NCBI GenBank assembly: GCA_030652805.1
Contig: JAUSPT010000054.1
Location: 1 to 64,000, forward strand
Direction of reading: 5' to 3'
DNA length: 64,000 bases
Source: a bacterium
GTDB lineage: Bacteria; JAHJDO01
In this document: positions 1 through 64,000 of the stretch, one piece after another
Position numbering within the stretch: position 1 is the stretch's first letter
Layout: every line of letters starts with the position of its first letter
Translations under genes and position numbers: made by a program
Notes under the pieces: model-generated
Database searches by the model: none
The model's input: the letters and a program-made list of their open reading frames with translations, nothing else
What the model was told of the DNA's origin: nothing

Positions 1-1
1 G

Positions 2-70
2 CAAATAGGTGAAGAAGTAGCCAAAATGAAAGTTGTAACTCTAACGCTTGCAGGAGGTTATGAACTGTGA
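2..70 (+). CDS. C-terminal fragment of an unidentified gene (runs off left edge)
   Basis: An open frame enters from the left edge and ends at a TGA at 68-70, giving a 22-residue tail that ends LTLAGGYEL. It looks codon-like, but it is too short to assign to a family. The next 60 bp carry no gene. The tail may belong to an unrelated upstream gene that abuts the truncated radical SAM gene. Confidence 0.25.
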   Translation, partial: QIGEEVAKMKVVTLTLAGGYEL

Positions 71-175
71 GGTGAAGTCGAATTTTGGAAGCCGCATAAC
101 GTCTTGAAAATAAAGGAGTTATGAATTTTCTGACAGGCTATTGATATAATAGTAAGAGGTGAAGGTGAAGAGACA

Positions 176-1288
176 ATGTTGGATGTGATTAAAAACAAGC
201 CACTTAGAGATATAATGGGTATTACATGGAGGGAGAATGAGAGAATCGTTAGAAATTCTAACAGACTTTTGATAAAAAATCTTGATAATTTGCATTATGA
301 TTATTCTTTGGTTTACCCCTACCTAAAGGATTGGAAAGATCTTGAGGTTCCGTATTATCTACGGAGATTGAAACATTTGCCAATAATAGCTTCAAGGGGA
401 TGTCCATTCCGATGTACATTTTGTGCAGCACATGAACAATGGGAAAAAGTTTGGAGGGGGCTCAACCCTGAAGAATTGATTAGACGAATGGAATATTTAG
501 TTAATAAATATAATGTCGGATATTTTCGATTTTACGATGCTTTATTCGTAGGAAGTAACGACAAGATACTAAAATTCTGTGACTTGCTTGAAAGAAGCGA
601 GTTGGATGTTAAATTTAGAATAGATATTAGAGTAGGTACAAATAGAAATGTTTTGGAACGATTGAGAAAAGTAGGATGTGATGTTGTAGGATTCGGGGTA
701 GAGAGCGGTTCGGACAAAATACTAAAGAAGGTTAATAAAGGCATAACGAGGAAAGAGGCCGAAGGGACAATCAAGTTATGTAAAAAACTGGGTTATTGGA
801 TGATAGGTTTTTTTATGATTTCATTACCAGAGGAAATAGAGGATGATGTTATGAAAACTTTCGAACTGCTTAAATACTTTGATGTGTTAAACGTACAATT
901 TTTTAAGATACATCCAGGTACATCATTTTATAACGAGTTAAAGCGGAGAGGAGAGATCAATGACGAAATCTGGTTTAATACAAAATATGGGTTTAATACA
1001 AAATATGGAAATGAAATTTACTATTGTAAAGACCTATTCCCGAGTGCAAATTTCTACCGAAACGAGGGAGAGCTACTTATTAAATCATCTTCTAAATACA
1101 CTCACAGCATAACCAGAGTAATCAAACTACATGGATTAACCAAGGGTATATCTGTATTATATCTATCAACCATGAGGGGAATTTTATCAAGGTGGGAATG
1201 GGGAGAGAAACTTTATCATAACTTAAGAGAGAAATATGGGCGGGTAATTTCAAAGATGCATATGATAAAAAGCAAAAAAAGGAGTTAG
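176..1288 (+). CDS. Radical SAM protein, N-terminally truncated relative to B12-binding radical SAM enzymes
   Basis: The 370-residue product carries the radical SAM cluster motif CPFRCTFC (Cys76, Cys80, Cys83) and the usual later landmarks GFGVESGSDKIL and MIGFFMISLPEE. Full-length members of this class have a cobalamin-binding domain of about 150 residues in front. Here only its last residues survive: the in-frame codons just upstream of the ATG (143-175) read DIIVRGEGEET, the usual end of the B12 domain, and a TGA at 131-133 closes the frame above. No good ribosome-binding site precedes the ATG. The gene is therefore probably the 3' part of a once longer gene, still intact over its catalytic core. 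Three more radical SAM genes and a glycosyltransferase follow, so a role in modifying a glycan or a secondary product is inferred. The substrate is unknown. Confidence 0.75.
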   Translation: MLDVIKNKPLRDIMGITWRENERIVRNSNRLLIKNLDNLHYDYSLVYPYLKDWKDLEVPYYLRRLKHLPIIASRGCPFRCTFCAAHEQWEKVWRGLNPEELIRRMEYLVNKYNVGYFRFYDALFVGSNDKILKFCDLLERSELDVKFRIDIRVGTNRNVLERLRKVGCDVVGFGVESGSDKILKKVNKGITRKEAEGTIKLCKKLGYWMIGFFMISLPEEIEDDVMKTFELLKYFDVLNVQFFKIHPGTSFYNELKRRGEINDEIWFNTKYGFNTKYGNEIYYCKDLFPSANFYRNEGELLIKSSSKYTHSITRVIKLHGLTKGISVLYLSTMRGILSRWEWGEKLYHNLREKYGRVISKMHMIKSKKRS

Positions 1289-1295
1289 CATCTAT

Positions 1296-2660
1296 ATGAT
1301 GAAAGTAGCCCTAATCAACCCAGGAAAAGATCAAAGATTTGCGGTCCAAGAGCCATTAAATCTTGGCTTTATCGCAGGTTATTTAGAGAAAAATGGCGTC
1401 GAGGTTAGAATTATAGATCAATTGGCGGGTCAGAATATAGAGGAAGAAATTGAGCAATTTCGACCAGATATAGTTGGTATAACTGCGACAACACCTCTTG
1501 TTTCTGATGCTTATAAGATTGCTGATATGTGTAAAAAAAGAGGGGTTCTAACGGTAATGGGTGGTGTGCACGCAAGTATATTATCAGAAGAGGCCTTGCA
1601 ACACGTAGATATTGTTGTTAAAGGTGAGGGTGAAATATCAATGCTCAACATCATTAGGAATGATATTAAATCGGGAATTGTTTCAAGCCCTTATATTGAA
1701 AATATAGATGAAATACCTCCTCCTGCCAGGCACCTTATGAAGATGGATTTTTATCTGCGTACTAAAGATAGGCTTCCAGGAACCTACCTATATTTTGTCC
1801 CACCACACACAAAGACAGCAGCAATTCTGACCAGTAGAGGTTGCCCTCATAACTGCATCTTCTGCCATAATAGCTGGAAGGGTCTTCCCTATCGATTTAA
1901 TGGTGTGGAGAGAGTTATATCGGAAATCAGGCAGCTCGTAGATATATATGGTATTCAAGCTTTATTTTTTATAGAGGATAACCTATTTGCGAACAAGATT
2001 AGACTTCAAAAAATTTGCGAGCAAATGAAAAAAGAGAAATTTAATATTGCTTGGGGTGGAAATGCGAGGGTAGATGATGTTAATCCAGAAATACTCAATG
2101 TGGTTAAAGAAGCTGGTTGTCGCCAAATTACTTTCGGTTTTGAAAGTGGCTCTCAGAAGATCTTAGACGTTTTAAATAAGAAAACAACAGTGGAACAGAA
2201 CAGGAGGGCCATTAGACTTTGTAAAGAGGTGGGTATTATACCTCAGGGAACGATCATGATTGGCAATCCTACGGAAACTGTTGAAGATGTTAAATTAACT
2301 CAGCAGTTTCTAAAAGATAGTGAAATTGAAAGCGTGGGTGTATGTCTGACTACCCCCTATCCTGGGACCGAGCTTTGGAAATGGTGTGAGAAACGTAACT
2401 TGATACCTGAGTCCTATAGTTGGTCTGATTTCACCTATGACAGAGTGCCGATACCTGCTTGTGATACAATGTCGCCACGAGATATAAAAATGTTAAGTTT
2501 TATTACATCTCAAATAATTCACCAAAAAAGGGGGAACATAGAAATTTTATCATATATAAAGGCAAACCTAAGGAATCCATTCAGGTTAGCAGTTAAGTTA
2601 TTAAAAGGTATTATTATATACTTACCAGGAATATGGAAGTTGATGAAAAGACAGAAATGA
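1296..2660 (+). CDS. B12-binding domain radical SAM protein
   Basis: The 454-residue protein has an N-terminal cobalamin-binding Rossmann domain (about residues 3-120) with GGVHAS at 89-94 and the closing VVKGEGE at 107-113. A radical SAM core follows with CPHNCIFC (Cys183, 187, 190) and FGFESGSQKILD. Members of this BchE/B12-rSAM superfamily use a 4Fe-4S cluster and SAM, often with methylcobalamin, for methylation or ring chemistry; the exact reaction cannot be read here. An AAGGAG lies 12 bp upstream of the first of two adjacent ATGs (1296 and 1299). The 3' end overlaps the next radical SAM gene, consistent with one operon. Confidence 0.88.
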   Translation: MMKVALINPGKDQRFAVQEPLNLGFIAGYLEKNGVEVRIIDQLAGQNIEEEIEQFRPDIVGITATTPLVSDAYKIADMCKKRGVLTVMGGVHASILSEEALQHVDIVVKGEGEISMLNIIRNDIKSGIVSSPYIENIDEIPPPARHLMKMDFYLRTKDRLPGTYLYFVPPHTKTAAILTSRGCPHNCIFCHNSWKGLPYRFNGVERVISEIRQLVDIYGIQALFFIEDNLFANKIRLQKICEQMKKEKFNIAWGGNARVDDVNPEILNVVKEAGCRQITFGFESGSQKILDVLNKKTTVEQNRRAIRLCKEVGIIPQGTIMIGNPTETVEDVKLTQQFLKDSEIESVGVCLTTPYPGTELWKWCEKRNLIPESYSWSDFTYDRVPIPACDTMSPRDIKMLSFITSQIIHQKRGNIEILSYIKANLRNPFRLAVKLLKGIIIYLPGIWKLMKRQK

Positions 2661-3775
2661 GAAGATTATTAATGGACTTAAGGTTATTTCTTTCTAAGAT
2701 TAAAAAGTTAGCATTTATATTGGCTTACTTGCTGAGAAGAAAAGGGGTTAAATATACCTATAACTATTATCATTTTCTTACCTTTTGGGGACGGAGGAAT
2801 GATTTCAAAAGAAAGCTGTTATATTCACTTAGCCCTTATCCCTCTTACATTGAGATTGAAGTTACTACAAGATGCAACCTCAGATGCATCATGTGCGAAC
2901 ATACTTATTGGAATGAACCCAATAGAGATATGTCCTTTCAAGAGTTTAAGCAAATCGTTGACCAGTTCCCTAAATTGAAGTGGATTGGTCTTACAGGTAT
3001 AGGCGAAAGTTTTCTTAACAAAGATTTTATAAGAATGCTCAAATATGTGAAATCAAAATCGATATATGTAGAGCTTTATGATACTTTCTATTTCATAGAC
3101 AAGAAAATTGCCAAGGAACTAATAGAGATAGAAGTGGACAAGATTTTTGTCTCTCTAGATGCAGCGACAAAAGAAACCTATGAATATATAAGAGTTGGGT
3201 CCGATTTCGAGAAGGTTGTAAATAATGTTAAGAATCTTTTTCAACTTAAAAGAGAAAAGAATGCTTTTTCCCCTATAGTTGAGTTTCATTACATAATTTC
3301 AAAAGCAAACTCTCAAGAGGTGCTTCCATACATTGAACTGGTGCACTCTCTTATCAATGAAAAGGTTAACGTTCAGTTCACCAGAATGCTCCATGAATTT
3401 ACAGACGTTTCATATTTGTTTACAGAAGTTCCAGAAGAGATAAGGCAAAGGATAGAAAGAAGGGCGAAAGAGCTAGGCATCAATGTGAGATGGAACGCAG
3501 ATATCCCCAAAGTCAAACCACCTATAACCAAATGCATCGAATGGACCATGCCTTTTATTTTCGTGAGTGGTCACGTCGTCCCTTGTTGTTCCGGAAACGA
3601 GGCAGGGCGCCGTGATTTTCAAAAAGAAACAGCATTGGGGAACGTTTTTAAAACAAGTTTTAAAGAGATATGGCGTTCACAGAATTACAAAGAGTTTAAG
3701 GGGATGCTACACAGAGGCGAAGTACCCATACAATGCAGAAATTGCTGCCTCTATGACATAGGGGATAGCAAATGA
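2657..3775 (+). CDS. Radical SAM protein with C-terminal SPASM-like cysteine domain
   Basis: The radical SAM motif CNLRCIMC lies about 73 residues from the chosen start. The C-terminal part carries five more cysteines in the pattern C...CC...CxxCC (last ones in CRNCC), typical of SPASM/twitch domains that hold auxiliary Fe-S clusters. SPASM enzymes modify peptides, sugars or alcohols by radical chemistry. The start at 2657 makes an ATGA overlap with the preceding stop, the same coupling used at the next two joints. An ATG at 2633 in the same frame would add eight residues. The gene ends in an ATGA overlap with the next radical SAM gene. The substrate is unknown; a sugar or amino-sugar is plausible from the flanking glycosyltransferases. 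Confidence 0.85.
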   Translation: MRRLLMDLRLFLSKIKKLAFILAYLLRRKGVKYTYNYYHFLTFWGRRNDFKRKLLYSLSPYPSYIEIEVTTRCNLRCIMCEHTYWNEPNRDMSFQEFKQIVDQFPKLKWIGLTGIGESFLNKDFIRMLKYVKSKSIYVELYDTFYFIDKKIAKELIEIEVDKIFVSLDAATKETYEYIRVGSDFEKVVNNVKNLFQLKREKNAFSPIVEFHYIISKANSQEVLPYIELVHSLINEKVNVQFTRMLHEFTDVSYLFTEVPEEIRQRIERRAKELGINVRWNADIPKVKPPITKCIEWTMPFIFVSGHVVPCCSGNEAGRRDFQKETALGNVFKTSFKEIWRSQNYKEFKGMLHRGEVPIQCRNCCLYDIGDSK

Positions 3776-4890
3776 TTTTCGTAAATCCTGAGGCCAAAGT
3801 GAATACCGATATTCCTAATATAGGCTTAGCCTACGCAGCTACCCATTATGGGGTAAAAGTAATAGATTTGAATACGTTGCCTTATCCCAAGGATAGATTT
3901 TTGAAACAAGAGACTGATGTCTTGGGCATATCGGTGCAATCCCGAACTCGGCGGGAATCGGGAAGAATAGCCCGACTCTATAGGGCTAAGTATCTTCAGG
4001 CGAAGGTTAAGTCTGTCTCAGGTTTCCTTGACGTCCAGTGTTGTTATCCCTATTTAGACTTCGAGGATAAAATTGTTTACAAGGAACCTTTTTTTGATGG
4101 TTATCCCTTCCCCGATTACGAATTGTTTGATTCCTTTGAGCTGTTTCGAAAAAATTGGCGGAGGGGAGTCTGGAACTATGCTATCATGACCAGCCAAGGA
4201 TGTCCTTATCAGTGTATTTATTGCTGGAGCAGGAAGAGGAAATGGAGAGCGAGAAGTGCGCAGAACTGTTACGAGGAACTGAAGTCAGCTAAGGAAAGAT
4301 GGAGCATAAAATCCTTCGCTATCCTTGATGACTGTTTTAATATTGACAAGAAGAGAGTTATAGAATTCTGCGAATTGATTAAACATCTGAAACTAAGCTG
4401 GAGCTGTGCCAACGGTCTCCGGGCGGATAGATTCGATGAGGATATGGCAAAGGCTATGGCTGCTTCGGGTTGTGAACAGGCAAGTTTTGGAGTGGAATCG
4501 GTGGTCTCTGAGGTGCTGGAAACCGTTAAGAAGGGAGAAACCATAGAAGAGATAGAAGGAGCTTTGGATATAGCTAAAAGATATTTTAAAAGTGTGAATG
4601 GGTTTTTCATCATCGGATTGCCGAAATCGAGTTATGATAGAGACCTATTCAGCTTGGAGTGGGCAAGGAAGAAGAGAATAAATGCCCATTTTAGTTATTA
4701 TATCCCCTTTGATGATGTAGTTCGGAATGACTATGTATTTTATGGTGAGGGAGCCCATCCTGTATCAGAGGAATATCCCCAAAAATTGCAGATGAAGATA
4801 TATGAGATGACAAAGCACATGCGACCGGACGCTTCGGCCAAGAGGATGCCTCGTTGCCTCAAGAGGTTACTGAAGGGGTTTAAACCATGA
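3772..4890 (+). CDS. Radical SAM protein with degenerate, shortened B12-binding domain
   Basis: The 372-residue protein has the cluster motif CPYQCIYC (Cys144, 148, 151) and FGVESVVSEVLE in its radical SAM core. The N-terminal region begins like a cobalamin-binding domain (NPEAKVNTDIPNIGLAYAA, later DVLGISVQS). It is only about 130 residues long and lacks the GG.H and GEGE landmarks seen in the gene at 1296, so cobalamin binding may be lost. Its start overlaps the previous stop (ATGA), and its end overlaps the following glycosyltransferase start in the same way, showing tight translational coupling. The substrate is not evident. Confidence 0.82.
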   Translation: MIFVNPEAKVNTDIPNIGLAYAATHYGVKVIDLNTLPYPKDRFLKQETDVLGISVQSRTRRESGRIARLYRAKYLQAKVKSVSGFLDVQCCYPYLDFEDKIVYKEPFFDGYPFPDYELFDSFELFRKNWRRGVWNYAIMTSQGCPYQCIYCWSRKRKWRARSAQNCYEELKSAKERWSIKSFAILDDCFNIDKKRVIEFCELIKHLKLSWSCANGLRADRFDEDMAKAMAASGCEQASFGVESVVSEVLETVKKGETIEEIEGALDIAKRYFKSVNGFFIIGLPKSSYDRDLFSLEWARKKRINAHFSYYIPFDDVVRNDYVFYGEGAHPVSEEYPQKLQMKIYEMTKHMRPDASAKRMPRCLKRLLKGFKP

Positions 4891-6188
4891 GGGTCTGCCA
4901 TGCAAGTAATACCCTGCCCGGCTATCACGATAACTGGGGTGGGGCGGAAAAGGAATGTACGAATTTAGCGAGCCTGCTAAAAGAGAATGGCTTAGAGATA
5001 TGCCTCTTGACCACCTCAATAACAAGTATGGGGGATGAGAAAACCGGTATTCACGAAATAGCCACGGTGAGTGACCTTCATTATGGCAGAAAGAAGACAG
5101 TTTTTAAATTTCTTTCTTTCCTTACCTCCTTTACTTGCTTTGACCTCGTCTCTTTTTGGCATTCATATAGAGTTTTTAAAAAGTGCCGTCCTCATATCCT
5201 TCATCTCCATAACATGGACCTGTTATCTTTCTCTCCTCTTGTCGTAGCTAAACTGTTACATATCCCCATTGTCTGGACGTTGGTTGACTACTGGAGTATC
5301 TGCCCGAAACGTATCCTGCTTAATAAAGAGGGAAAGGTATGCCGTTTATTTCAAGGACCACATTGTGTAAACTGTCTTGACTTGAAAAGAGTGAAGGATA
5401 AAATTCGAATTTATCTGAGAAAATATGTTTTTGACCTATTCTTGAGAAAGGTTGATGCCTTCATCTGTCTCTCGGAATCCTCGGCGAGAATCCTACAGAA
5501 CTATGGAATCGAGGAGAGGAAGGTCTACATAATTTATCAGCCTTTAGTTGAAGAGGAGTTAAAGCAACCCCTTAAGAATACTCAAAAAGAGGAAGCGAGT
5601 CCGAAATGTAGGGAAGGGAAGAGAGTACTCCTCTTTATAGGGTGGGTGCGGTTTCATAAGGGACTACATGTGGTGATAAAGGCATTGCCGGAGGTAGTAA
5701 GGAGGATCGCCAATGTGGTGCTCTTCGTGGTTGAGAACCAGCCGGATGAGGAATACAAGAGGGAATTAAAAAGATTCGTAAAGGAAAAAGGACTTGAGCA
5801 GAACGTGGTGATGCTCGAAGGAAAGAAGTCTCCAGCAGAGATTAAACAATTCTATGCTCTGGCAGAAATCGTGGTTATTCCCGAACAGTGGGAAAATATG
5901 TCTCCGGTAACGCTCATGGAAGCCTCTTTTTATCACAAGTCCATCGTGGCCAGCCGGATAGGAGGGATTCCCGAATTTATAAAGGATGGGGAGAATGGTT
6001 TTCTGGCCGAGCCGGAGGATCCCAATGATTGGGCAAAAAAGCTAATTTTCCTGCTTGAGCATCCAGAGAAGGCAAGGGCATTGGGGAAAGATGCGCATGC
6101 TCGCATCCAGAAATTATCAGATAGGAATCGGGTGTTTAGAGAAATAAATACTCTTTATAGGAAAGTGCTGATAAACGGAAGGGAATGA
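4887..6188 (+). CDS. Glycosyltransferase family 4 (GT-B fold)
   Basis: This 433-residue GT-B glycosyltransferase opens with an N-terminal acceptor domain (NTLPGYHDNWGGAEKECTNLA). The C-terminal nucleotide-sugar domain carries LLFIGWVRFHKGLHVVIKAL, PEQWENMSPVTLMEA (the EX7E-like acidic pair) and SRIGGIPEFIKDGENGFL. A Cys-containing insert (SICPKRILL...CRLFQGPHCVNC) is common in GT4 enzymes of polysaccharide clusters. It should transfer a sugar from an NDP-sugar to a lipid-linked or growing glycan at the cytoplasmic membrane. The ATGA overlap with the preceding radical SAM gene implies joint expression. Donor and acceptor are not predictable. Confidence 0.88.
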   Translation: MRVCHASNTLPGYHDNWGGAEKECTNLASLLKENGLEICLLTTSITSMGDEKTGIHEIATVSDLHYGRKKTVFKFLSFLTSFTCFDLVSFWHSYRVFKKCRPHILHLHNMDLLSFSPLVVAKLLHIPIVWTLVDYWSICPKRILLNKEGKVCRLFQGPHCVNCLDLKRVKDKIRIYLRKYVFDLFLRKVDAFICLSESSARILQNYGIEERKVYIIYQPLVEEELKQPLKNTQKEEASPKCREGKRVLLFIGWVRFHKGLHVVIKALPEVVRRIANVVLFVVENQPDEEYKRELKRFVKEKGLEQNVVMLEGKKSPAEIKQFYALAEIVVIPEQWENMSPVTLMEASFYHKSIVASRIGGIPEFIKDGENGFLAEPEDPNDWAKKLIFLLEHPEKARALGKDAHARIQKLSDRNRVFREINTLYRKVLINGRE

Positions 6189-6194
6189 AAAGCA

Positions 6195-6950
6195 ATGGAT
6201 ACCGCCGTTATATTAGCGGGGGGAAGGGGAATAAGACTTCTGCCCGAAGCATCTGAGCTGCCTAAGCCCATGGTCCGAGTTCGCAACAAGCCTATCCTTG
6301 AGTATATCGTCTCTCTGCTCGTAGGGATAGGTTTTCGAAAAGCCTACATGGTGGTAGGATACAGGAAGGAAGTAATTCAGGATTATTTTAAAGATGGTCG
6401 GGATTTCGGTTTGAGCATTACTTACATTGAGAACAGGTATATCGATGACAAAAAGAAGAGTGGTCTCGTAGATGCAGTGATGCTTACGGAAGGATTGATT
6501 GAAGGAACCTTTATGACTATCCTAGGTGATGAAATTTATTTGCGGACGAAGCATAAGGAGATGGTTGATGCTTTCGGAAGCGAACATAACTGCGAGGCTA
6601 TGATTGGTGTGTACCAGACAAATGATTTAGAAGAAGTGAAGAAGAACTATGCTGTCTTGGTGGATGAGAATAGAGGGGTAAGAGATTTGGAAGAGAAGCC
6701 TCGGAAGCCGTGGAATAATCTCGTCGGTTGTGGCAGTTATCTCTTTACACTGAGGATCTTCGAGTACCTTCGTCGAACTCCCCTCTCCCTCCGCACGGGA
6801 AGGAGGGAAATAGCGGATACCTTGAAGATTATGGTGGAGGAGAAAAAGATAGTAAAAGTTTTCCCTTTGGGAGGATGTTATATCAATATTAACCAGCCGG
6901 AAGACCTTCAAATAGCTGAGGAATATTTAACCATCGAGGGAGGAAAGTGA
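6195..6950 (+). CDS. NDP-sugar nucleotidyltransferase
   Basis: The 251-residue Rossmann-like nucleotidyltransferase has the signature LAGGRGIRLLP followed by PKPMVRV near the N-terminus. It also has the metal-binding LGDE motif, and EEKPRKPWNNLVGCGSYLF in the sugar-binding half. Such enzymes make NDP-sugars (glucose-1-P, mannose-1-P or heptose-1-P activation) that feed glycosyltransferases. The length equals the catalytic domain alone; no left-handed beta-helix acyltransferase part is attached. It sits between two glycosyltransferases and its stop overlaps the GTG start of the next gene, so it probably supplies an activated sugar to this cluster. Confidence 0.87.
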   Translation: MDTAVILAGGRGIRLLPEASELPKPMVRVRNKPILEYIVSLLVGIGFRKAYMVVGYRKEVIQDYFKDGRDFGLSITYIENRYIDDKKKSGLVDAVMLTEGLIEGTFMTILGDEIYLRTKHKEMVDAFGSEHNCEAMIGVYQTNDLEEVKKNYAVLVDENRGVRDLEEKPRKPWNNLVGCGSYLFTLRIFEYLRRTPLSLRTGRREIADTLKIMVEEKKIVKVFPLGGCYININQPEDLQIAEEYLTIEGGK

Positions 6951-8098
6951 GAATAGGAATAGACGGTCGTTGTCTGGTTGGTGAGCAAGCCGGAATAGGC
7001 AAGTATGCTCATAATCTGATTAAAGCTCTGGTTGAGCTGGATAAATCTAACGAATATTTTCTCTATTTTAACGTGGTCCGCAACAGAGAGAAAGAGAAGC
7101 TACGACAAAGATGTTTCATCTCGGGAGCACGGATGACCAATAGAATATTAACTGTTCCCCATAGGTTTACTCGAATATGCGATTTTGTTATGGACCGCTT
7201 GGCCATCCCCTGGGCCTTGAGACGCGATAAAATCGACCTCTTTTTCTCTCCTACTTTTTGCTCGGTTATCAATCTTCCTTCCGAGACCAGAATGGTTGTA
7301 ACAGTTCACGATGTAATATATAGACTCTATCCGGATTTTTTCCCTGACTATACTAAGAGACGATTGAAAGCACTCGGTGAAACACTAATAAGGGCGAATA
7401 AAATAATCGCTGATTCCGAGAGCACTAAGCGAGATATACTGAAGTTCTTTGGAGTACAGGCAAATAATATTGTCGTTGTCTACCCAGGAGTCAGCGATAG
7501 CTTTCATGTTGTTAATGATACAAAGTTAATCGGTTCAATCCGACAGAGATATAACCTATCAGAACCATTCATGTTATTTGTTGGCACATTGGAACCCCGG
7601 AAAAATCTGGTCGGTTTGATAGAGGCATACAGCAAACTCCGGAAGACCATGGATCTGAAACACAAGTTGGTTATTGTTGGCAGGAAGGGTTGGGATTACC
7701 ATCCTATATTCAGGCGAGTAGAGGAGCTGAAACTACGGCAGGATATCCTTTTCCTGGGTTATCTACCTGAAGAAGATCTTCCTTTTCTCTACAATTGTGC
7801 TGACTTATCTGTTTACCCTTCGATTTATGAAGGGTTTGGATTGCCGCCGCTGGAGGCGATGGCCTGTGGTTGTCCTGTCGTTACTTCAAATACTTCATCG
7901 TTGCCGGAAGTCGTAGGGGAGGCAGCCGTATTAGTGAATCCTCAAGATATAGATGATATAGCCTGGGGAATTAGACAGGTGTTGGAAGATCTGGAACGGA
8001 AACGGGACCTCATCCGAAAAGGATTGCGAAGAAGTCGATTGTTTTCTTGGAGTAAAGCCGCGCGGGAGACGCTTGCCATATTTGAAAACATTTACTGA
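6947..8098 (+). CDS. Glycosyltransferase family 4 (mannosyltransferase-like)
   Basis: The 383-residue GT4 protein begins [20 protein letters not shown], the classic opening of WbaZ/MtfB-type mannosyltransferases. It continues with [28 protein letters not shown] (the EX7E catalytic pair) and [15 protein letters not shown]. The start is a GTG inside a GTGA overlap with the previous stop, preceded by a strong GAGGGAGGAA ribosome-binding site. It probably adds a hexose to a surface polysaccharide or O-antigen. The acceptor is unknown. Confidence 0.9.
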
Positions 8099-8112
8099 CA
8101 TTAAGGAGAAAG

Positions 8113-9315
8113 ATGATAAATAAAATGAAAAAGTTAATAGTAAAAGTCTTTGATTGTCTTGGCTTTGAGATTAGGCGGAAAAAGACAAAAAGAGCTGTAG
8201 TTTTTGACTATAGAAAATATCTACAAACAGATAAATCTGAATTCAATAAAAATAAAAGAGCCCTGGTTTCATATCTTGTTAATCCTCTATTGATCTCTCC
8301 CCAAAGAATAAAATTCAGTAATGATGGAATTGCGTTAGCTATTCCCAGAGTATTAAATGAACTTGGTTACATTGTTGACGTAGTTAACTGGGATGATTTG
8401 AATTTCGTTCCTGAGAAAAAATATAATCTGTTTATTGGCCATGGCGGTTGTAACTTTGAGCAGATTGCACGTAACTTATCAAGCAACGCAGTTAAAATAT
8501 ATTTTTCAATGGGAATCTATTGGAAAGAGTGTAACCAAAGAGAAGCTGAACGTTTTTGCCAGCTCAAACAGCGACGGGGGCGTAGTCTGCCTTACGACCG
8601 CTGGATTACCTACAGCGAAGAGTATGCTAATTGCTCCGCTGATGCAATTATTTGTTTGGGTAACGAGTATGCTAAGGAATCGTACTTGAAATTTCCTTTT
8701 ACCCTCAACCTAAATAATGCAGCCTATCCAGACGATCGCTATGACAGAACTATGAAGAATTTTGTTTCTGCGCGGAATAACTTTCTATTTTTCTCTGGTG
8801 GTGGGAATGTGCATAAAGGCTTGGATCTCTTACTTGAAGCATTTGTCCAAGTGAACGACGCACATTTGTATATATGTCAGTCAATCAGCTCGGATTTCTA
8901 TGAAGTTTATAGGCATGAATTTGAAGACCATCCGAACATCCATTTGATTGGTCCGCTCAAAATGAGAAGCTCAAAGTTCTATAAATTAATGGATAAGTGT
9001 GCTTTTGTAATTCATCCTTCTTGCGCCGAGGGACAGCAGGGCTCTGTTATAGAATGCATGCTCCAAGGGTTGATTCCCATGGTAAGTCGAGATACAAACA
9101 TGGATGTAAATGATTTCGGAATCATGCTAAATACCTGTTGCATCAAAGAAATCGTTGAGACAGTTCAGGATTTATCACAACGTTCGCCTAAGTGGTGCAA
9201 AGAGACGTCGCAACGAACACACAAAATAGCCATTACAGATTATTCTGAAGAAACTTTCTTAAGCAATTTGAGGAACCATATTAAGCATATCATCGAAAAA
9301 GCAAGTGCTAAATAA
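8113..9315 (+). CDS. Glycosyltransferase, GT-B fold, divergent family 4-like
   Basis: The 400-residue protein has a divergent N-terminal half (SYLVNPLLISPQRIKFSNDGIA, then GHGGCNFEQIARN). Its C-terminal half is recognisable as GT4: FFSGGGNVHKGLDLLLEAF, HLIGPL, then IHPSCAEGQQGSVIECM with the acidic pair. An AAGGAG lies just before the ATG. Its place between glycosyltransferases supports a role in polysaccharide assembly. Codon use is more AT-rich from here than in the genes upstream. Confidence 0.78.
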   Translation: MINKMKKLIVKVFDCLGFEIRRKKTKRAVVFDYRKYLQTDKSEFNKNKRALVSYLVNPLLISPQRIKFSNDGIALAIPRVLNELGYIVDVVNWDDLNFVPEKKYNLFIGHGGCNFEQIARNLSSNAVKIYFSMGIYWKECNQREAERFCQLKQRRGRSLPYDRWITYSEEYANCSADAIICLGNEYAKESYLKFPFTLNLNNAAYPDDRYDRTMKNFVSARNNFLFFSGGGNVHKGLDLLLEAFVQVNDAHLYICQSISSDFYEVYRHEFEDHPNIHLIGPLKMRSSKFYKLMDKCAFVIHPSCAEGQQGSVIECMLQGLIPMVSRDTNMDVNDFGIMLNTCCIKEIVETVQDLSQRSPKWCKETSQRTHKIAITDYSEETFLSNLRNHIKHIIEKASAK

Positions 9316-9335
9316 ATATCTCGGAAGGAAATATT

Positions 9336-10403
9336 ATGCAAACTAAAAGGGCAGCGTTTATTGATCACTCTTTTCATAAGAAAACTCTTTGTACGGTTTT
9401 TCTAAAAGAACTATTGTCAACAGAATATGAACTTGCAGAATTGTGGGATGATAGTTGGAAAGGAGGAAAACGAGTTAGCATAGACTATTTAAATGATAAT
9501 AATTTTCACGCAATATTCTTTTTTCAACGAATCCCGCCATTAAGTTATTTAAAAAAATTAAATTGCAGAAATATTGTGTGGTTTCCTATGTATGACCAAG
9601 AGGAATATAGGCATTATTCTTCCTATATCCCATATTTAAATCTCAATATAAAGATGTTCTCATTTTCTAAAAAGTTATATGACAAACTAAAAAAAGCTAA
9701 TATGGATTGTTATTATTATAAATATCACTTAAAGCCAGTTGCTCAGGTTTCACCTAATGACGAAACAAAAAAGGTGTTTTTCTGGATGCGTACTTCAGAC
9801 ATTACGTGGGACATCGTTAAAAAATTATTGGGGGAAAATTACGACGGGGAAATAATCATAAAAACTACTTCGGACCCTAATTGCAAAACCAATCTTCCTT
9901 CAAAAGAAGATATAGCCAGATATAATATCCAAATAGTTAATAATTGGCTTGATAAAGAAGAATACGACAAATTATTGTCTTCTTGTAATATCTTTATAGC
10001 TCCAAGACAGGCTGAAGGAATAGGAATGAGCTTTATTGAAGCATTATTCCGTGGGATGTGTGTAATTGCTCCCAATAACTCCACAATGAACGAATATATT
10101 ATTCATGGAATAAATGGGTTATTATATGATCTAAAAGATCCAAAGGCATTAAACCTAAGTAATCTTGCTGAAATGCGTAAAAATACAGCAAAAACAGCAA
10201 AAGAGGATTACGGATTGTGGGAGAAGACAAAGCATAAAATTCTTATTAATTTAACAAAACCAAATAAAAAACACGGATTAATGAAATTATTATATTTTCA
10301 ATTAATTTATGTTTTTTTGATACCTTATATGCTAGTAAAAAAACTAAAAGAGAATTGCATAAAATTGATAAAAAAACATTGGAACATATTGAAAGAAAAC
10401 TGA
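9336..10403 (+). CDS. Glycosyltransferase family 1-like protein
   Basis: The 355-residue GT-B-type protein carries VFFWMRTSDITWDIV at the start of its nucleotide-binding half and IAPRQAEGIGMSFIEALFRG (acidic pair) followed by NEYIIHGINGLLYD. The N-terminal half is poorly conserved. A hydrophobic and then basic C-terminal stretch (LYFQLIYVFLIPYMLVKK) suggests peripheral or single-pass membrane attachment. GGAAGGAAA precedes the ATG. The stop is immediately followed by the ATG of the next GT2 gene with no gap. Confidence 0.75.
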   Translation: MQTKRAAFIDHSFHKKTLCTVFLKELLSTEYELAELWDDSWKGGKRVSIDYLNDNNFHAIFFFQRIPPLSYLKKLNCRNIVWFPMYDQEEYRHYSSYIPYLNLNIKMFSFSKKLYDKLKKANMDCYYYKYHLKPVAQVSPNDETKKVFFWMRTSDITWDIVKKLLGENYDGEIIIKTTSDPNCKTNLPSKEDIARYNIQIVNNWLDKEEYDKLLSSCNIFIAPRQAEGIGMSFIEALFRGMCVIAPNNSTMNEYIIHGINGLLYDLKDPKALNLSNLAEMRKNTAKTAKEDYGLWEKTKHKILINLTKPNKKHGLMKLLYFQLIYVFLIPYMLVKKLKENCIKLIKKHWNILKEN

Positions 10404-11483
10404 ATGAAAACAATGAATATGAAAATTTCTGTTATCACACCCTCTTATAATCAAGGAGATTTTATTGAAAGAACTATTAAAAGTGTTTTATCTCAGAAAG
10501 GAGATTTCCATCTTGAGTATATTATCATTGATGGAAACTCTACTGATAATACTCTGAAAATAATAAAAAAATATGAAAACTTGCTAAATAAAAATAAATT
10601 GACAGCTAGGTGCTCTGGGATTGAATATCGGTGGATCTCTGAACCAGACAAAGGGCAGGCCAATGCCTTAAATAAAGGATTTAAAATAGCAAATGGAGAA
10701 ATAATCGGCTGGCTGAATTCTGATGACACATACACTCCAGACGCTTTACAAAAAGCAGTGAAAGCTTTTTCCAAAAACAGAAAGGCGGATGTAGTCTTCG
10801 GAAATTCTAACTACATAGATAAAAATGATAAAATAACAGGCTTTCACAAAGGCAAACATAATATCAGTTTTCATGATTTTAGATACAATAGCAAACTTGT
10901 TCAGCCTGAAGTTTTTTTCAGGAAAAAACTAATTTCCAAGATTGGATTTCTTGATGAAACTCTTAATTATGCAATGGACTACGAGTTCTGGATAAGGGCT
11001 TTAAAAAGCAGGATTAATTTTAAACATATTCCTTTTCCCCTTGCGAACTTCAGGCTCCAAAACAATTCTAAGACCTGTAGTATTTACATTCCCTTTTACA
11101 TTGAATCCCTCACAGTCCGGCTCAAATACTTTGGACTTAAACCGTTTTTAGCTGAAAACTTAGGAACATATTCCGCTGGATATTCAGAGAAAACAGGGAT
11201 AGATATCAAAGAAGCATTTTTAACTCTTAAAGATAAATTTACAAAGAAAATTGACCCAAAACAAAGACCCTTAGCAGACCAATGTTTTAAAAATGGTTTA
11301 GGATATGCATATTTGAACAAAGGTATATATAAAAGTTTTAAAGACAAAAAAAGTGCTTTTGGAAATGGTCTTTTTGCGCTTTTAAATTTCCCAAGGAGTT
11401 TTTTTTCTAAAAGTGGAATTATTTTTCTTGCGAGGATGCTTCTAAATAGACAGGCTTACTTTTTTTTAAAGAATTTTTTATAA
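10404..11483 (+). CDS. Glycosyltransferase family 2
   Basis: The 359-residue GT-A enzyme has SVITPSYNQGDFIERTIKSVLSQ, the nucleotide-binding DGNSTDNT and the metal-binding LNSDDTYTPDA. The later EPDKGQANALNKGF and MDYEFWIRAL motifs are typical of GT2 polysaccharide enzymes. No strong transmembrane segment is seen. It starts directly after the previous stop; an internal ATG five codons on (MKISVITPS) could be used instead. It probably elongates the surface glycan encoded by this cluster. Confidence 0.88.
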   Translation: MKTMNMKISVITPSYNQGDFIERTIKSVLSQKGDFHLEYIIIDGNSTDNTLKIIKKYENLLNKNKLTARCSGIEYRWISEPDKGQANALNKGFKIANGEIIGWLNSDDTYTPDALQKAVKAFSKNRKADVVFGNSNYIDKNDKITGFHKGKHNISFHDFRYNSKLVQPEVFFRKKLISKIGFLDETLNYAMDYEFWIRALKSRINFKHIPFPLANFRLQNNSKTCSIYIPFYIESLTVRLKYFGLKPFLAENLGTYSAGYSEKTGIDIKEAFLTLKDKFTKKIDPKQRPLADQCFKNGLGYAYLNKGIYKSFKDKKSAFGNGLFALLNFPRSFFSKSGIIFLARMLLNRQAYFFLKNFL

Positions 11484-11493
11484 GGAAAAGTCA

Positions 11494-12645
11494 ATGAATA
11501 AAACTAACATCCTCCAAATCATCGCTACTCTGGATATTGGCGGAGCGGAAAGACAGCTTGTAGAGCTGGTAAAAAGACTGGATAAGAATAAGTATAATGT
11601 TACTGTCTGCTGTATAACACGCGGAGGACCTATGGAGGAGAATTTAAAAAAACTTGGTATTGAATATCATATTCTCCATAAAAGATTCAAATTTGATTTT
11701 ACTGTTATTTTCAAATTAACTCGTTTAATCAGGCAGAAGAAAATAGATTTGGTTCATACATGGAATTTTACCGCTAATGCATGGGGCAGACTGTGCGCGT
11801 GGGTTGCTGGAGTTCCAATTATCATTGCGTCAGAGCACGGAACATTTTCTCCTGTCTTAAAACGCCAAATTTTGGTTGATAAATTACTATCAAAATGCAC
11901 TGACAAAATAATAACAGTATCTAATAATTTTAAGGAATGTATTGAAAGAATAGAGAAAATACCTCATGAAAAGATTATTGCGATTCATAACGGGATAGAT
12001 ATAAATGAATTTAGCACTAGCGTTAATAATACAAATCTTAAAAATGAGCTTAAGATAGATAGCGAATGTCCTGTTGTGGGTATTGTTGCGCGTCTCGATC
12101 CTTTAAAAGATCATGAAAGTTTCTTAAAGGCAGCAGAACATATAGTAAAAGAATTACCTGAGGTGCGATTTTTAATAGTTGGAGACGGTGAGTTAAGGGG
12201 TAAACTAGAGTCACTTGCAGGAGAAATCGGTCTTAGAGAAAAAGTTATATTTACTGGTTTCAGGCGGGATATTACTAACATTCTCTCCATTATAAATGTA
12301 TTTGTATTATGCTCGATCTCTGAAGCTCTTGGTATTGCTATTCTCGAGTCAATGGCATCATCAAAACCTGTTGTGGCTACTAATATTGGAGGAATACCAG
12401 AGGTAGTAAAAAACGAAGAAACAGGTATACTTGTGCCTCCAGGAAATTCAGAGACATTAGCAAAGGGCATTATTAGATTATTGAGAAACAAGGAAGAAGC
12501 AAGAAGAATGGGACTTGCTGGCAAAGGGCGAGTGGAGCAATATTTTGATATTAAATTGAAGGTTAAAAAAGTAGAAGAAATCTACGATAAATTAATAAAA
12601 GGGAAAATCCGAAATCCGAATATCGAAACTCGAAACAAATTCTAA
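11494..12645 (+). CDS. Glycosyltransferase family 4
   Basis: The 383-residue GT4 enzyme starts with ILQIIATLDIGGAERQLVEL and includes VHTWNFTANAWGR, GIVARLDPLKDHESFLKAA, SISEALGIAILESMASSKP and TNIGGIPEVVKNEETG. Its last 12 or so residues (RNPNIETRNKF) are encoded by the degenerate 7-bp repeat element that begins at 12607. The natural C-terminus was therefore probably shorter and has been extended by the repeat. This is the last glycosyltransferase of the first cluster. Confidence 0.92.
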   Translation: MNKTNILQIIATLDIGGAERQLVELVKRLDKNKYNVTVCCITRGGPMEENLKKLGIEYHILHKRFKFDFTVIFKLTRLIRQKKIDLVHTWNFTANAWGRLCAWVAGVPIIIASEHGTFSPVLKRQILVDKLLSKCTDKIITVSNNFKECIERIEKIPHEKIIAIHNGIDINEFSTSVNNTNLKNELKIDSECPVVGIVARLDPLKDHESFLKAAEHIVKELPEVRFLIVGDGELRGKLESLAGEIGLREKVIFTGFRRDITNILSIINVFVLCSISEALGIAILESMASSKPVVATNIGGIPEVVKNEETGILVPPGNSETLAKGIIRLLRNKEEARRMGLAGKGRVEQYFDIKLKVKKVEEIYDKLIKGKIRNPNIETRNKF

Positions 12646-12740
12646 ATTCAAATTTTCAAAATTCAAAACGTTGTTTTGAACATTTGTATTTTGGTCATTT
12701 GATATTGTTTAGTATTTCGTGCTTCGTGCTTCGAATTTGT
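12607..12740. repeat. Heptad-periodic repeat element with central hairpin
   Basis: The left arm is built of degenerate 7-mers (ATCCGAA twice, TATCGAA, ACTCGAA, then TTC/AAA-rich units). The right arm ends in TTCGTGC twice plus TTCGAAT, so the two halves are roughly inverted copies. At the centre, TTCAAAAC (12662-12669) and GTTTTGAA (12673-12680) form an 8-bp hairpin with a 3-nt loop. The element spans the end of the glycosyltransferase gene and most of the spacer before asnB. Confidence 0.75.
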
Positions 12741-12755
12741 TTTTGAATATAAATT

Positions 12756-14675
12756 ATGTGTGGAATTTGCGGAATTTTAAATACAAGGTTTGAAGGCAAT
12801 ATTAAAGAAGAAACAATACGAAGCATGTGTTCTGTGTTAAAACATAGAGGGCCTGATGATGAGGGAGTATATCTTGGCTGGGGAAAAGATGGCAGAAAGA
12901 ATATAGGGCTTGGTATAAGGCGGCTTGCCATTATTGATCTGGATACAGGGCATCAGCCAATTCATAATGAAGAGAGAACAATATGGGTTGTGTGTAATGG
13001 AGAGATTTATAATTTCCATGAACTAAGAAAATACTTAGAAGCTAAAGGACATTGTTTTTATACAAATAGCGATACTGAGGTCATTGTTCACCTCTATGAA
13101 GAATATGGGGTTGCGTGTTTGCAGTTTCTGCGGGGTATGTTTGCTCTTGCTATATGGGATGAGGGAAAGAAGAGTCTTCTTTTAGCAAGAGATAGAATAG
13201 GGCAGAAGCCTTTGTGTTATGCGGAGGTTGACAATAAACTGGTTTTTGCTTCTGAGATAAAATCAATTTTACAGGTAAAACAAGTCCCCAGAGAAGTAAA
13301 TCTAGAAGCCATTCATAATTATCTTACTTATCAATATGTTCCATGTCCCCTAACCGCTTTTAAAGGCATCTTCAAATTACCTCCTGCTCATTACCTGTTG
13401 TGGGAAAATGGAAAAGTTTCAATTAAACAATACTGGAGTTTAAATGCAGTAAATAAGATTAAAATGTCAGAGGATGAATATTGCTCGCGTATTAGAAACT
13501 TGTTTGAGGAGTCAGTAAAGCTTAGACTTGTTAGCGATGTGCCTTTAGGTGCTTTTTTGAGCGGCGGTCTTGATTCAAGTATTGTAGTTGGTGTTATGAG
13601 TAAGCTGATGAGAGAACCGGTCAAAACTTTTTCAATAGGATTTCAGGAAGAAAAATATAATGAACTTAACTATGCACGAATCGTTGCGAATCATTTTAAA
13701 ACCGATCATCATGAATATATTGTAAAGCCGGATGCTCTTGATATTTTGCCTAAGCTCATATGGCATTATAACGAGCCTTTTGCAGATTCGTCTGCAGTAC
13801 CCACTTATTATGTTGCAAAGATGACCAGCCAGGATGTAACAGTCGCTTTGAATGGAGATGGTGGGGATGAGAGCTTTGCAGGGTATCCACGCTATAAAGC
13901 TCTAAAATTAGCTGAGTATTATGCGAAATCTCCTCAGTGTATACGTAATATGATTAATGCTGTTGTAAGAAGAATTTCATATTCTCCGGAACAAAAAACA
14001 ATGCTTCGCCGTTTCAGAAGATTTGCTGAATCCATGAATTATTCTCCTGAAAGACGATATATTCGCTGGATATCCATCTTTGATAATGAAAGAAAAAAGG
14101 ATCTTTACACACCGTTCTTCAGAGGAGCAGTACAAGGCGTTGATTCATTTAGTCATGCGGAAAATTATTACAGCAGTAGTGAATATAGCGATTTTCTGGA
14201 CAGCACACTTTTTGTTGATATTATGACATATCTTCCCGGGGACCTGCTTGTAAAAATGGATATAGCTGCAATGGCAAACTCCCTGGAGGCGCGTTCTCCT
14301 TTTCTTGACCATAAATTCATGGAGTTTGCTGCTTGTATTCCATCTAATCTTAAGTTGAAGGGGCTTAAAAGTAAGTATATTTTAAAGAAAGCGTTTTCAA
14401 AACTTGTTCCTGCGCCTATACTCAGACGCAAGAAAATGGGGTTTGGAGTGCCTATCAGTCATTGGTTAAGAAATGAGCTTAAGGATTATCTCCAAGACGT
14501 GCTTCTTTCAAGACGCTGCCTGGAGAGAGGATATTTTCAGACAAAATACCTGAAATTAATCATTAATGAACACACCAGCGGACGCTATGATCATGGATAC
14601 AGGCTCTGGGCTCTTCTTAATCTGGAACTCTGGCAGCAAATGTTTATTGATAAAATTCCCGATGGCAAAACATAG
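12756..14675 (+). CDS. asnB: Asparagine synthetase (glutamine-hydrolysing)
   Basis: The 639-residue enzyme converts aspartate, glutamine and ATP to asparagine. Cys2 of the MCGICGIL start is the class II glutaminase nucleophile. The N-terminal amidotransferase domain (to about residue 210) contains RRLAIID and NGEIYN. The C-terminal synthetase domain has the ATP pyrophosphatase motif SGGLDSS at 269-275 and NGDGGDESFAGYPRY. asnB homologues in polysaccharide clusters may amidate sugars or uronic acids instead of making free asparagine. Its position after eight glycan genes makes that alternative reasonable. Confidence 0.93.
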   Translation: MCGICGILNTRFEGNIKEETIRSMCSVLKHRGPDDEGVYLGWGKDGRKNIGLGIRRLAIIDLDTGHQPIHNEERTIWVVCNGEIYNFHELRKYLEAKGHCFYTNSDTEVIVHLYEEYGVACLQFLRGMFALAIWDEGKKSLLLARDRIGQKPLCYAEVDNKLVFASEIKSILQVKQVPREVNLEAIHNYLTYQYVPCPLTAFKGIFKLPPAHYLLWENGKVSIKQYWSLNAVNKIKMSEDEYCSRIRNLFEESVKLRLVSDVPLGAFLSGGLDSSIVVGVMSKLMREPVKTFSIGFQEEKYNELNYARIVANHFKTDHHEYIVKPDALDILPKLIWHYNEPFADSSAVPTYYVAKMTSQDVTVALNGDGGDESFAGYPRYKALKLAEYYAKSPQCIRNMINAVVRRISYSPEQKTMLRRFRRFAESMNYSPERRYIRWISIFDNERKKDLYTPFFRGAVQGVDSFSHAENYYSSSEYSDFLDSTLFVDIMTYLPGDLLVKMDIAAMANSLEARSPFLDHKFMEFAACIPSNLKLKGLKSKYILKKAFSKLVPAPILRRKKMGFGVPISHWLRNELKDYLQDVLLSRRCLERGYFQTKYLKLIINEHTSGRYDHGYRLWALLNLELWQQMFIDKIPDGKT

Positions 14676-14694
14676 CTTTCAGAGGTTTTTTTGC

Positions 14695-14723
14695 TTGCTA
14701 AGCATATTAGCTTTTTATATACT
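14695..14723 (+). promoter_or_regulatory. Predicted sigma70-type promoter for the tRNA pair
   Basis: TTGCTA at 14695-14700 and TATACT at 14718-14723 are separated by 17 bp. The predicted start point falls a few bases before the tRNA-Val 5' end at 14733. Confidence 0.5.
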
Positions 14724-14732
14724 AACTTTTTC

Positions 14733-14809
14733 GGGCGGTTAGCTCAGTCTGGGAGAGCGCCTGCCTTACAAGCAGGATGTCACTGGTTCAAACCCAGTAC
14801 CGCCCACCA
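14733..14809 (+). tRNA. tRNA-Val (anticodon UAC)
   Basis: A full cloverleaf can be folded: acceptor GGGCGGT pairs with ACCGCCC, the D stem is GCTC/GAGC, the anticodon stem CCTGC/GCAGG holds the loop CTTACAA (anticodon TAC), and the T stem is ACTGG/CCAGT around TTCAAAC. The discriminator is A and a 3' CCA is encoded, giving 77 nt. Confidence 0.97.
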
Positions 14810-14834
14810 GAAATGACGAAAGTGCAGCTTTTCC

Positions 14835-14908
14835 GGGGGCGTAGCTCAACTGGTTAGAGTACCAGATTGTCGATCTGGGTGTTGCGGGTTCGAGTCCCGT
14901 CGCTCCCG
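14835..14908 (+). tRNA. tRNA-Asp (anticodon GUC)
   Basis: The cloverleaf has acceptor GGGGGCG/CGCTCCC, anticodon stem CCAGA/TCTGG around TTGTCGA (anticodon GTC), and T stem GCGGG/CCCGT. The discriminator is G, as in bacterial tRNA-Asp. Unlike the neighbouring tRNA-Val, CCA is not encoded (CCG follows). Only 35 bp separate it from ilvD. Confidence 0.96.
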
Positions 14909-14943
14909 CCGGATAAGAAATTTTTGATTAAGGAGGGATAGGT

Positions 14944-16608
14944 ATGCGTAGTGATTTGATGAAAAAAGGAATCTCCAGAGCGCCTCATCGCTCTCTTTTA
15001 AAAGCCATGGGCTATAGCGACAGAGAACTTTCAAGACCTATCATAGGAATAGCAAATTCCTTTAATGAGATCATTCCCGGACATGTTCATCTTGAGCAAA
15101 TAGTTAAGGCTGTTAAAGCAGGTGTTTATATGGGCGGTGGAACACCTATGGAGTTTGGTGTGATTGGAGTATGTGACGGCATTGCAATGAATCATGAAGG
15201 CATGAAATATTCTCTGGGCTCCAGGGAACTAATTGCAGACTCAATAGAAGTTATGGCAAAAGCGCACCCTTTTGACGGACTTGTGCTTGTTGCTAATTGT
15301 GATAAGATTGTGCCTGGCATGCTTATGGCAGCGCTCAGGTTAAATATCCCGGCAATCATAATAAGCGGCGGACCTATGATGGCAGGTAAGATTGGAAAAG
15401 AGGCAATAGATTTAATAAGTGTTTTTGAGGCAGTTGGAGCTGTGGCAGGTGGTAAAATGAGTGAAAAAGAGCTTCTTGAAATAGAAGAGAGGGCATGTCC
15501 AGGGTGTGGTTCCTGTTCAGGCATGTTCACTGCGAACTCAATGAACTGTCTTAGCGAAGCATTGGGGTTGGGCTTGCCGGGAAATGGCACAATACCTGCT
15601 GTTGATGCCAGAAGAATAAGACTTGCCAAAGAAGCAGGGGCACAGATAATTGAGCTCATAAAGAAAAATGTAAAGCCAAGAGACATTGCAACGCTTGACG
15701 CTTTTAAGAATGCAATAGCTGTAGAAATGGCGCTTGGCAGTTCAACTAATACAGTCCTCCATCTGCCAGCTATTGCAAATGAAGCTGGAATAGAATTTGA
15801 TCTTAGCCTTTTTGATAAAATAAGCAAAAAGGTGCCAAATTTATGCAGACTATCACCAGCAGGCAGATATCATCTTGAGGATCTTGATGAAGCCGGGGGA
15901 GTACATGCAGTAATGGCAGAGATCAGTAAACTGGGAGTAATAAATAAGAAATGCTTAACAGTAACGACCAAGAAAGTTTCTGAGAATATTGCAGGATGCG
16001 AGATTCTCAATAAAGAGGTTATCCGACCAATAAGCAAGCCTTATTCTAAACAAGGAGGGATTGCAATACTAAGAGGCAATTTAGCGCCTGATGGAGCTGT
16101 TGTTAAGCAGTCTGCTGTTAGTCCTAATATGATGAAGCATTCAGGGCCTGCAAGGGTTTTTGACTCTGAAGAAGAAGCTATGAAAGATATAATGAATAAA
16201 AAAATCAGGAAGGGAGATATTATTGTTCTTCGTTATGAAGGGCCGAAGGGTGGTCCTGGAATGAGAGAAGGGCTTTCTCCTACTGCAGCGCTTGCAGGTA
16301 TTGGACTTGCGGATAGTGTAGCTCTATTAACTGATGGAAGATTTTCAGGCGGCACGCGCGGGGCAGCTATTGGACATATATCTCCAGAAGCAGCTGAAGG
16401 CGGTCCATTGGCTATAGTGAAAGATGGAGATACTGTTGAAATAGACATACCTGCTAGAGAACTAAATATTAAGTTAACTAATAAGGAAATTAGAAATAGA
16501 TTGAGTAAATGGAAAAAGCCAGAACCAAAGATAAAATCCGGATATATGTATAGATATTCGCAGATGGTATCTTCGGCAAGTTCCGGAGCAATATTTAAAA
16601 AGGGGTGA
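14944..16608 (+). CDS. ilvD: Dihydroxy-acid dehydratase
   Basis: The 554-residue Fe-S enzyme dehydrates 2,3-dihydroxy-isovalerate and -methylvalerate to the keto acids of valine and isoleucine. The start MRSDLMKKG is the conserved IlvD opening and is preceded by AAGGAGGG. Cluster and substrate motifs are visible: [43 protein letters not shown] and [11 protein letters not shown] near the C-terminus. It is the first gene of ilvD-ilvB-ilvN-ilvC-leuA. The spacer from the tRNA-Asp is too short to hold a normal promoter plus leader. Confidence 0.97.
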
Positions 16609-16612
16609 TATT

Positions 16613-18292
16613 TTGAAACAGGGTGGAGCTAAAATACTTATAGAAAGTTTAAAGAAAGAGAAGGTAGAGGTCATATTTGGCTTCCCAGGCGGTGTTCTGC
16701 TGGATGTATATGATGAACTATATGCAACAAAAGAGATCAGGCATATTCTGGTTAGGCATGAACAGGGAGCGGCTCATGCTGCTGACGGGTATGCAAGAGC
16801 TACAGGAAAAGTTGGAGTTTGTCTTGCTACATCAGGACCCGGAGCAACTAATCTGGTAACAGGGATAGCTACTGCATATATGGATTCTATCCCTCTTGTT
16901 GCATTAACCGGACAGGTACTAACATCAATGATAGGTAATGATGCATTCCAGGAGGCTGATATTGTTGGGATAACAAGACCTATAACAAAATACAATTATC
17001 TTGTTAGAGATGTGGCTGATCTGGCTCAAACAATTAAAGAAGCTTTTTATATTGCTTCTACTGGTAAACCTGGTCCGGTTCTTATAGATTTGCCAAAGGA
17101 TGTGATGGTAGATAAGACTAATTTCTTATACCCTGAAAAAGCTGATATTAAAGGCTATAAACCAACATATGCTGGGAATATTAAGCAGATTAAGAAAGCT
17201 GCAGAAGCTATTAATAAATCCGAGAAACCTGTTTTGTATATTGGCGGGGGAGTTATTGCTTCTCAGGGCGCAAATGTTCTTGTAAAGGAACTTGCCGAAA
17301 AGAATGATATTCCTGTTACTGTTACTCTTATGGGTAAGGGAGGTTTTCCTGACAATCACAGATTATCTCTAAATATGCTTGGTATGCATGGGACTCAATA
17401 TGCAAATCATGCTGTTATGGCCTCAGACCTTATTGTTGCGGTTGGAGCAAGATTTGACGATAGAATAACTGGAAAAATCAGTGAATTTGCGCCGCATGCC
17501 TCTGTAATTCACATAGATATTGATCCTACTGCTATAGGGAAAAATGTTAAGACAGACATTCCTATAGTTGGAGATGTTAAAAGGGTTCTTGAGGAACTTA
17601 TCAAATATATAAAACAAGGAACAAGGAAACAATGGAATAGCAAGATAGAAGAATGGAAAAAGAAATGCCCTCTAGCATATAAAGATGATGGTGATTGTAT
17701 TAAGCCTCAGTATGTTGTGGAAAAGATAGAGGAAGTTACGAATGGAGAAGCCATTATAACAACAGAGGTTGGACAGAACCAAATGTGGGCGGCTCAATTT
17801 TTTAGATATACAAAGCCCAGAACATTTATTTCTTCCGGCGGTCTTGGCACAATGGGTTTTGGTTTTCCTGCAGCTATTGGAGCAAAAGTTGGATGTCCGG
17901 ACAAGATTGTTTTTGATATAGCTGGAGACGGTAGTTTTCAGATGAATATTCAGGAGCTTGGTACAGCTGTTAAAAATAAAATAAACGTTAAAGTAGCAAT
18001 TTTAAATAACGGCTGTCTTGGAATGGTAAGACAATGGCAGGAGTTATTTTACAAAAAGAGGTATTCGCATACAATTCTTGACAGTAACCCTGACTTTGTA
18101 AAAATAGCTGAAGCTTACGGAGCAAAAGGTCTAAAGGTTACATGCAAAAAGGATGTTGAAGGAGCGCTTAAAGAGGCTATAAAAACTGACGCACCTTTTG
18201 TTATAGACTTTAGAGTAGCACCAGAAGAGAATGTATTTCCTATGGTGCCTGCAGGAGCAAGTTTGACAGAAATGCTCTCTGGATTAGCATAG
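16613..18292 (+). CDS. ilvB: Acetolactate synthase, large catalytic subunit
   Basis: The 559-residue thiamine-diphosphate enzyme condenses two pyruvates, or pyruvate with 2-ketobutyrate. It has [15 protein letters not shown] and the catalytic Glu in [19 protein letters not shown]. The central FAD/domain-linking region and the C-terminal TPP motif [14 protein letters not shown]...NNGCLGM are also present. The start is a TTG with AAGGGGTGAT in front, four bases after the ilvD stop. The regulatory subunit gene follows, as is usual. Confidence 0.96.
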
Positions 18293-18310
18293 AAAGGATA
18301 AAATAATAAA

Positions 18311-19808
<1,498 letters not shown>

Positions 19809-19817
19809 AAGGAACTC

Positions 19818-21332
19818 ATGGGAAATAGGATTATAATATTTGACACTACTCTGCGTGATGGAGAACAGGCCGCAGGTACTCGACTGGGTCCTCAGGAAAA
19901 ACTTGAGATAGCCAGACAACTGGAGCGTTTGGGCGTGGATGTAATGGAAGTTGGTTTTCCTGCTTCTTCTCCTGGCGATTTCGAAGCTGTTCAGGCGATT
20001 GGCAAGGAGATTCATCAACCGATCATTTGTGCACTCACTCGATGTCGCTCTGAGGATATAGAGATAGCAGGAAAAGCCCTAAAAGGAGTCTCTAAATCAC
20101 GAATTCATACAGGGCTCGGTGTTTCAGATATCCATATAAAGAGTAAGCTTAGAAAAACAAGAACTGAAGTTTTGAAAATGGCTGTGCAGTCGGTCAAATT
20201 AGCAAGGGAATTCGCCAGAGAAGTGGAGTTTTACGCAGAAGATGCTGGAAGAGCAGAGCCAGGTTTTCTACTGGAAATGGTGGAAGCCGTTATAGAAGCA
20301 GGTGCAAAAATCATTAATATCCCGGATACAACCGGATACACTATGCCAGAACAATTCGCATCACTTATCATGAAGATTAGAGAGGAAGTTCCGAATATTA
20401 GTCAGGCTATTATTAGTGTTCACTGCCACAATGACCTTGGTCTGGCTGTAGCGAATAGCCTTGCAGGAGTGAAGGCTGGGGCAAGACAAGCAGAGTGTAC
20501 AATCAACGGAGTTGGTGAACGCGCTGGTAACGCATCACTTGAGGAAATAGTTATGGCGCTTAAAGTCCGCTCAGATTATTTTGGTTTTTCTACGGGAATA
20601 AAAACAGTGGAACTTTACAGAACATCCAAGCTTGTGTCGCGTCTCCTTGGCATATCAGTTCCTCCAAACAAAGCTATTATAGGGAAGAATGCCTTTGCTC
20701 ATAGCAGCGGTATTCATGTAGATGGTTTTCTTAAGGATAGAAATACTTATGAAATTATGAAACCTGAGGAAGTTGGCGTTCAACAAAGCGATGTTGTATT
20801 AACAGCTCGGTCCGGACGACATGCGCTTAAACATCGTTTGGAAAAGCTGGGGTATAAACTCAAAGGAGAAAAACTGAATCAGGTCTATGAGCGATTTATA
20901 ACAGTAGCAGACCGTAAGCAAGAGGTTTTTGATGAAGATCTGGAGGCTATAGTTGAGGATGAAATAATTACAACTTCGGAAACTTACATTCTTGAATACT
21001 TTAATACTGTAAGCGGAAATAAAACTATACCAACTGCTACTATAAGATTAAGAAAAGGAGATGCAATTTCCCAGGAAGCAGCTTGTGGAGACGGACCTGT
21101 AGATGCCGCGTATAAAGCTATTGACAGAATTACCCATCTGAAAGCCAAACTTATTGACTATTCCCTCCAAGCTGTTACCGGAGGAAAGGACGCATTAGGC
21201 GAGGTTCATGTAAAGGTTGCGGTTGGTAATAGAACAGTAGCAGGAAGGGGAGCTAGTACAGACATTATTGAAGCAAGTGTGAAAGCGTATGTCAACGCTA
21301 TGAATAGGTTGTTGGCAAAGCATAAAAGTTAA
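19818..21332 (+). CDS. leuA: 2-isopropylmalate synthase
   Basis: The 504-residue enzyme catalyses the first committed step of leucine synthesis from 2-ketoisovalerate and acetyl-CoA. The TIM-barrel has DTTLRDGEQAAGTRL and metal-binding HCHNDLGLAVANS, then GERAGNASLEEI. The C-terminal allosteric domain (from about residue 385) ends GRGASTDIIEASVKAYVNAMNR, so leucine feedback is expected. leuB, leuC and leuD are not in the window. Confidence 0.95.
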   Translation: MGNRIIIFDTTLRDGEQAAGTRLGPQEKLEIARQLERLGVDVMEVGFPASSPGDFEAVQAIGKEIHQPIICALTRCRSEDIEIAGKALKGVSKSRIHTGLGVSDIHIKSKLRKTRTEVLKMAVQSVKLAREFAREVEFYAEDAGRAEPGFLLEMVEAVIEAGAKIINIPDTTGYTMPEQFASLIMKIREEVPNISQAIISVHCHNDLGLAVANSLAGVKAGARQAECTINGVGERAGNASLEEIVMALKVRSDYFGFSTGIKTVELYRTSKLVSRLLGISVPPNKAIIGKNAFAHSSGIHVDGFLKDRNTYEIMKPEEVGVQQSDVVLTARSGRHALKHRLEKLGYKLKGEKLNQVYERFITVADRKQEVFDEDLEAIVEDEIITTSETYILEYFNTVSGNKTIPTATIRLRKGDAISQEAACGDGPVDAAYKAIDRITHLKAKLIDYSLQAVTGGKDALGEVHVKVAVGNRTVAGRGASTDIIEASVKAYVNAMNRLLAKHKS

Positions 21333-21424
21333 ATGTAAGTTGCATGCCTCGTCGCCTAGCAAACACTCTCCTGTTTCGCTTACGATGCACTGAGGCTAGT
21401 CGTCTCAACATACAGCTTACATTT
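21331..21424. repeat. Imperfect long inverted repeat after leuA
   Basis: The arms begin AAATGTAAG (21331-21339) and end CTTACATTT (21416-21424). Further partial pairing lies inside, around CGTCGCCTAGC and GGCTAGTCG. The left arm starts in the leuA stop codon. It could act as a transcript-end structure for the ilv-leu operon, or be a small non-coding mobile repeat; no U-tract is present. Confidence 0.6.
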
Positions 21425-21449
21425 AAGTAACGAGAAATTATAGGTAAAG

Positions 21450-22529
21450 ATGAAAATAGATATTAAAAGTGAAATTAGGGAGAAAGAAAAAAGACTATAT
21501 GCATTTATGGATAGTAACGGCTATGGTGCTGTCATTATTAACAAACAGAGTAATTTTGCGTGGCTCACAGGAGGTGGGGATAACCACGTTGGCATAGCAA
21601 CTGAAATCGGTAGTGTTACAGCTATTGTCACAAAAGCGAAAAAATATATTATTGCCAACAATATTGAAGCTCCGCGTATCAAAGATGAGGAGATAAATGA
21701 CCAGGCATTTGAACTTGTTGAATTTCCATGGAATGAGGCCGATAGATCTGCAGAAATTATTAAAGAGATAACAGATGGTATGCGTGTTGCCTCAGATGAA
21801 GAAATTGCCCCGTTGCGCTATAGTTTAACTCAGTCGGAAATAGAAAAATACAGATGGATTGGACATGAGAGTTCAAAAAGTCTAAAGGAAGTATCTGATA
21901 TTATAAAGCCCGGCGATTCTGAGCACAAAGTAGCTGGGCTGGTAGCAGAAAGACTTCTTCCGTCAGGCATAATTCCCATTGTTCTTCTTATAGCGGCTGA
22001 TGAACGTATCAAGAAATACAGACATCCAATCCCAACAGATAATAGAATAAAAAAACATGTTATGATTGTGGTATGCGCAAGAAAATGGGGTTTAATAACG
22101 TCATTAACAAGGCTTGTTCATTTTGGAAGCCTGCCTTCTGAATTAAGAGAAAAGCATAACGCAGTTACAAAGATTGATGCTTCCTTTACTGCAAATACAA
22201 GGCCGGGAAATATTGTTGGAGATATTTTCAGTAAAGCTTTAGATGTTTATGAAAGAACCGGTTTCAGGGATGAGTGGAAACTGCATCACCAGGGAGGAGC
22301 AACAGGTTATTCATGCAGAGACTACAAAGGAACATCTGACAGTAAAGAAACAGTTGAGTTGAATCAGGCTTTTGCATGGAATCCATCCATTACAGGAACA
22401 AAGTCAGAAGACACAATAATTGCTCTCAAGGATAAAACAAAAATAATCACACAGGCAGCAGACTGGCCAATGTTAACCGTCAAGTATGAAGATCAGTCCA
22501 TACAGAAGCCGGATATTTACATAAAATAA
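21450..22529 (+). CDS. M24-fold (aminopeptidase P-like) protein with altered metal site
   Basis: The 359-residue protein has the aminopeptidase P / creatinase layout. An N-terminal domain (IINKQSNFAWLTGGGDNHVGIATE) is followed by a C-terminal pita-bread domain (HESSKSLKEVSDIIKPGDSEHKVAGLVAERL). Canonical M24 enzymes bind two metals through D, D, H, E and E. Here the usual D..xxGY.SD stretch reads VCARKWGLITSLTRLVHFG, and only LHHQGGATGY and the SEDTII region resemble the remaining ligand sites. It may therefore be a non-peptidase relative or use different chemistry. It stands alone between the leu operon and the convergent ATPase operon. Confidence 0.8.
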   Translation: MKIDIKSEIREKEKRLYAFMDSNGYGAVIINKQSNFAWLTGGGDNHVGIATEIGSVTAIVTKAKKYIIANNIEAPRIKDEEINDQAFELVEFPWNEADRSAEIIKEITDGMRVASDEEIAPLRYSLTQSEIEKYRWIGHESSKSLKEVSDIIKPGDSEHKVAGLVAERLLPSGIIPIVLLIAADERIKKYRHPIPTDNRIKKHVMIVVCARKWGLITSLTRLVHFGSLPSELREKHNAVTKIDASFTANTRPGNIVGDIFSKALDVYERTGFRDEWKLHHQGGATGYSCRDYKGTSDSKETVELNQAFAWNPSITGTKSEDTIIALKDKTKIITQAADWPMLTVKYEDQSIQKPDIYIK

Positions 22530-22548
22530 ATGGACACAATTCGCATGC

Positions 22549-23928
22549 CTACTTAGATTTACTCTGCAGATATTTCTCTATATATTCTGGTCTTATTCTC
22601 TTTAGTTCTGATTTTGGCAGCATTGAGAGGAGTTCCCATCCCAGGTCAAGTGTTTGGTCTATGGTTCTATTCTCGTCGTATCCCTGACCAACATAGCGTT
22701 TTTCAAACTCATCTGAAAACTTAAAATATAATTTATCTATATCGCTCAAAGCGGATTCTCCAAGAATAATTGCAAGTTCCTGCGCTTCTTTGCCGCTTGC
22801 ATAAGCAGCGAAAAGCTGATTGAAAACATCGGCATGGTCCTCTCTGGTTTTCCCTTTGCCAATCCCTTTATCCTTCAATCTTGAAAGTGACGGAAGAACG
22901 TCAATAGGAGGAGATATCCCCTTTTTATGAAGACTTCTATTCAGTATAATTTGCCCCTCTGTAATATAACCTGTCAAATCCGGTATAGGATGTGTTTTAT
23001 CATCGTCAGGCATGGTCAGGATAGGAATCTGAGTAATGGATCCTTTTTTATTTTTAATTCTACCTGCCCTTTCATAAATTGAAGCAAGATCAGTATACAT
23101 ATAACCAGGATATCCTCTTCTGCCGGGAACTTCTTTCCTGGCGGCAGATACAGAACGTAATGCTTCGCAATAATTGGTCATATCCGTTAATATGACCAAT
23201 ACATGCATACCTCTCTCAAATGCCAGATATTCTGCTGCCGTTAGTGCAACACGCGGAGTAGCAATTCTCTCAATAGCAGGGTCATCAGCAAGGTTTATGA
23301 ACAAGACTGTTCGCTCTATAGCTCCTGTTCTTCTAAAATCCGAAATAAAGAAATCTGCTTCTTCAAAGGTTATGCCAATAGCAGCAAAAACAACAGCGAA
23401 TTTTTCCTCTTTGCCAACAACCTTTGCCTGTCTTGCAATCTGAGCGGCAACATGGGAATGCGGAAGTCCAGAGCCGGAAAAAATAGGTAATTTCTGTCCT
23501 CTGACCAGAGTGTTCAGGCCGTCTATTGCAGATATCCCTGTTTGAATAAACTCAGACGGATAATCACGCGCATATGGATTGATAGGGTTGCCGTTTATAT
23601 CCAGATATTTCTCAGGAATTATTTCCGGGCCATCATCCATTGGTTTGCCCAGCCCGTCAAAGACCCTGCCCATCAAATCCTCTGAAACAGGAAGCTCTAT
23701 TCCTTTACCCAAAAATTTCACTCTGGTTTTAGCTATATCTATTCCACTTGTCCCCTCAAATACCTGTATAAGAGCCTTATCAGTGGAAATTTCCAAAACC
23801 TTCCCCTGTCTCACTTCTCCACTTGGCAAGCCAATTTCTATTAGCTCATCATATTTCACCCCGCTTATATCCTCTACAAGAATAAGCGGGCCAACTATCT
23901 CTCTAACAGTCAAATATTCTTTTTGCAT
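22549..23928 (-). CDS. atpB: V/A-type ATPase subunit B (non-catalytic)
   Basis: The 459-residue protein is the regulatory B subunit of the soluble V1/A1 head. It starts [30 protein letters not shown] and has the diagnostic [21 protein letters not shown]. The P-loop is replaced there, as in all B subunits. [19 protein letters not shown] and [14 protein letters not shown] follow. It is the last gene of the minus-strand ATPase operon, separated from subunit A by a DUF3592 gene and a toxin-antitoxin pair. No subunit D gene follows; the convergent M24 gene ends 19 bp away. Confidence 0.95.
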
Positions 23929-23943
23929 TTATACCGTGCCTTA

Positions 23944-24282
23944 TTAGCTATTATCGCAAACAATCCTCTCAATATATGGCCTTATCTCAGGTATCCGTTT
24001 TTTAATGGTGCTCCATACTAGCTCATAGTCAATTCCGAAATAAAAATGAATCAATCTATCTCTCATGCCTGCCATCTCTTTCCATGGGACTTCAGGATAT
24101 TTTTGCCGAACATCGTTTGGAACACCTTTAGCGGCTTCTCCTATCACCTCCAGTTTTCTAAAAACTGCACTGCTCGTTTTGTCATCCGCTATGAATTCTT
24201 CAAATGTCATATTGCCAACGAATTCAGTAATGTCCTCCAACGCCTTTAATATATCCTTCAGATATAATTCGATTTTTCTCAT
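23944..24282 (-). CDS. hepT: HepT-like ribonuclease toxin (DUF86)
   Basis: The 112-residue all-helical HEPN protein has the RX4HXY motif as RDRLIHFY (Arg74, His79, Tyr81). AVFRKLEVIGEAAKGV upstream is also typical of DUF86. HEPN toxins of this family cleave RNA and are silenced by the MntA nucleotidyltransferase, which AMPylates the motif tyrosine. The ATG overlaps the antitoxin stop (ATGA), with AAGGAGG in front. It lies inside the V/A-ATPase operon, between subunits A and B. Confidence 0.9.
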   Translation of the reverse strand: MRKIELYLKDILKALEDITEFVGNMTFEEFIADDKTSSAVFRKLEVIGEAAKGVPNDVRQKYPEVPWKEMAGMRDRLIHFYFGIDYELVWSTIKKRIPEIRPYIERIVCDNS

Positions 24283-24578
24283 ATTGCTATCGCCTCCTTT
24301 TCTACAATGCCCCGTAATTCTTCCCTTAGTCCATTTTTGGAGACAACGTCTACTTTATGCTGTAGATTGTGTTCCAAGTAATCAGCTAGTCCCATCAAGT
24401 CAAATAAATCAGCGCCTTTTTTAAAGTCTACTAAAACATCTATATCGCTGTCTATCCGATTTTCTCCTCTTGCAACTGAGCCAAACAATAAAATTGAATT
24501 TGCTTTGAATCTTTTCTTGATATTTGGGAACAGCATGTTTAACTGCTTCACAACTTCATTTCTGTTGACCTGTCGCAT
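24279..24578 (-). CDS. mntA: MntA-like nucleotidyltransferase antitoxin
   Basis: The 99-residue minimal nucleotidyltransferase has the GSX10DXD signature: FGSVARGENRIDSDIDVLVDF, plus the third acidic position in HKVDVVS. By analogy with the Shewanella MntA-HepT pair it should inactivate HepT by adding AMP to a tyrosine. A GGAGGG ribosome-binding site precedes the ATG. The gene is transcribed in the same direction as the ATPase genes that flank it. Confidence 0.9.
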   Translation of the reverse strand: MRQVNRNEVVKQLNMLFPNIKKRFKANSILLFGSVARGENRIDSDIDVLVDFKKGADLFDLMGLADYLEHNLQHKVDVVSKNGLREELRGIVEKEAIAI

Positions 24579-24678
24579 CGTCTACCCTCCAATCAAATTA
24601 CTTAATTTTACCTTATCCTAATTTCCGTTCTTGCTTATGCCACATCTTCTTCCTATTTGCAAATAGTTATTCTGTTAA

Positions 24679-24706
24679 GTCATTGCGAGCTAGCGAAGCA
24701 ATCTCG
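24679..24706. repeat. Dispersed ATTGC...GCAAT palindromic repeat, copy 1
   Basis: The sequence GTCATTGCGAG-CTAGCGAAGCAATCTCG contains the inverted pair ATTGC/GCAAT with a GCTAGC core. It is in the spacer before mntA. A second copy lies at 47560-47589, inside a coding frame. Similar palindromes are widespread in bacterial genomes. Confidence 0.75.
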
Positions 24707-24718
24707 TTTCATCTAATT

Positions 24719-25210
24719 TTATATTCTTTTCACTTCTTCTCTTTTTTTATCTTTCCACCCATCGTTTATGAGAAAGATGCCAGGTATAAGAAAAAGGCCA
24801 TATACGAACAGTCCCAGACAAAACTCTCTAAAAAACCATTCGATAAAAGACTGAGCTCCATTTCCCTTTAATCTACTAATAGCAGGATATTTGGGGAAAT
24901 ACTCAATTTCGACAGGATAAGGCTTTTCAAGAGATTCAAGTGTAGGTTTCAGCTTACCAGAACGAATGTATCGCTTTTTGAAATATTGTCCATCGATATT
25001 ATATTCGTATTGAACACTATAGGAAGCATGAGAACCTGATTCGTTGTGTTCATAATCTTGATCTGTTTGCACAATATGACCTTTTGTTACTTTCCCCCAC
25101 TTTAGTAACATTAGGCCTGTGACAGGGTTGCCAATGAGATAATGCGCAAACAACACAACTATTAATATTGCGCCAATACCACACAAAATAGTCTTTTGAT
25201 AGTTTTGCAT
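24719..25210 (-). CDS. DUF3592-type membrane protein
   Basis: The 163-residue protein has an N-terminal transmembrane helix (TILCGIGAILIVVLFAHYLIG) and a second near the C-terminus (LGLFVYGLFLIPGIFLIN). Between them is an extracytoplasmic beta domain (VKTGHIVQ-type start, YSVQYEYNIDGQYFKKRY, YPVEIEYFPKYPAISRL). This layout matches DUF3592 proteins, whose function is unknown. A ribosome-binding site (AAAAGG) lies in the nine-base gap after atpA. It is not a known ATPase part and looks like an insertion into the operon together with the toxin-antitoxin pair. Confidence 0.7.
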   Translation of the reverse strand: MQNYQKTILCGIGAILIVVLFAHYLIGNPVTGLMLLKWGKVTKGHIVQTDQDYEHNESGSHASYSVQYEYNIDGQYFKKRYIRSGKLKPTLESLEKPYPVEIEYFPKYPAISRLKGNGAQSFIEWFFREFCLGLFVYGLFLIPGIFLINDGWKDKKREEVKRI

Positions 25211-25219
25211 GAATCCTTT

Positions 25220-26980
25220 TTACTTCTTACTCTCCACTGTAAGCTGACTTATCTCTTCTTCTACTTTTTTCTCCAATTCGGAGAATTTATCAAGTTCTTT
25301 TTCATGAATAAACCGCATTCGCGATATATCTTCTCTGATTTTCAGATTGGTCAGCGATTCTATAGGTATATTTTCGCCCAATGACTGAATGCATTTTTCA
25401 TGAAGCATCATAATTAGTTTCAGCATGCGATATTGCTTCTTAAGCGATGTATAAGTATCTATTTCATGAAATGCGTTTTGATGTAGGAAGTCTTCTCTTA
25501 TAGACTTTGCAGTCTCAAGAATAAGGCGGTCAGAAACAGAAAGAGTATCCAGCCCGACAAGCCGTACGATTTCCTGAAGATCAGTTTCCTGCTGGAGAAG
25601 TTTCATGCCTTCCTGTCGCATTCTCATCCAGTCTTCACCTAAATTTTCTTTCAGGAAGTCATGAATATTATCAAGGTATAAAGAATAACTATTGATCCAG
25701 CTTATTGCAGGGAAATGACGCCTGTATGCCAGTTTATCTTCCAGTGCCCAAAAGACTTTAACAACCTTCAACGTTCCCTGAACAACCGGGTCAGAAAGAT
25801 CGCCTCCCGGAGGTGATACAGCGCCGATTATGCTTAATGTGCCTTCTCTGGAATCTGCGCCTTTACATATTACTCTGCCTGCCCGTTCGTAGAATTCAGC
25901 AAGTTTTGCAGGAAGATATGCCGGGTAACCCTCTTCACCGGGCATTTCTTCAAGTCTGCCTGACATTTCTCTTAATGCCTCTGCCCATCTGGAGGTAGAG
26001 TCAGCCATTACCGCAACATTATATCCCATATCGCGGTAATATTCAGCTATTGTTACTCCTGTATATATAGAAGCTTCTCTTGCGGCAACAGGCATGTTGG
26101 ATGTGTTGGCTATAAGCACAGTTCTTTTCATTAACGGGTTACCCGTCTTTGGGTCCTTAAGCTGCGGAAATTCCATTAATACGTCTGTCATTTCATTGCC
26201 GCGTTCTCCGCATCCTATATAGACAATAATCTCTGCATCCGACCATTTTGCAAGTTGATGCTGAACGACAGTTTTTCCGCTGCCAAAAGGACCTGGAATA
26301 CAAGCGGTGCCTCCTCTAGCAATCGGGAAAAATGTGTCAATTACTCGCTGGCCTGTAATAAGAGGAGTCTCAGGCACTAACTTCTTCTGATATGGTCTTG
26401 GAATTCTTACAGGCCAGTATTGCAGCATTGTAATATTCTTAGACCCTTTGTCGGTTTTAATTACTGCAACTGTATCTTCAACAGCGAACTTACCCTCTGT
26501 AATTTTTTCTATTTTGCCTTCTACTCCTGAAGGCACCATGATTTTATGGATAACTGTGTTTGTTTCCTGAACTGTTCCAATTGCATCTCCATAACGCACA
26601 GTGTCTCCTGCCTTTGCAGACGGCACAAAATGCCATTTTTTATTGCGGTCAATTCCCGGGGCAGAAACACCTCTGGTAATGTATTCTCCTGTTTTATCCA
26701 TCAATATATCCAAAGGACGTTGGATACCGTCATATATTGATTCTATTAATCCAGGTCCCAACTCTACACTTAGAGGTCTGCCTGTTGATATAACGGGTTC
26801 ATCCGGGCCAATTCCTGCTGTTTCTTCATATACCTGAATGGAGGCTACGTCGCCTCTTAATTCTATTATCTCTCCGATGAGCTTTTTATTCCCTACTTTT
26901 ACCAGGTCAAACATTCTTGCATCTTGCATACAGTCTGCTAAGACCAGAGGTCCTGAAACTTTTATTATCTTGCCATTCAT
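25220..26980 (-). CDS. atpA: V/A-type ATPase subunit A (catalytic)
   Basis: The 586-residue catalytic subunit has the P-loop [11 protein letters not shown]. It also has [15 protein letters not shown] and the A-subunit non-homologous region before it ([19 protein letters not shown]). It hydrolyses or makes ATP in the rotating head. The start ATG overlaps the subunit F stop by four bases. The gene order F-A is normal for V/A operons, but A is not followed directly by B. Confidence 0.96.
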
Positions 26981-27285
26981 ATAATATCCATTCCTATTGC
27001 TTCTTTTACAGTATCTTTAATTATAGCTGCTGCTACTCCCTTTGAACCTTTATGGTCAGGAATAACAGTAATACTGGTTTGACTCTTTATGTTTATCTCA
27101 GAAATTATATGTATAATCTGGCCTGCCAGCTCTTCTGTGATGAAAACAACATCAGTGTTTAGCGAAACCAGTTCATTAAGTTTTAACACGGCATCTTCTG
27201 AGTTATCTATTGGAAAAGCACTTATGCCAAATGCAGAGAACACAGAAACTATATCTGATTTACCAATTACCGCAATGCTAGACAT
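26977..27285 (-). CDS. atpF: V/A-type ATPase subunit F
   Basis: The 102-residue central-stalk subunit begins [21 protein letters not shown] and contains [13 protein letters not shown], the usual F pattern. A start at 27330 in the same frame is possible. It would run far into the subunit C gene and add residues not found in the family, so the ATG at 27285 is preferred. It overlaps subunit C by eight bases and subunit A by four. Confidence 0.9.
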
Positions 27286-28306
27286 ACGCGCACCCCAAAT
27301 TTTGGCTGATTTGTCCAGCTGAAAGCCCATTGTTTTTCCCGATTAAAATAGCTCTCAGATTTTTAAGCTCAATTTCTTTAATTACCAGGTATCGTATGAG
27401 AACTGACACACTAGCAACCAGGAATTTTACAATATCTACAAATTCAACTAAAAATTCGTTGCATAACTGCTCAAATTTCCAGAAAGAATTATATCTTTGG
27501 AAATGTTCAACTCCTGGTTTAAGAATTTTATTATAATCTGAGAACTGAAAGGATTTTACTATTCTTTCCAATTCCATGTTGTAAGAGTTTAGCATGACAG
27601 ATTTGTCAATAAAACCTCCTTCTGCAATGTATCCCCTAACCCTCTCTGGATCATAGCTCATAACCTTAGTTCTAAGGATCACCTTAAGATTATATATATC
27701 AATCAATACGGAAAAGAAATCCCTTAGAAATATTTGCCCACTATCTTTCATGTAACAATATCCTGTTTCCAGCCATAGTTTATCCAGGAGAATTTCTGCT
27801 TCCTGAAGGTTTCCTTGTTGTACTTCCTCGAGCCATATTGTTTTTATTTTGTTCCTTAGAGAGTCTGGAAATACATAAAAAATTTCTTCTTTTATTGAAT
27901 CCTCAAGATTCTCAGTATCTATTACGCTTCTATAGAGCAGAGCATGGTTAATATCCTCAGAATTTTTCCCAGCCTTTATCAGGAATTTCAGGTTTTGCAT
28001 ATCATATCTGAATAGATATAAATTAGTTACTTCATCATCATGAGACAGTTTTTTTATCTCACCTATAGTGTTTGACATTTCGTCAAATATTAGATTTTCT
28101 AAATCTTCAGGCCTTTCTACAGAGGATATATTATCTGAATAATTTCTCTCGCTTAATATGGAAACCAGTTCCTGAAAGCCATTACATTCGATAAGTTGGG
28201 TAAGAGTTGCCTTACTAATGAGTTTTCTCTCATAGACCCTCAGCTTACCTATAGCAAACAAATATTCGGGATTATATTCTACGTATGAGGCTTTATCAAT
28301 AAACAT
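27278..28306 (-). CDS. atpC: V/A-type ATPase subunit C
   Basis: The 342-residue, mostly helical protein matches the funnel-shaped subunit C/d that links the central stalk to the membrane ring. It starts YVEYNPEYLFAIGKLRVYERKLISKATL and includes YDMQNLKFLIKAGK and FFSVLIDIYNLKVILRTKV. It shares one base with the subunit E stop and sits in the standard E-C-F order. Confidence 0.9.
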   Translation of the reverse strand: MFIDKASYVEYNPEYLFAIGKLRVYERKLISKATLTQLIECNGFQELVSILSERNYSDNISSVERPEDLENLIFDEMSNTIGEIKKLSHDDEVTNLYLFRYDMQNLKFLIKAGKNSEDINHALLYRSVIDTENLEDSIKEEIFYVFPDSLRNKIKTIWLEEVQQGNLQEAEILLDKLWLETGYCYMKDSGQIFLRDFFSVLIDIYNLKVILRTKVMSYDPERVRGYIAEGGFIDKSVMLNSYNMELERIVKSFQFSDYNKILKPGVEHFQRYNSFWKFEQLCNEFLVEFVDIVKFLVASVSVLIRYLVIKEIELKNLRAILIGKNNGLSAGQISQNLGCAYV

Positions 28307-28911
28307 TATACCTGCTGTCCAAAGAGAACGTTGTTTATTTTTATTAGTAATTTATGCCTTAGTATCTTAATTAATTGTTCTAAGGATGCGTTGATCTCTT
28401 GTTTCTCTTTTATTAGAAAGAAACCGGACTTTAGAGGTCTTGAAGTATTTGAGATACAAAGTTTCCCCTTTTTTCCTTTTGAAACCAGTTTCTTATTTAT
28501 TTGATTTATAAAATCACTATTGAACTTTTCTCTGTGCAGATCTCCAAATATCACCTTTTCATCTCCGATTTCTGTAAGTTTCAGCAACTTCAGCTCTATT
28601 AGTCCTAAATAATCTGATGGAGGTAACTTAAGTGTTTTACCGTATGCTTTTTCGAAACATAGTGAGATTATGTCCTGCCTAACTTTCAATGACTTAATCC
28701 TGCACTCAAGATTCGCAGAAACAACAGCCTTATTCATATTTTTTTCTGCCTGCTCTTTTGCATGTCTCAGAATACTTTCTCTCTCTTTTTTAGCCTGATT
28801 TTTTGCTTGTTCCTGTATCTGTTTAATCTCCATGGCTGCTCTATCTCTTAGCACCTTGCACTCCCCTTCAGCATCAGCTTCTATTTTTTTTATAATATTT
28901 TCTATAGACAT
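28306..28911 (-). CDS. atpE: V/A-type ATPase subunit E
   Basis: The 201-residue peripheral-stalk subunit has a long N-terminal coiled coil (IIKKIEADAEGECKVLRDRAAME, EQAKNQAKKERESIL). A globular C-terminal part follows that binds the head. Sequence conservation is low, as usual for E, and the assignment rests on this shape plus its place between K and C. Confidence 0.85.
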   Translation of the reverse strand: MSIENIIKKIEADAEGECKVLRDRAAMEIKQIQEQAKNQAKKERESILRHAKEQAEKNMNKAVVSANLECRIKSLKVRQDIISLCFEKAYGKTLKLPPSDYLGLIELKLLKLTEIGDEKVIFGDLHREKFNSDFINQINKKLVSKGKKGKLCISNTSRPLKSGFFLIKEKQEINASLEQLIKILRHKLLIKINNVLFGQQV

Positions 28912-28927
28912 AGTATAACCCTAATTT

Positions 28928-29410
<483 letters not shown>

Positions 29411-29419
29411 TCAATCTCC

Positions 29420-31369
29420 TTATTTAATTATTGTATATTTTGTGTTTTTGCTAAGAGGCTCAAACTGCTCGCCTCCTGAAGCAAAGAAATATGGAAAGAA
29501 TTCAACATACTGCAGCCTGCTTGAATGAACATACGCGCCGAGTGAATTAACTAGAAAATTCAACGAATGCAGCACGAAAAGTATAATAACCGCCAGAAGT
29601 ATGTTTACGCCTGGAATGGAAATCCCCAAAGCAATTCCTGCTAACTTGTTTGCAACCAGTGCAATAACCGCAGTAGACAATCCCAGAGCCATTAATCTTG
29701 AATACGAAAGTATATTCCCAACAATGTCTTTACCCAGCCATAAACAGCCTATTACTATTCCGGAAAGAACTCTCGCAATTGGATTTTTTTGATCTCTTCC
29801 AAAGAAGAGAATTATAACTGCAGCTCCTGCTAAAGCTGGCCATTTTCCCATGCTCTTACCCATTGTTAATAATAGAAGTGATGGCATAATAATGAGCCAT
29901 GGTATCTGATCAAATATTGCTCCGGCAAAATCTCTACTTTTAATACAATTGTATACTTTAATCAATATTCCCCAGTACAGTTGAATAAATCCCAAAGCCA
30001 AGGCTATTATAAAAAACTGCATTGAATCTTTTAGAGGACTAAATATGATGACTTTTTGCAAAAATACTGGAAGTTTTTCTGCCTCTATACCAAACCAGCC
30101 TCCTGTAAATACCCCGCAGATAATTGTTGATATTCCAACATATAATATAAGCTTGAAAAATCTTTTAATACCTGGCGTATGAGCTATTGTTGATAAGCCT
30201 AAAAGAGCAATAGTGCTTAAAATAAGACCATACCCGGCGTCTGTAAGACACAATCCAAAAAATAAGAAGAAGAATGGAGCCATAAAAGGAGTAGGATCAA
30301 CAGATGTATTTGCCGGAGTTCCATATAAATCAGTTACCGTCTCAAATGGCTTAAATATAGGCTTGTTTTCAAGATATATGGGTGCTTTCTCTCCCTTAGC
30401 AGGATCTACTTTAATTACACTGGATGCTGGAAATCTTGTTGAAATTTGTTTTTTAAATCTTCTAACGTTGTCTTTTTTTAGCCAGCCTCCGAGCAAGAAA
30501 GTTTCATTTGATTCTAAAAATTTATTCTGCAGGGATGTTCTATAGTTTAAGCTTAAACTATAATCATAGGCAACCTTTAGTTTGCCTGAATAACGCGTAA
30601 GCTCAGTCGCGTCTTTATTGAGGGTTTTATGTTTTTCCTTGAGCCTTTTCAACTGATTGGATATTCTCTCAAGGTTTGAATCTACTGTTCCCTTAAGATT
30701 GTATAAGTCTACTCTTTCAACTCCTAGTTTCTTGCATTCGCTAAGTATTTCTTTTTCCTGATCGCGAAAATATATGGCTACAATATTCTCTGTTTCCTGA
30801 TAGTCTGAAGCTTTTTCACAGTGTAAAAGAGGAAACTTTTTACCCATATAGTTCTTGAAATAAGCAAATTTGCCAGTAGTTCCAGTTAAAAATGCATACT
30901 TGATAGTCTCCGTTATATTGAATGTATCTAAAGAGAGGCTAAGGGGTTTCCACGGGATGAGCTGATTATATTGAGCATGAAGCACCCCAATTTCCCTTTC
31001 TGTTTTATGCAATTCCTGCTGAATGAGCATACAAGTTTTATGTATCTCTCTATAATCAAATCCTAGAGCTGTTTTTTCAAATTCGTCAGATGATAGCAGG
31101 ATTTTGCTACCCATCAAACCGGAGATAAAACCTGTTTTTTGCCCAAAACGCGACAAAAAATCTATAGTGGATTGAAGTTCAGAAAGCTCTTTTTTGAATT
31201 GATCCAGGTTTGCCTGAACTGGCTTTAGAAAGTCTTTATGTTTTTTAGCCTGTGCTTGCTCAATATGATTAATCTGGATGATATTAAGTGATTCCAAGAA
31301 AGAGACAACATCCGGACATTGAGATTTAACTCCAATTATATTGACCTTTTGCATTTGAGAGATAGCCAT
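29420..31369 (-). CDS. atpI: V/A-type ATPase subunit I (stator a-type)
   Basis: The 649-residue protein has a cytoplasmic N-terminal half with coiled coils (QANLDQFKKELSELQSTIDF, SNQLKRLKEKHKTLNKD). A C-terminal half of about seven or eight membrane helices follows, from FMAPFFFLFFGLCLTDAGYG onward. The conserved SYSRLMALGLSTAVIA and HSLNFLVNSLGAYVHSSRLQYVEFF contain the key Arg and the ring-contact helices. It forms the ion path beside the K ring and shares one base with the H gene stop. Confidence 0.93.
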   Translation of the reverse strand: MAISQMQKVNIIGVKSQCPDVVSFLESLNIIQINHIEQAQAKKHKDFLKPVQANLDQFKKELSELQSTIDFLSRFGQKTGFISGLMGSKILLSSDEFEKTALGFDYREIHKTCMLIQQELHKTEREIGVLHAQYNQLIPWKPLSLSLDTFNITETIKYAFLTGTTGKFAYFKNYMGKKFPLLHCEKASDYQETENIVAIYFRDQEKEILSECKKLGVERVDLYNLKGTVDSNLERISNQLKRLKEKHKTLNKDATELTRYSGKLKVAYDYSLSLNYRTSLQNKFLESNETFLLGGWLKKDNVRRFKKQISTRFPASSVIKVDPAKGEKAPIYLENKPIFKPFETVTDLYGTPANTSVDPTPFMAPFFFLFFGLCLTDAGYGLILSTIALLGLSTIAHTPGIKRFFKLILYVGISTIICGVFTGGWFGIEAEKLPVFLQKVIIFSPLKDSMQFFIIALALGFIQLYWGILIKVYNCIKSRDFAGAIFDQIPWLIIMPSLLLLTMGKSMGKWPALAGAAVIILFFGRDQKNPIARVLSGIVIGCLWLGKDIVGNILSYSRLMALGLSTAVIALVANKLAGIALGISIPGVNILLAVIILFVLHSLNFLVNSLGAYVHSSRLQYVEFFPYFFASGGEQFEPLSKNTKYTIIK

Positions 31370-31680
31370 TAATGTCTTAACTCCTCTAGGATAGTTTTTA
31401 TAGCACTCTCTTGTTTGAGTTGAGCCTTTTGCTCAAGCGCAGACAGATATTCGGCATTATTTTCGCGTATTTTTTTGACTTGCGCTTTAGCCTGTATATC
31501 AGCTTTTGCCAGTATCTTTTTCGCTTCTTCCCTTGCATTTGCGGCAGCCTTTTCAATATAAGCTGATGCATACTTTTGAGCATTTTTTAGATTGGTACTT
31601 GTTAGGTGTTTTCCTTTTTCTATAAGCTTTGATGCTTTTTGCTCAGCTTGTTTTACCCTCTCTATTACTTCTTCTATCAA
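31369..31680 (-). CDS. V/A-type ATPase subunit H/G (peripheral stalk coiled coil)
   Basis: The 103-residue, almost wholly coiled-coil protein (IEEVIERVKQAEQKASKLIEKGK, AREEAKKILAKADIQAKAQ) begins the ATPase operon, where the G/H stalk subunit is usually found. The start is a TTG with GGGAGAT five bases upstream. Coiled coils align poorly, so the call depends mainly on position and size. Confidence 0.8.
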   Translation of the reverse strand: MIEEVIERVKQAEQKASKLIEKGKHLTSTNLKNAQKYASAYIEKAAANAREEAKKILAKADIQAKAQVKKIRENNAEYLSALEQKAQLKQESAIKTILEELRH

Positions 31681-31718
31681 AACTATCTCCCATTACATAT
31701 AAGACATACACTGGCGCT

Positions 31719-31748
31719 ATGTTAGCATAAATATTGTGAGAGGGTCAA
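31719..31748 (-). promoter_or_regulatory. Predicted promoter of the V/A-ATPase operon
   Basis: On the minus strand, TTGACC (31748-31743) and TAACAT (31724-31719) are separated by 18 bp. The first gene of the operon starts at 31680. Confidence 0.45.
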
Positions 31749-31765
31749 GCGCATTTCGGCAAAAG

Positions 31766-31817
31766 AATAGGGCCTACAAAATCCAGAATATTTTACCTAG
31801 AAAATATAAGCCCTATT
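31766..31817. repeat. Nested inverted repeat between the ATPase operon and the exported-protein gene
   Basis: The outer arms AATAGGGC (31766-31773) and GCCCTATT (31810-31817) are perfect inverted copies. Inside is a second hairpin, ATATTTT (31788-31794) and AAAATAT (31801-31807) with a 6-nt loop. It begins just after the stop of the minus-strand gene at 31826 and may end its transcript, separating it from the ATPase promoter. Confidence 0.6.
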
Positions 31818-31825
31818 AGAGAAAG

Positions 31826-32299
31826 CTATTTCTTCTTTTTTAGTTTAACCTTGCCTGCTACCTTTTTAGTCTTAGCTGCTATCTTATTCATGAATGTTTC
31901 CGGCCCTTCGCTAGCAAGTTCCTTCAGCAGTTTTCCTCTTTTACCCAAAGATCCTGCAGTAGCTTTAACCTTCTTGCATCCCTTTATTGCGTTTTCGCAT
32001 TTGATTATAGATGCTTTAGCATCAGCTATTACAGCTTCATCTTTATCAATTTCAGCAATAGCTATTTTCTTCTTGCATTCCTTAATACATGCTTTCGCCT
32101 CGTCTATAATGGGCTTAACCTCTGAGGTCATCTTACCGCTTAAGTCTTCCATATCTACGCCGCAGGATGTTAGAGCTTTACAGCAGTCATCCAATATCTT
32201 ATCGCCTTTAGCTTCCAATTCTCCAGCAAAGACCACTGATGTAGATATCATAAGACCAATAGCTAATACAATTGTAAGAACTGTACCTGTTAATTTCAT
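31826..32299 (-). CDS. Small exported Cys-rich helical protein of unknown function
   Basis: The 157-residue product has a clear Sec signal peptide (MKLTGTVLTIVLAIGLMISTS, cleavage likely after VVFA). The mature part is a helical, Lys/Glu-rich chain with seven cysteines, including a CC pair, C-x3-C (ACIKEC) and C-x6-C, and ends in a polylysine tail. I do not recognise a family. The ATG at 32299 is chosen over a GTG at 32308 because it gives an ideal signal peptide and spacing to AAAGGGGG. The promoter is a perfect consensus, so the gene should be strongly expressed. Cysteine spacing could support disulfides or metal binding; no CxxCH haem motif is present. Confidence 0.7.
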   Translation of the reverse strand: MKLTGTVLTIVLAIGLMISTSVVFAGELEAKGDKILDDCCKALTSCGVDMEDLSGKMTSEVKPIIDEAKACIKECKKKIAIAEIDKDEAVIADAKASIIKCENAIKGCKKVKATAGSLGKRGKLLKELASEGPETFMNKIAAKTKKVAGKVKLKKKK

Positions 32300-32345
32300 A
32301 TGTCTCACCCCCTTTCCTTAATAGCGTTCTTGTAACTCATCGGTG

Positions 32346-32374
32346 ATTATAGGGCTCGTCAGATACTTTGTCAA
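32346..32374 (-). promoter_or_regulatory. Perfect consensus sigma70 promoter
   Basis: On the minus strand, TTGACA (32374-32369), a 17-bp spacer and TATAAT (32351-32346) match the consensus at all twelve positions. It drives the exported Cys-rich gene, leaving a leader of about 40 bases with a strong ribosome-binding site. Confidence 0.85.
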
Positions 32375-32382
32375 TACGAACT

Positions 32383-32411
32383 TTGATTTTATTGGCGCAA
32401 TGTGATATCTT
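32383..32411 (+). promoter_or_regulatory. Possible promoter of the LOG-family gene
   Basis: TTGATT (32383-32388) and TATCTT (32406-32411) are spaced 17 bp and lie 26 bp before the ATG at 32437. The site is divergent from, and close to, the strong minus-strand promoter. Confidence 0.35.
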
Positions 32412-32436
32412 AAATAAGAAAAAAGGGGTAATTATT

Positions 32437-33093
32437 ATGCATATAGAGAATTTTAAATCTGATGATACATGGCGTGTTTTCAGGATAATGGCAGAGTTTA
32501 TAGAGGGATTTGAAATATTATCCGGAGTAGGCAAAGCCGTAAGCATTTTCGGCTCTTCCAGAGTAAAAACTGATGATAAATATTATAAAATGGCTGAAGA
32601 GCTGGCAGCGATACTTGTAAAAGAAGGCTATGCCATTATCAGCGGCGGCGGGCCCGGGATAATGGAAGCTGCTAACAAAGGCGCATTTAAAGCAGGCGGA
32701 GAATCAATAGGATTGAACATTGAAATACCACGAGAACAAAAGCCAAACAAGTTTGTCAAAACTCTTCTTAACTTCAGATATTTCTTTTGCAGAAAGGTAA
32801 TGTTTGTTAAGTATGCTTCTGCATATGTTGTATTTCCAGGCGGTTACGGAACAATGGATGAATTCTTTGAGGCGCTTACATTAATACAAACCAAAAGAAT
32901 CAAATCTTTTCCTGTAATTTTGGTAGGAGAGGAATACTGGAAAGAGTTGGTTGAATGGATTAATGGAGAACTTGTCAGACGAAAGTATATTTCTAAAAAA
33001 GATACAAATATTTTCCATGTTGCAGACACTTCTCAGGAAGTAATAAAGGTTATAAAAGATTTTTACAAAAGAAATACATACACTCCCGTCTGA
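32437..33093 (+). CDS. LOG-family (TIGR00730-type) Rossmann-fold nucleoside-monophosphate hydrolase
   Basis: The 218-residue protein carries SGGGPGIMEAANKGAF and FPGGYGTMDEFFEAL, the PGGxGTxxE active-site motif. LOG proteins release ribose-5-phosphate from (cytokinin) nucleoside monophosphates; many were misnamed lysine decarboxylases. The ATG at 32437 has AAAAGGGG in front; an earlier TTG at 32368 would add 23 non-family residues. Its last 35 bases overlap the probable start of uvrC, suggesting coupling. Confidence 0.9.
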   Translation: MHIENFKSDDTWRVFRIMAEFIEGFEILSGVGKAVSIFGSSRVKTDDKYYKMAEELAAILVKEGYAIISGGGPGIMEAANKGAFKAGGESIGLNIEIPREQKPNKFVKTLLNFRYFFCRKVMFVKYASAYVVFPGGYGTMDEFFEALTLIQTKRIKSFPVILVGEEYWKELVEWINGELVRRKYISKKDTNIFHVADTSQEVIKVIKDFYKRNTYTPV

Positions 33094-34681
33094 TTGTGGA
33101 GTATATATATTTAAAGATAAAAATGAGAAAGTCATATATGTAGGTAAAGCTGCGTCGCTCAAAGCTCGTGTTAGATCATACTTTCAAATATCCCCAGTTT
33201 ACCCAATTCAAAATTCAAAATTAGTTAAAGAGATTGCAGATATAGATTATATTGTAACAAAATCTTCTGCAGAAGCCTTAAATTTAGAAAGCAACTTAAT
33301 AAAAGAATACAAACCCAAATTTAACCTCAGATTGAAAGATGACAAAAAATATCCTTATATAAAGATAAGTAAATATGAGGAGTTCCCAAGGATCTCTCTT
33401 ACAAGAGACCTTACAGATAAAAAAGCAGCCTATTATGGCCCTTATACTGACGTTACAGGGGTAAAGAAAACTCTGCGATTAATCAAAAACCTGTTTCCAA
33501 TTAGAAATTGCAACAAGAAGTTAGACTCTCATAAATTAGAGCGGCCGTGTCTTAATTATTATATGAAACAATGTAGCGCTCCGTGTGCAGGTAAGATTAC
33601 AAGAGAGCAGTATCAGAAATTGGTCAATAGTGTGGGAATGTTTTTGGAAGGCAGAATGAACGAGGTCCTTCGCTCTCTAAAGAAACAAATGAAACTGGTC
33701 AGCAAGAATCAGCAGTATGAATTAGCTGTGAAGCTCAGAGAAAAAGCAAAAAATATTGAAAAAATCACAGAGAAACAAAAAGTGAATTTACTTTCTACCA
33801 AGGATGATGATTATATTGGAATAGCAAAAAGCGACGAAAAAGCTATTTACATATGTATGCTTATGGTTAGAAGGGGGAAGTTAATTGGTCAAGAGAACTT
33901 CCTGCTGGGACCTAATAATATGTTTTCAGATGCGGAGATACTGGAATCGTTTATTAAGCAATTCTATTCTAAAACCAGTTTTATTCCCGCAACAATAAAT
34001 GTGCCTTTTGATATTAAAGACAAATCTATTATAGAGGATTGGCTGCAAAGTAAGATTGAGCATAAAGTAGTCCTACATGTTCCAAAAAGAGGAACTGGAT
34101 TTGAACTTCTGAATATGGCCAGCAAGAATGCAAAGTTAAAATTAGAATCAAGCTTTCTGGAGAAAAAGAAGGTCGATATATTGAAGTCTCTGAAAAAAAT
34201 TCTAAAAAGTCCTACTATTCCGTATATAATTGAGGGGTTTGATGTGTCTAATATAAGCGGCAAGGAAGCTGTAGGAGCAATGGTCAGCTTTAGAGGGGGT
34301 GAGCCGGATAAAAATAACTGGAGAAGGTTTAAGATAAAACAGACATGCGGCATGGATGATTATGCCATGATGCGAGAGATAGTGCACAGAAGGTATTCTC
34401 GTCTGTTAGACGAGTGTGGTCAAATGCCGGATTTAATTTTAATAGATGGCGGAAGAGGACACCTCTCGTCAGCTGCAGATGAAATTAGTAAATTAGGTAT
34501 AGATGATGTTTGTATTATAGCTCTGGCAAAGGAACAGGAGCATATATTCATCAAGAACAAATCAAAGCCTATTGTCCTGCCTCGAGATTCGAAAGAATTG
34601 CAGCTGCTTCAGCATATTCGCGACGAGGCCCACAGATTTGCACACAGTTATCATAAGAAGTTAAGAGACAAAATTCCTTAG
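33059..34681 (+). CDS. uvrC: Excinuclease ABC subunit C, lacking normal start codon and C-terminal HhH domain
   Basis: UvrC makes both incisions in nucleotide excision repair. The GIY-YIG nuclease domain is encoded from about 33098 (GVYIFKDKNEKVIYVGKAASL). It is followed by a 4-Cys cluster site (CNKKL...CLNYYMKQCSAPC), a UVR motif (ELAVKLREKAKN) and the RNase H-like domain (EGFDVSNISGKEAVGAMV, LILIDGGRGHLSS). No ATG, GTG or TTG occurs in frame before about residue 90; the frame opens after a TAA at 33053. I place the start at ATT (33059), which has AAAGG nine bases ahead and gives a normal N-terminal length. The protein ends right after HIRDEAHRFAHSYHKKLRDKIP, so the (HhH)2 domain is missing. 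The 3' end overlaps the convergent FAH gene by 21 bp. Confidence 0.85.
   Translation: MFTKEIHTLPSDCGVYIFKDKNEKVIYVGKAASLKARVRSYFQISPVYPIQNSKLVKEIADIDYIVTKSSAEALNLESNLIKEYKPKFNLRLKDDKKYPYIKISKYEEFPRISLTRDLTDKKAAYYGPYTDVTGVKKTLRLIKNLFPIRNCNKKLDSHKLERPCLNYYMKQCSAPCAGKITREQYQKLVNSVGMFLEGRMNEVLRSLKKQMKLVSKNQQYELAVKLREKAKNIEKITEKQKVNLLSTKDDDYIGIAKSDEKAIYICMLMVRRGKLIGQENFLLGPNNMFSDAEILESFIKQFYSKTSFIPATINVPFDIKDKSIIEDWLQSKIEHKVVLHVPKRGTGFELLNMASKNAKLKLESSFLEKKKVDILKSLKKILKSPTIPYIIEGFDVSNISGKEAVGAMVSFRGGEPDKNNWRRFKIKQTCGMDDYAMMREIVHRRYSRLLDECGQMPDLILIDGGRGHLSSAADEISKLGIDDVCIIALAKEQEHIFIKNKSKPIVLPRDSKELQLLQHIRDEAHRFAHSYHKKLRDKIP
33207..33222. repeat. TTCAAAA heptamer, 2 copies, in uvrC
   Basis: Two TTCAAAA units plus TT lie in frame between the GIY-YIG strand motifs and encode IQNSKL. 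This short stretch is not part of the usual UvrC pattern. The same unit and peptide recur in the radical SAM gene at 44820. Confidence 0.6.
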
Positions 34682-35416
34682 TCTTCCGACTTTCTCAATA
34701 ACTACTTCTACCTTGTCTCCGCGTTTCAGGGGACCTATCCCAGAGGGAGTGCCTGTAGCTATTATATCTCCTGGGAAAAGGGTCATGACTTTTGAGATGA
34801 AACTTACAAGTTTTTGAACATTAAAAATCAAGTTGCTTGTACTTGACGATTGCTTTAATTGGCCGTTTAAGAAAAGTGCTATTTTTAGATCATCAGGATT
34901 TATATCTGTTACAATGCATGGGCCTATAGGGCAGAATGTGTCAAATGATTTAGCTCTTGTCCATTGCCCGTCTTTTTTTTGAAGATCTCGCGCAGTAACA
35001 TCATTCAAGCATGTATATCCAAATATTTCCATTTTATCTTTGATTACTACCGCCAATTCTGCTTCATAATCTACACGCCTGCTCATTTTTGGATATATAA
35101 TATTATCGTCAGGTCCTATAACAGAAGTACTTGGTTTCATAAATAAAACAGGCTCGTCAGGTATTTTCATGCCAAGTTCTTTTGCATGGTCTATGTAATT
35201 GAGTCCTACAGCAACTACTTTGCCAGGTAAACATGGAGCCAGTATCTTTACATTCTTAATACTGTATTTTTTCTCAGTAACTTTGAATTCTGTAAAAATG
35301 TCGCCGTCTATTTCTATAATAACATCCTGCTCAATCAGACCATATTTGGAGAGACTGCTATCAATTGAGAATCTTGCGTATTTTTTCAACTTTTTATTCT
35401 GAAATAATGATTGCAT
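34661..35416 (-). CDS. Fumarylacetoacetate hydrolase (FAH) family protein
   Basis: The product of about 251 residues has the FAH fold motifs: VVAVGLNYIDHAKELG, FMKPSTSVIGP, the metal-binding DYEAELAVVI, WTRAKSFDTFCPIGP and TGTPSGIGPLKRGD. Family members hydrolyse or decarboxylate beta-diketo or 2-hydroxy-dienoate acids using Mg2+; the substrate is not evident. The start is uncertain: ATG 35416 overlaps the ferredoxin gene by 23 bases, and a TTG at 35389 just after the ferredoxin stop would give the usual family N-terminus. It is co-oriented with ferredoxin and convergent with uvrC. Confidence 0.88.
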   Translation of the reverse strand: MQSLFQNKKLKKYARFSIDSSLSKYGLIEQDVIIEIDGDIFTEFKVTEKKYSIKNVKILAPCLPGKVVAVGLNYIDHAKELGMKIPDEPVLFMKPSTSVIGPDDNIIYPKMSRRVDYEAELAVVIKDKMEIFGYTCLNDVTARDLQKKDGQWTRAKSFDTFCPIGPCIVTDINPDDLKIALFLNGQLKQSSSTSNLIFNVQKLVSFISKVMTLFPGDIIATGTPSGIGPLKRGDKVEVVIEKVGRLRNFVS

Positions 35417-35582
35417 CAACTGGACAGTTTTCAGTAGCTTCCTTGACTGCACTAACTAGATTTTCCGGCACTTCTTCTACTTTTACTGCAGCAATATCTT
35501 CCGGCATTTCAAAGACATCAGGACAGTCATCTGCACATAGCCCGCATCCAACACAATCTTCTTTATTGATACTAACTTTCAT
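35394..35582 (-). CDS. Ferredoxin, single [4Fe-4S] cluster
   Basis: The 62-residue protein has C10-VG-C13-GL-C16-ADD-C20-P and a distal C53-P-VDAI. This is the pattern of mono-cluster ferredoxins such as that of Thermotoga, where Cys20 is not a cluster ligand. It carries low-potential electrons in anaerobic metabolism. AACAGGAGGACTT precedes the ATG. A TATAAT box is present upstream on the minus strand (35626-35621), without a good -35. Confidence 0.93.
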   Translation of the reverse strand: MKVSINKEDCVGCGLCADDCPDVFEMPEDIAAVKVEEVPENLVSAVKEATENCPVDAIIISE

Positions 35583-35679
35583 ATCTAAGTCCTCCTGTTA
35601 AGTTTTTTATTATATTAGGAATTATATCTAAAAACAAAAATTCGTAAAGAATATTCTTGTTTTTATGATTGTTCCAAAG

Positions 35680-35708
35680 TTGATATTTGGTGAGCATTAT
35701 GCTATACA
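35680..35708 (+). promoter_or_regulatory. Predicted promoter of aroE, giving a nearly leaderless transcript
   Basis: TTGATA (35680-35685) and TATACA (35703-35708) are spaced 17 bp. The expected start point, about seven bases downstream, coincides with the aroE ATG at 35715. Confidence 0.45.
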
Positions 35709-35714
35709 GGGTGC

Positions 35715-36569
35715 ATGGATACAAAAACTCAACTTTGTGCTGTTATTGGGAATCCTATAGGACATTCTTTGTCTCCTGCCATACATAATGCAGCGTTTGA
35801 TCATCTTGGACTTAATTATGTTTATGTTGCATTTAAAGTTGAAGATGTATCTTCTGCAATAGCCGGCGTAAGAGGCTTAGGAATAAGAGGATTAAGTGTA
35901 ACTATTCCACATAAAGTAGAAGTAATAAAATATCTTGATGAGATTGATGAAATTGCAATGCAAATAGGCTCAGTCAATACCATTGTTAACGAAAACAGGA
36001 ATCTGAAAGGATACACCACTGATGGAACTGCAGCAGTGCGTTCGTTAAAAGAAAAGGGTGTTGATATCAGGGGTAAAAAAATCTTAATTTTAGGCTCTGG
36101 CGGTGCTGCACGAGCAATTGCATTTACGCTTATTATGAAAGAAAAACCTGCCTCTCTTGTAATTGGTGGAATCATAAAGGATGAACTAGATAAGTTAGTT
36201 CAAGATGTTAAAGGGTTTGGCTCGTTAGACAGTAGATATCTAACTGGGTTCATTACAAATGGGAAGTCTCTTGAAAAGCGGCTGCAAGATGTTGATATTT
36301 TAATACAATGCACACCTGTTGGAATGTATCCGGGAATTGATGACACTCCTGTTCTAAAGAGATTATTAAGGAGTTCATTAACAGTTTTTGATATTATTTA
36401 CACCCCTCTTAAGACACGTCTTGCGAGAGATGCGGAAGAGACTGGATGTGTTGTAGTATCAGGAATTGATATGTTCGTCTATCAAGCAGCGTTGCAGTTT
36501 GAGCTTTGGACAGATAGGCCGGCCCCAATTGACATTATGAAAAAAGCTTTATTAGAAAATCTAAAATAA
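35715..36569 (+). CDS. aroE: Shikimate dehydrogenase (NADP)
   Basis: The 284-residue enzyme reduces 3-dehydroshikimate. Substrate-site residues appear in GNPIGHSLSPAIHN, TIPHKVEV (catalytic Lys), GSVNTIVN and YTTDGTAA, and the cofactor loop is LGSGGAARAIAF. The C-terminal GIDMFVYQAALQFELWT is also characteristic. Little ribosome-binding sequence precedes the ATG. It heads an aroE-nagB-aroK run, although nagB is not a pathway partner. Confidence 0.95.
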   Translation: MDTKTQLCAVIGNPIGHSLSPAIHNAAFDHLGLNYVYVAFKVEDVSSAIAGVRGLGIRGLSVTIPHKVEVIKYLDEIDEIAMQIGSVNTIVNENRNLKGYTTDGTAAVRSLKEKGVDIRGKKILILGSGGAARAIAFTLIMKEKPASLVIGGIIKDELDKLVQDVKGFGSLDSRYLTGFITNGKSLEKRLQDVDILIQCTPVGMYPGIDDTPVLKRLLRSSLTVFDIIYTPLKTRLARDAEETGCVVVSGIDMFVYQAALQFELWTDRPAPIDIMKKALLENLK

Positions 36570-36592
36570 TCACAGAGAAAGGAGCCCCAAAG

Positions 36593-37333
36593 ATGAAAGT
36601 CATAATTAAAGAAGATAAGGTAGAAGTTGGCAAAGAAGCTGCCAATATAGCGTGTAATGCTATTAAGAAGACTATTGAAGAAAAAGGAGAAGCAAATATT
36701 ATAGCTGCAACAGGAGCTTCTCAGTTTGAGTTTTTTGAAAGTCTTACTTCAATGCATGGTCTAGACTGGAGCAGAGTTAGAATGTTTCATCTAGACGAAT
36801 ATGTGGGTGTTTCAATAGAACATCCTGCAAGTTTTAGAAAATATTTAAAGGAAAGATTCATAGATAAAACAGGGATAAAAGAATATTATTTTTTAGACGG
36901 GGATGTAGAAAATCTTGGGAAGGAAGTGGAAAGATTAAATAACATTATAAGTAAGTATAAGATAGATATTGCCTTTGTAGGTATAGGAGAAAATGGTCAC
37001 CTGGCATTCAATGATCCGCCTGCTGATTTTGAGGAAGAAAAGCCTTATATTGTCGTAGCATTAGACGAAAAATGCAAAAAACAGCAAATGGGAGAAGGTT
37101 GGTTTAAAACAATAGATGATGTTCCTAAACAGGCAATATCGATGAGTGTCAAACAGATAATGAAATCAGAGATAATACTCTGTACTGTGCCGGACAGGAG
37201 AAAAGCAGAAGCTGTGCATCTTTGCATGGATGGAGAGATAAGCCCGCAGTATCCCGCATCAATTTTACGTGATCATAAAGAATGTTATCTTATTCTTGAT
37301 AAAGACTCTGCATCTCTTTTAGAAAACAAATAA
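36593..37333 (+). CDS. nagB: Glucosamine-6-phosphate deaminase
   Basis: The 246-residue enzyme interconverts glucosamine-6-P and fructose-6-P plus ammonia. It has MFHLDEYVG, with the catalytic Asp, and GIGENGHLAFNDPPADF, the NagB signature holding the general base. AAAGGAGCCC precedes the ATG. Its stop overlaps the aroK start by one base. It may feed or drain amino-sugar pools used by the flanking polysaccharide clusters. Confidence 0.92.
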   Translation: MKVIIKEDKVEVGKEAANIACNAIKKTIEEKGEANIIAATGASQFEFFESLTSMHGLDWSRVRMFHLDEYVGVSIEHPASFRKYLKERFIDKTGIKEYYFLDGDVENLGKEVERLNNIISKYKIDIAFVGIGENGHLAFNDPPADFEEEKPYIVVALDEKCKKQQMGEGWFKTIDDVPKQAISMSVKQIMKSEIILCTVPDRRKAEAVHLCMDGEISPQYPASILRDHKECYLILDKDSASLLENK

Positions 37334-37836
37334 TGAATATTGTTCTGATTGGTTATAGAGGCACTGGCAAATCCACTGTTGCCAGAATGCTGAACGAAAA
37401 ATTAAACATACCTGTACTTAATATGGATGAGGAAATTACAAAAAAAGCAGATATGTCAATCCCTCAGATTGTTGAGAAATTTGGATGGGATAGGTTCAGA
37501 GATATAGAATCTGAAATTGCAGAACAGGTTTCCAATATAGACAACTACATTATTGATACAGGTGGCGGAGTAATCCTGCGTGATAAGAATGTTAAAAATC
37601 TCAGGAAAAACAGCAAAGTGTTCTGGCTTAAGGCAGATGTTCCTGCAATTGTAAAAAGGATAAGACATGGAAAGCATAGGCCGTCTTTAACAGAGGGAAA
37701 AAGCTTTGTGGATGAAATAGAAGAGGTTCTCATACAAAGAAAAGAAAAATACGAAAAAGCTGCAGATTATATAATAAACACTTCTAAACTATCCCCCTCA
37801 GATGTTGCGAAAAAAATAGTATCAATTATGAGATAG
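37333..37836 (+). CDS. aroK: Shikimate kinase
   Basis: The 167-residue P-loop kinase has the Walker A GYRGTGKST, the shikimate-binding MDEEITKKADMSIPQIVEKFGWDRFRDIE split over two motifs, TGGGVILR and the lid Arg region KHRPSL. It phosphorylates shikimate two steps after AroE. The 3' end overlaps the convergent PHP gene by 11 bp. Confidence 0.94.
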   Translation: MNIVLIGYRGTGKSTVARMLNEKLNIPVLNMDEEITKKADMSIPQIVEKFGWDRFRDIESEIAEQVSNIDNYIIDTGGGVILRDKNVKNLRKNSKVFWLKADVPAIVKRIRHGKHRPSLTEGKSFVDEIEEVLIQRKEKYEKAADYIINTSKLSPSDVAKKIVSIMR

Positions 37837-38632
37837 GAACAGCTCTTGCCGTCCCACCGACCATAGGTTTACATTCAGGCTGCCAGATTCGATCTTGAGA
37901 TAAGCCAAGTCGTTCTATAACTTGCCATGTACTTTGAATCGCTGCAAGATGGCTGATGTCATGAGCATCTGACCCCAAAGAGAAAATGACTCCTTCCTCT
38001 GCAAGAATTGACAGGTAATCAAAATATTCTTTTACATAGTCATGGCTAAATGCTGGATTCTTCAGATTGGCACACCCATTTATCTCTATAGCCGTTCCTG
38101 TTTCTCTTGCGACCTGTCCAAGCTCTCGCACATAGGTCTCGGGAACAGCTTTCATTGAATTGAACCATGGCCATCCATTTTTGTCAAATTCACCTTTCCC
38201 AAACCAATATGGATGTACCAGGACCTGCACAAGAGGATCTTGGCATGTTTTTAAATGATGTTTGTGTTGAGTATCAACCAGTTTCTTTATGTCATATTCC
38301 TTCAGGTACGTGGAGTGTATCCCACCTATTGCGAACTGAAATCCATATTTCTCTTTGACTTCCTGGTTGAAGGCAAATTCCTGGTTATATCCAGTAAAAT
38401 TCAATTCCACACCAAAATAGACCTTTATCTTCGTATCTAATTTTTCAATATCTTTTCGGATAGGGACATGAAGTTGCAACTTATCAAGGGAGTTCAGATG
38501 GTCTGTTATCGCCATGGAGGTAACTCCCAATCGTTCACATTCATTTACAATAGAAGAGACCTCCATCGTGGAATTTCCACAACCTAAATATTTTGTGTGA
38601 ATGTGAAAGTCATATTTTGAAGATTTAGTCAT
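37826..38632 (-). CDS. PHP-domain phosphoesterase
   Basis: The 268-residue PHP protein shows the metal-site motifs HIHTKY, AITDHLN, GVELNF, GGIHSTY, VHPYW and GSDAHD in the expected order. Relatives include histidinol-phosphatase HisK and other trinuclear-metal phosphoesterases. No his genes are nearby, so the substrate stays open. The ATG at 38632 is chosen because GAGGAG lies just in front; a longer frame to 38689 runs into the transporter gene. It follows the EamA transporter in one transcription unit. Confidence 0.88.
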   Translation of the reverse strand: MTKSSKYDFHIHTKYLGCGNSTMEVSSIVNECERLGVTSMAITDHLNSLDKLQLHVPIRKDIEKLDTKIKVYFGVELNFTGYNQEFAFNQEVKEKYGFQFAIGGIHSTYLKEYDIKKLVDTQHKHHLKTCQDPLVQVLVHPYWFGKGEFDKNGWPWFNSMKAVPETYVRELGQVARETGTAIEINGCANLKNPAFSHDYVKEYFDYLSILAEEGVIFSLGSDAHDISHLAAIQSTWQVIERLGLSQDRIWQPECKPMVGGTARAVPIS

Positions 38633-38643
38633 TTCATTTCTCC

Positions 38644-39498
38644 TCAGTTTCTTATTGTCATGAAAAGAATGCACAGAACACCGCTGCAAAGCCCTATGAT
38701 CTTTTTCATATTAAATGATTCCTTTAAAACAAAGACTCCAATAATGCTTGTTGCAATAAAACTGAGTTGGGTTATTGGCAGGACAATACTTGCATCTCCA
38801 TATTGCAGTGCTGTCGCCATAAAGAAGACAATACCGCATACCAGTATTCCTGAGATAATCCCATAGGTAAAGGGTTTTTTTACTATATACAGGGATTTTC
38901 TTTCTTTTATTATCAAGTATGCCAATCCCCCAATTATCCAGATACCGCCATTTATTGCCAGAAGATAATACTTATCGGCACCTTGCGATAATCCATATTT
39001 GTAAGAGAGCCCCATACCTGCACGCAGTAGGCCTGCAACTACTACAAGAAATAATCCTGAGTATTTGTTCTTAATATTGTATCTATGCTCTGATGCAGGT
39101 GTAAAAGCAAGAACGGATACCAATGCACATAGAATGCCAATAATCTTCCACAAAGAAATATTCTCTTTAAAAAAGATAAAGGCAAAAAGCACTGCAGGCA
39201 CAAGATTAAGTCGATAAATAGTGGCGCACATACCTACCTCGCTGCTTGTCATGCTTTCGATAAGCATGATGTTGGCAATGACAGAGAATAATCCTGATAT
39301 TAATCCCCACATTAAAGTAATATTGAAATTCTCGCTACAACCGATTTTTTTTGCAGTTAGCATAAATACAGACGCCCAGACCATTCCGATAACAGCCACA
39401 TAAATACCTCTGGAACGCTGCTTCCGCGCATAAAATTTAAATACTAAATCATTCAACGCAGCAAACAACAGGCTGCCAAGTGCAAATACAATAATCAT
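38644..39498 (-). CDS. EamA/DMT-family transporter
   Basis: The 284-residue membrane protein has about ten predicted helices in two repeated halves. Each half has the EamA pattern (SEVGMCATIYRLNLVPAVLFAFIFFKENISLWKIIG and DASIVLPITQLSFIATSIIGVFVLKESF). Such drug/metabolite transporters export small metabolites or amino acids. It is transcribed with the cupin regulator upstream and the PHP gene downstream; the cargo is unknown. Confidence 0.9.
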   Translation of the reverse strand: MIIVFALGSLLFAALNDLVFKFYARKQRSRGIYVAVIGMVWASVFMLTAKKIGCSENFNITLMWGLISGLFSVIANIMLIESMTSSEVGMCATIYRLNLVPAVLFAFIFFKENISLWKIIGILCALVSVLAFTPASEHRYNIKNKYSGLFLVVVAGLLRAGMGLSYKYGLSQGADKYYLLAINGGIWIIGGLAYLIIKERKSLYIVKKPFTYGIISGILVCGIVFFMATALQYGDASIVLPITQLSFIATSIIGVFVLKESFNMKKIIGLCSGVLCILFMTIRN

Positions 39499-39514
39499 AT
39501 CAGTTCTTAATCAT

Positions 39515-40084
39515 TTAATTTAACAAATAGATCACCAAAATTTTTGCTTCATCTTGCCCCATATTTCTAGGCACATGGGGAATTCTGCCATCAAAAAATA
39601 TTGAATCCCCTTTTCCTAAAAGTATTTTCTTTTTTCCATATTCAAATTCTATTTTCCCTTTTAATATAAAAAGGAACTCGTTTCCATCAGTTGAAACAAG
39701 TTTTCTTTTTGAACCCTTCTTTAAGGTTAAAATAAAGGATTCAAATAATGAAGTTTTTTTATTTTCCGTTATTATTAATGATTCATATATAAATCCTCTG
39801 GCATTTTCTCTTTCAATTATTTTCCTCTCATTTTTTCTTACAATAATATAAGATTGCTTGTGTTTTTTATTTATTCCCTTAACAAGTTCAGCCATATCGA
39901 CATTCAAAGCATTTGATATCCTTAACAAAACCGGCAGTGATGGAATGGTTCTAAAATTTTCTACTTTAGATAAAAGGCTTTTTGAAAGGCCGGTTCTATT
40001 TGCTATCTCCTGCAGACTCAAATTTTTATCTTTTCTAATGCGACGGATCTGCAGACCTATTGTTATTAAATTGATTGCTTTCAT
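39515..40084 (-). CDS. XRE-type regulator with C-terminal cupin domain
   Basis: The 189-residue protein has an N-terminal helix-turn-helix (IRRIRKDKNLSLQEIANRTGLSKSLLSKVEN, residues about 12-43) and a C-terminal cupin barrel (EFLFILKGKIEFEYGKKKILLGKGDSIFFDG, ending RIPHVPRN). Regulators of this kind sense a small ligand in the cupin and control adjacent transport or metabolism genes. It probably regulates the EamA-PHP genes and itself. A 13-bp palindrome at 40134 is a candidate operator. Confidence 0.92.
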   Translation of the reverse strand: MKAINLITIGLQIRRIRKDKNLSLQEIANRTGLSKSLLSKVENFRTIPSLPVLLRISNALNVDMAELVKGINKKHKQSYIIVRKNERKIIERENARGFIYESLIITENKKTSLFESFILTLKKGSKRKLVSTDGNEFLFILKGKIEFEYGKKKILLGKGDSIFFDGRIPHVPRNMGQDEAKILVIYLLN

Positions 40085-40092
40085 TGTTTCGC

Positions 40093-40121
40093 ATATTGCA
40101 ACATAATTTCCTATTTGTCAA
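40093..40121 (-). promoter_or_regulatory. Possible promoter of the cupin regulator operon
   Basis: On the minus strand, a perfect TTGACA (40121-40116) is followed after 17 bp by CAATAT (40098-40093), a weak -10. The start point would fall at or just before the ATG at 40084, so the message would be nearly leaderless. Confidence 0.4.
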
Positions 40122-40133
40122 CTAAATTGTTAT

Positions 40134-40146
40134 TAAACGTCGTTTA
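40134..40146. promoter_or_regulatory. Palindromic candidate operator
   Basis: TAAACG-T-CGTTTA is a perfect 13-bp palindrome. It lies 13 bp upstream of the -35 box of the cupin regulator gene, in the divergent spacer shared with the dehydratase gene. Confidence 0.45.
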
Positions 40147-40193
40147 GAAATACTCTATTCCGATGAATATCGGGTGACTGCCTGCTTTTAAAA

Positions 40194-40222
40194 TTGCTAT
40201 TTCATGCTTAATATAATATAAT
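40194..40222 (+). promoter_or_regulatory. Predicted promoter of the second polysaccharide cluster
   Basis: TTGCTA (40194-40199), a 17-bp spacer and a perfect TATAAT (40217-40222) precede the dehydratase gene. The same -35 hexamer is used before the tRNA-Val gene. Confidence 0.6.
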
Positions 40223-40258
40223 TTATAGCACTATTAAAAACATATTATGGGAGAAAGT

Positions 40259-41251
40259 ATGAGTAAGGAAACGGATAGGAAATTCTGGAAGAATAAAAGA
40301 GTATTTATTACAGGAGCAAACGGGTTTTTAGGCTCGTGGCTTACAAAGGCATTGGTTGACTCTGGCGCAAGAGTAGTGGTTTTAATCAGAGACTGGATCC
40401 CAGGCTCCGTCCTGACAAATATGAAGAATGTTTATAACAGCTTGGAAGCTGTTGTAAAGGGAGATCTTATAGATTACCAGCTTATAGCTCGTATCCTTAA
40501 TGAGCACAATATAGACTCATGCTTTCACATTGGAGCGCAGACAATAGTAGGAATTGCAAATAGGTCTCCTATTTCTACATTTGAGTCCAATATAAGGGGC
40601 ACATGGAATATTCTTGAGGCGGCAAGGAACATAGGGCTAGAGCGAATAGTTATAGCATCCAGTGATAAGGCTTATGGAGAGCAGCAAGATTTACCATATA
40701 AAGAGTCCTATTCGCTAAATGCACTTCATCCATATGATGCATCAAAGGCATGCACTGACATACTTGCGAGAACTTATGCCTGTACATATGATATGCCGAT
40801 TGTTGTAACAAGGTGTGCCAATATTTATGGAGGCGGAGACCTGAATTTCTCAAGAATTATCCCGGACACAATTAAATCTATTCTCCAGAATAAAAATCCC
40901 ATTATCAGGAGCGATGGAACCCCGCTGAGAGATTATATCTATATTGACGATGCAGTTAATGCGTATCTTCTTGCTGCAGAAAAGGCTGATAAAAAAGGAA
41001 TAAAGGGAGAAGCATTTAATTTTGGATCAAATAGCCCTGTAAAAGTATTGGACCTAGTAAAGGAAATTATTGCGGTTTCCGGAAGCAAGTCTTTGAAGCC
41101 TGTTATAGAAGGTAAAGGTGGAGGTAGAGGTAAAGGAGAGATAAACAACCAATACCTGTCAAGCACCAAAGCAGAAAAGCTTCTGGGATGGAAACCAGTT
41201 TATAGTCTGGAAAAGGGACTTAGGGAAACTATTAAGTGGTACAAAGATTGA
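40259..41251 (+). CDS. NAD-dependent sugar-nucleotide dehydratase (CDP-glucose 4,6-dehydratase-like SDR)
   Basis: The extended SDR protein of 330 residues opens FWKNKRVFITGANGFLGSWLTKAL, as in CDP-glucose 4,6-dehydratases (RfbG). It has the SDK catalytic variant in IASSDKAYGEQ, the PYDASKA Tyr-Lys pair, and LRDYIYIDDAVNAY. It should convert an NDP-hexose to the 4-keto-6-deoxy form. An ATG at 40247 is also in frame, but GGGAGAAAG fits the ATG at 40259. A purine-repeat insertion encodes GKGGGRGKGE near the C-terminus, where relatives show no such stretch. The next SDR gene overlaps it. Confidence 0.85.
   Translation: MSKETDRKFWKNKRVFITGANGFLGSWLTKALVDSGARVVVLIRDWIPGSVLTNMKNVYNSLEAVVKGDLIDYQLIARILNEHNIDSCFHIGAQTIVGIANRSPISTFESNIRGTWNILEAARNIGLERIVIASSDKAYGEQQDLPYKESYSLNALHPYDASKACTDILARTYACTYDMPIVVTRCANIYGGGDLNFSRIIPDTIKSILQNKNPIIRSDGTPLRDYIYIDDAVNAYLLAAEKADKKGIKGEAFNFGSNSPVKVLDLVKEIIAVSGSKSLKPVIEGKGGGRGKGEINNQYLSSTKAEKLLGWKPVYSLEKGLRETIKWYKD
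41111..41140. repeat. Purine hexamer repeat inside the dehydratase gene
   Basis: The array GGTAAA-GGTGGA-GGTAGA-GGTAAA is in frame and encodes alternating Gly with Lys, Gly or Arg. Being a multiple of three, copy changes keep the frame. Related purine tracts occur at 57951, 59624 and 61121, and inverted at 61349. Confidence 0.65.
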
Positions 41252-42267
41252 AGATATTGATAACAGGTGGTTGTGGCTTTATTGGTTGTAATGCTGCAAA
41301 ACGCTTTATAGACAAAGGGTATGAGGTAGCGGTTCTGGACAATCTCTCAAGAAAGGGTTCTAAGGAAAATCTTGAATGGCTTAAACAGCAGGGAAAATTT
41401 GAGTTCATAGATTGTGATATCAGGAATTATGCGAAGGTCAAGAAGGTTTTTGCAGATAGAAATAGTATTGACGTTGTGCTTCATCTTGCTGCGCAGGTGG
41501 CAGTTACAACTTCCGTTTTAAATCCAAGAGAAGATTTCCAGATAAATGTGCTTGGAACATTTAATCTTCTGGAGGCAATAAGAGAGAACAAGCTTAATCC
41601 AATATTTATTTATGCTTCCACAAACAAGGTTTATGGAGGAATGACTGACATAAAAGTGATTGAAAGAAACGGCAGATATGAATACGAATCTTTGCCAGAG
41701 GGAATTTCTGAGGAAAGAATATTGGACTTTCATTCCCCTTATGGCTGTTCAAAGGGCGCAGCTGATCAATATGTTAGAGATTATTCCAGAATATACGGGT
41801 TAAGGACTGTTGTTATGCGCCAGAGTTGTATTTATGGATACAGACAATTTGGCGTAGAAGACCAGGGCTGGGTTGCATGGTTTACTATAGCTGCATCTCT
41901 GGATAAACCAATTACGATTTATGGAGACGGGAAACAGGTTAGAGACGTACTGTTTATTGATGATTTGGTTGATGCATATGAAAAAGCCATAGAGAATATA
42001 GAAACTGTTTCCGGGAAAATCTATAACATAGGCGGTGGCCCTAATAATAAGATGTCTTTGCTTGAACTTATTTCCTTTCTTGAGAAATTCTTGAATAAGA
42101 AAATAGAATACAGTTTCAGCAACTGGCGGCCCGCTGATCAGCATGTGTTTGTATGCAGCGTTGAGAAAGCAGGAAAGGAACTTTCCTGGCAGCCTAAAAC
42201 AGGTGTAGAAACTGGAGTAAAGAAACTGTCTGATTGGGTCAGGAAGAATAGGTCATTATTCAGATAA
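41248..42267 (+). CDS. NAD-dependent epimerase (CDP-paratose/tyvelose 2-epimerase-like SDR)
   Basis: The protein of about 339 residues begins KILITGGCGFIGCNAAKRFI. It has ASTNKVYG, the catalytic DFHSPYGCSKGAADQYV, MRQSCIYGYRQFGVEDQGWVAWF and DVLFIDDLVDAY. The DQGW and SPYGCSK patterns are those of RfbE, which epimerises CDP-paratose to CDP-tyvelose. Together with the gene upstream this suggests a CDP-dideoxyhexose-like branch sugar, but the C-3 deoxygenase gene (rfbH) is not in view. The start is taken as a TTG overlapping the previous stop (TTGA); a GTG at 41236 is also in frame. Confidence 0.85.
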   Translation: MKILITGGCGFIGCNAAKRFIDKGYEVAVLDNLSRKGSKENLEWLKQQGKFEFIDCDIRNYAKVKKVFADRNSIDVVLHLAAQVAVTTSVLNPREDFQINVLGTFNLLEAIRENKLNPIFIYASTNKVYGGMTDIKVIERNGRYEYESLPEGISEERILDFHSPYGCSKGAADQYVRDYSRIYGLRTVVMRQSCIYGYRQFGVEDQGWVAWFTIAASLDKPITIYGDGKQVRDVLFIDDLVDAYEKAIENIETVSGKIYNIGGGPNNKMSLLELISFLEKFLNKKIEYSFSNWRPADQHVFVCSVEKAGKELSWQPKTGVETGVKKLSDWVRKNRSLFR

Positions 42268-42281
42268 TGGGAGAATAAGTG

Positions 42282-42305
42282 AACAATGGGTTTAAACCCA
42301 TTGTT
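42282..42305. promoter_or_regulatory. Perfect 24-bp palindrome before the flippase gene
   Basis: The 12-bp arm AACAATGGGTTT is followed at once by its exact inverse complement. It lies 11 bp upstream of the flippase ATG, where the ribosome-binding site should be. It may be a protein-binding operator, an mRNA hairpin that limits flippase translation, or a dispersed palindrome. Confidence 0.7.
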
Positions 42306-42316
42306 ATGGTGTATTT

Positions 42317-43561
42317 ATGTTAGCATTCATAAAAAAAGACTCTCTGTATAAGAACAGCGCATTGCTTTTTATTGCATCAATGGCAGGCAACTTCTTTCAA
42401 TATCTTTTTCAATTCTTTATGGGAAGGAATCTCTCTATCGCTGATTTTGGCGCTATGAACGCACTGTTCTCATTTACAGTAATAACTTCAGTAGGAACAG
42501 GGACTATAGGCTTAGTTATCACAAAGTATATTGCAGGGTTCAAAGGCAAAAACGAAATAGGTAAGATAAAGGGGATTATTCTTAAATCTTCCAAGTATAT
42601 TATTCCGGCAGGAGTTATTGTATCTATTTTAGTTTTTGCAGCCAGATTTCAGATTATGGATTACTATAAGTTAGAACATACATCTCCTGTAATAATAGTT
42701 AGTTTCTCGCTTTTTGTTTCGTGTATTTTAAGTTTATTTTTTGCTGTAGCGACAGGAATGCAGAGATTTAATTATATTGCTTTAGGGCAAATTTTAGGTC
42801 CTTTATCAAGGATTGGAAGCGGGGCTCTGCTTGTATGGCTGGGGTTCGGATTGAATGGAGCAATTCTTGCTTCTGTAGTGGCTAGCATAACAGGGATTTT
42901 GATATTTAGTAAAGTAATAAGAGATATTGTAAAGGTAAAGATTGAATCAGTAAAGAAATACAAGAAAGAAATGCTTCTTTTTTGCATGCCTGTGGCTATG
43001 TCGATTTCATTTTACGCAGTATTGACAATGATTGACATGACACTTGTAAAGCACTATTTCTCTGCGAATATTGCAGGCCAATATGCGGCAATATCCGTGC
43101 TTGGAAAAAGCGTTCTGTATCTGCCCGGAGCAATAGTGTTGGTCATGTTCCCAATGGTGGCTGAAGCACATACAATTAATAAGGATACTCTTTCAATCCT
43201 AAAAAAAGCACTTATATCTACGGCATTTCTCTGTCTGGCGGGCATACTAATCTTCTTTTTATTCCCTGATTTTCTATTGAGATTGATTTCACGCGGCAGA
43301 TATGTTGGTAATGTAAATCTTCTATGGATGTTTGGACTGGCTATGCTTCCATACGCGCTGACAGGAGTGATTAACAGCTTTCATATTGCGAGACATAAGA
43401 TTAGTTTTATTGTTGCACTTGTAATTATGACAATAGTGCAGGTTGCGTTAATATGTATGTTTCACAACTCACTGGAACAGGTTATATACATACTTTTAAT
43501 CTGCGGGGTACTGCTTATATTGATAAATTTCGGATTGATTTTTTATGAAAGAAAGAGCTGA
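42317..43561 (+). CDS. Polysaccharide flippase, MOP/Wzx-like
   Basis: The 414-residue membrane protein has about 12 hydrophobic helices and the MOP-type start KNSALLFIASMAGNFFQYLFQFFMGRNLSIADFG. The later segment IDMTLVKHYFSANIAGQYAAISVLGKSVLYLPGA is typical of Wzx and related flippases. It should move lipid-linked sugar units to the outer face of the inner membrane for polymer assembly. Its 3' end overlaps the next glycosyltransferase by 17 bp. Confidence 0.88.
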   Translation: MLAFIKKDSLYKNSALLFIASMAGNFFQYLFQFFMGRNLSIADFGAMNALFSFTVITSVGTGTIGLVITKYIAGFKGKNEIGKIKGIILKSSKYIIPAGVIVSILVFAARFQIMDYYKLEHTSPVIIVSFSLFVSCILSLFFAVATGMQRFNYIALGQILGPLSRIGSGALLVWLGFGLNGAILASVVASITGILIFSKVIRDIVKVKIESVKKYKKEMLLFCMPVAMSISFYAVLTMIDMTLVKHYFSANIAGQYAAISVLGKSVLYLPGAIVLVMFPMVAEAHTINKDTLSILKKALISTAFLCLAGILIFFLFPDFLLRLISRGRYVGNVNLLWMFGLAMLPYALTGVINSFHIARHKISFIVALVIMTIVQVALICMFHNSLEQVIYILLICGVLLILINFGLIFYERKS

Positions 43562-44513
43562 TTCAAAATACCCTTTTGTCTCAATAATAGTAATTGCAAA
43601 AGGGGTCTCCGAATATCTGGCAGAATGTATAGAGAGCTGCTTTGCGCTTGACTATCCGGAATTTGAGATTATATTCCTGCCGGATAAAGAAGCTAACCTG
43701 AATTACAAAGATGTTTCCGTTGTTCCTACGGGCGAGACAGGACCTGCAGTGAAGAGAAATATGGGAGTTAAAGAGGCTAAAGGAGAGATTGTTGCATTCA
43801 TAGATGATGATGTTTACCCTGCAAAGGGTTGGTTGAAAAATGCAGTTCGAAATTTCTCTGACCCGGAAGTAGCGGCTGTTGGCGGACCTGCTGTAACCCC
43901 TTATAATGATGATGCTATGCAAAAAGCCAGCGGATTGGTATATTCATCTAAGCTTGTTAGTGGAGAATATAGTTATAGATATATTAAAGGAACAAGAAAA
44001 GAAGTAGAAGACTTTCCGTCATGCAATCTGATTGTAAGAAAAAGTGTTTTCGAAAAATTAGGAGGATTCAATACCAATTTCTGGCCTGGAGAGGATACTG
44101 TTTTATGTCTGGAGATAACAAAAAAATTAGGAAAAAAAATAATCTATGAACCTGAAGCCCTAGTATATCATCATAGAAGACGTTTGTTTAAAGAACATCT
44201 CAAACAGGTTACCAGTTATGCTAAGCATAGAGGTTATTTTGTTAAGAGATTTCCTCAGACATCTAAAAAGTTTTCCTATTTTGTTCCTTCGTTGCTTATT
44301 GCTGGAATAGTAACGGGAGCATTCTTTACAGGGCTTTGTGTTTTCTTTAGATCTGTGTATTTTATTATACTTGGTATATATCTGATTTCAGTAGCATTTG
44401 AGACAGTAAAATCCAAAAATCTTTTAGTATTCCCAGGCATTATCTCCACGCATTTTGCCTACGGAATCTTCTTTATCAAAGGATTACTTTCTAGAAGGCT
44501 GGAAGAAGAATGA
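43545..44513 (+). CDS. Glycosyltransferase family 2, membrane-anchored
   Basis: The 322-residue GT-A enzyme has VSIIVIAKGVSEYLAECIESC, the metal site FIDDDVYPAKGW, GGPAVTP and a C-terminal acidic motif FWPGEDTVLCLEI. Two or three membrane helices at the C-terminus (SLLIAGIVTGAFFTGLCVFF) anchor it. This is the mycofactocin/AglE-type arrangement. It starts inside the flippase gene and overlaps the following radical SAM gene by four bases. Confidence 0.88.
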   Translation: MKERADSKYPFVSIIVIAKGVSEYLAECIESCFALDYPEFEIIFLPDKEANLNYKDVSVVPTGETGPAVKRNMGVKEAKGEIVAFIDDDVYPAKGWLKNAVRNFSDPEVAAVGGPAVTPYNDDAMQKASGLVYSSKLVSGEYSYRYIKGTRKEVEDFPSCNLIVRKSVFEKLGGFNTNFWPGEDTVLCLEITKKLGKKIIYEPEALVYHHRRRLFKEHLKQVTSYAKHRGYFVKRFPQTSKKFSYFVPSLLIAGIVTGAFFTGLCVFFRSVYFIILGIYLISVAFETVKSKNLLVFPGIISTHFAYGIFFIKGLLSRRLEEE

Positions 44514-45988
44514 AGATAATTATCGCATATCCGCCGCTTAGCTGCAAAGGAAACAAGAAAAAGGTCCCTCTTCTTTCCCAGAACAGACAGTTTCAATGGT
44601 TTCACAGTCCTACCTATATCTATCCCGTTGTTCCTGCCTGCGCTGCAACTATGCTCAAGAATGCCGGATATAACATGATCTGGTGTGACGGAATAGCCGA
44701 GAAAAAGACGTATAAAGAATTTTTGAATTTTGTTGCTGAAGAAAATCCTGATTTGATAATGATGGAAACAAAAACGCCGGTAGTCAAACAGCACTGGAAA
44801 ATCATCAACGAACTCAAGATTCAAAATTCAAAACTCAAAACTGTCCTTGTCGGCGATCATGTGACTGCATTACCGGAAGAGAGCATGAAAAACTGCAATG
44901 TTGATTTTATCCTGACAGGTGGAGATTACGATTTCCTTCTCCTTAATCTATGCGAGGTTCTAAAAAAACTCATCACTCATCACTCATCACTCATCACTAA
45001 ATTAGAACCCGGTATCTGGTATAGAAAAAACGGGGACATAAGAAATACGGGCAAGTTTAAGCTTGATCATGATCTAAATACTCTTCCTTTTATTGACAGG
45101 GATTTAACAAAGTGGCAGTTATATGCGTATAAAAATGGAAATTATAAGCGGACACCCGGCACTTATATAATGGCAGGAAGGGACTGCTGGTGGGGGAAAT
45201 GCAAGTTTTGTTCATGGACCACGCTCTATCCGAATTTTAGAACCAGAAAGCCAGAACATGTTTTAGATGAGATAGGAACGTTGATTGAGAGGTATCACAT
45301 AAAAGAAATTATGGATGATACGGGAACATTTCCTGTCGGAGAATGGCTGAGAGAGTTTTGTGATGGAATGATAAAAAGAGGATACAATAAAGAAATAAGA
45401 TTTAGCTGCAATATGAGATTCGGCACGTTAGAGCAAAAAGATTATGATTTAATGGCAAAAGCCGGTTTCAGGTTTATACTCTACGGACTGGAATCCGCAA
45501 GACAGGAAACACTTGACAGGATACATAAAAACCTCAAGGTTTCTGCAATAACAGAAGGCGCAAGAATGGCTAAGCAAGCAGGCTTGCATCCGCATCTTAC
45601 AACAATGATAGGATATCCATGGGAAACCAAAGAAGATGCATTAAGGACAATTCAACTCGCAAAGGAGCTTTTTCGCAAAGGCTATGTAAATACACTGCAA
45701 GCAACAATAGTAATACCATATCCAGGAACGCCTCTTTTTGACGAATGCAAAAAAGGCAATCAGCTGAGAACTCTGGATTGGAACAGATATGACATGCAGG
45801 AACCTGTAATGAAAACTCCTCTCACAGATGCTGATGTAAAACAATTTACACAGGGACTTTACAAGTCTTTCATAACTCCCGGTTTTATATTCAGAACTAT
45901 AACTTCTATAAGGGACTTTGATGATATAATTTTTATACTGCGCGCAGTAAAATCAGTTCTTGGGCATTTAACGGATTTTAGAAAATGA
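44510..45988 (+). CDS. B12-binding domain radical SAM protein with Cx4Cx2C cluster motif
   Basis: The 492-residue protein has an N-terminal cobalamin-binding-type domain (IIIAYPPLSCKGNKK, TVLVGDHVTALPEE, ILTGGDYDFLLL). A radical SAM core follows with CWWGKCKFC (Cys226, 231, 234), which has one extra residue in the usual Cx3Cx2C spacing. YGLESARQETLDRIHKNLK and TMIGYPWETKEDAL are typical later motifs. Two heptamer arrays lie inside the coding frame, at 44820 and 44968. It probably modifies a sugar or lipid precursor in this cluster. Confidence 0.87.
   Translation: MKIIIAYPPLSCKGNKKKVPLLSQNRQFQWFHSPTYIYPVVPACAATMLKNAGYNMIWCDGIAEKKTYKEFLNFVAEENPDLIMMETKTPVVKQHWKIINELKIQNSKLKTVLVGDHVTALPEESMKNCNVDFILTGGDYDFLLLNLCEVLKKLITHHSSLITKLEPGIWYRKNGDIRNTGKFKLDHDLNTLPFIDRDLTKWQLYAYKNGNYKRTPGTYIMAGRDCWWGKCKFCSWTTLYPNFRTRKPEHVLDEIGTLIERYHIKEIMDDTGTFPVGEWLREFCDGMIKRGYNKEIRFSCNMRFGTLEQKDYDLMAKAGFRFILYGLESARQETLDRIHKNLKVSAITEGARMAKQAGLHPHLTTMIGYPWETKEDALRTIQLAKELFRKGYVNTLQATIVIPYPGTPLFDECKKGNQLRTLDWNRYDMQEPVMKTPLTDADVKQFTQGLYKSFITPGFIFRTITSIRDFDDIIFILRAVKSVLGHLTDFRK
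44820..44840. repeat. TTCAAAA heptamer, 3 copies, in the radical SAM gene
   Basis: The units TTCAAAA, TTCAAAA and CTCAAAA lie in frame and encode IQNSKLK. They are close in sequence and translation to the insert in uvrC at 33207. Confidence 0.65.
44968..44998. repeat. ACTCATC heptamer, 4 copies, in the radical SAM gene
   Basis: Four exact ACTCATC units plus ACT encode LITHHSSLIT between the B12 and radical SAM domains. A change of one unit would shift the frame and truncate the protein before its cluster motif. Confidence 0.85.
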
Positions 45989-46008
45989 ATGTTTTTACAT
46001 TTTTATAC

Positions 46009-46037
46009 TTGCATTGACATTTGCATAAGAATATAAA
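46009..46037 (+). promoter_or_regulatory. Possible promoter of the nucleotidyltransferase pair
   Basis: TTGCAT (46009-46014) and TATAAA (46032-46037) are 17 bp apart. An overlapping TTGACA at 46014-46019 has no matching -10. Confidence 0.3.
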
Positions 46038-46057
46038 CCGAAAAAAGAGGGAAAAAG

Positions 46058-46609
46058 ATGGACTTTGAAAAAGTTTTTCAGATAGTAGTTAATGATTTTA
46101 ATAAAGAAGACGTAGCGTATGCTCTTATAGGAGGTTTTGCTGTTGGTGTATGGGGAATTATGCGCACAACTACAGATCTTGACTTTATCGTTTTGCTTAA
46201 AGATTCTCCAAAGATAGAGAAAATTATGAAAGAGCATAGTTATAGGTGTGTGTACAAAACAGAAAATGTGTCTCAATATGTATCAGATATAAAGATTTTT
46301 GGCGAAATTGATTTTCTACACGCTTTTAGAAAAACATCCCTTTCTATGCTAAAAAGGGCGAAAGAACTTCCTGTATTTGGGGGAAAGTTTAAAGTAAAAG
46401 TTTTAATTCCTGAGGATATTATAGGTCTTAAATTACAGGCGTTAGTTAATGATAAGGAGAGAAAGCTTCGTGAATTTACTGATATTGAAGCTATAATGGA
46501 TTATTTCAAGAAAGACTTAAACTGGTCTTTAGTGGGAGAATATTTTTCCCTTTTTAAGCAAGAGGCTAAATTTAAAAAGTTGGAGGCAAAATATGGGAAT
46601 GCTAAGTAA
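46058..46609 (+). CDS. Nucleotidyltransferase-fold protein (candidate toxin-antitoxin component)
   Basis: The 183-residue protein has ALIGGFAVGVWGIMRTTTDLDFIV, the GG...R.T.DxD core of stand-alone nucleotidyltransferases related to AbiEii/MenT-type enzymes. A later IPEDIIGLKLQALVND and REFTDIEAIMDYF are also typical. Some relatives are toxins that modify tRNA 3' ends. The short helical gene that follows overlaps by 17 bases and may be its partner. The function of this pair is inferred from context only. Confidence 0.7.
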   Translation: MDFEKVFQIVVNDFNKEDVAYALIGGFAVGVWGIMRTTTDLDFIVLLKDSPKIEKIMKEHSYRCVYKTENVSQYVSDIKIFGEIDFLHAFRKTSLSMLKRAKELPVFGGKFKVKVLIPEDIIGLKLQALVNDKERKLREFTDIEAIMDYFKKDLNWSLVGEYFSLFKQEAKFKKLEAKYGNAK

Positions 46610-46811
46610 AAAAGAAAAAGAAGAATTACTAAAATTATCAAAATCCTTAAAATTGAGGGAAGACTTTCAAAATACAAAAACTAATTCTTTGAGTAAAAAA
46701 GAAAAGATTAATTTGGATGATTATATAAAATTTCTAACTATTACCAATGCTTTGATAGACAACAGACCTAAGCCTTTTAAAAAAATAGAAGGAGATAATT
46801 TTGCAATATGA
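46593..46811 (+). CDS. Short Lys-rich protein, possible partner of the nucleotidyltransferase
   Basis: The 72-residue, highly charged protein (LSKKEKEELLKLSKSLKLRED, then DDYIKFLTITNALIDNRPKPFKKIEGDNF) has predicted helices and no recognised domain. GGAGG precedes the ATG, and the start lies inside the nucleotidyltransferase gene, so the two are co-translated. The conserved-looking tail suggests a real gene. It may be an antitoxin. Confidence 0.6.
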   Translation: MGMLSKKEKEELLKLSKSLKLREDFQNTKTNSLSKKEKINLDDYIKFLTITNALIDNRPKPFKKIEGDNFAI

Positions 46812-46897
46812 AAATCTGCATGCTCGCACTGCAAATTACGGCTGGAAAAATGTGTTATGTGTTTGATGGCTGAAACTGAAAATTGCCACGTGAAGAA

Positions 46898-46925
46898 GGG
46901 AAATAGAAAATGGAAAAAGGGAAAT
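46898..46925. repeat. GGGAAAT-type heptamer, 4 degenerate copies
   Basis: The units GGGAAAT, AGAAAAT, GGAAAAA and GGGAAAT run across the start codon of the four-helix-bundle gene. They supply its ATG and first codons (MEKGKWG). Confidence 0.6.
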
Positions 46926-47326
46926 GGGGTCAGATTAGGCATTTTAGTGATATAGAAGCATGGAAGATAGGGAGAGAAGTCAGAAAGAGTGTTTATGCAT
47001 TTATTAAAACATTACCTGATGGAGAGAAATATAATCTTAGTTCTCAAATGAGGAGAGCAGCAGTCTCTATCACAGCTAACATTGCTGAAGGATATGGACG
47101 GTATCACTATCAAGAAAATATTCAATTCTGTCGGCAAAGTAGGGGTTCTATATATGAAATGCAAGACCATTTGATCACTTGTTTAGATGAGGGATATATT
47201 GCTAAAGAGGATTATGAGAAAATTTATTCTTTATACGAAAAAGCTACTAAGGCAATTAATGGGTATATTAGACTGCTTAAAAGGCAGCAAGCAGAGAATA
47301 AAGAGAGAATAGCAAATGGTAAATAG
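46910..47326 (+). CDS. Four-helix-bundle protein (23S rRNA intervening-sequence / S23 type)
   Basis: The 138-residue helical protein has the family pattern [49 protein letters not shown] and [29 protein letters not shown]. Such proteins are encoded in rRNA intervening sequences, and often stand alone near repeats. The biochemical role is unknown, although some relatives associate with diversity-generating retroelements. No reverse transcriptase is seen here. The first residues derive from the heptamer tract. A remnant relative lies at 61139. Confidence 0.9.
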
Positions 47327-47368
47327 AATTCCCAAATCCCAATTCCCAGTTCCCAATTCCCAATCCCC
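47327..47368. repeat. AATTCCC-type heptamers, 6 copies, in the broken GT2 gene
   Basis: Six consecutive 7-bp units (AATTCCC, AAATCCC, AATTCCC, AGTTCCC, AATTCCC, AATCCCC) form the 5' part of the frame and encode [13 protein letters not shown]. Confidence 0.75.
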
Positions 47369-47438
47369 ATTGGTAAGCATAATAATCACAACTAAAAACG
47401 AAGAGAAAAACATAGAAAATTGCTTAGAATCAATCCTG

Positions 47439-47494
47439 AATTCCCGTTTTCCAATTCCCAGTTCCCAATTCCCAGTCTCCAATTCCCAATCCTC
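47439..47494. repeat. AATTCCC-type heptamers, 8 copies, in the broken GT2 gene
   Basis: Eight degenerate 7-bp units interrupt the glycosyltransferase fold between the first helix and the [12 protein letters not shown] strand. They add about 18 residues rich in Ser, Pro and Gln. Confidence 0.75.
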
Positions 47495-47559
47495 AATCGA
47501 GATAATCGTAGTGGACAACAACTCAACTGATAAAACCGTTGAGATTGTCAAATCCTATT

Positions 47560-47589
47560 GTCATTGCGAGGCGAAGCCGAAGCAATCTC
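47560..47589. repeat. Dispersed ATTGC...GCAAT palindromic repeat, copy 2
   Basis: The copy reads GTCATTGCGAGG-CGAAGCCGAAGCAATCTC and matches the element at 24679 in both arms. It is read through in frame inside the glycosyltransferase fragment. Confidence 0.75.
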
Positions 47590-47655
47590 ATATTCGATTT
47601 TACACAAAAGGCCCAGAGCGTTCTGCCCAGAGAAATTTTGGAGTTAAGAAAGTAA

Positions 47656-48867
47656 ATGGATAAAGTTGCAATTGTTTCTACGATTCAACCAGAAACGCAT
47701 TACACGAGATATTTGTATAAAGAGTTGAAAAATATAAATGAAAATATATATTTATTAATTGATGATATTCCAGAAAATGATGAATTTGTAGAAGGACAAA
47801 AAGATAAAAATATAATTAAATTGTGGAAAGCAAACTTATCATTGCCATTTGCAATAAATAGATTTGTGAAATTAAATAATATCTCAATAGTGCATTTGCA
47901 GCATGAATTTAATATGTATGGAGGAATTAAGGGTATTCCTATTTTTCTTTTTACAATGATATTTTTAAAGATCGTCAGGAAGAATATAGTTGTTACAACT
48001 CATGCTGTTGTCGATTATAGAACAATAGACAATGATTTTCTTGAAACATTTGTTTTGGACAAATTTAAAAGAATTAAAGATATTGCAAAAATTGCATTTT
48101 ATTTGTTTTACAAGGTCGTTGGTTTAATAGCAGATAAGGTTATAGTGCACTCGAATTTTACTAAACAAATTTATATAGATTCATATAAGATAAAAGAATC
48201 AAAATGTTTTGTTATTCCAATTGGTGTTAATAATTTAAGTAGCGTAATTGCCAATGATAAAGGATTAGATTCTAAAACAGAATGGTCAGAAGAGATCAAA
48301 GGTAAAAATATTATATTGTATTTTGGATATATTTTAAAAAGAAAAGGGCTTGAGTTGTTAATCCAGGCTATTTCAAGTCTGAAAAATGATATCCCTGATA
48401 ATGTTGTTGTCTTGGCAGGTGGGATGTTGGAAAATCAAAAAGGATATGTGGACTATCTTAAAAAAATGATAACTGAGAAAGGGTTAACTAAGGAAATTAT
48501 TTTTACGGGTTTTTTATCTAAAAAAGAGATTGACTTTCTATATAATAAATGTGATTTTGTAGTGCTTCCATATACGTATTCAATTTCATCTAGTTTGCCT
48601 TTATCTCTGGCTTTTGAAGCAGGAAAGCCCGTAATAGCTAGCGATATAGGGACATTAAGGGATGAGATAATAGATAATGTCAACGGTCTATTTTTCAAGA
48701 ACGGAGACTTAAAGGAATTATGCGATAAGATATATCTGTTGAGTACGAATAATAACTTGCTGAGGCGACTGCAAAACGGAGCGAAACGCGAATTTGGAAT
48801 AAGGTCGTGGGCTAAGATAGCCAAACTAACTAATGAGGTAATATACTCAAATAAGAAGCCAAATTGA
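47656..48867 (+). CDS. Glycosyltransferase family 4
   Basis: The 403-residue GT-B enzyme starts DKVAIVSTIQPETHYTRYLYKEL. It has VHLQHEFNMYGG, YFGYILKRKGLELLIQAISSL, ITEKGLTKEIIFTGFLSKKEID, PLSLAFEAGKPVIASDIGTLRDEI and a C-terminal helix. It opens a block with noticeably higher AT content that lacks repeats until about 57.8 kb, possibly a later-acquired cassette. It should add a sugar to the lipid-linked glycan. Confidence 0.88.
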   Translation: MDKVAIVSTIQPETHYTRYLYKELKNINENIYLLIDDIPENDEFVEGQKDKNIIKLWKANLSLPFAINRFVKLNNISIVHLQHEFNMYGGIKGIPIFLFTMIFLKIVRKNIVVTTHAVVDYRTIDNDFLETFVLDKFKRIKDIAKIAFYLFYKVVGLIADKVIVHSNFTKQIYIDSYKIKESKCFVIPIGVNNLSSVIANDKGLDSKTEWSEEIKGKNIILYFGYILKRKGLELLIQAISSLKNDIPDNVVVLAGGMLENQKGYVDYLKKMITEKGLTKEIIFTGFLSKKEIDFLYNKCDFVVLPYTYSISSSLPLSLAFEAGKPVIASDIGTLRDEIIDNVNGLFFKNGDLKELCDKIYLLSTNNNLLRRLQNGAKREFGIRSWAKIAKLTNEVIYSNKKPN

Positions 48868-49604
48868 ATATTAAAATTTTTAAAAGATTTTTATCCTATA
48901 ATGGTGGCTTAGAATTCCAGCAATTAAGCGATGAGGTTGTTGAGGCAAATTATCAACACAAATATGTTGTAGAAAAATATTTAAATTATATAAAAGACAA
49001 GAAAGTGCTGGATGCAGGATGCTGGACCGGACCTATAGAGAAAGAGATAGTTAAGCGAGGAATACATACGGAACTAATAGGGATAGATGAAAACGAGAGG
49101 GCGTTGAATGTTGCCACAAAAAAATTTTCCGAGTTTAGGTTTATACAATGCGGATTAACAAAGCCATCTAAAGAATTTATTAGCAAATATAATGGTTATT
49201 TTGATACCATTATATTTCTAGATGTAATTGAGCATTTGCCAAAAGGTTCTGAGGTTGAGGTAATGAAATTTTTTAATAAAATTCTAAAGCCGGATGGTGT
49301 GATTATTATAAGCACGATGGCGAGTCACATTTTTAATTTTATTGATCCTGCCTGGTTTGTTGGTCACAGGCATTATAAGTTAAAGGGCATAAGTAAAATA
49401 CTTAAAGAGGTTGGATTCAAAGCAGTAGAGACATCGCAAATTGGTAATTTGTATTGGGATATTGATTTGTTGTTGTTTTATATACATAAGCACCTTCTAA
49501 AAAAGAAATATCAGATGAGTAAAAATATATATAAAAAAATTATGCGAGGTTTTAACCACCCCAGAATAGCAACGAGAATATATTTGTTGGCAAAGAAGAT
49601 TTAG
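48864..49604 (+). CDS. Class I SAM-dependent methyltransferase
   Basis: The 246-residue protein has motif I as VLDAGCWTGPIEKEIVKRG, acidic motif II around LIGIDENERAL, and IIFLDVIEHLPKGSEVEV with LKPDGVIIISTMA, all typical of class I methyltransferases. The start is a TTG in a TTGA overlap with the preceding glycosyltransferase. It probably methylates a sugar or a glycan terminus. Confidence 0.85.
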   Translation: MNIKIFKRFLSYNGGLEFQQLSDEVVEANYQHKYVVEKYLNYIKDKKVLDAGCWTGPIEKEIVKRGIHTELIGIDENERALNVATKKFSEFRFIQCGLTKPSKEFISKYNGYFDTIIFLDVIEHLPKGSEVEVMKFFNKILKPDGVIIISTMASHIFNFIDPAWFVGHRHYKLKGISKILKEVGFKAVETSQIGNLYWDIDLLLFYIHKHLLKKKYQMSKNIYKKIMRGFNHPRIATRIYLLAKKI

Positions 49605-49612
49605 GAATATAG

Positions 49613-50617
49613 ATGAAAGCCCTTTCGATAATTATCGTAACTTATAATAGCTCAGAGTATATAGAGCCATGCCTATATTCAATATATAACCAAAAAGCGT
49701 CTTTTAATTATGAAGTGATTGTTTTTGATAATAATTCTACGGATGGGACTGTTCTATTAATACAAGATCAATTTAAAGATGTTTTTGTAATTAAAAGCGA
49801 TAAAAACATAGGATTCGCAGCCGCAAATAATGAGGCAATAAGAAAAAGCACTTCTGGTATACTCTTGCTCCTAAATCCAGATACAAAACTAACTGAGAAT
49901 ACATTAGACGCTCTATATGAAGAAATATCAAAATATGACAATGACAGAACAATCATGGTGCCCGTGCAATGCAACTATGATACAGGAGTTTTTCTTAATT
50001 GCGGCCTTGGAATAGATATTTTTGGGTTTCCAATTAACGAAGGAGGAACTGAAAAGTTTTTTTATGCTGATGGAGCGGCGATATTAATGAAAAAAAAAGA
50101 CTTTCTTGATTTAGGAATGTTCGACGAGGCTCTTTTTTTGATACAAGAAGATGTTGACTTGTCGTGGAAAGCTCGATTGCTAGATTATAAATTTAAATTA
50201 CTGAGAGAAATAAAAATATTACATAAAAGTGGAGGCAGCATTGGATGTGGAGGCAAAGCGGAAAGTGATTTTTCTACGAATGTATTTAGAAGATACCATG
50301 GGGAAAAGAATATTATTCGAAATATCTTAAAGAATTATTCTTGCTACAATTTATTATGGGTGTTGCCTTCAATATTTATAATAAACCTTGCTGAAGTTAT
50401 CCTGTTTACCTTCATAGGAAAACCAAAAGTTGTTTTGTCTTATATAAAGGCATACCAGTGGAATATTATCAACCTGAGAAGCACTCTTAGAAAGAGGAAA
50501 TGGATTCAAAGCCGTAGAATAATCGGCGATAGAGATATAATTGATCATATGTATAAAGGAAGTGCTAAATTTAAACTATTATTAAAAGTTGGAATCCCTA
50601 CGGTCGGAAATAATTGA
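49613..50617 (+). CDS. Glycosyltransferase family 2 (rhamnosyltransferase-like)
   Basis: The 334-residue GT2 enzyme has LSIIIVTYNSSEYIEPCLYSI, VFDNNSTDGT, IGFAAANNEAIRKSTSGILLLLNPDTKL and FYADGAAILMKKKDFLDLGMFDEALF followed by EDVDLSWKARL. This NNxA..LNPD pattern is that of the WbbL-like rhamnosyltransferase group. A C-terminal hydrophobic segment may attach it to the membrane. The 3' end overlaps the next methyltransferase frame. Confidence 0.9.
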   Translation: MKALSIIIVTYNSSEYIEPCLYSIYNQKASFNYEVIVFDNNSTDGTVLLIQDQFKDVFVIKSDKNIGFAAANNEAIRKSTSGILLLLNPDTKLTENTLDALYEEISKYDNDRTIMVPVQCNYDTGVFLNCGLGIDIFGFPINEGGTEKFFYADGAAILMKKKDFLDLGMFDEALFLIQEDVDLSWKARLLDYKFKLLREIKILHKSGGSIGCGGKAESDFSTNVFRRYHGEKNIIRNILKNYSCYNLLWVLPSIFIINLAEVILFTFIGKPKVVLSYIKAYQWNIINLRSTLRKRKWIQSRRIIGDRDIIDHMYKGSAKFKLLLKVGIPTVGNN

Positions 50618-51323
50618 GAGTATGAAGAAAGTTTTAGATGTTGGTTGTGGACATGGTTTTTTTACTTCCTGCCTATCAGCAAAGAACGATGTTGTTGGAA
50701 TTGACATTTCCGACCCAGATATAAAGATTGCGAGAAAAAGATATCCACATGTCAATTTTCAGCTAATGAGTGCTGAGAAATTGATTTTCCCAGACGACTA
50801 TTTCGAGGAAGTCTACGCGATGGATATTCTTGAGCATGTAGATAATTTAGACATGGTTTTAAGAGAAATTAGTCGCGTATTAAAAACTGATGGTAAATTC
50901 ATTATAAACATTCCGTACTGGAAATCTGAGGAATGGTTGGGGAAAATAAGACCTTCGTACTTTGAGGAGATACATCATGTTAGAGTTTTCAAGGATAGCG
51001 AATTGGATAGCATTCTAGCTAAATACAATATGAGGATTTTATCTAAAAAAAAGAGCGGATTCTTATCACACATAGAGCATTATTACATGTTTACAAGGAA
51101 GATTAATAGTAAAACCCAATTAGGCATCGGAAACTGGCGAGATAACTGGAAGACAAAGTTTTTTCACCTGAGCCTGTTGCTTTTTGATGACGAGGTTTTA
51201 AGGACTCCGCTGAAATTTTTCCCGTTGTGGATTATTACAGTACCAATAGGTTTCTTGATTAATTTGTGTGGGAATAGATATTTCCCAAAATCCATATCTT
51301 ATGAGGTTATAAAAGAAAAATGA
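50589..51323 (+). CDS. Class I SAM-dependent methyltransferase
   Basis: The 244-residue protein has motif I VLDVGCGHGFFTSCLSAK, then DVVGIDISDPDIKIA, EVYAMDILEHVDNLDMVL and LKTDGKFIINIPYWKSEEW, the UbiE/methyltransf_11 pattern. The start could be the TTG at 50589, overlapping the glycosyltransferase by 29 bp, or the ATG at 50622. The longer form gives the usual helix before motif I. The C-terminal third has a hydrophobic stretch (LKFFPLWIITVPIGFLINLCG). Confidence 0.85.
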   Translation: MESLRSEIIESMKKVLDVGCGHGFFTSCLSAKNDVVGIDISDPDIKIARKRYPHVNFQLMSAEKLIFPDDYFEEVYAMDILEHVDNLDMVLREISRVLKTDGKFIINIPYWKSEEWLGKIRPSYFEEIHHVRVFKDSELDSILAKYNMRILSKKKSGFLSHIEHYYMFTRKINSKTQLGIGNWRDNWKTKFFHLSLLLFDDEVLRTPLKFFPLWIITVPIGFLINLCGNRYFPKSISYEVIKEK

Positions 51324-52780
51324 AGGCAAGGAAAGAGGATATTGCTTTTGTTATTAATCCGTCGCTTTGGTACCAGAATATGTATCCATCGGGGATACTA
51401 TGTCTTTCTGGCTATTTAGAAAGCAAAGGAGTTAGCAATATCATTTTGGATTCAAAAATTTCTTCAATCAAGATAGACGGGCAGAAAAGAGAAGGAATGA
51501 TATTGAATCAAATAAAAGAAGCCAGACCCAGAATAGTGTGTTTTTCTGCTAGTCATAGAGAATTTGATGAAGTAGTTAGGATGAATAACGAAATAAAGAA
51601 ACTAGACAACAGTGTAGTAACTATTGTTGGAGGCTCGCAACCTACATATAGGGGAGCAGACTTTCTAGATAATGGGTTTAGTTTCGTTTGCATAGGAGAA
51701 GGCGAAGCAACTTTGTGCGAATTTGTCAAAGAGGTTCTTAGCAAATCATATCGTTGGACGAGAATAGATGGGCTTGGTTGGAGAAATGGAAAAGATAATA
51801 TATTTAATCAACCACGCAAACTAATCGATGAGACCACTATAAATAGCGTGTCTATGCCACCATATGACAAAATTGATAAGAGGTATTTTGATATTAATGT
51901 CGGTACAATCAGGGGTTTGCCACTAAAGGGAGCTTTGTTATTAACAACTCGAGGATGTCCTTTTTCTTGCTCATACTGCGGATGCAATTTAATCTTTGGG
52001 AAAAAACTCCGTTTTAAATCATTAGAAAATATTGAGCGAGAAATAAAGTATTTAAGGGACAATTATGATATTGAGGGGATTTGGATTGTTGATGATACCT
52101 TTACGATAAAAGAAAATCATGCTATCAGTGTCTCCAAAATCTTGAAAAGGCATGACATAATTTGGGGCTGTCAATCTAGAGTTGATACTATCAACGAGAA
52201 GTTAATGAAAATAATGAAAGAGTCTGGCTGTGTGCAAATAGATTTTGGGGTAGAATCCGGAAGCCAAAGGATACTGAATGACATTATTGGAAAAGGAACA
52301 AACGTTGAACAAATTATCCATGCCTTCAATTTAGCGAAAAAATATAAGATCAGAACGCTGGCAAATTTCATGATTGGATTGCCAACGGAAACTTATAGTG
52401 ATCTTAAGGAAACCGAGAAAATTGCGGCTCTAATAGATGCCGATATATATCTTTTTGCTATTGCTACACCATTGCCGGGCACGAGATTATATAATATGAT
52501 TAATGAGAAAATAAGTCCGTACGAATATTCATTATTGAATTGGAACGGCAGCATACTAACAGAGAGGTTTAATAAGTCAAAAATAAAGGATTTAATTATA
52601 GAGAAAGATAAACTTCATAAAAAATATTTTTTCAGGACAATGAGAAAATCAGTCTTATCCATGGATAATTATTTATTTTTTTTGAAGAAAAAGTATAAAT
52701 ATCAACGGTTGAAGTTTGTATTTAACTATTTTGTTAAATATATAAGAAAGTTGCTCAATGAAAAATGTTTTAGTAAATGA
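51320..52780 (+). CDS. B12-binding domain radical SAM protein
   Basis: The 486-residue protein has an N-terminal B12 domain (VINPSLWYQNMYPSGILCLSGYL, VGGSQPTYR at 103-111, CIGEGEATLCEF) and the cluster motif CPFSCSYC (Cys213, 217, 220). FGVESGSQRILNDIIGKGT and NFMIGLPTETYSDL follow. It overlaps the methyltransferase upstream by four bases and the GT4 downstream by 23. Its place among sugar-modifying genes suggests radical methylation or rearrangement of a glycan or lipid. Confidence 0.9.
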   Translation: MKARKEDIAFVINPSLWYQNMYPSGILCLSGYLESKGVSNIILDSKISSIKIDGQKREGMILNQIKEARPRIVCFSASHREFDEVVRMNNEIKKLDNSVVTIVGGSQPTYRGADFLDNGFSFVCIGEGEATLCEFVKEVLSKSYRWTRIDGLGWRNGKDNIFNQPRKLIDETTINSVSMPPYDKIDKRYFDINVGTIRGLPLKGALLLTTRGCPFSCSYCGCNLIFGKKLRFKSLENIEREIKYLRDNYDIEGIWIVDDTFTIKENHAISVSKILKRHDIIWGCQSRVDTINEKLMKIMKESGCVQIDFGVESGSQRILNDIIGKGTNVEQIIHAFNLAKKYKIRTLANFMIGLPTETYSDLKETEKIAALIDADIYLFAIATPLPGTRLYNMINEKISPYEYSLLNWNGSILTERFNKSKIKDLIIEKDKLHKKYFFRTMRKSVLSMDNYLFFLKKKYKYQRLKFVFNYFVKYIRKLLNEKCFSK

Positions 52781-53888
52781 CATTTCGTATTCAAATCACG
52801 CAGTAAGAAATGCAATTATATCAAAAATTAAATATTGGGGAAAACATAATTATAGTTTTGCGATATTTACAAGCAAGGCAGGAGTTAGTTTTTATAGAAA
52901 ACACCTTCAGAACGTTAGTTTTATAGTTTTGCCTTATGCGGAAGAATGTCCGAATAAGTTTTTGTGGATTTTTGAATATCTCAAAAGAAATTCGGTCGCT
53001 TTGTTTTTTGTAAATAACCTGATAAATAAATATGATATTGTTTATTCAATCTCATCAGTTTTGGATTTGGCAATATTCCCTTATGTCTTTAAGATTTTTG
53101 ATAAAAAAATAAAATGGGTTGTTCTTTTTGAAAATGTGGTTCCCTTAAATGACCCAGGAAATAAACTAATCCGCTTTTTGTCTTGGGTATTTTTTCATAT
53201 TAGCTTGTTCACATTTAGAAAAGCTGACTTGTTATTGCCAATTTCAGATAGCCTTAAGGAGTATTTAATATCTAAAGAGTTTAAGAAGAATAGACTTATA
53301 GTTTCTGGAAATGGGATTGAGGTAGATTTAATTAGAAGAGCTAAAAAGGACAATAAGTTTAATATAGATGCTTTATTTATTGGTAGGATTAATGAAACAA
53401 AAGGTATCTATGACTTACTTAAAGTTTTGCAAATTGTGAGAAAAAAATATCCAAATTTTCAGTTAGCTATAATGGGCAGGGGTGACAAGACAACAGAAAA
53501 GCAATTTAAAAATGAAATAATTAAAAACAATCTTGGCAAAAACGTTCAACTTTTGGGATACAAGTCTGATTTAGAAAAATTTAGTATCATTAAAAGTAGC
53601 AAAATCTTTTTGTTCTTAAGTGTAAGTGAGAGTTTTGGGATTTCTCTATTAGAAGCTGTTTGTTGTGGCTTAAAGGCAGTTGTTTATGAATTAGAACCAT
53701 ATAAAAAAATATATTTGAATAATGAGGTAATAATGGTTACAAAGAATGACTATAAATCTGCTGCTAAAAAAGTGATGAAATTATTTGACAAAAGAGATTT
53801 TAGCAATAAAAACGGGGAGTTATTGCTTGAACAATATAGTTGGGATAAAATAGCCAAAATAGAGCTTAATGTGTTTAGGAATATATAG
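52758..53888 (+). CDS. Glycosyltransferase family 4
   Basis: The 376-residue GT-B protein has a variable N-terminal half (NHAVRNAIISKIKYWGKHNYSFAIFTSKAG). Its C-terminal donor domain shows ALFIGRINETKGIYDLLKVLQIV, VQLLGYKSDLEKFSIIKSSKIFLFLSVSESFGISLLEAVCCG and a final helix DKIAKIEL. The ATG lies within the end of the radical SAM gene. Donor and acceptor are unknown. Confidence 0.88.
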   Translation: MKNVLVNDISYSNHAVRNAIISKIKYWGKHNYSFAIFTSKAGVSFYRKHLQNVSFIVLPYAEECPNKFLWIFEYLKRNSVALFFVNNLINKYDIVYSISSVLDLAIFPYVFKIFDKKIKWVVLFENVVPLNDPGNKLIRFLSWVFFHISLFTFRKADLLLPISDSLKEYLISKEFKKNRLIVSGNGIEVDLIRRAKKDNKFNIDALFIGRINETKGIYDLLKVLQIVRKKYPNFQLAIMGRGDKTTEKQFKNEIIKNNLGKNVQLLGYKSDLEKFSIIKSSKIFLFLSVSESFGISLLEAVCCGLKAVVYELEPYKKIYLNNEVIMVTKNDYKSAAKKVMKLFDKRDFSNKNGELLLEQYSWDKIAKIELNVFRNI

Positions 53889-53891
53889 AAA

Positions 53892-54578
53892 ATGAGGAAT
53901 ATTTATAAAGAAATGTATAAAGATAACAAAATACTGCATTTAATAAAAAGCAAAAGAGTTGAAATTATGTCAAATATTGTAGATAGTATTAAATTAGAAA
54001 ATAAAAACGTTTTAGATATTGGGTGTTATGATGGAGCTTTTTTGTCTTTAATAAAACATAGAAATAATAATTTTTACGGAATTGAAGCAAGTGATTATGG
54101 AGTAAAAGAATGTATCAAGAAAAGAATCAATATAAAACAAATTTTTTTTGATGATAAAACTAAAATACCTTTTGAAGATAATTTTTTCGATTTAATTATT
54201 GCTGGTGAGATTATTGAACATATTTATGATACTGATTTTTTTCTTGATGAAATACTGAGATTATTAAAACCAAACGCAATGCTGATCATTTCGACTCCCA
54301 ACATAGCTTCTTTGGGGCGGAGATTATTATTAATGCTCGGCATCAGTCCGATTATTGAGCTCTCTCTAAATAAAAATACAGGTTCAGGGCATATAAGATA
54401 TTTTACTTTTGCGACATTGAAAGATTTGCTAGAAAAACATTTTTTAAAAGTATTGGTTAAAAAATCGGATGTTGTAAATCTATCTAGGGATGGGAAATTC
54501 AAGATTTCTTTTCTAGCAAAAATAATCCCTAGTTTTGGGCAAAGCATCATTTATCTATGTCAGAAGCAGGAGGCGTGA
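53892..54578 (+). CDS. Class I SAM-dependent methyltransferase
   Basis: The 228-residue protein has VLDIGCYDGAFLSLIKHRNNNFYGIEASDYG, LIIAGEIIEHIYDTDFFLDEILRLLKPNAMLIISTPNIASLGRRL. This is the methyltransf_11/23 pattern common in O-antigen clusters. It starts three bases after the GT4 stop. About 60 bp without a gene follow. Confidence 0.88.
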   Translation: MRNIYKEMYKDNKILHLIKSKRVEIMSNIVDSIKLENKNVLDIGCYDGAFLSLIKHRNNNFYGIEASDYGVKECIKKRINIKQIFFDDKTKIPFEDNFFDLIIAGEIIEHIYDTDFFLDEILRLLKPNAMLIISTPNIASLGRRLLLMLGISPIIELSLNKNTGSGHIRYFTFATLKDLLEKHFLKVLVKKSDVVNLSRDGKFKISFLAKIIPSFGQSIIYLCQKQEA

Positions 54579-54640
54579 AATAAGAAATGATTGAATACGA
54601 ATTTTATGATAGGCTATAAGATTATAGACGAGAAGGGAAA

Positions 54641-55237
54641 ATGATTTTAAACTTAGGTGCAGGAGAACTTCCGATTGAGGACGTGGTCAACGTAGATTGC
54701 TATGATACGGGCTACCAAGACGAAATCGTAGATCTATCCGAGTTTCCATGGAGATGGAAAGATGAGAGTATAGATGGTATTTATATGTTACACGTATTGG
54801 AGCACTTTCCCGAGCCTTTTAAGATAATCTCGGAATGTTACAGGATATTAAAGCCAGGAGGGTTTCTATTCATAGCCGTTCCTCATTCTTCGCTTGTCAT
54901 AGCAATTGGATGCATAGGACATTACAGGACATTCAGCTACGCTACTTTCAGGGATTATTTTGGGCAAAAATACTATCATATAAGCAAGCCGATGTTCAAG
55001 ACAGAAATAGCGAGAATCTTATGGTGGCATTCTCCAAGGAGACACAAAAATAAATATGGGATAAATTTCAAGCATGTTGAGAAACAAAATTATCCCTTCA
55101 TATATTTCTTAATCGTTAGACCTTTAAGCCGTTTCATACAATTTTTCGTTGATTTATTTCCACGGATTTTTGAAAGAGTATGGTGCTATTACGTTGGAGG
55201 AGCAGAGGAAGTCGTCTGGAAAGGGATAAAGATATGA
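54641..55237 (+). CDS. Small SAM-dependent methyltransferase-like protein
   Basis: The 198-residue protein begins ILNLGAGELPIEDVVNVDCYDTGYQDEIVDLSEFPW and has DGIYMLHVLEHFPEPFKIISECYRILKPGGFLFIAVPHSS, a compact methyltransferase fold of the predicted SAM-dependent type. GAAGGGAAA precedes the ATG. Its G+C is slightly higher than its neighbours', so it may have a separate origin. It is one of five methyltransferases in the block. Confidence 0.82.
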   Translation: MILNLGAGELPIEDVVNVDCYDTGYQDEIVDLSEFPWRWKDESIDGIYMLHVLEHFPEPFKIISECYRILKPGGFLFIAVPHSSLVIAIGCIGHYRTFSYATFRDYFGQKYYHISKPMFKTEIARILWWHSPRRHKNKYGINFKHVEKQNYPFIYFLIVRPLSRFIQFFVDLFPRIFERVWCYYVGGAEEVVWKGIKI

Positions 55238-55264
55238 ATTGTCAGCCAGTCTGCTTTTAAACTT

Positions 55265-56146
55265 TTGCCGGGTAGAATTATGGACACTTATAACTATGAA
55301 GTCTGTCCTCAAGGTATGTGTTTTGCTGATAATGGGTTAAATATAAACTATATTTTTCTTTGTAACCACATAACGGAACGTCTCGCTGAAAATAAACGCA
55401 TAAAAATTCTGGAGATCGGAGCAGGAGGAGGAAGAAATCTGAGAATAATTTACCAGAAATTTGGAAGCAAAGTAGAATTGTTCGGAACCGATATTAGTAA
55501 TACTGCGATAGACTATGCGAAATCACTAGAAATCGGTAAATTTTATCTGGCGAAATCAGAAATTATTCCCGTTGCGGAAAAGTTTGATCTCATATTAATG
55601 ATTGATATATTGGAACATTTAAAAACCAAGAGCGTTGTTAAGAAAACTTTGGATAATGCTTTGTTGTATCTAAATGATGGGGGAAATATTTATATATCTC
55701 TGCCCATAGAGTTAAACAGATTTTCCTTAACATGGCTTTTCAGTAAACTGCATTATTTTAAAAACTTAACGAAGATGTTTTGGGGACATTTGATTCAATT
55801 TAATATTAAAGGTTTCTTAAAATTAATTGATCTTAATAAATTTAAATTAGAGGAAGCTTTCTATAGCGTTCATTTCCTTAGCCAGTTACAAATACTTTGT
55901 TTCTTTTATCTGCCAAAGATTTTATTGCAATTCTTTTTTGGAAAGAAAATAGCTAATGATTTAAGAGATTCTAACGAAATAATCAATAATATAAAGCATC
56001 CTCTTTTGAATCTTGCAAAAAGAATAATTATAAATTTTAGCTATCCTTTATCTTATTTGGCGTTTAAAGAATCCCATCTCAAGAGAACTTCTTCTTTCGC
56101 CGTAGGAAATATGCATTTATTAATAAGCAAAGATTATATCAAGTGA
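55265..56146 (+). CDS. Class I SAM-dependent methyltransferase
   Basis: The protein of about 293 residues has ILEIGAGGGRNLRIIYQKFGSKVELFGTDISNTAIDYAKSL, DLILMIDILEHLKTKSV and YLNDGGNIYISLPIELNRFS. The start is a TTG at 55265, or the ATG 15 bases further on (MDTYNYEVC). The C-terminal part carries hydrophobic helices. It overlaps the next membrane protein by four bases (ATGA-type). Confidence 0.85.
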   Translation: MPGRIMDTYNYEVCPQGMCFADNGLNINYIFLCNHITERLAENKRIKILEIGAGGGRNLRIIYQKFGSKVELFGTDISNTAIDYAKSLEIGKFYLAKSEIIPVAEKFDLILMIDILEHLKTKSVVKKTLDNALLYLNDGGNIYISLPIELNRFSLTWLFSKLHYFKNLTKMFWGHLIQFNIKGFLKLIDLNKFKLEEAFYSVHFLSQLQILCFFYLPKILLQFFFGKKIANDLRDSNEIINNIKHPLLNLAKRIIINFSYPLSYLAFKESHLKRTSSFAVGNMHLLISKDYIK

Positions 56147-58494
56147 AGATGAAAAAGTTTTTTCTGCGACACTGGTACTATTTGTTGATAATTTTTCCGT
56201 TGCTGATATTTATCTACTCTGTATGGGACCGTAGTTTTTATATGGGGGGAGATGTGATGTTCCCTTTAGATCCCGTTAATAATATGCAGAGGATATTTTT
56301 ATGGGACAATGACGCTGAATCTTTTCGCTTCGTCTGCACCTCCTGGTTTTTGTTTTTTTATCTGTTTTTTTTAATAGGATTTCCTGCCTTTGTAATTCAA
56401 AAAATTCTTCTAGTCCTCTTATTGGTTTTTGGTTTTACATTCACTTATCTGTCTTATGCGGAATTATTCAAAGGAACAAAATATGATTCCGATAAATGGA
56501 GATTTCTTGCAGGCATTGTTTTCACTTTTAATCCCATTTATTTGTTGCTGTGCCCCGCTTATCTGCCTCTTTATGGTTTTCCTGTATGTTTTTATTTTCT
56601 GATGAAATTTTTACGCAGCAACAAAATTATTTATGTTTTTTTCTTTTCTATTTTCTTAAATTTTTTCTTTTTTTTGGAATTGCCACAGCCCAAACAGTTA
56701 ATAGTCTTCGCCTTGGCATCTTTTTGTCTTGCATATCTGTATCAACAAGTAAGAAATCTTATCTTCAGGGACGTTTTTGCCCGGTTAATGAAAATTTTTC
56801 TTTTGAGTGCGTTATTGAATTTATGGGTTTTAATTCCTCTTCTTCATAACATGTTTTTTGGGATTGGGGCAACTTTTGCTAGAAACTTGGTAACCTATGG
56901 CGGGGACGCGGATCTTAAAACGGCAACGTTGGTTTATATCGCAAGATTTTTTAATTTAAATATCATCCTATATTACCCGCATCTAAAATCGTTTTTAACG
57001 AGTGCGCCTTTCATTTTTTGGACGTTCGGCCAATGGATACTTATCGTCTTAAGCATGTTTTTTATTATTAAGGATAGAAAATCCCAAAAAATCATCACAA
57101 CCCTGCTCCTCGTGGTTCTTTTTTTTATCTTTGTTGCAAAGGGTTCTAATCCTCCATTAGGGGAATTGTATCGTTTTGCTATCATGCACATCCCGCTGAC
57201 AAGAATGTTTAGAACGTCCTCTACGGTTGTTACTGGCGCTGTTGTTTTTTATGCTTTTTTATTTTCCATGGCGATGTTTAATTTATTTAGGAATCGGAAG
57301 GTCTGGGTTTATGTTTTTATTGTTTTAAATGTCGTATCCTTCTATCCTATTTATTTTGGTTACAAGTTCTACAATCCGATCCCATTTGCCCCCGAAAAGA
57401 AGGGACATATCATCCCTCAGGCTTATTTCGAAATAGGGCGTTTTCTTGACGCTATTAAAGAGGATTCGAAGATTCTGTCCATTCCTCTGCACAGGGGGGG
57501 ATATGTTGAAAAAAACTGGGGCTATTTCGGTTCTGATCTTTTGAGCTGGATTACAAAAAAACCTTTGATCTATCGCGAAGGTGGTAATGTAATCACAGTA
57601 GAGCAAAAAGAGAATAGTTCAAAACTTCCGGAGAGCTACAGAGAATACGCTTTAAATAATGCAGGATATCTTCTTGTTAAGAAAGATACGGTCGGCGGTA
57701 GATATCCCAAATACGATTATCCTGACAGGAAGGATCTTTTAATAAGAAATGACTATTTTGACCTCTACAAAATCTCCGACGAATACTTTCTTCCCCACAT
57801 CTACGCATCCACTACTTCAACTATTATCAATGGCAATATGGAAGCATTGGTGCCGCTTACGGAGACGAAATACCTAGGAGGAGGAAAACGGGAAATGGGA
57901 AATGGGAAACGGAATAAACAGGTGCTATTATTTACGGAACAGGATAAGGCAAGAGGTAAAGGTGGAGGTAAAGAGAAGGCAAAGGAAGAGGTGAAGGTGG
58001 AGGGAAAAGGTAAAGAAGAACCTGAGATTATATTTAAGAAGATAAATCCGACGAAATATTTGGTAAAGGCAGAAGGAGCTAAGACGCCGTTTTGGCTGGT
58101 GTTTAGTGAGAGTTTTCATAAGCAGTGGAAGATTTACAGACGACAGACGACAGACGACAGACGACAGATATTTCAGGAGATTGTGGCGGATTATCCAAAA
58201 TTGAAAGTTAAAGAGGCAAAGCATTTGATGAAATTTACTCCGCAGGATATTAAATTTTTATTTAGAAAACCTCTGGATGCGCAGCATCAATTGGTGAACG
58301 GATATGCCAATGGATGGTATATTGAGCCGAAAAAATTGGGATTAGAAGAGGACTTTACTTTGGTTCTGTATTTCTGGCCCCAGTCACTTTTTTACTTAGG
58401 ACTTGGAATATCTGGGCTAACGTTACTTTGTTGTTTAATTTATTTGACATATAGGTGTTTTCCCTTCTCTGTCAAGAGAAGGGGTAGGGGATGA
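56143..58494 (+). CDS. Large GT-C-like membrane protein with C-terminal soluble domain
   Basis: The 783-residue protein has about 11-12 hydrophobic helices from residue 12 to about 440. An early acidic loop (SFYMGGDVMFPLDPVNNM) resembles the donor loop of GT-C enzymes. The soluble C-terminal domain contains FWLVFSESFHKQWKIYRR and the later NGYANGWYIEP. This resembles arabinofuranosyltransferase-type membrane proteins that use polyprenyl-phosphate sugars, but that assignment is tentative. Three repeat tracts lie inside the soluble part (57883, 57951, 58136), and the last residues (KRRGRG) are encoded by a hairpin repeat. They must be tolerated surface loops if the protein is active. Confidence 0.75.
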   Translation: MKMKKFFLRHWYYLLIIFPLLIFIYSVWDRSFYMGGDVMFPLDPVNNMQRIFLWDNDAESFRFVCTSWFLFFYLFFLIGFPAFVIQKILLVLLLVFGFTFTYLSYAELFKGTKYDSDKWRFLAGIVFTFNPIYLLLCPAYLPLYGFPVCFYFLMKFLRSNKIIYVFFFSIFLNFFFFLELPQPKQLIVFALASFCLAYLYQQVRNLIFRDVFARLMKIFLLSALLNLWVLIPLLHNMFFGIGATFARNLVTYGGDADLKTATLVYIARFFNLNIILYYPHLKSFLTSAPFIFWTFGQWILIVLSMFFIIKDRKSQKIITTLLLVVLFFIFVAKGSNPPLGELYRFAIMHIPLTRMFRTSSTVVTGAVVFYAFLFSMAMFNLFRNRKVWVYVFIVLNVVSFYPIYFGYKFYNPIPFAPEKKGHIIPQAYFEIGRFLDAIKEDSKILSIPLHRGGYVEKNWGYFGSDLLSWITKKPLIYREGGNVITVEQKENSSKLPESYREYALNNAGYLLVKKDTVGGRYPKYDYPDRKDLLIRNDYFDLYKISDEYFLPHIYASTTSTIINGNMEALVPLTETKYLGGGKREMGNGKRNKQVLLFTEQDKARGKGGGKEKAKEEVKVEGKGKEEPEIIFKKINPTKYLVKAEGAKTPFWLVFSESFHKQWKIYRRQTTDDRRQIFQEIVADYPKLKVKEAKHLMKFTPQDIKFLFRKPLDAQHQLVNGYANGWYIEPKKLGLEEDFTLVLYFWPQSLFYLGLGISGLTLLCCLIYLTYRCFPFSVKRRGRG
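57883..57910. repeat. GGGAAAT-type heptamer, 4 copies, in the GT-C-like gene
   Basis: The units GGAAAAC, GGGAAAT, GGGAAAT and GGGAAAC are in frame and encode GKREMGNGKR. Confidence 0.75.
57951..58020. repeat. Purine-rich GGTAAA/GAGGTG repeat in the GT-C-like gene
   Basis: About 70 bp of purine-rich sequence in 6-bp steps encode a Lys/Glu/Gly stretch (GKGGGKEKAKEEVKVEGKGK). It belongs to the same family as the tract at 41111. Confidence 0.7.
58136..58168. repeat. ACAGACG heptamer, 4 copies, in the GT-C-like gene
   Basis: Four exact ACAGACG units plus ACAGA encode RRQTTDDRRQI. A one-unit change would shift the frame before the last 120 residues, which include the conserved NGYANGW motif. Confidence 0.85.
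58462..58483. repeat. Hairpin repeat at the end of the GT-C-like gene
   Basis: CCCTTCTCT and AGAGAAGGG form a 9-bp stem with a GTCA loop, followed by GGTAGGGGATGAG. The layout resembles common REP-type palindromes. It encodes the last residues of the protein and may also act as a transcript-end hairpin. Confidence 0.65.
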
Positions 58495-58504
58495 GTTAAA
58501 AACA

Positions 58505-59629
58505 ATGAAACGGAAACTCAAATATATAATTTTTGCTGGCTTATTAGGCTTGGTTATAGGGTTTTTATATAACTGCATCGTAATCCCAGATTCTTATAGA
58601 AAAGAGATGTTTCTCTATAAGGATAGTATTAAATTACCTAGTTCAAAATGCATTAATAAAACCTATGTAATTCCTTATAAGGAAACCCTGCGTCTGAAAA
58701 TAGTTTCTTCATATAAAAGAAAGAAAATTGTTTTTAATAATAAAATTTTAATTCCGTATAAAACAAAAAAATATGATAGAAAATTAAAGAATCTTTTTGC
58801 GAAAGAATATTATCCGAAACCCATTGATTATGTTCTTATTCCAGCAGATATAGTAAATGTCGGCAAGAATTTTCTCAAAGTATCCTTCCCCACAAACATT
58901 CGTTACTGCGTAACAATAAAAATGGGGAATTATCATCGCAATACTAATAATCAGATATTTGTTTTATTTAAGGATTCTCATATTTTAGCTTTAAAAGAAA
59001 ACCCTATTACATATCTATATTCGTTTTTGATTATATTGTCTATATTTTTGTTTTTATCTTGGAGAACAAAAAAGCATATTTATTCAAAATTTATTATTTC
59101 TCTTTTACCTGCCAATACCTTATTTCTTTTAGCGTATATAATCTCGGCAACACTTAATCTGAGGGCAGTTGTAACGCCGTGTTATTTTTGGACTTTGCAG
59201 GCGGTTTCATTGGCTCTTGTATGTTTCATATTTTTTTATAATTATAATAAGAAAATAATAAGTGAAAATATTAAGGAAGCATATTCAAATGTTGAGGAAC
59301 TGTGTCTAAGTATCGGACAGCTAAATCTAAATACAAACCTGAGAAAGAAATTTTCTCCGATATATGCTTTTATGATCGCTGTGATCATTATAATTATACG
59401 CTGTTTGAGATATCTGCATTCACGAGGGATACTACCATTCTGGCAGTGGTTAAAGCCAAGACCATTCAGCGATAAATGCATAGTTTTATTTATGTTTCTT
59501 CTTATTGCATGTGCCTTGTTATTAACTGCCCATTTAGAAGTAGCAGCAGAGCGAGTGGCAAATGTTGCATATTTCGCATTGTGTCTGGGTGTTATTATTA
59601 AGTTTGTGCAGTTGGTAAAAGATAGGTAA
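58505..59629 (+). CDS. Multi-pass membrane protein of unknown function
   Basis: The 374-residue protein has an N-terminal helix (YIIFAGLLGLVIGFLYNCI). An extracytoplasmic beta-rich region of about 130 residues follows (ending RYCVTIKMGNYHRN), then about six hydrophobic helices. It ends AERVANVAYFALCLGVIIKFVQLVKD, a tail seen in some polysaccharide-cluster membrane proteins. I do not recognise the family. It begins 11 bp after the GT-C-like gene and probably acts with it. Confidence 0.65.
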   Translation: MKRKLKYIIFAGLLGLVIGFLYNCIVIPDSYRKEMFLYKDSIKLPSSKCINKTYVIPYKETLRLKIVSSYKRKKIVFNNKILIPYKTKKYDRKLKNLFAKEYYPKPIDYVLIPADIVNVGKNFLKVSFPTNIRYCVTIKMGNYHRNTNNQIFVLFKDSHILALKENPITYLYSFLIILSIFLFLSWRTKKHIYSKFIISLLPANTLFLLAYIISATLNLRAVVTPCYFWTLQAVSLALVCFIFFYNYNKKIISENIKEAYSNVEELCLSIGQLNLNTNLRKKFSPIYAFMIAVIIIIIRCLRYLHSRGILPFWQWLKPRPFSDKCIVLFMFLLIACALLLTAHLEVAAERVANVAYFALCLGVIIKFVQLVKDR

Positions 59630-59660
59630 AGGGAGAGGTAAAGGTAGAGGCGGAGACGAT
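59624..59660. repeat. Purine hexamer tract after the membrane protein gene
   Basis: The units GGTAAA, GGGAGA, GGTAAA, GGTAGA and GGCGGA follow one another directly at the stop codon. They match the in-gene purine tracts elsewhere in this region. Confidence 0.65.
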
Positions 59661-59701
59661 TAGGAAATAGCACGGCTGCACAAGTAGATCAGAGATAATT
59701 C

Positions 59702-59730
59702 TTGACAGAAGAAATGGAATATATTAGAAT
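59702..59730 (+). promoter_or_regulatory. Predicted promoter of the first DUF4143 ATPase gene
   Basis: TTGACA (59702-59707) and TAGAAT (59725-59730) are separated by 17 bp, eleven of twelve consensus positions. An inverted repeat overlaps the -10 box. Confidence 0.65.
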
Positions 59731-59755
59731 TTGTGCACTGAATTGCACAAATTCT
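59726..59755. promoter_or_regulatory. Inverted repeat overlapping the ATPase promoter
   Basis: The arms GAATTTGTGC (59727-59736) and GCACAAATTC (59745-59754) are exact inverse complements around an 8-nt loop; one flanking A-T pair extends the stem. The position over the -10 and start point suits a repressor site. It may instead form an mRNA leader hairpin. Confidence 0.6.
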
Positions 59756-59793
59756 TGATATTTTGGGCAGTTGATATTTTATGAGGTGTTTTT

Positions 59794-61083
59794 ATGGAAA
59801 GATATTTAATTAAACAAATACTTTTAGAACAAGAAGAAGAAATTGCCGAGATTTTTAAAGGGAAAATCATCAAAAGAGAAATTGAGCCAGTGGCAGAGGA
59901 AATGATTGACTCGGATTTAATTAAGGTAATTATGGGAGTGAGAAGGTGTGGTAAGTCTGTTTTGGCTCATCTGTTATTAACAGGCAAAAAATATGGTTAT
60001 GTCAATTTTGATGATGAGAGATTGATTGGAGTGAAAGCCGAAGACCTTAATGATTTTTTAGAGGTTTTAAAAGAAATAGATCCGGATTTTGAGTATTTGT
60101 TGTTGGATGAAGTTCAGAATGTAAAAGGATGGGAGTTATTTGTTAATCGTTTGAAGAGGAAAGGCTATAAGATTGTTGTTTCCGGAAGCAATTCAAATCT
60201 TTTAAGCAAAGAATTAGCTACTCATCTTACAGGAAGGCATTTTGGCATTGAACTCTATCCATTTTCTTTTAGAGAATTTTTATCTTATAAAGGGATTATT
60301 GTAAAGGAACGGGACTCCTATATAACAGAAAAAAGAGCGGGCATAAAGAAATTACTTGAGGAATATTTGAACTTAGGAGGCTTGCCGGAAGCATTAAAGA
60401 TTGATGCTAAAAAAAATTATTTAAGAGAACTTTTTGACAAGATAATTACACGGGATATTGTCTCAAGGTACAACATCAAGTATGTTAAGGATTTGAAAGA
60501 GATAGCCTTATATACAGTCTCTAATTTTAGCTCCAAAATTACCTATCACAAGATCAAAAACATCTTTGAGATAAAAAGTGTGCATACAATTAAAAACTAT
60601 CTCGGTTATTTGCAAGAGGCTTACTTAGTATTTCAGCTCAACCCTTTTTCATTCAAATTGAAAGAACAAATTAAACAGCCGAGGAAAATTTATTCAATAG
60701 ATACAGGTTTGATAAATGCCCTTGTTCCTAAAATTACATTTGATTATGGGAAACTAATGGAAAATCTGGTGTTTTTAGAATTAATGAGACGGGGTAAGGA
60801 AATTTATTTCTATTCTCAACCTAATTATGAAGTGGATTTCTTGGTAAAAGAGGGATTAAAAATAAAACAATTAATACAAGTCAGTTTTTCAATAAGTGAT
60901 GAGGGAACAAGAAAAAGAGAGATAAAGGCTCTGCTGAAGGGCTCTAAGGAATTAAGATGTAATGAGTTAATTATGATTACATGGGATGAACAGGGGGAAG
61001 AAAAAGTTAATTCTAAAGTAATAAAGATTATTCCCCTATGGAGATGGCTGCTTATGAAGAATTACGGAAAAGATAATTTTTGA
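59794..61083 (+). CDS. AAA ATPase with DUF4143 domain
   Basis: The 429-residue protein has the Walker A GVRRCGKS (48-55), Walker B YLLLDEVQ (101-108) and sensor VVSGSNSNLL. The family motif TGRHFGIELYPFSFREFL is present, and the C-terminal DUF4143 part has YEVDFLVKEG and IQVSFS, a PD-(D/E)xK-like core. Such ATPases are common in archaea and candidate-phylum bacteria and have no settled function; defence or DNA-related roles have been proposed. It has its own promoter and is not part of the polysaccharide operon. Confidence 0.9.
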   Translation: MERYLIKQILLEQEEEIAEIFKGKIIKREIEPVAEEMIDSDLIKVIMGVRRCGKSVLAHLLLTGKKYGYVNFDDERLIGVKAEDLNDFLEVLKEIDPDFEYLLLDEVQNVKGWELFVNRLKRKGYKIVVSGSNSNLLSKELATHLTGRHFGIELYPFSFREFLSYKGIIVKERDSYITEKRAGIKKLLEEYLNLGGLPEALKIDAKKNYLRELFDKIITRDIVSRYNIKYVKDLKEIALYTVSNFSSKITYHKIKNIFEIKSVHTIKNYLGYLQEAYLVFQLNPFSFKLKEQIKQPRKIYSIDTGLINALVPKITFDYGKLMENLVFLELMRRGKEIYFYSQPNYEVDFLVKEGLKIKQLIQVSFSISDEGTRKREIKALLKGSKELRCNELIMITWDEQGEEKVNSKVIKIIPLWRWLLMKNYGKDNF

Positions 61084-61120
61084 CAATATATTAATTGCAG
61101 TTAATATAAGGATAGAAATA

Positions 61121-61150
61121 TAAAAGGTATAGGGAAAGGTGAAGGAGAAG
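61121..61150. repeat. Purine-rich repeat left of the four-helix remnant
   Basis: AAAAGGTATAGGGAAAGGTG and the following GAAGGAGAAG continue the purine-hexamer theme. The tract supplies the GTG start of the fragment at 61139, and a similar tract in the opposite orientation lies on the other side of that fragment. Confidence 0.55.
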
Positions 61151-61345
61151 TATAAGTATAAGAGTTTTAAGGATATGGCAATTTGGCAGACAGCGCCTCA
61201 ACCTACTGAGAGCCAGAGTCATCTGGAATACGCTAAAAGAGTTGGTTATATAAATATTGAATCTGCTAAAAAGCTGGATAAAAAGTTATCACAACTCTAT
61301 AATGACTTAAATAAAGTAGTTCTCACTTTGCGAGGCTCCGTATGA
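61139..61345 (+). pseudogene. Internally deleted four-helix-bundle protein
   Basis: The 68-residue frame joins the beginning of the family (KYKSFKDMAIWQ) directly to its end (ESQSHLEYAKRVGYINIESAKKLDKKLSQLYNDLNKVVLTL). Intact members are about 115-140 residues. The middle helices, with the RRA..I..NIAEG motif present in the copy at 46910, are missing. It is therefore a deletion remnant, flanked by purine tracts in opposite orientation. Confidence 0.75.
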
Positions 61346-61348
61346 CCC

Positions 61349-61408
61349 ATTTCTCTCTCCCTCTATCTTTGTCTCTATCTCTCTACCTTTACCTTGCACC
61401 TCTACCTG
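61349..61408. repeat. Pyrimidine-rich tract (inverted purine hexamer repeat)
   Basis: Read on the minus strand, the sequence is GGTAGAGGTGCAAGGTAAAG followed by GTAGAGAGATAGAGACAAAG. It belongs to the same repeat family as 61121, in the opposite orientation. It fills most of the spacer before the membrane protein gene. Confidence 0.6.
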
Positions 61409-61415
61409 TATTCTT

Positions 61416-62708
61416 ATGAAACCATATAAATATAATCTGATAGTTATAGTTCTCTTCACTATTCTTGCTCTTATAATTACTTTTCCTGTTATCTTTAATA
61501 TGAGTAAATTAATCTATGGCTATCCTGATGATACGCTCGGTACAATTTGGGGGATTTGGCGAGACGGAAACGCGTCTCTTCAGATTAAAGACTTTTTATT
61601 ATTCCCTGCAGTAAATTATGAAACAGGTGATTACAATATATATATTCATACTTTGTGGCCTATAATAAATTTCTTAACTAACGAAGTGATCACATGGAAT
61701 ATTGTCTCCATTTCCAATTTTATTCTTTCGGCTTTTTTTATGTATCTTCTTGTGAAATACCTGACAAAAAGCAGAATAGCGGCATTTATTTCAGGCGTCA
61801 TCTACGGCTTTTGCCCTCATATCTGCATGCAGTCTTTTAATCATATAGCGATTGCTGCAATTCAATGGATGCCGCTGTATATTCTATTTTTGTTGAAATT
61901 AGTATTTGAGAAAAACTACAGGAACGCAGTTTTATGCGGAGTTTTTTACGCATTGGTTGTTTTCTCCAATCCGTATTATGGCTATTACATGCTTCTATTC
62001 ACTATTGTATTTATTATTTTCTTAGTATTAAAACATATCAAAAATCTATACGCAGTGATAAAGGAAGATAGATTTAAAATATTTAAATTAGCTGGCGTGA
62101 CTTTTTTGACTGCTCTAATTATTGTCGTTCCGGCCGAATACAAGATAATCAAGACAATGTTTTCAAAAAGCAAGGATAAGCCTGCTGTTTTCACTCGCCC
62201 ATTGGAAGGATTGATATTTTCAGGAGCTCGACCCAAGGATTTCATGCTTCCTCCGAGAACAAATCCTGTGCTCAAAAATATCTCTAAGCCATTTATCTCT
62301 CCTGATTTCGGCAGTATGATAGACCATACCCTGTATCTTGGATATACACCGCTAATCTTATCTGCTATTGCAGTGGGATTTTGGTGGAAGAGAAGGAAAA
62401 ATGGAAAATGGAAAATGGGAAATTCCCAATTATCTGTTGTTATCCCATTTTTTCTAATAATATTCTTTGCTTTTGGAATTATGTCCTCTCCTCCATGGAT
62501 ACCTATTGGTGCAGCGAAACTGAACAGCGCTCCATTCAAGCTTCCCATGCCATCATATTTTCTTCATAAGCTGTTTCCGATGTTCAGGTATTATTCAAGA
62601 ATGGTTGTTGTAATGATGATATCATTGAGTGTGCTTTCAGGAATTGGGATAAAATTCTTATTAGAAAAATTTAAAACTCCCAATTCCCAATTCCCAATTC
62701 CCAATTAA
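61416..62708 (+). CDS. GT-C-like membrane protein, N-terminal part (frame broken at a heptamer array)
   Basis: The 430-residue frame has an N-terminal helix (LIVIVLFTILALIITFPVIF), the loop YPDDTLGTIWGIWRDGN, then about ten helices and FRYYSRMVVVMMISLSVLSGIG. This fits GT-C-type polyprenyl-phosphate sugar transferases. The last codons [11 protein letters not shown] are pure TCCCAAT repeat, and the TAA lies at the repeat's right edge. The next helix and soluble part continue in another frame from 62705. As sequenced the protein lacks its last membrane helix and C-terminal domain. Confidence 0.8.
   Translation: MKPYKYNLIVIVLFTILALIITFPVIFNMSKLIYGYPDDTLGTIWGIWRDGNASLQIKDFLLFPAVNYETGDYNIYIHTLWPIINFLTNEVITWNIVSISNFILSAFFMYLLVKYLTKSRIAAFISGVIYGFCPHICMQSFNHIAIAAIQWMPLYILFLLKLVFEKNYRNAVLCGVFYALVVFSNPYYGYYMLLFTIVFIIFLVLKHIKNLYAVIKEDRFKIFKLAGVTFLTALIIVVPAEYKIIKTMFSKSKDKPAVFTRPLEGLIFSGARPKDFMLPPRTNPVLKNISKPFISPDFGSMIDHTLYLGYTPLILSAIAVGFWWKRRKNGKWKMGNSQLSVVIPFFLIIFFAFGIMSSPPWIPIGAAKLNSAPFKLPMPSYFLHKLFPMFRYYSRMVVVMMISLSVLSGIGIKFLLEKFKTPNSQFPIPN
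62395..62430. repeat. GGAAAAT/TCCCAAT heptamers in the membrane protein gene
   Basis: GGAAAAAT, then GGAAAAT twice, GGGAAAT and TCCCAAT are read in frame and encode KNGKWKMGNSQ. They lie in a loop between two membrane helices. Confidence 0.7.
62678..62706. repeat. TCCCAAT heptamer, 4 exact copies, at the frameshift point
   Basis: Four exact TCCCAAT units plus T run to the in-frame TAA. The open frame that continues the protein is displaced by one base. Adding one unit, or removing two, would join the two frames. Confidence 0.9.
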
Positions 62709-63238
62709 GAACTGCTCTTTTTACGTGCATAATTTTTCTTTTAATAGGAGTTGAATATATAAATGTTCCCCCGTTTCATTATTTTGATTCAACACCGCCG
62801 AAACTATATACATGGCTTGCAAAACAGGAGGGAGAGTTTAACTCTGCTATTGCTGAGTATCCGATGCTTGCCGGAAGAACGCAAGCATATGGATATATGT
62901 TTTGGCAAAGGGTGCATAAACAGAAACTTGTTAATGGAGGAGATATATCTCGTTTAGAAAAACTTCTCCATATTGATAATCCCCAAACTGTCCAACAGCT
63001 TAGAGAATGGGGAGTTAAGTATGTGATTATTCACAGGGATTTTTACGAAGATAAAGATTACAAAGAAAACTACAATGTTCCTATGCCGATTATTGATGAA
63101 GATAAACTTGGTTTGAAGCTGATTAAGTCTTTTAACCAGGGAAAGAATAAGCATTATAAAGAACAATATATGTCTCCAAACGTTTATTTTGACAAATTCT
63201 TCGGTAAAACAGATGTGTATGAGATTCTTGAGAGGTAG
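62705..63238 (+). pseudogene. GT-C-like membrane protein, C-terminal part, out of frame
   Basis: The frame continues without a stop from the repeat edge. It starts with a membrane helix (TALFTCIIFLLIGVEYI), then NVPPFHYFDSTPPKLYTWLA, IAEYPMLAGRTQAYGYMFWQ and EWGVKYVIIHRDFYEDKDY, and ends TDVYEILER. This is the extracytoplasmic tail expected for the protein encoded from 61416. No ribosome-binding site starts it separately, although an ATG at 62864 exists. It is probably untranslated unless the heptamer array changes length. Confidence 0.75.
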
Positions 63239-63266
63239 AGATGATAAGTGTCTGGGGCTTGTCCCT

Positions 63267-63336
63267 GAATTTTTACAAAAATTCTTGGGGGAATTGAAAA
63301 TAGTCTTGACTATTTTCCAATATAGTGCAAAATAGT
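63267..63336. promoter_or_regulatory. Cluster of palindromes upstream of the second DUF4143 ATPase
   Basis: GAATTTTT (63267-63274) pairs with AAAAATTC (63277-63284). Next, GAAAATAGTC (63296-63305) and GACTATTTTC (63308-63317) form a 10-bp inverted repeat. A third AAAATAGT half-site is at 63329-63336, just before the ATG. TTGACT (63306-63311) and CAAAAT (63328-63333) could be a promoter with the palindrome over its -35. The arrangement suggests regulation by a DNA-binding protein. Confidence 0.5.
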
Positions 63337-63339
63337 AGT

Positions 63340-64000
63340 ATGCTAGAGAGAAAATTATACATTAATTTGTGGGAATCTTTATCATCTGAAAAACAGATGG
63401 TTTTTTTAAGCGGCCCAAGACAGGTAGGAAAAACCACACTTGCTAAAATTATTGCAAGGAGCTATTCCAACAAATATTATTTTAACTGGGATATCATTTC
63501 TAACAAAAAATTGTTGATTGAAGACCCTGCGTTTTTTCAGCATATAAACAGGGTTGATTCTACCAAACCTATAGTTATATTGGATGAGATACACAAATAC
63601 AGACAATGGAAAAATTATTTAAAAGGCATATATGATGAATTTAAAAATGAGTATGCTTTTCTTGTCTCAGGTAGTGGTCGGCTTGATACCTATCAGAAGG
63701 GAGGCGATTCCCTTGCTGGAAGATATTTTAAATTCCACCTTTTCCCGTTTACAATTGCTGAATTAAGCAGAGAGAATAGAGATTTTAATGATTTCATAGA
63801 TAATCCATTAAAAGATTTTGATATAAGCAAGAAACAATCTACAAAGAAGGTATGGGATGCTCTTTTTAATACAGGCGGTTTCCCCGAGCCTTTTGTAAAA
63901 GGAACAAAAGCGTTTTTAACCAGATGGTCTTCAAATTACTATCATCAGATTGTTCGGGAGGACATTAGGGATGTGTCAGATATAAGAAGAATTAATTCTG
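63340..64000 (+). CDS. AAA ATPase with DUF4143-type architecture (3' end outside window)
   Basis: The frame runs 220 codons to the window edge without a stop. It has Walker A GPRQVGKT (25-32), Walker B IVILDEIH (about 78-85), the sensor FLVSGSGRLDTY, GGDSLAGRYFKFHLFPFTIAEL and TGGFPEPFVKG. This is the same class as the gene at 59794, but clearly a different member. The ATG directly follows a palindrome cluster, with no obvious ribosome-binding site. Confidence 0.88.
   Translation, partial: MLERKLYINLWESLSSEKQMVFLSGPRQVGKTTLAKIIARSYSNKYYFNWDIISNKKLLIEDPAFFQHINRVDSTKPIVILDEIHKYRQWKNYLKGIYDEFKNEYAFLVSGSGRLDTYQKGGDSLAGRYFKFHLFPFTIAELSRENRDFNDFIDNPLKDFDISKKQSTKKVWDALFNTGGFPEPFVKGTKAFLTRWSSNYYHQIVREDIRDVSDIRRINS

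Follow-up and report, generated by a model that had tools for sequence, protein, structure and literature searches.

The minus strand of the window, by which we mean the whole stretch of 64,000 nucleotides analysed here, carries a gene for a protein of 157 residues that, judged from its sequence, is an orphan, lineage-specific exported protein, so far known only from one genus of uncultured bacteria. Promoter, ribosome-binding site, gene and terminator together are a predicted stand-alone one-gene transcription unit. The product is probably a periplasmic thiol- or metal-holding protein, a function that we infer. We favour reduced thiols that would bind a soft metal, with a disulfide-stapled helical hairpin as a close rival. 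The unit comprises the following features:

32346..32374, minus strand: sigma-70-type promoter TTGACA-N17-TATAAT, found by pattern scan and kept in three other species
32300..32320, minus strand: ribosome-binding region TAAGGAAAGGGGGTGAGACAT, read directly and conserved in five species
31826..32299, minus strand: protein-coding gene, 157 aa, with ATG start and TAG stop (31826-31828), dN/dS 0.18-0.37
32225..32299, minus strand: signal peptide recognised by eye, spanning residues 1-25, with VFA/GE as the expected cleavage site
32075..32089, minus strand: first CX3C motif, formed by C71 and C75, on modelled helix 2, from alignment and AlphaFold2
31976..32011, minus strand: second CX3C motif, formed by C101 and position 97 (Ser in the window species, Cys in the four relatives), together with C108 on modelled helix 3, from alignment and AlphaFold2
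31829..31954, minus strand: C-terminal tail rich in Lys (residues 116-157), with a net charge of about +11 calculated from the sequence
31761..31817, minus strand: intrinsic-terminator-like hairpin with a 13-bp outer stem, an internal loop and a 6-bp inner stem, followed by CTTTT, in all five species

Distribution of the gene

Exactly one copy of the gene is present in each of the five genomes of the genus, which are also all the genomes examined of the phylum, and the proteins share 75-92% identity with the window copy. A sequence search of 380 other genomes did not recover the gene. A weak match in G047, with 25% identity at E 0.005 within an open frame of 538 residues, was rejected as chance helical similarity, and a profile search at E up to 0.001 did not recover it. 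The earlier note had recognised no family. In agreement with this, searches of Pfam, NCBIfam, PHROGs, PDB sequences (single sequence and profile) and plasmids returned nothing convincing, the best Pfam match being DUF6987 with 17.1 bits, below its cut-off of 26. Viral contigs gave no match either. A search of genome contigs, which relied on short peptide patterns, yielded three loci, all from the same genus. The relatives probably come from cold seeps; three of them are MAGs designated 'bacterium isolate CSMAG', a name used in a catalogue of global cold seeps (PMC10491686).

A predicted stand-alone transcription unit

That this is a genuine gene, as had been proposed before, is borne out by purifying selection across the five species as well as by the orthologues in every genome of the genus. 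The natural start is the ATG at 32299, giving 157 residues; the mechanical list of open reading frames had placed it at a GTG at 32308. Directly before the ATG lies the strong ribosome-binding site AAGGAAAGGGGGTGA, which is nearly invariant across the five species. On the plus strand, a frame of 156 residues (31851-32321) spans the whole gene and is open in four of the five species, with a stop in G003. It was rejected as a gene and looks like a by-product, or shadow, of the Lys-rich sense codons, because differences between the species concentrate at sense third positions.

The promoter, a perfect TTGACA-N17-TATAAT at 32374-32346 on the minus strand, is likewise as first described. It is the only such match in the 64-kb window, where 0.12 would be expected by chance. 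The 2.0-Mb genome of the window species has seven in total, against one for the reversed pattern used as a control. Three of the four other species retain the -35 box as well as the 17-base spacer, with a -10 box that reads TATAAT (two species) or TATACT (one). The exception is G002, whose contig starts 170 bases upstream of the gene and differs in sequence there; its promoter has either been replaced or was lost at the assembly edge.

The unit ends in a conserved terminator-like hairpin that had been overlooked in the earlier note. Its variation among the five species is mostly one-sided and pair-preserving, without double changes, and one outer pair is broken in one species. The genes beyond it are V-ATPase genes in the window species, G001 and G002, an argG-like gene in G004 and a PTS-IIA-like gene in G003. 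Since the downstream genes differ between species, the gene is best read as a unit of its own. An operon with the V-ATPase genes was considered and rejected, as the hairpin lies in between and both G003 and G004 keep the unit with other genes downstream. A LOG-type gene is another of the neighbours.

The V/A-type ATPase cluster 3′ of the gene occupies 22549-31680 of the window on the same strand. Elsewhere in the window, a gene for a 23S rRNA intervening-sequence protein (46910-47326; PF05635, E 8.5e-33) lies among sugar-transfer genes. It directly precedes a short open frame matching glycosyltransferase family 2, inside which a 14-base repeat (AATTCCCAGTTCCC-like) forms two arrays at 47327-47509, one at the start of the frame and the other inside the domain.

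Expression level

From such a promoter, the earlier note had predicted one of the most abundant exported proteins of the cell. Good expression is indeed plausible from promoter, ribosome-binding site and codon usage: codon adaptation to ribosomal proteins is 0.714 for the gene, compared with 0.728 for the ribosomal proteins themselves and a background of 0.664, which places the gene at the 85th percentile. The predicted rank is only partly supported. Elsewhere in the same genome, perfect promoters lie in front of genes for likely regulators of the ROK and MarR types, the likely accB-accC pair and tRNA-Met (protein names assigned by eye), and one perfect consensus looks like a chance match. Because perfect promoters thus also drive likely regulators and a tRNA, the promoter alone cannot rank the protein.

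Predicted protein structure

The protein is probably exported. Its N-terminus has the layout of a signal peptide, with MK, a hydrophobic core and VFA/GE recognised by eye, and residues 19-27 (STSVVFAGE), which include the cleavage region, are invariant in the five species, in support of the original description. The mature part consists of 132 residues and is basic (pI 9.25). The protein lacks histidine. Among the most conserved parts of the five-species alignment is the block RGKLLKELAS-GPETFMNK.

With the signal peptide removed, AlphaFold2 modelled the mature part as all helical (pLDDT 78, pTM 0.53), the first sequence of the input being an eight-cysteine relative, not the window copy. With the signal peptide kept, pLDDT reached only 59. 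Helix breaks fall at residues 45-49, 86-87 and 132, and a pTM of 0.53 means that helix packing is uncertain. The Lys-rich helical mature part that had been read from the sequence agrees with the model, and the cysteines have the CC, Cx3C and Cx6C spacings described. Fold matches in the PDB were confined to generic antiparallel helical hairpins (Z about 9-11), with a Foldseek E of 0.23 at best.

Conservation and layout of the cysteines

The window copy has seven cysteines (C39, C40, C46, C71, C75, C101 and C108). In the alignment, cysteine occupies columns 39, 40, 46, 71, 75, 97, 101 and 108 with a single exception, Ser 97 of the window species, where codon 97 is TCT instead of TGT or TGC. The designation as a seven-Cys protein therefore holds for the window copy but not for the other four species, which have eight each. 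Eight is probably the ancestral number and the window copy has probably lost one cysteine (C97S). A search for homologues with conserved cysteines, proposed earlier as a check, found the seven invariant in all five species although several of their codons switch between TGC and TGT.

Of the eight cysteine positions, seven deviate from the hydrophobic face of their own helix by no more than about 70 degrees, and C40 deviates by 72. C71/C101 and C75/C97 share a mirror centre at residue 86, the position of a helix turn in the AlphaFold2 model; in an alternative pairing, 39/108 and 46/101 likewise have one mirror centre in common. In the model, this layout allows two disulfides or one four-thiolate site.

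Cellular setting

Omp85 was found in all five genomes, from which we conclude that all five bacteria have an outer membrane. Profile searches of the genome of the window species gave no DSBA or VKOR match, and no Cu-type P-ATPase match was found, absences that are no proof in a genome that is 95.6% complete. In the same genome, the gene for a thioredoxin whose N-terminus is lipoprotein-like adjoins that for a CcdA-type protein, a pair also present in G003, and DsbD_TM proteins number four in all. Missing DsbA and VKOR matches together with the thioredoxin-CcdA pair favour reduced thiols. Two loci were read by eye as zinc-type ABC transporter genes adjoining CcdA-type genes. Overall, the setting weakly tilts to reduced thiols and, if a metal is bound, to zinc over copper.

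Within the genus, Thioredoxin_4 scored above its cut-off only in G002, where the gene for this DsbA-like exported protein (L048, 913-1788) adjoins conjugation-like genes. In the genome of the window species, two paralogous sets (L044, 2682-4600; L045, 680-2637) each encode a CcdA-type membrane protein together with a TPR protein and an exported protein that contains a GCPCC motif; both adjoin genes that look like zinc-type ABC transport genes and metal regulators.

Comparison with known proteins

Small Tim chaperones and plant alpha-hairpinins are helical hairpins with twin CX3C motifs. Two CX3C motifs that face each other across a helical turn also occur here in four of the five species, one of the four cysteines being a serine in the window species. 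However, the motifs of the present protein are separated by a 21-residue spacer, further cysteines are present, the helices are longer, the protein is bacterial and no sequence relation was found.

In Csp proteins, CX3C within one helix binds Cu(I), and Csp1 is exported (PMC5171941). The predicted helical bundle with CX3C motifs inside single helices and core-facing cysteines resembles Csp1 and Csp3, features that also occur in other kinds of protein. In contrast to the 13-19 cysteines of Csp, there are seven to eight here, the signal is probably of the Sec rather than the Tat type, a Lys-rich tail is present and the genome of the window species lacks a Cu-ATPase match. No Csp-type Pfam or NCBIfam family was matched at E up to 10 (HMMER filters included), and no Pfam family scored above its cut-off.

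The top structural matches in the PDB were ESCRT-III/PspA, the seryl-tRNA synthetase arm and chemoreceptors (Z about 9-11). ESCRT-III/PspA, at a Z of about 10, is tied with unrelated hairpins. The Z values lie in the range expected of any helical bundle, and none of these matches shows a sequence relation.

Candidate functions

The best explanation of the whole, which we put forward tentatively and as far from assured, is a Sec-exported helical bundle whose reduced thiols hold a soft metal and whose Lys-rich tail lies on the envelope. The one-gene unit would make a basic protein of roughly 14 kDa that is exported by Sec to the periplasm of a diderm bacterium. There, the mature bundle is predicted to consist of a short N-terminal helix that carries CC plus one more cysteine, a hairpin of two long helices with a CX3C on each side, and the tail. 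The inward-facing cysteines may be kept reduced by the periplasmic thioredoxin-CcdA pathway and could bind a soft metal ion, either Zn2+ or Cu+, so that the protein would act as a small store or buffer based on thiolates, while the tail would tether the protein to the anionic envelope. Against a metal speak the lack of a match to any metal-binding family in the family searches, the lack of histidine, and the position of the gene away from metal transporters, its neighbours being V-ATPase, LOG-type, argG-like or PTS-IIA-like genes. Copper in particular is weakly motivated, as no Cu-type P-ATPase was matched in the genome of the window species. A bolder and unlikely reading would make these proteins a novel family of exported helical metal buffers based on thiolates, confined to one phylum-level lineage of sediment bacteria, in which the facing twin-CX3C hairpin would be a minimal metal site held reduced in the periplasm.

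Disulfide-stapled hairpins, moreover, classically show the same facing twin CX3C motifs. In a stapled protein, C71-C101 and C75-C97 would bridge the helices across the turn at residue 86, C39, C40 and C46 would staple the first helix with C108, and the cysteines would merely stabilise an envelope protein. The exact mirror pairing about the predicted turn, the common centre of the alternative pairs, the even number of cysteines in the commoner and probably ancestral form and the predicted export all suit this possible, though doubtful, explanation. It sits less well with the missing DsbA and VKOR matches, the existence of a reducing thioredoxin-CcdA pair and the C97S change, which gives the window species an odd number and leaves C75 partnerless. 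Losing C97 but keeping C75 is easier to reconcile with a metal or thiol role than with a strict disulfide pair. If the CX3C pairs instead cycled between thiol and disulfide, as an electron acceptor, buffer or oxidative-stress sensor fed by thioredoxin-CcdA, their facing arrangement and the presence of that pair in the window species and G003 would be accounted for; yet CXXC motifs and a thioredoxin-like fold are lacking and the gene does not adjoin the thioredoxin-CcdA genes, so that we regard such a redox partner as improbable. An unlikely but somewhat better candidate is a structural or coating protein whose Lys-rich tail and hairpin bind anionic envelope polymers, the cysteines being incidental or cross-linking separate molecules. 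A net charge of about +11 over the last 42 residues, the strong conservation of the RGKLLKELAS-GPETFMNK block, the single copy in every genome and a promoter, ribosome-binding site and codon usage suited to a bulk protein are in line with it, whereas the cysteines match the tail in conservation and point to the hydrophobic side, which speaks against an incidental role.

In summary, a gene common to every examined genome of a one-genus, phylum-level lineage and embedded in a strong-looking stand-alone unit likely matters to the envelope of this lineage. Were the product only a stapled structural protein, it would be one among many lineage-specific exported proteins. If, on the other hand, its reduced periplasmic thiols do bind metal, it would represent a far smaller design than the known bacterial copper stores.

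Follow-up and report, generated by a model that had tools for sequence, protein, structure and literature searches.

A gene for a YfhO-like membrane protein, lying near the end of the 64,000-nucleotide stretch of DNA analysed here (the window), is broken at a run of TCCCAAT heptamers. The question is whether this break represents a phase-variation switch caught in its OFF state, as the original prediction proposed, or an incidental frameshift in a repeat that the gene otherwise tolerates.

The TCCCAAT array and the broken frame

TRF and direct reading of the sequence confirmed that the TCCCAAT run ends in the TAA of a membrane-protein frame, and that the C-terminal frame continues one base out of register (Table 1). 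The array comprises 4.14 perfect units (29 bp), for which the chance expectation is about 1e-8 per 64 kb; a run of this length is not due to chance. It is a tandem repeat in coding sequence whose unit length is not divisible by three (4.14 x 7 bp), and gain of one unit or loss of two restores the register arithmetically to give a gene of 1.82 kb, as had been calculated for the original prediction (1.8 kb). The out-of-register frame is open from 62675 to its stop at 63238, has no canonical start before 62864, and codes for a hydrophobic helix and, after it, a domain of ~150 aa that looks soluble. The array falls at about codon 420 of 600 and was placed by hydropathy in a short loop between the last two helices, such that the truncated product retains every helix but the last and loses the C-terminal ~150 residues.

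Table 1. Positions in the window of the broken gene, its heptamer arrays, and related arrays in neighbouring genes.
Feature	Position	Strand	Basis and remarks
TCCCAAT x4.14 array	62678..62706	+	TRF, direct reading; degenerate AAATTTA, AAACTCC in the same 7-bp register from 62667
5' part of YfhO/GT-C-like membrane protein gene, 430 aa	61416..62708	+	ORF; Pfam YfhO; 74% identical to P0002 of G002; TAA end at array
TAA stop of frame 0	62706..62708	+	first T is the last base of the array
3' part of YfhO-like gene (last transmembrane helix and C-terminal domain)	62675..63238	+	one base out of register; 78% aa identity to G002
Second, degenerate heptamer array of YfhO-like gene (AAAATGG x3 plus TGGGAAATTCCCAA)	62395..62436	+	TRF; in frame; hydrophilic loop; heptamer register common to G002
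Two in-frame heptamer arrays (AACTCAA; ACTCATC) in radical-SAM/B12 gene 44510-45988	44811..44998	+	three-species alignment
In-frame arrays (AAATGGG; GAGGTAAAGGAG; ACAGACG x4.7) in GT-C-like gene 56143-58494	57886..58168	+	TRF; G002 comparison

The product of the 5' part (P0001) matched Pfam YfhO (PF09586) at 32.9 bits against a cut-off of 28.5 (E 3.2e-8), and its orthologue in G002, a genome of the same genus, scored 38.1 bits (P0002). PMT_2 matched the full-length G002 relative below its cut-off. Since the YfhO match was above cut-off and was accompanied by a sub-threshold PMT_2 match, the label of a predicted GT-C-like membrane protein is reasonable. The gene neighbourhood is a glycan-type cluster, and the predicted role of the gene is probably in sugar transfer or otherwise glycan-related. 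There was no sequence match to the protein among solved structures in the PDB. No protein relatives were found in GTDB contigs, in a scan that possibly did not extend to its own and very near genomes.

Several features surround the gene. An AAA_14/DUF4143 ATPase gene (59794-61083) separates two genes that lie side by side in G002, and another ATPase-like ORF begins at 63325. A short ORF at 61139-61345 resembles, by eye only, a degraded four-helix-bundle (23S IVP-like) protein. At 47316-47663, a 115-aa fragment of a GT2 glycosyltransferase, which carries two arrays of the TCCCAAT type, adjoins a 23S rRNA intervening-sequence protein gene (46910-47326).

Comparison with the orthologue in G002

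The original prediction had pointed to related genomes as the place to look for a single uninterrupted gene, and G002 carries one, an ORF of 600 aa that is 74% identical. An orthologue was not found in G001, G003, or G004, which leaves the gene present in one of four same-genus genomes. Judged by the intact orthologue, the frame break in the window is real. Where the window has TCCCAAT, G002 carries five in-frame units of another heptamer, AAATTWA (AAATTTA, AAATTAA, AAATTTA, AAATTAA, AAATTAT); the intact orthologue comes from another species and has another repeat unit. Read in the same register, the window has AAATTTA, AAACTCC, CAATTCC x3, and CAATTAA, with the AATT core holding its phase in nearly every unit of the two sequences.

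In a blastn alignment of the window with G002, in which the placement of gaps is not unique because the sequence is of low complexity, the window array was 14 bp (two units) longer, with an additional frame-keeping gap of 3 bp just after it. Given this two-unit difference in length, unit number accounts for the frame break. With no outgroup that carries the gene, the unit changes could be polarised neither in direction nor in number.

Stops in the C-terminal frame would have suggested decay, and none were found. The 560 bp that follow the break contain no further stops or frameshifts, and constraint there was similar to that of the upstream part. The C-terminal frame shares 78% aa identity with G002 at a dN/dS of 0.19 (NG86) or 0.33 (YN00), compared to 0.19 (NG86) or 0.18 (YN00) for the whole upstream part. 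Conservation of the C-terminal frame indicates that constraint acted on it for most of the divergence between the two genomes, and the frameshift would therefore be recent, reversible, or an error.

Heptamer arrays in the genus and in other bacteria

Beyond what the original prediction described, further heptamer arrays with different units occur at 44.8-62.4 kb of the window, including one in the YfhO-like gene itself that is in frame (62398-62423). Among periods of 5 and above, period 7 alone was strongly over-represented in the window, with seven arrays of at least 2.5 units compared to 0.1 expected, and four arrays of at least three units compared to 0.0 in shuffles; there were none with periods of 8-24. 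The 18 kb around the TCCCAAT site contain, with that array counted, at least seven heptamer arrays that differ in their units. When mismatches were tolerated (score of at least 13), seven arrays were detected at 40-64 kb of the window, and none at 1-40 kb, in the 39 kb downstream, or in 347 kb of other contigs of the same genome (G000). Because the sample of G000, a draft assembly of 102 contigs, was taken as stretches covering about 22% of the genome, clustering of heptamer arrays in the glycan-type region is suggested rather than proved. In G002, nine heptamer arrays were found in 219 kb of sampled contigs, and three in the homologous contig. We also considered whether TCCCAAT arrays are numerous across G000 and rejected this, as a search for three-unit arrays (one mismatch allowed) gave just two sites, each of them on the contig of the window.

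The internal arrays in ORFs of G000 and G002 were all in frame except the TCCCAAT array at the break, in an ORF-based count that is biased towards in-frame cases. Both arrays of the radical-SAM/B12 gene could be compared with orthologues in G002 (92%) and G003 (88%). The first was of equal length in the three species, with its AATTCAA/AACTCAA unit becoming ACTCATC-like in G003, and in the second the window exceeded both sister species by exactly 21 bp, or three ACTCATC units. The sole length change seen in a conserved gene was a multiple of three units. In the GT-C-like gene, the window has a 33-bp ACAGACG array (58136-58168) where G002 has AAAATCA x4.7, likewise over 33 bp (L020 19768-19800). 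Judged from these alignments, array sites and register persist between species while the unit sequence is replaced.

A separate observation concerns the same GT-C-like gene, which is chimeric relative to its G002 counterpart (L020 18004 onwards). The two proteins share 75% identity over the C-terminal 162 aa but have no similarity in their N-terminal parts, and in each genome the point where similarity begins borders on short tandem arrays.

A scan of GTDB for TCCCAATx4 matched at least 105 contigs from unrelated bacteria; the matches listed were mostly from filamentous cyanobacteria and also included Xanthomonas, Gammaproteobacteria, Clostridiales, Bacteroidetes, and Roseiflexaceae. Among these listed matches, 61 of the 108 arrays away from contig edges lay outside long open frames, and arrays within genes were in frame in about 10 cases and frame-shifting in about four, as judged by open-frame length alone. 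The units are not ubiquitous in bacteria, as four-unit arrays of TCCCAAT, ACAGACG, and ACTCATC each occurred in two or three of 385 diverse genomes, their own included; a reversed-pattern control gave 0-1 of the 385. With its period over-represented and its sites in both relatives and unrelated bacteria, the array belongs to the general class of dispersed heptameric SSRs (STRR-like). These results agree with published accounts, in which heptameric repeats are over-represented yet little studied (PMC4692102) and short heptamer repeats have a patchy distribution across phyla (PMC4679880).

Within this class, the array resembles the dispersed heptamers described from Xanthomonas (GGGAATC) and from Nostoc (GGGGA(C/T)T) (PMC4692102), alongside the heptanucleotide STRRs of cyanobacteria. 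The Xanthomonas and Nostoc repeats share with the window array the unit length, a typical number of about four units, and conserved sites with changes in length and sequence, and the G-rich strand of the window array, GGGAATT, is close to the Xanthomonas unit. These repeats and the cyanobacterial STRRs are mostly intergenic, whereas arrays in G000 and G002 are often inside genes and show replacement of the unit at a given site. The TAACTGA heptamers of Beggiatoaceae and cyanobacteria, which lie upstream of starts and have a proposed translational role (PMC4679880), are likewise short direct repeats, patchy across phyla and tolerated in ORFs mainly at the protein periphery, but they differ in unit and in their placement upstream of starts.

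In an unrelated genome, an ACTCATC array (L202 1501-1532) lies in frame within a 441-codon open frame as a linker-like insertion. A TCCCAAT array of 14 units in Clostridiales (L119 3540-3638) is flanked by long open frames that differ in register; with its longer tract, it is perhaps a better candidate for phase variation.

Incidental frameshift or maintained switch

The reading we prefer, to which we give about an even chance, is an incidental, recent frameshift that arose by slippage in a tolerated linker microsatellite and is reversible in principle. The heptamer microsatellite, present in both species, would occupy the short loop that links the final two transmembrane helices, with repeat number and unit sequence turning over at the site by slippage. 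In the sequenced copy, unit number would have moved outside the frame-keeping class of the intact orthologue (by two extra units in the alignment), and translation would therefore stop after the penultimate helix, with loss of the last helix and the C-terminal domain. Further slippage could reverse the shift. We infer slippage as the cause, the loss of function, and the recency of the shift. Against the incidental reading, one sequence of this kind is also what a maintained switch would present if sampled while OFF.

Such a switch would be a phase-variation (contingency) locus, in which the number of TCCCAAT units varies in the population by slipped-strand mispairing to turn the full-length protein on and off, with the assembly representing OFF. 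We regard this as rather unlikely. Its best precedent is neuO of E. coli K1, which encodes a capsule-modifying enzyme and carries an AAGACTC heptanucleotide in its coding sequence; heptamer number sets the reading frame, the product being full length when the unit count is divisible by three, and variation (3-53 units, most commonly 20) has been proven (PMC13001214). In both genes a heptanucleotide lies inside the coding sequence and unit number shifts the frame, and a surface-glycan function is likely for the YfhO-like gene. Location in a glycan-type cluster, conservation of the off frame, and the unit gains at the radical-SAM array of the same genome also favor a switch. However, the neuO repeats stand at the 5' end, mostly in many units and with proven variation, whereas the YfhO-like gene has four units, late in the gene and known from a single sequence. 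In Haemophilus influenzae, hmw1A and hmw2A carry 13-38 heptamers in their promoters that alter transcription (PMC2651432); these too are heptanucleotide SSRs that affect a surface component, but they act through the promoter and not the frame. A long tract at the 5' end or in the promoter is usual, not strictly required, for phase-variable genes, and the TCCCAAT array has neither the length nor either position.

The original prediction therefore stands in part. The break at the array, the uninterrupted gene in a relative, the two-unit difference, and the conserved off frame were borne out; the switch itself was not supported, given an array of only four units at a late site, its membership of a widespread SSR class, the other internal arrays being in frame, and an imperfect array of another unit in G002. 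Arrays occur equally in the conserved radical-SAM enzyme, where only frame-keeping changes were seen. An incidental loss-of-function allele is more likely than a maintained switch.

A unit count that is wrong through an error of consensus or assembly, with the real gene in frame, would be consistent with a C-terminal frame without decay. The assembly is a fragmented draft, and count errors arise most often in repeats. We nevertheless consider an error quite unlikely, since an ordinary read is longer than the array of 29 bp and the other arrays on the contig are in frame. A settled pseudogene, decaying after the frameshift, would have company in the nearby remnants, namely the GT2 fragment and possibly the degraded ORF at 61139-61345, but the intact 3' frame, with constraint like that upstream, makes this very unlikely. 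A broader proposal is that the heptamer linker arrays of glycan-cluster genes in this genus, with fixed sites, units swapped between species (TCCCAAT/AAATTWA, ACAGACG/AAAATCA), and register and often length kept, form a joint contingency and modular-recombination system of an uncultured lineage, with the YfhO-like gene as an OFF switch; we hold this to be very doubtful. Ribosomal frameshifting within the repeat, which would yield the full-length protein from unchanged DNA through a -1 shift across the ~30 bases where the frames overlap (62675-62705), is extremely improbable, as the zero frame has no canonical X XXY YYZ slippery heptamer at 62675-62708 and the intact G002 orthologue needs no shift.

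If unit number varies in the population, the locus would extend neuO-like heptamer switching to a little-known lineage, one distant from the pathogens where such switches were worked out. Even without such variation, it offers a clean natural case in which a heptamer microsatellite has broken a gene, with its sister arrays in frame. The retention of site and register while the unit is replaced between species bears on the origin and persistence of heptamer repeats in bacteria.
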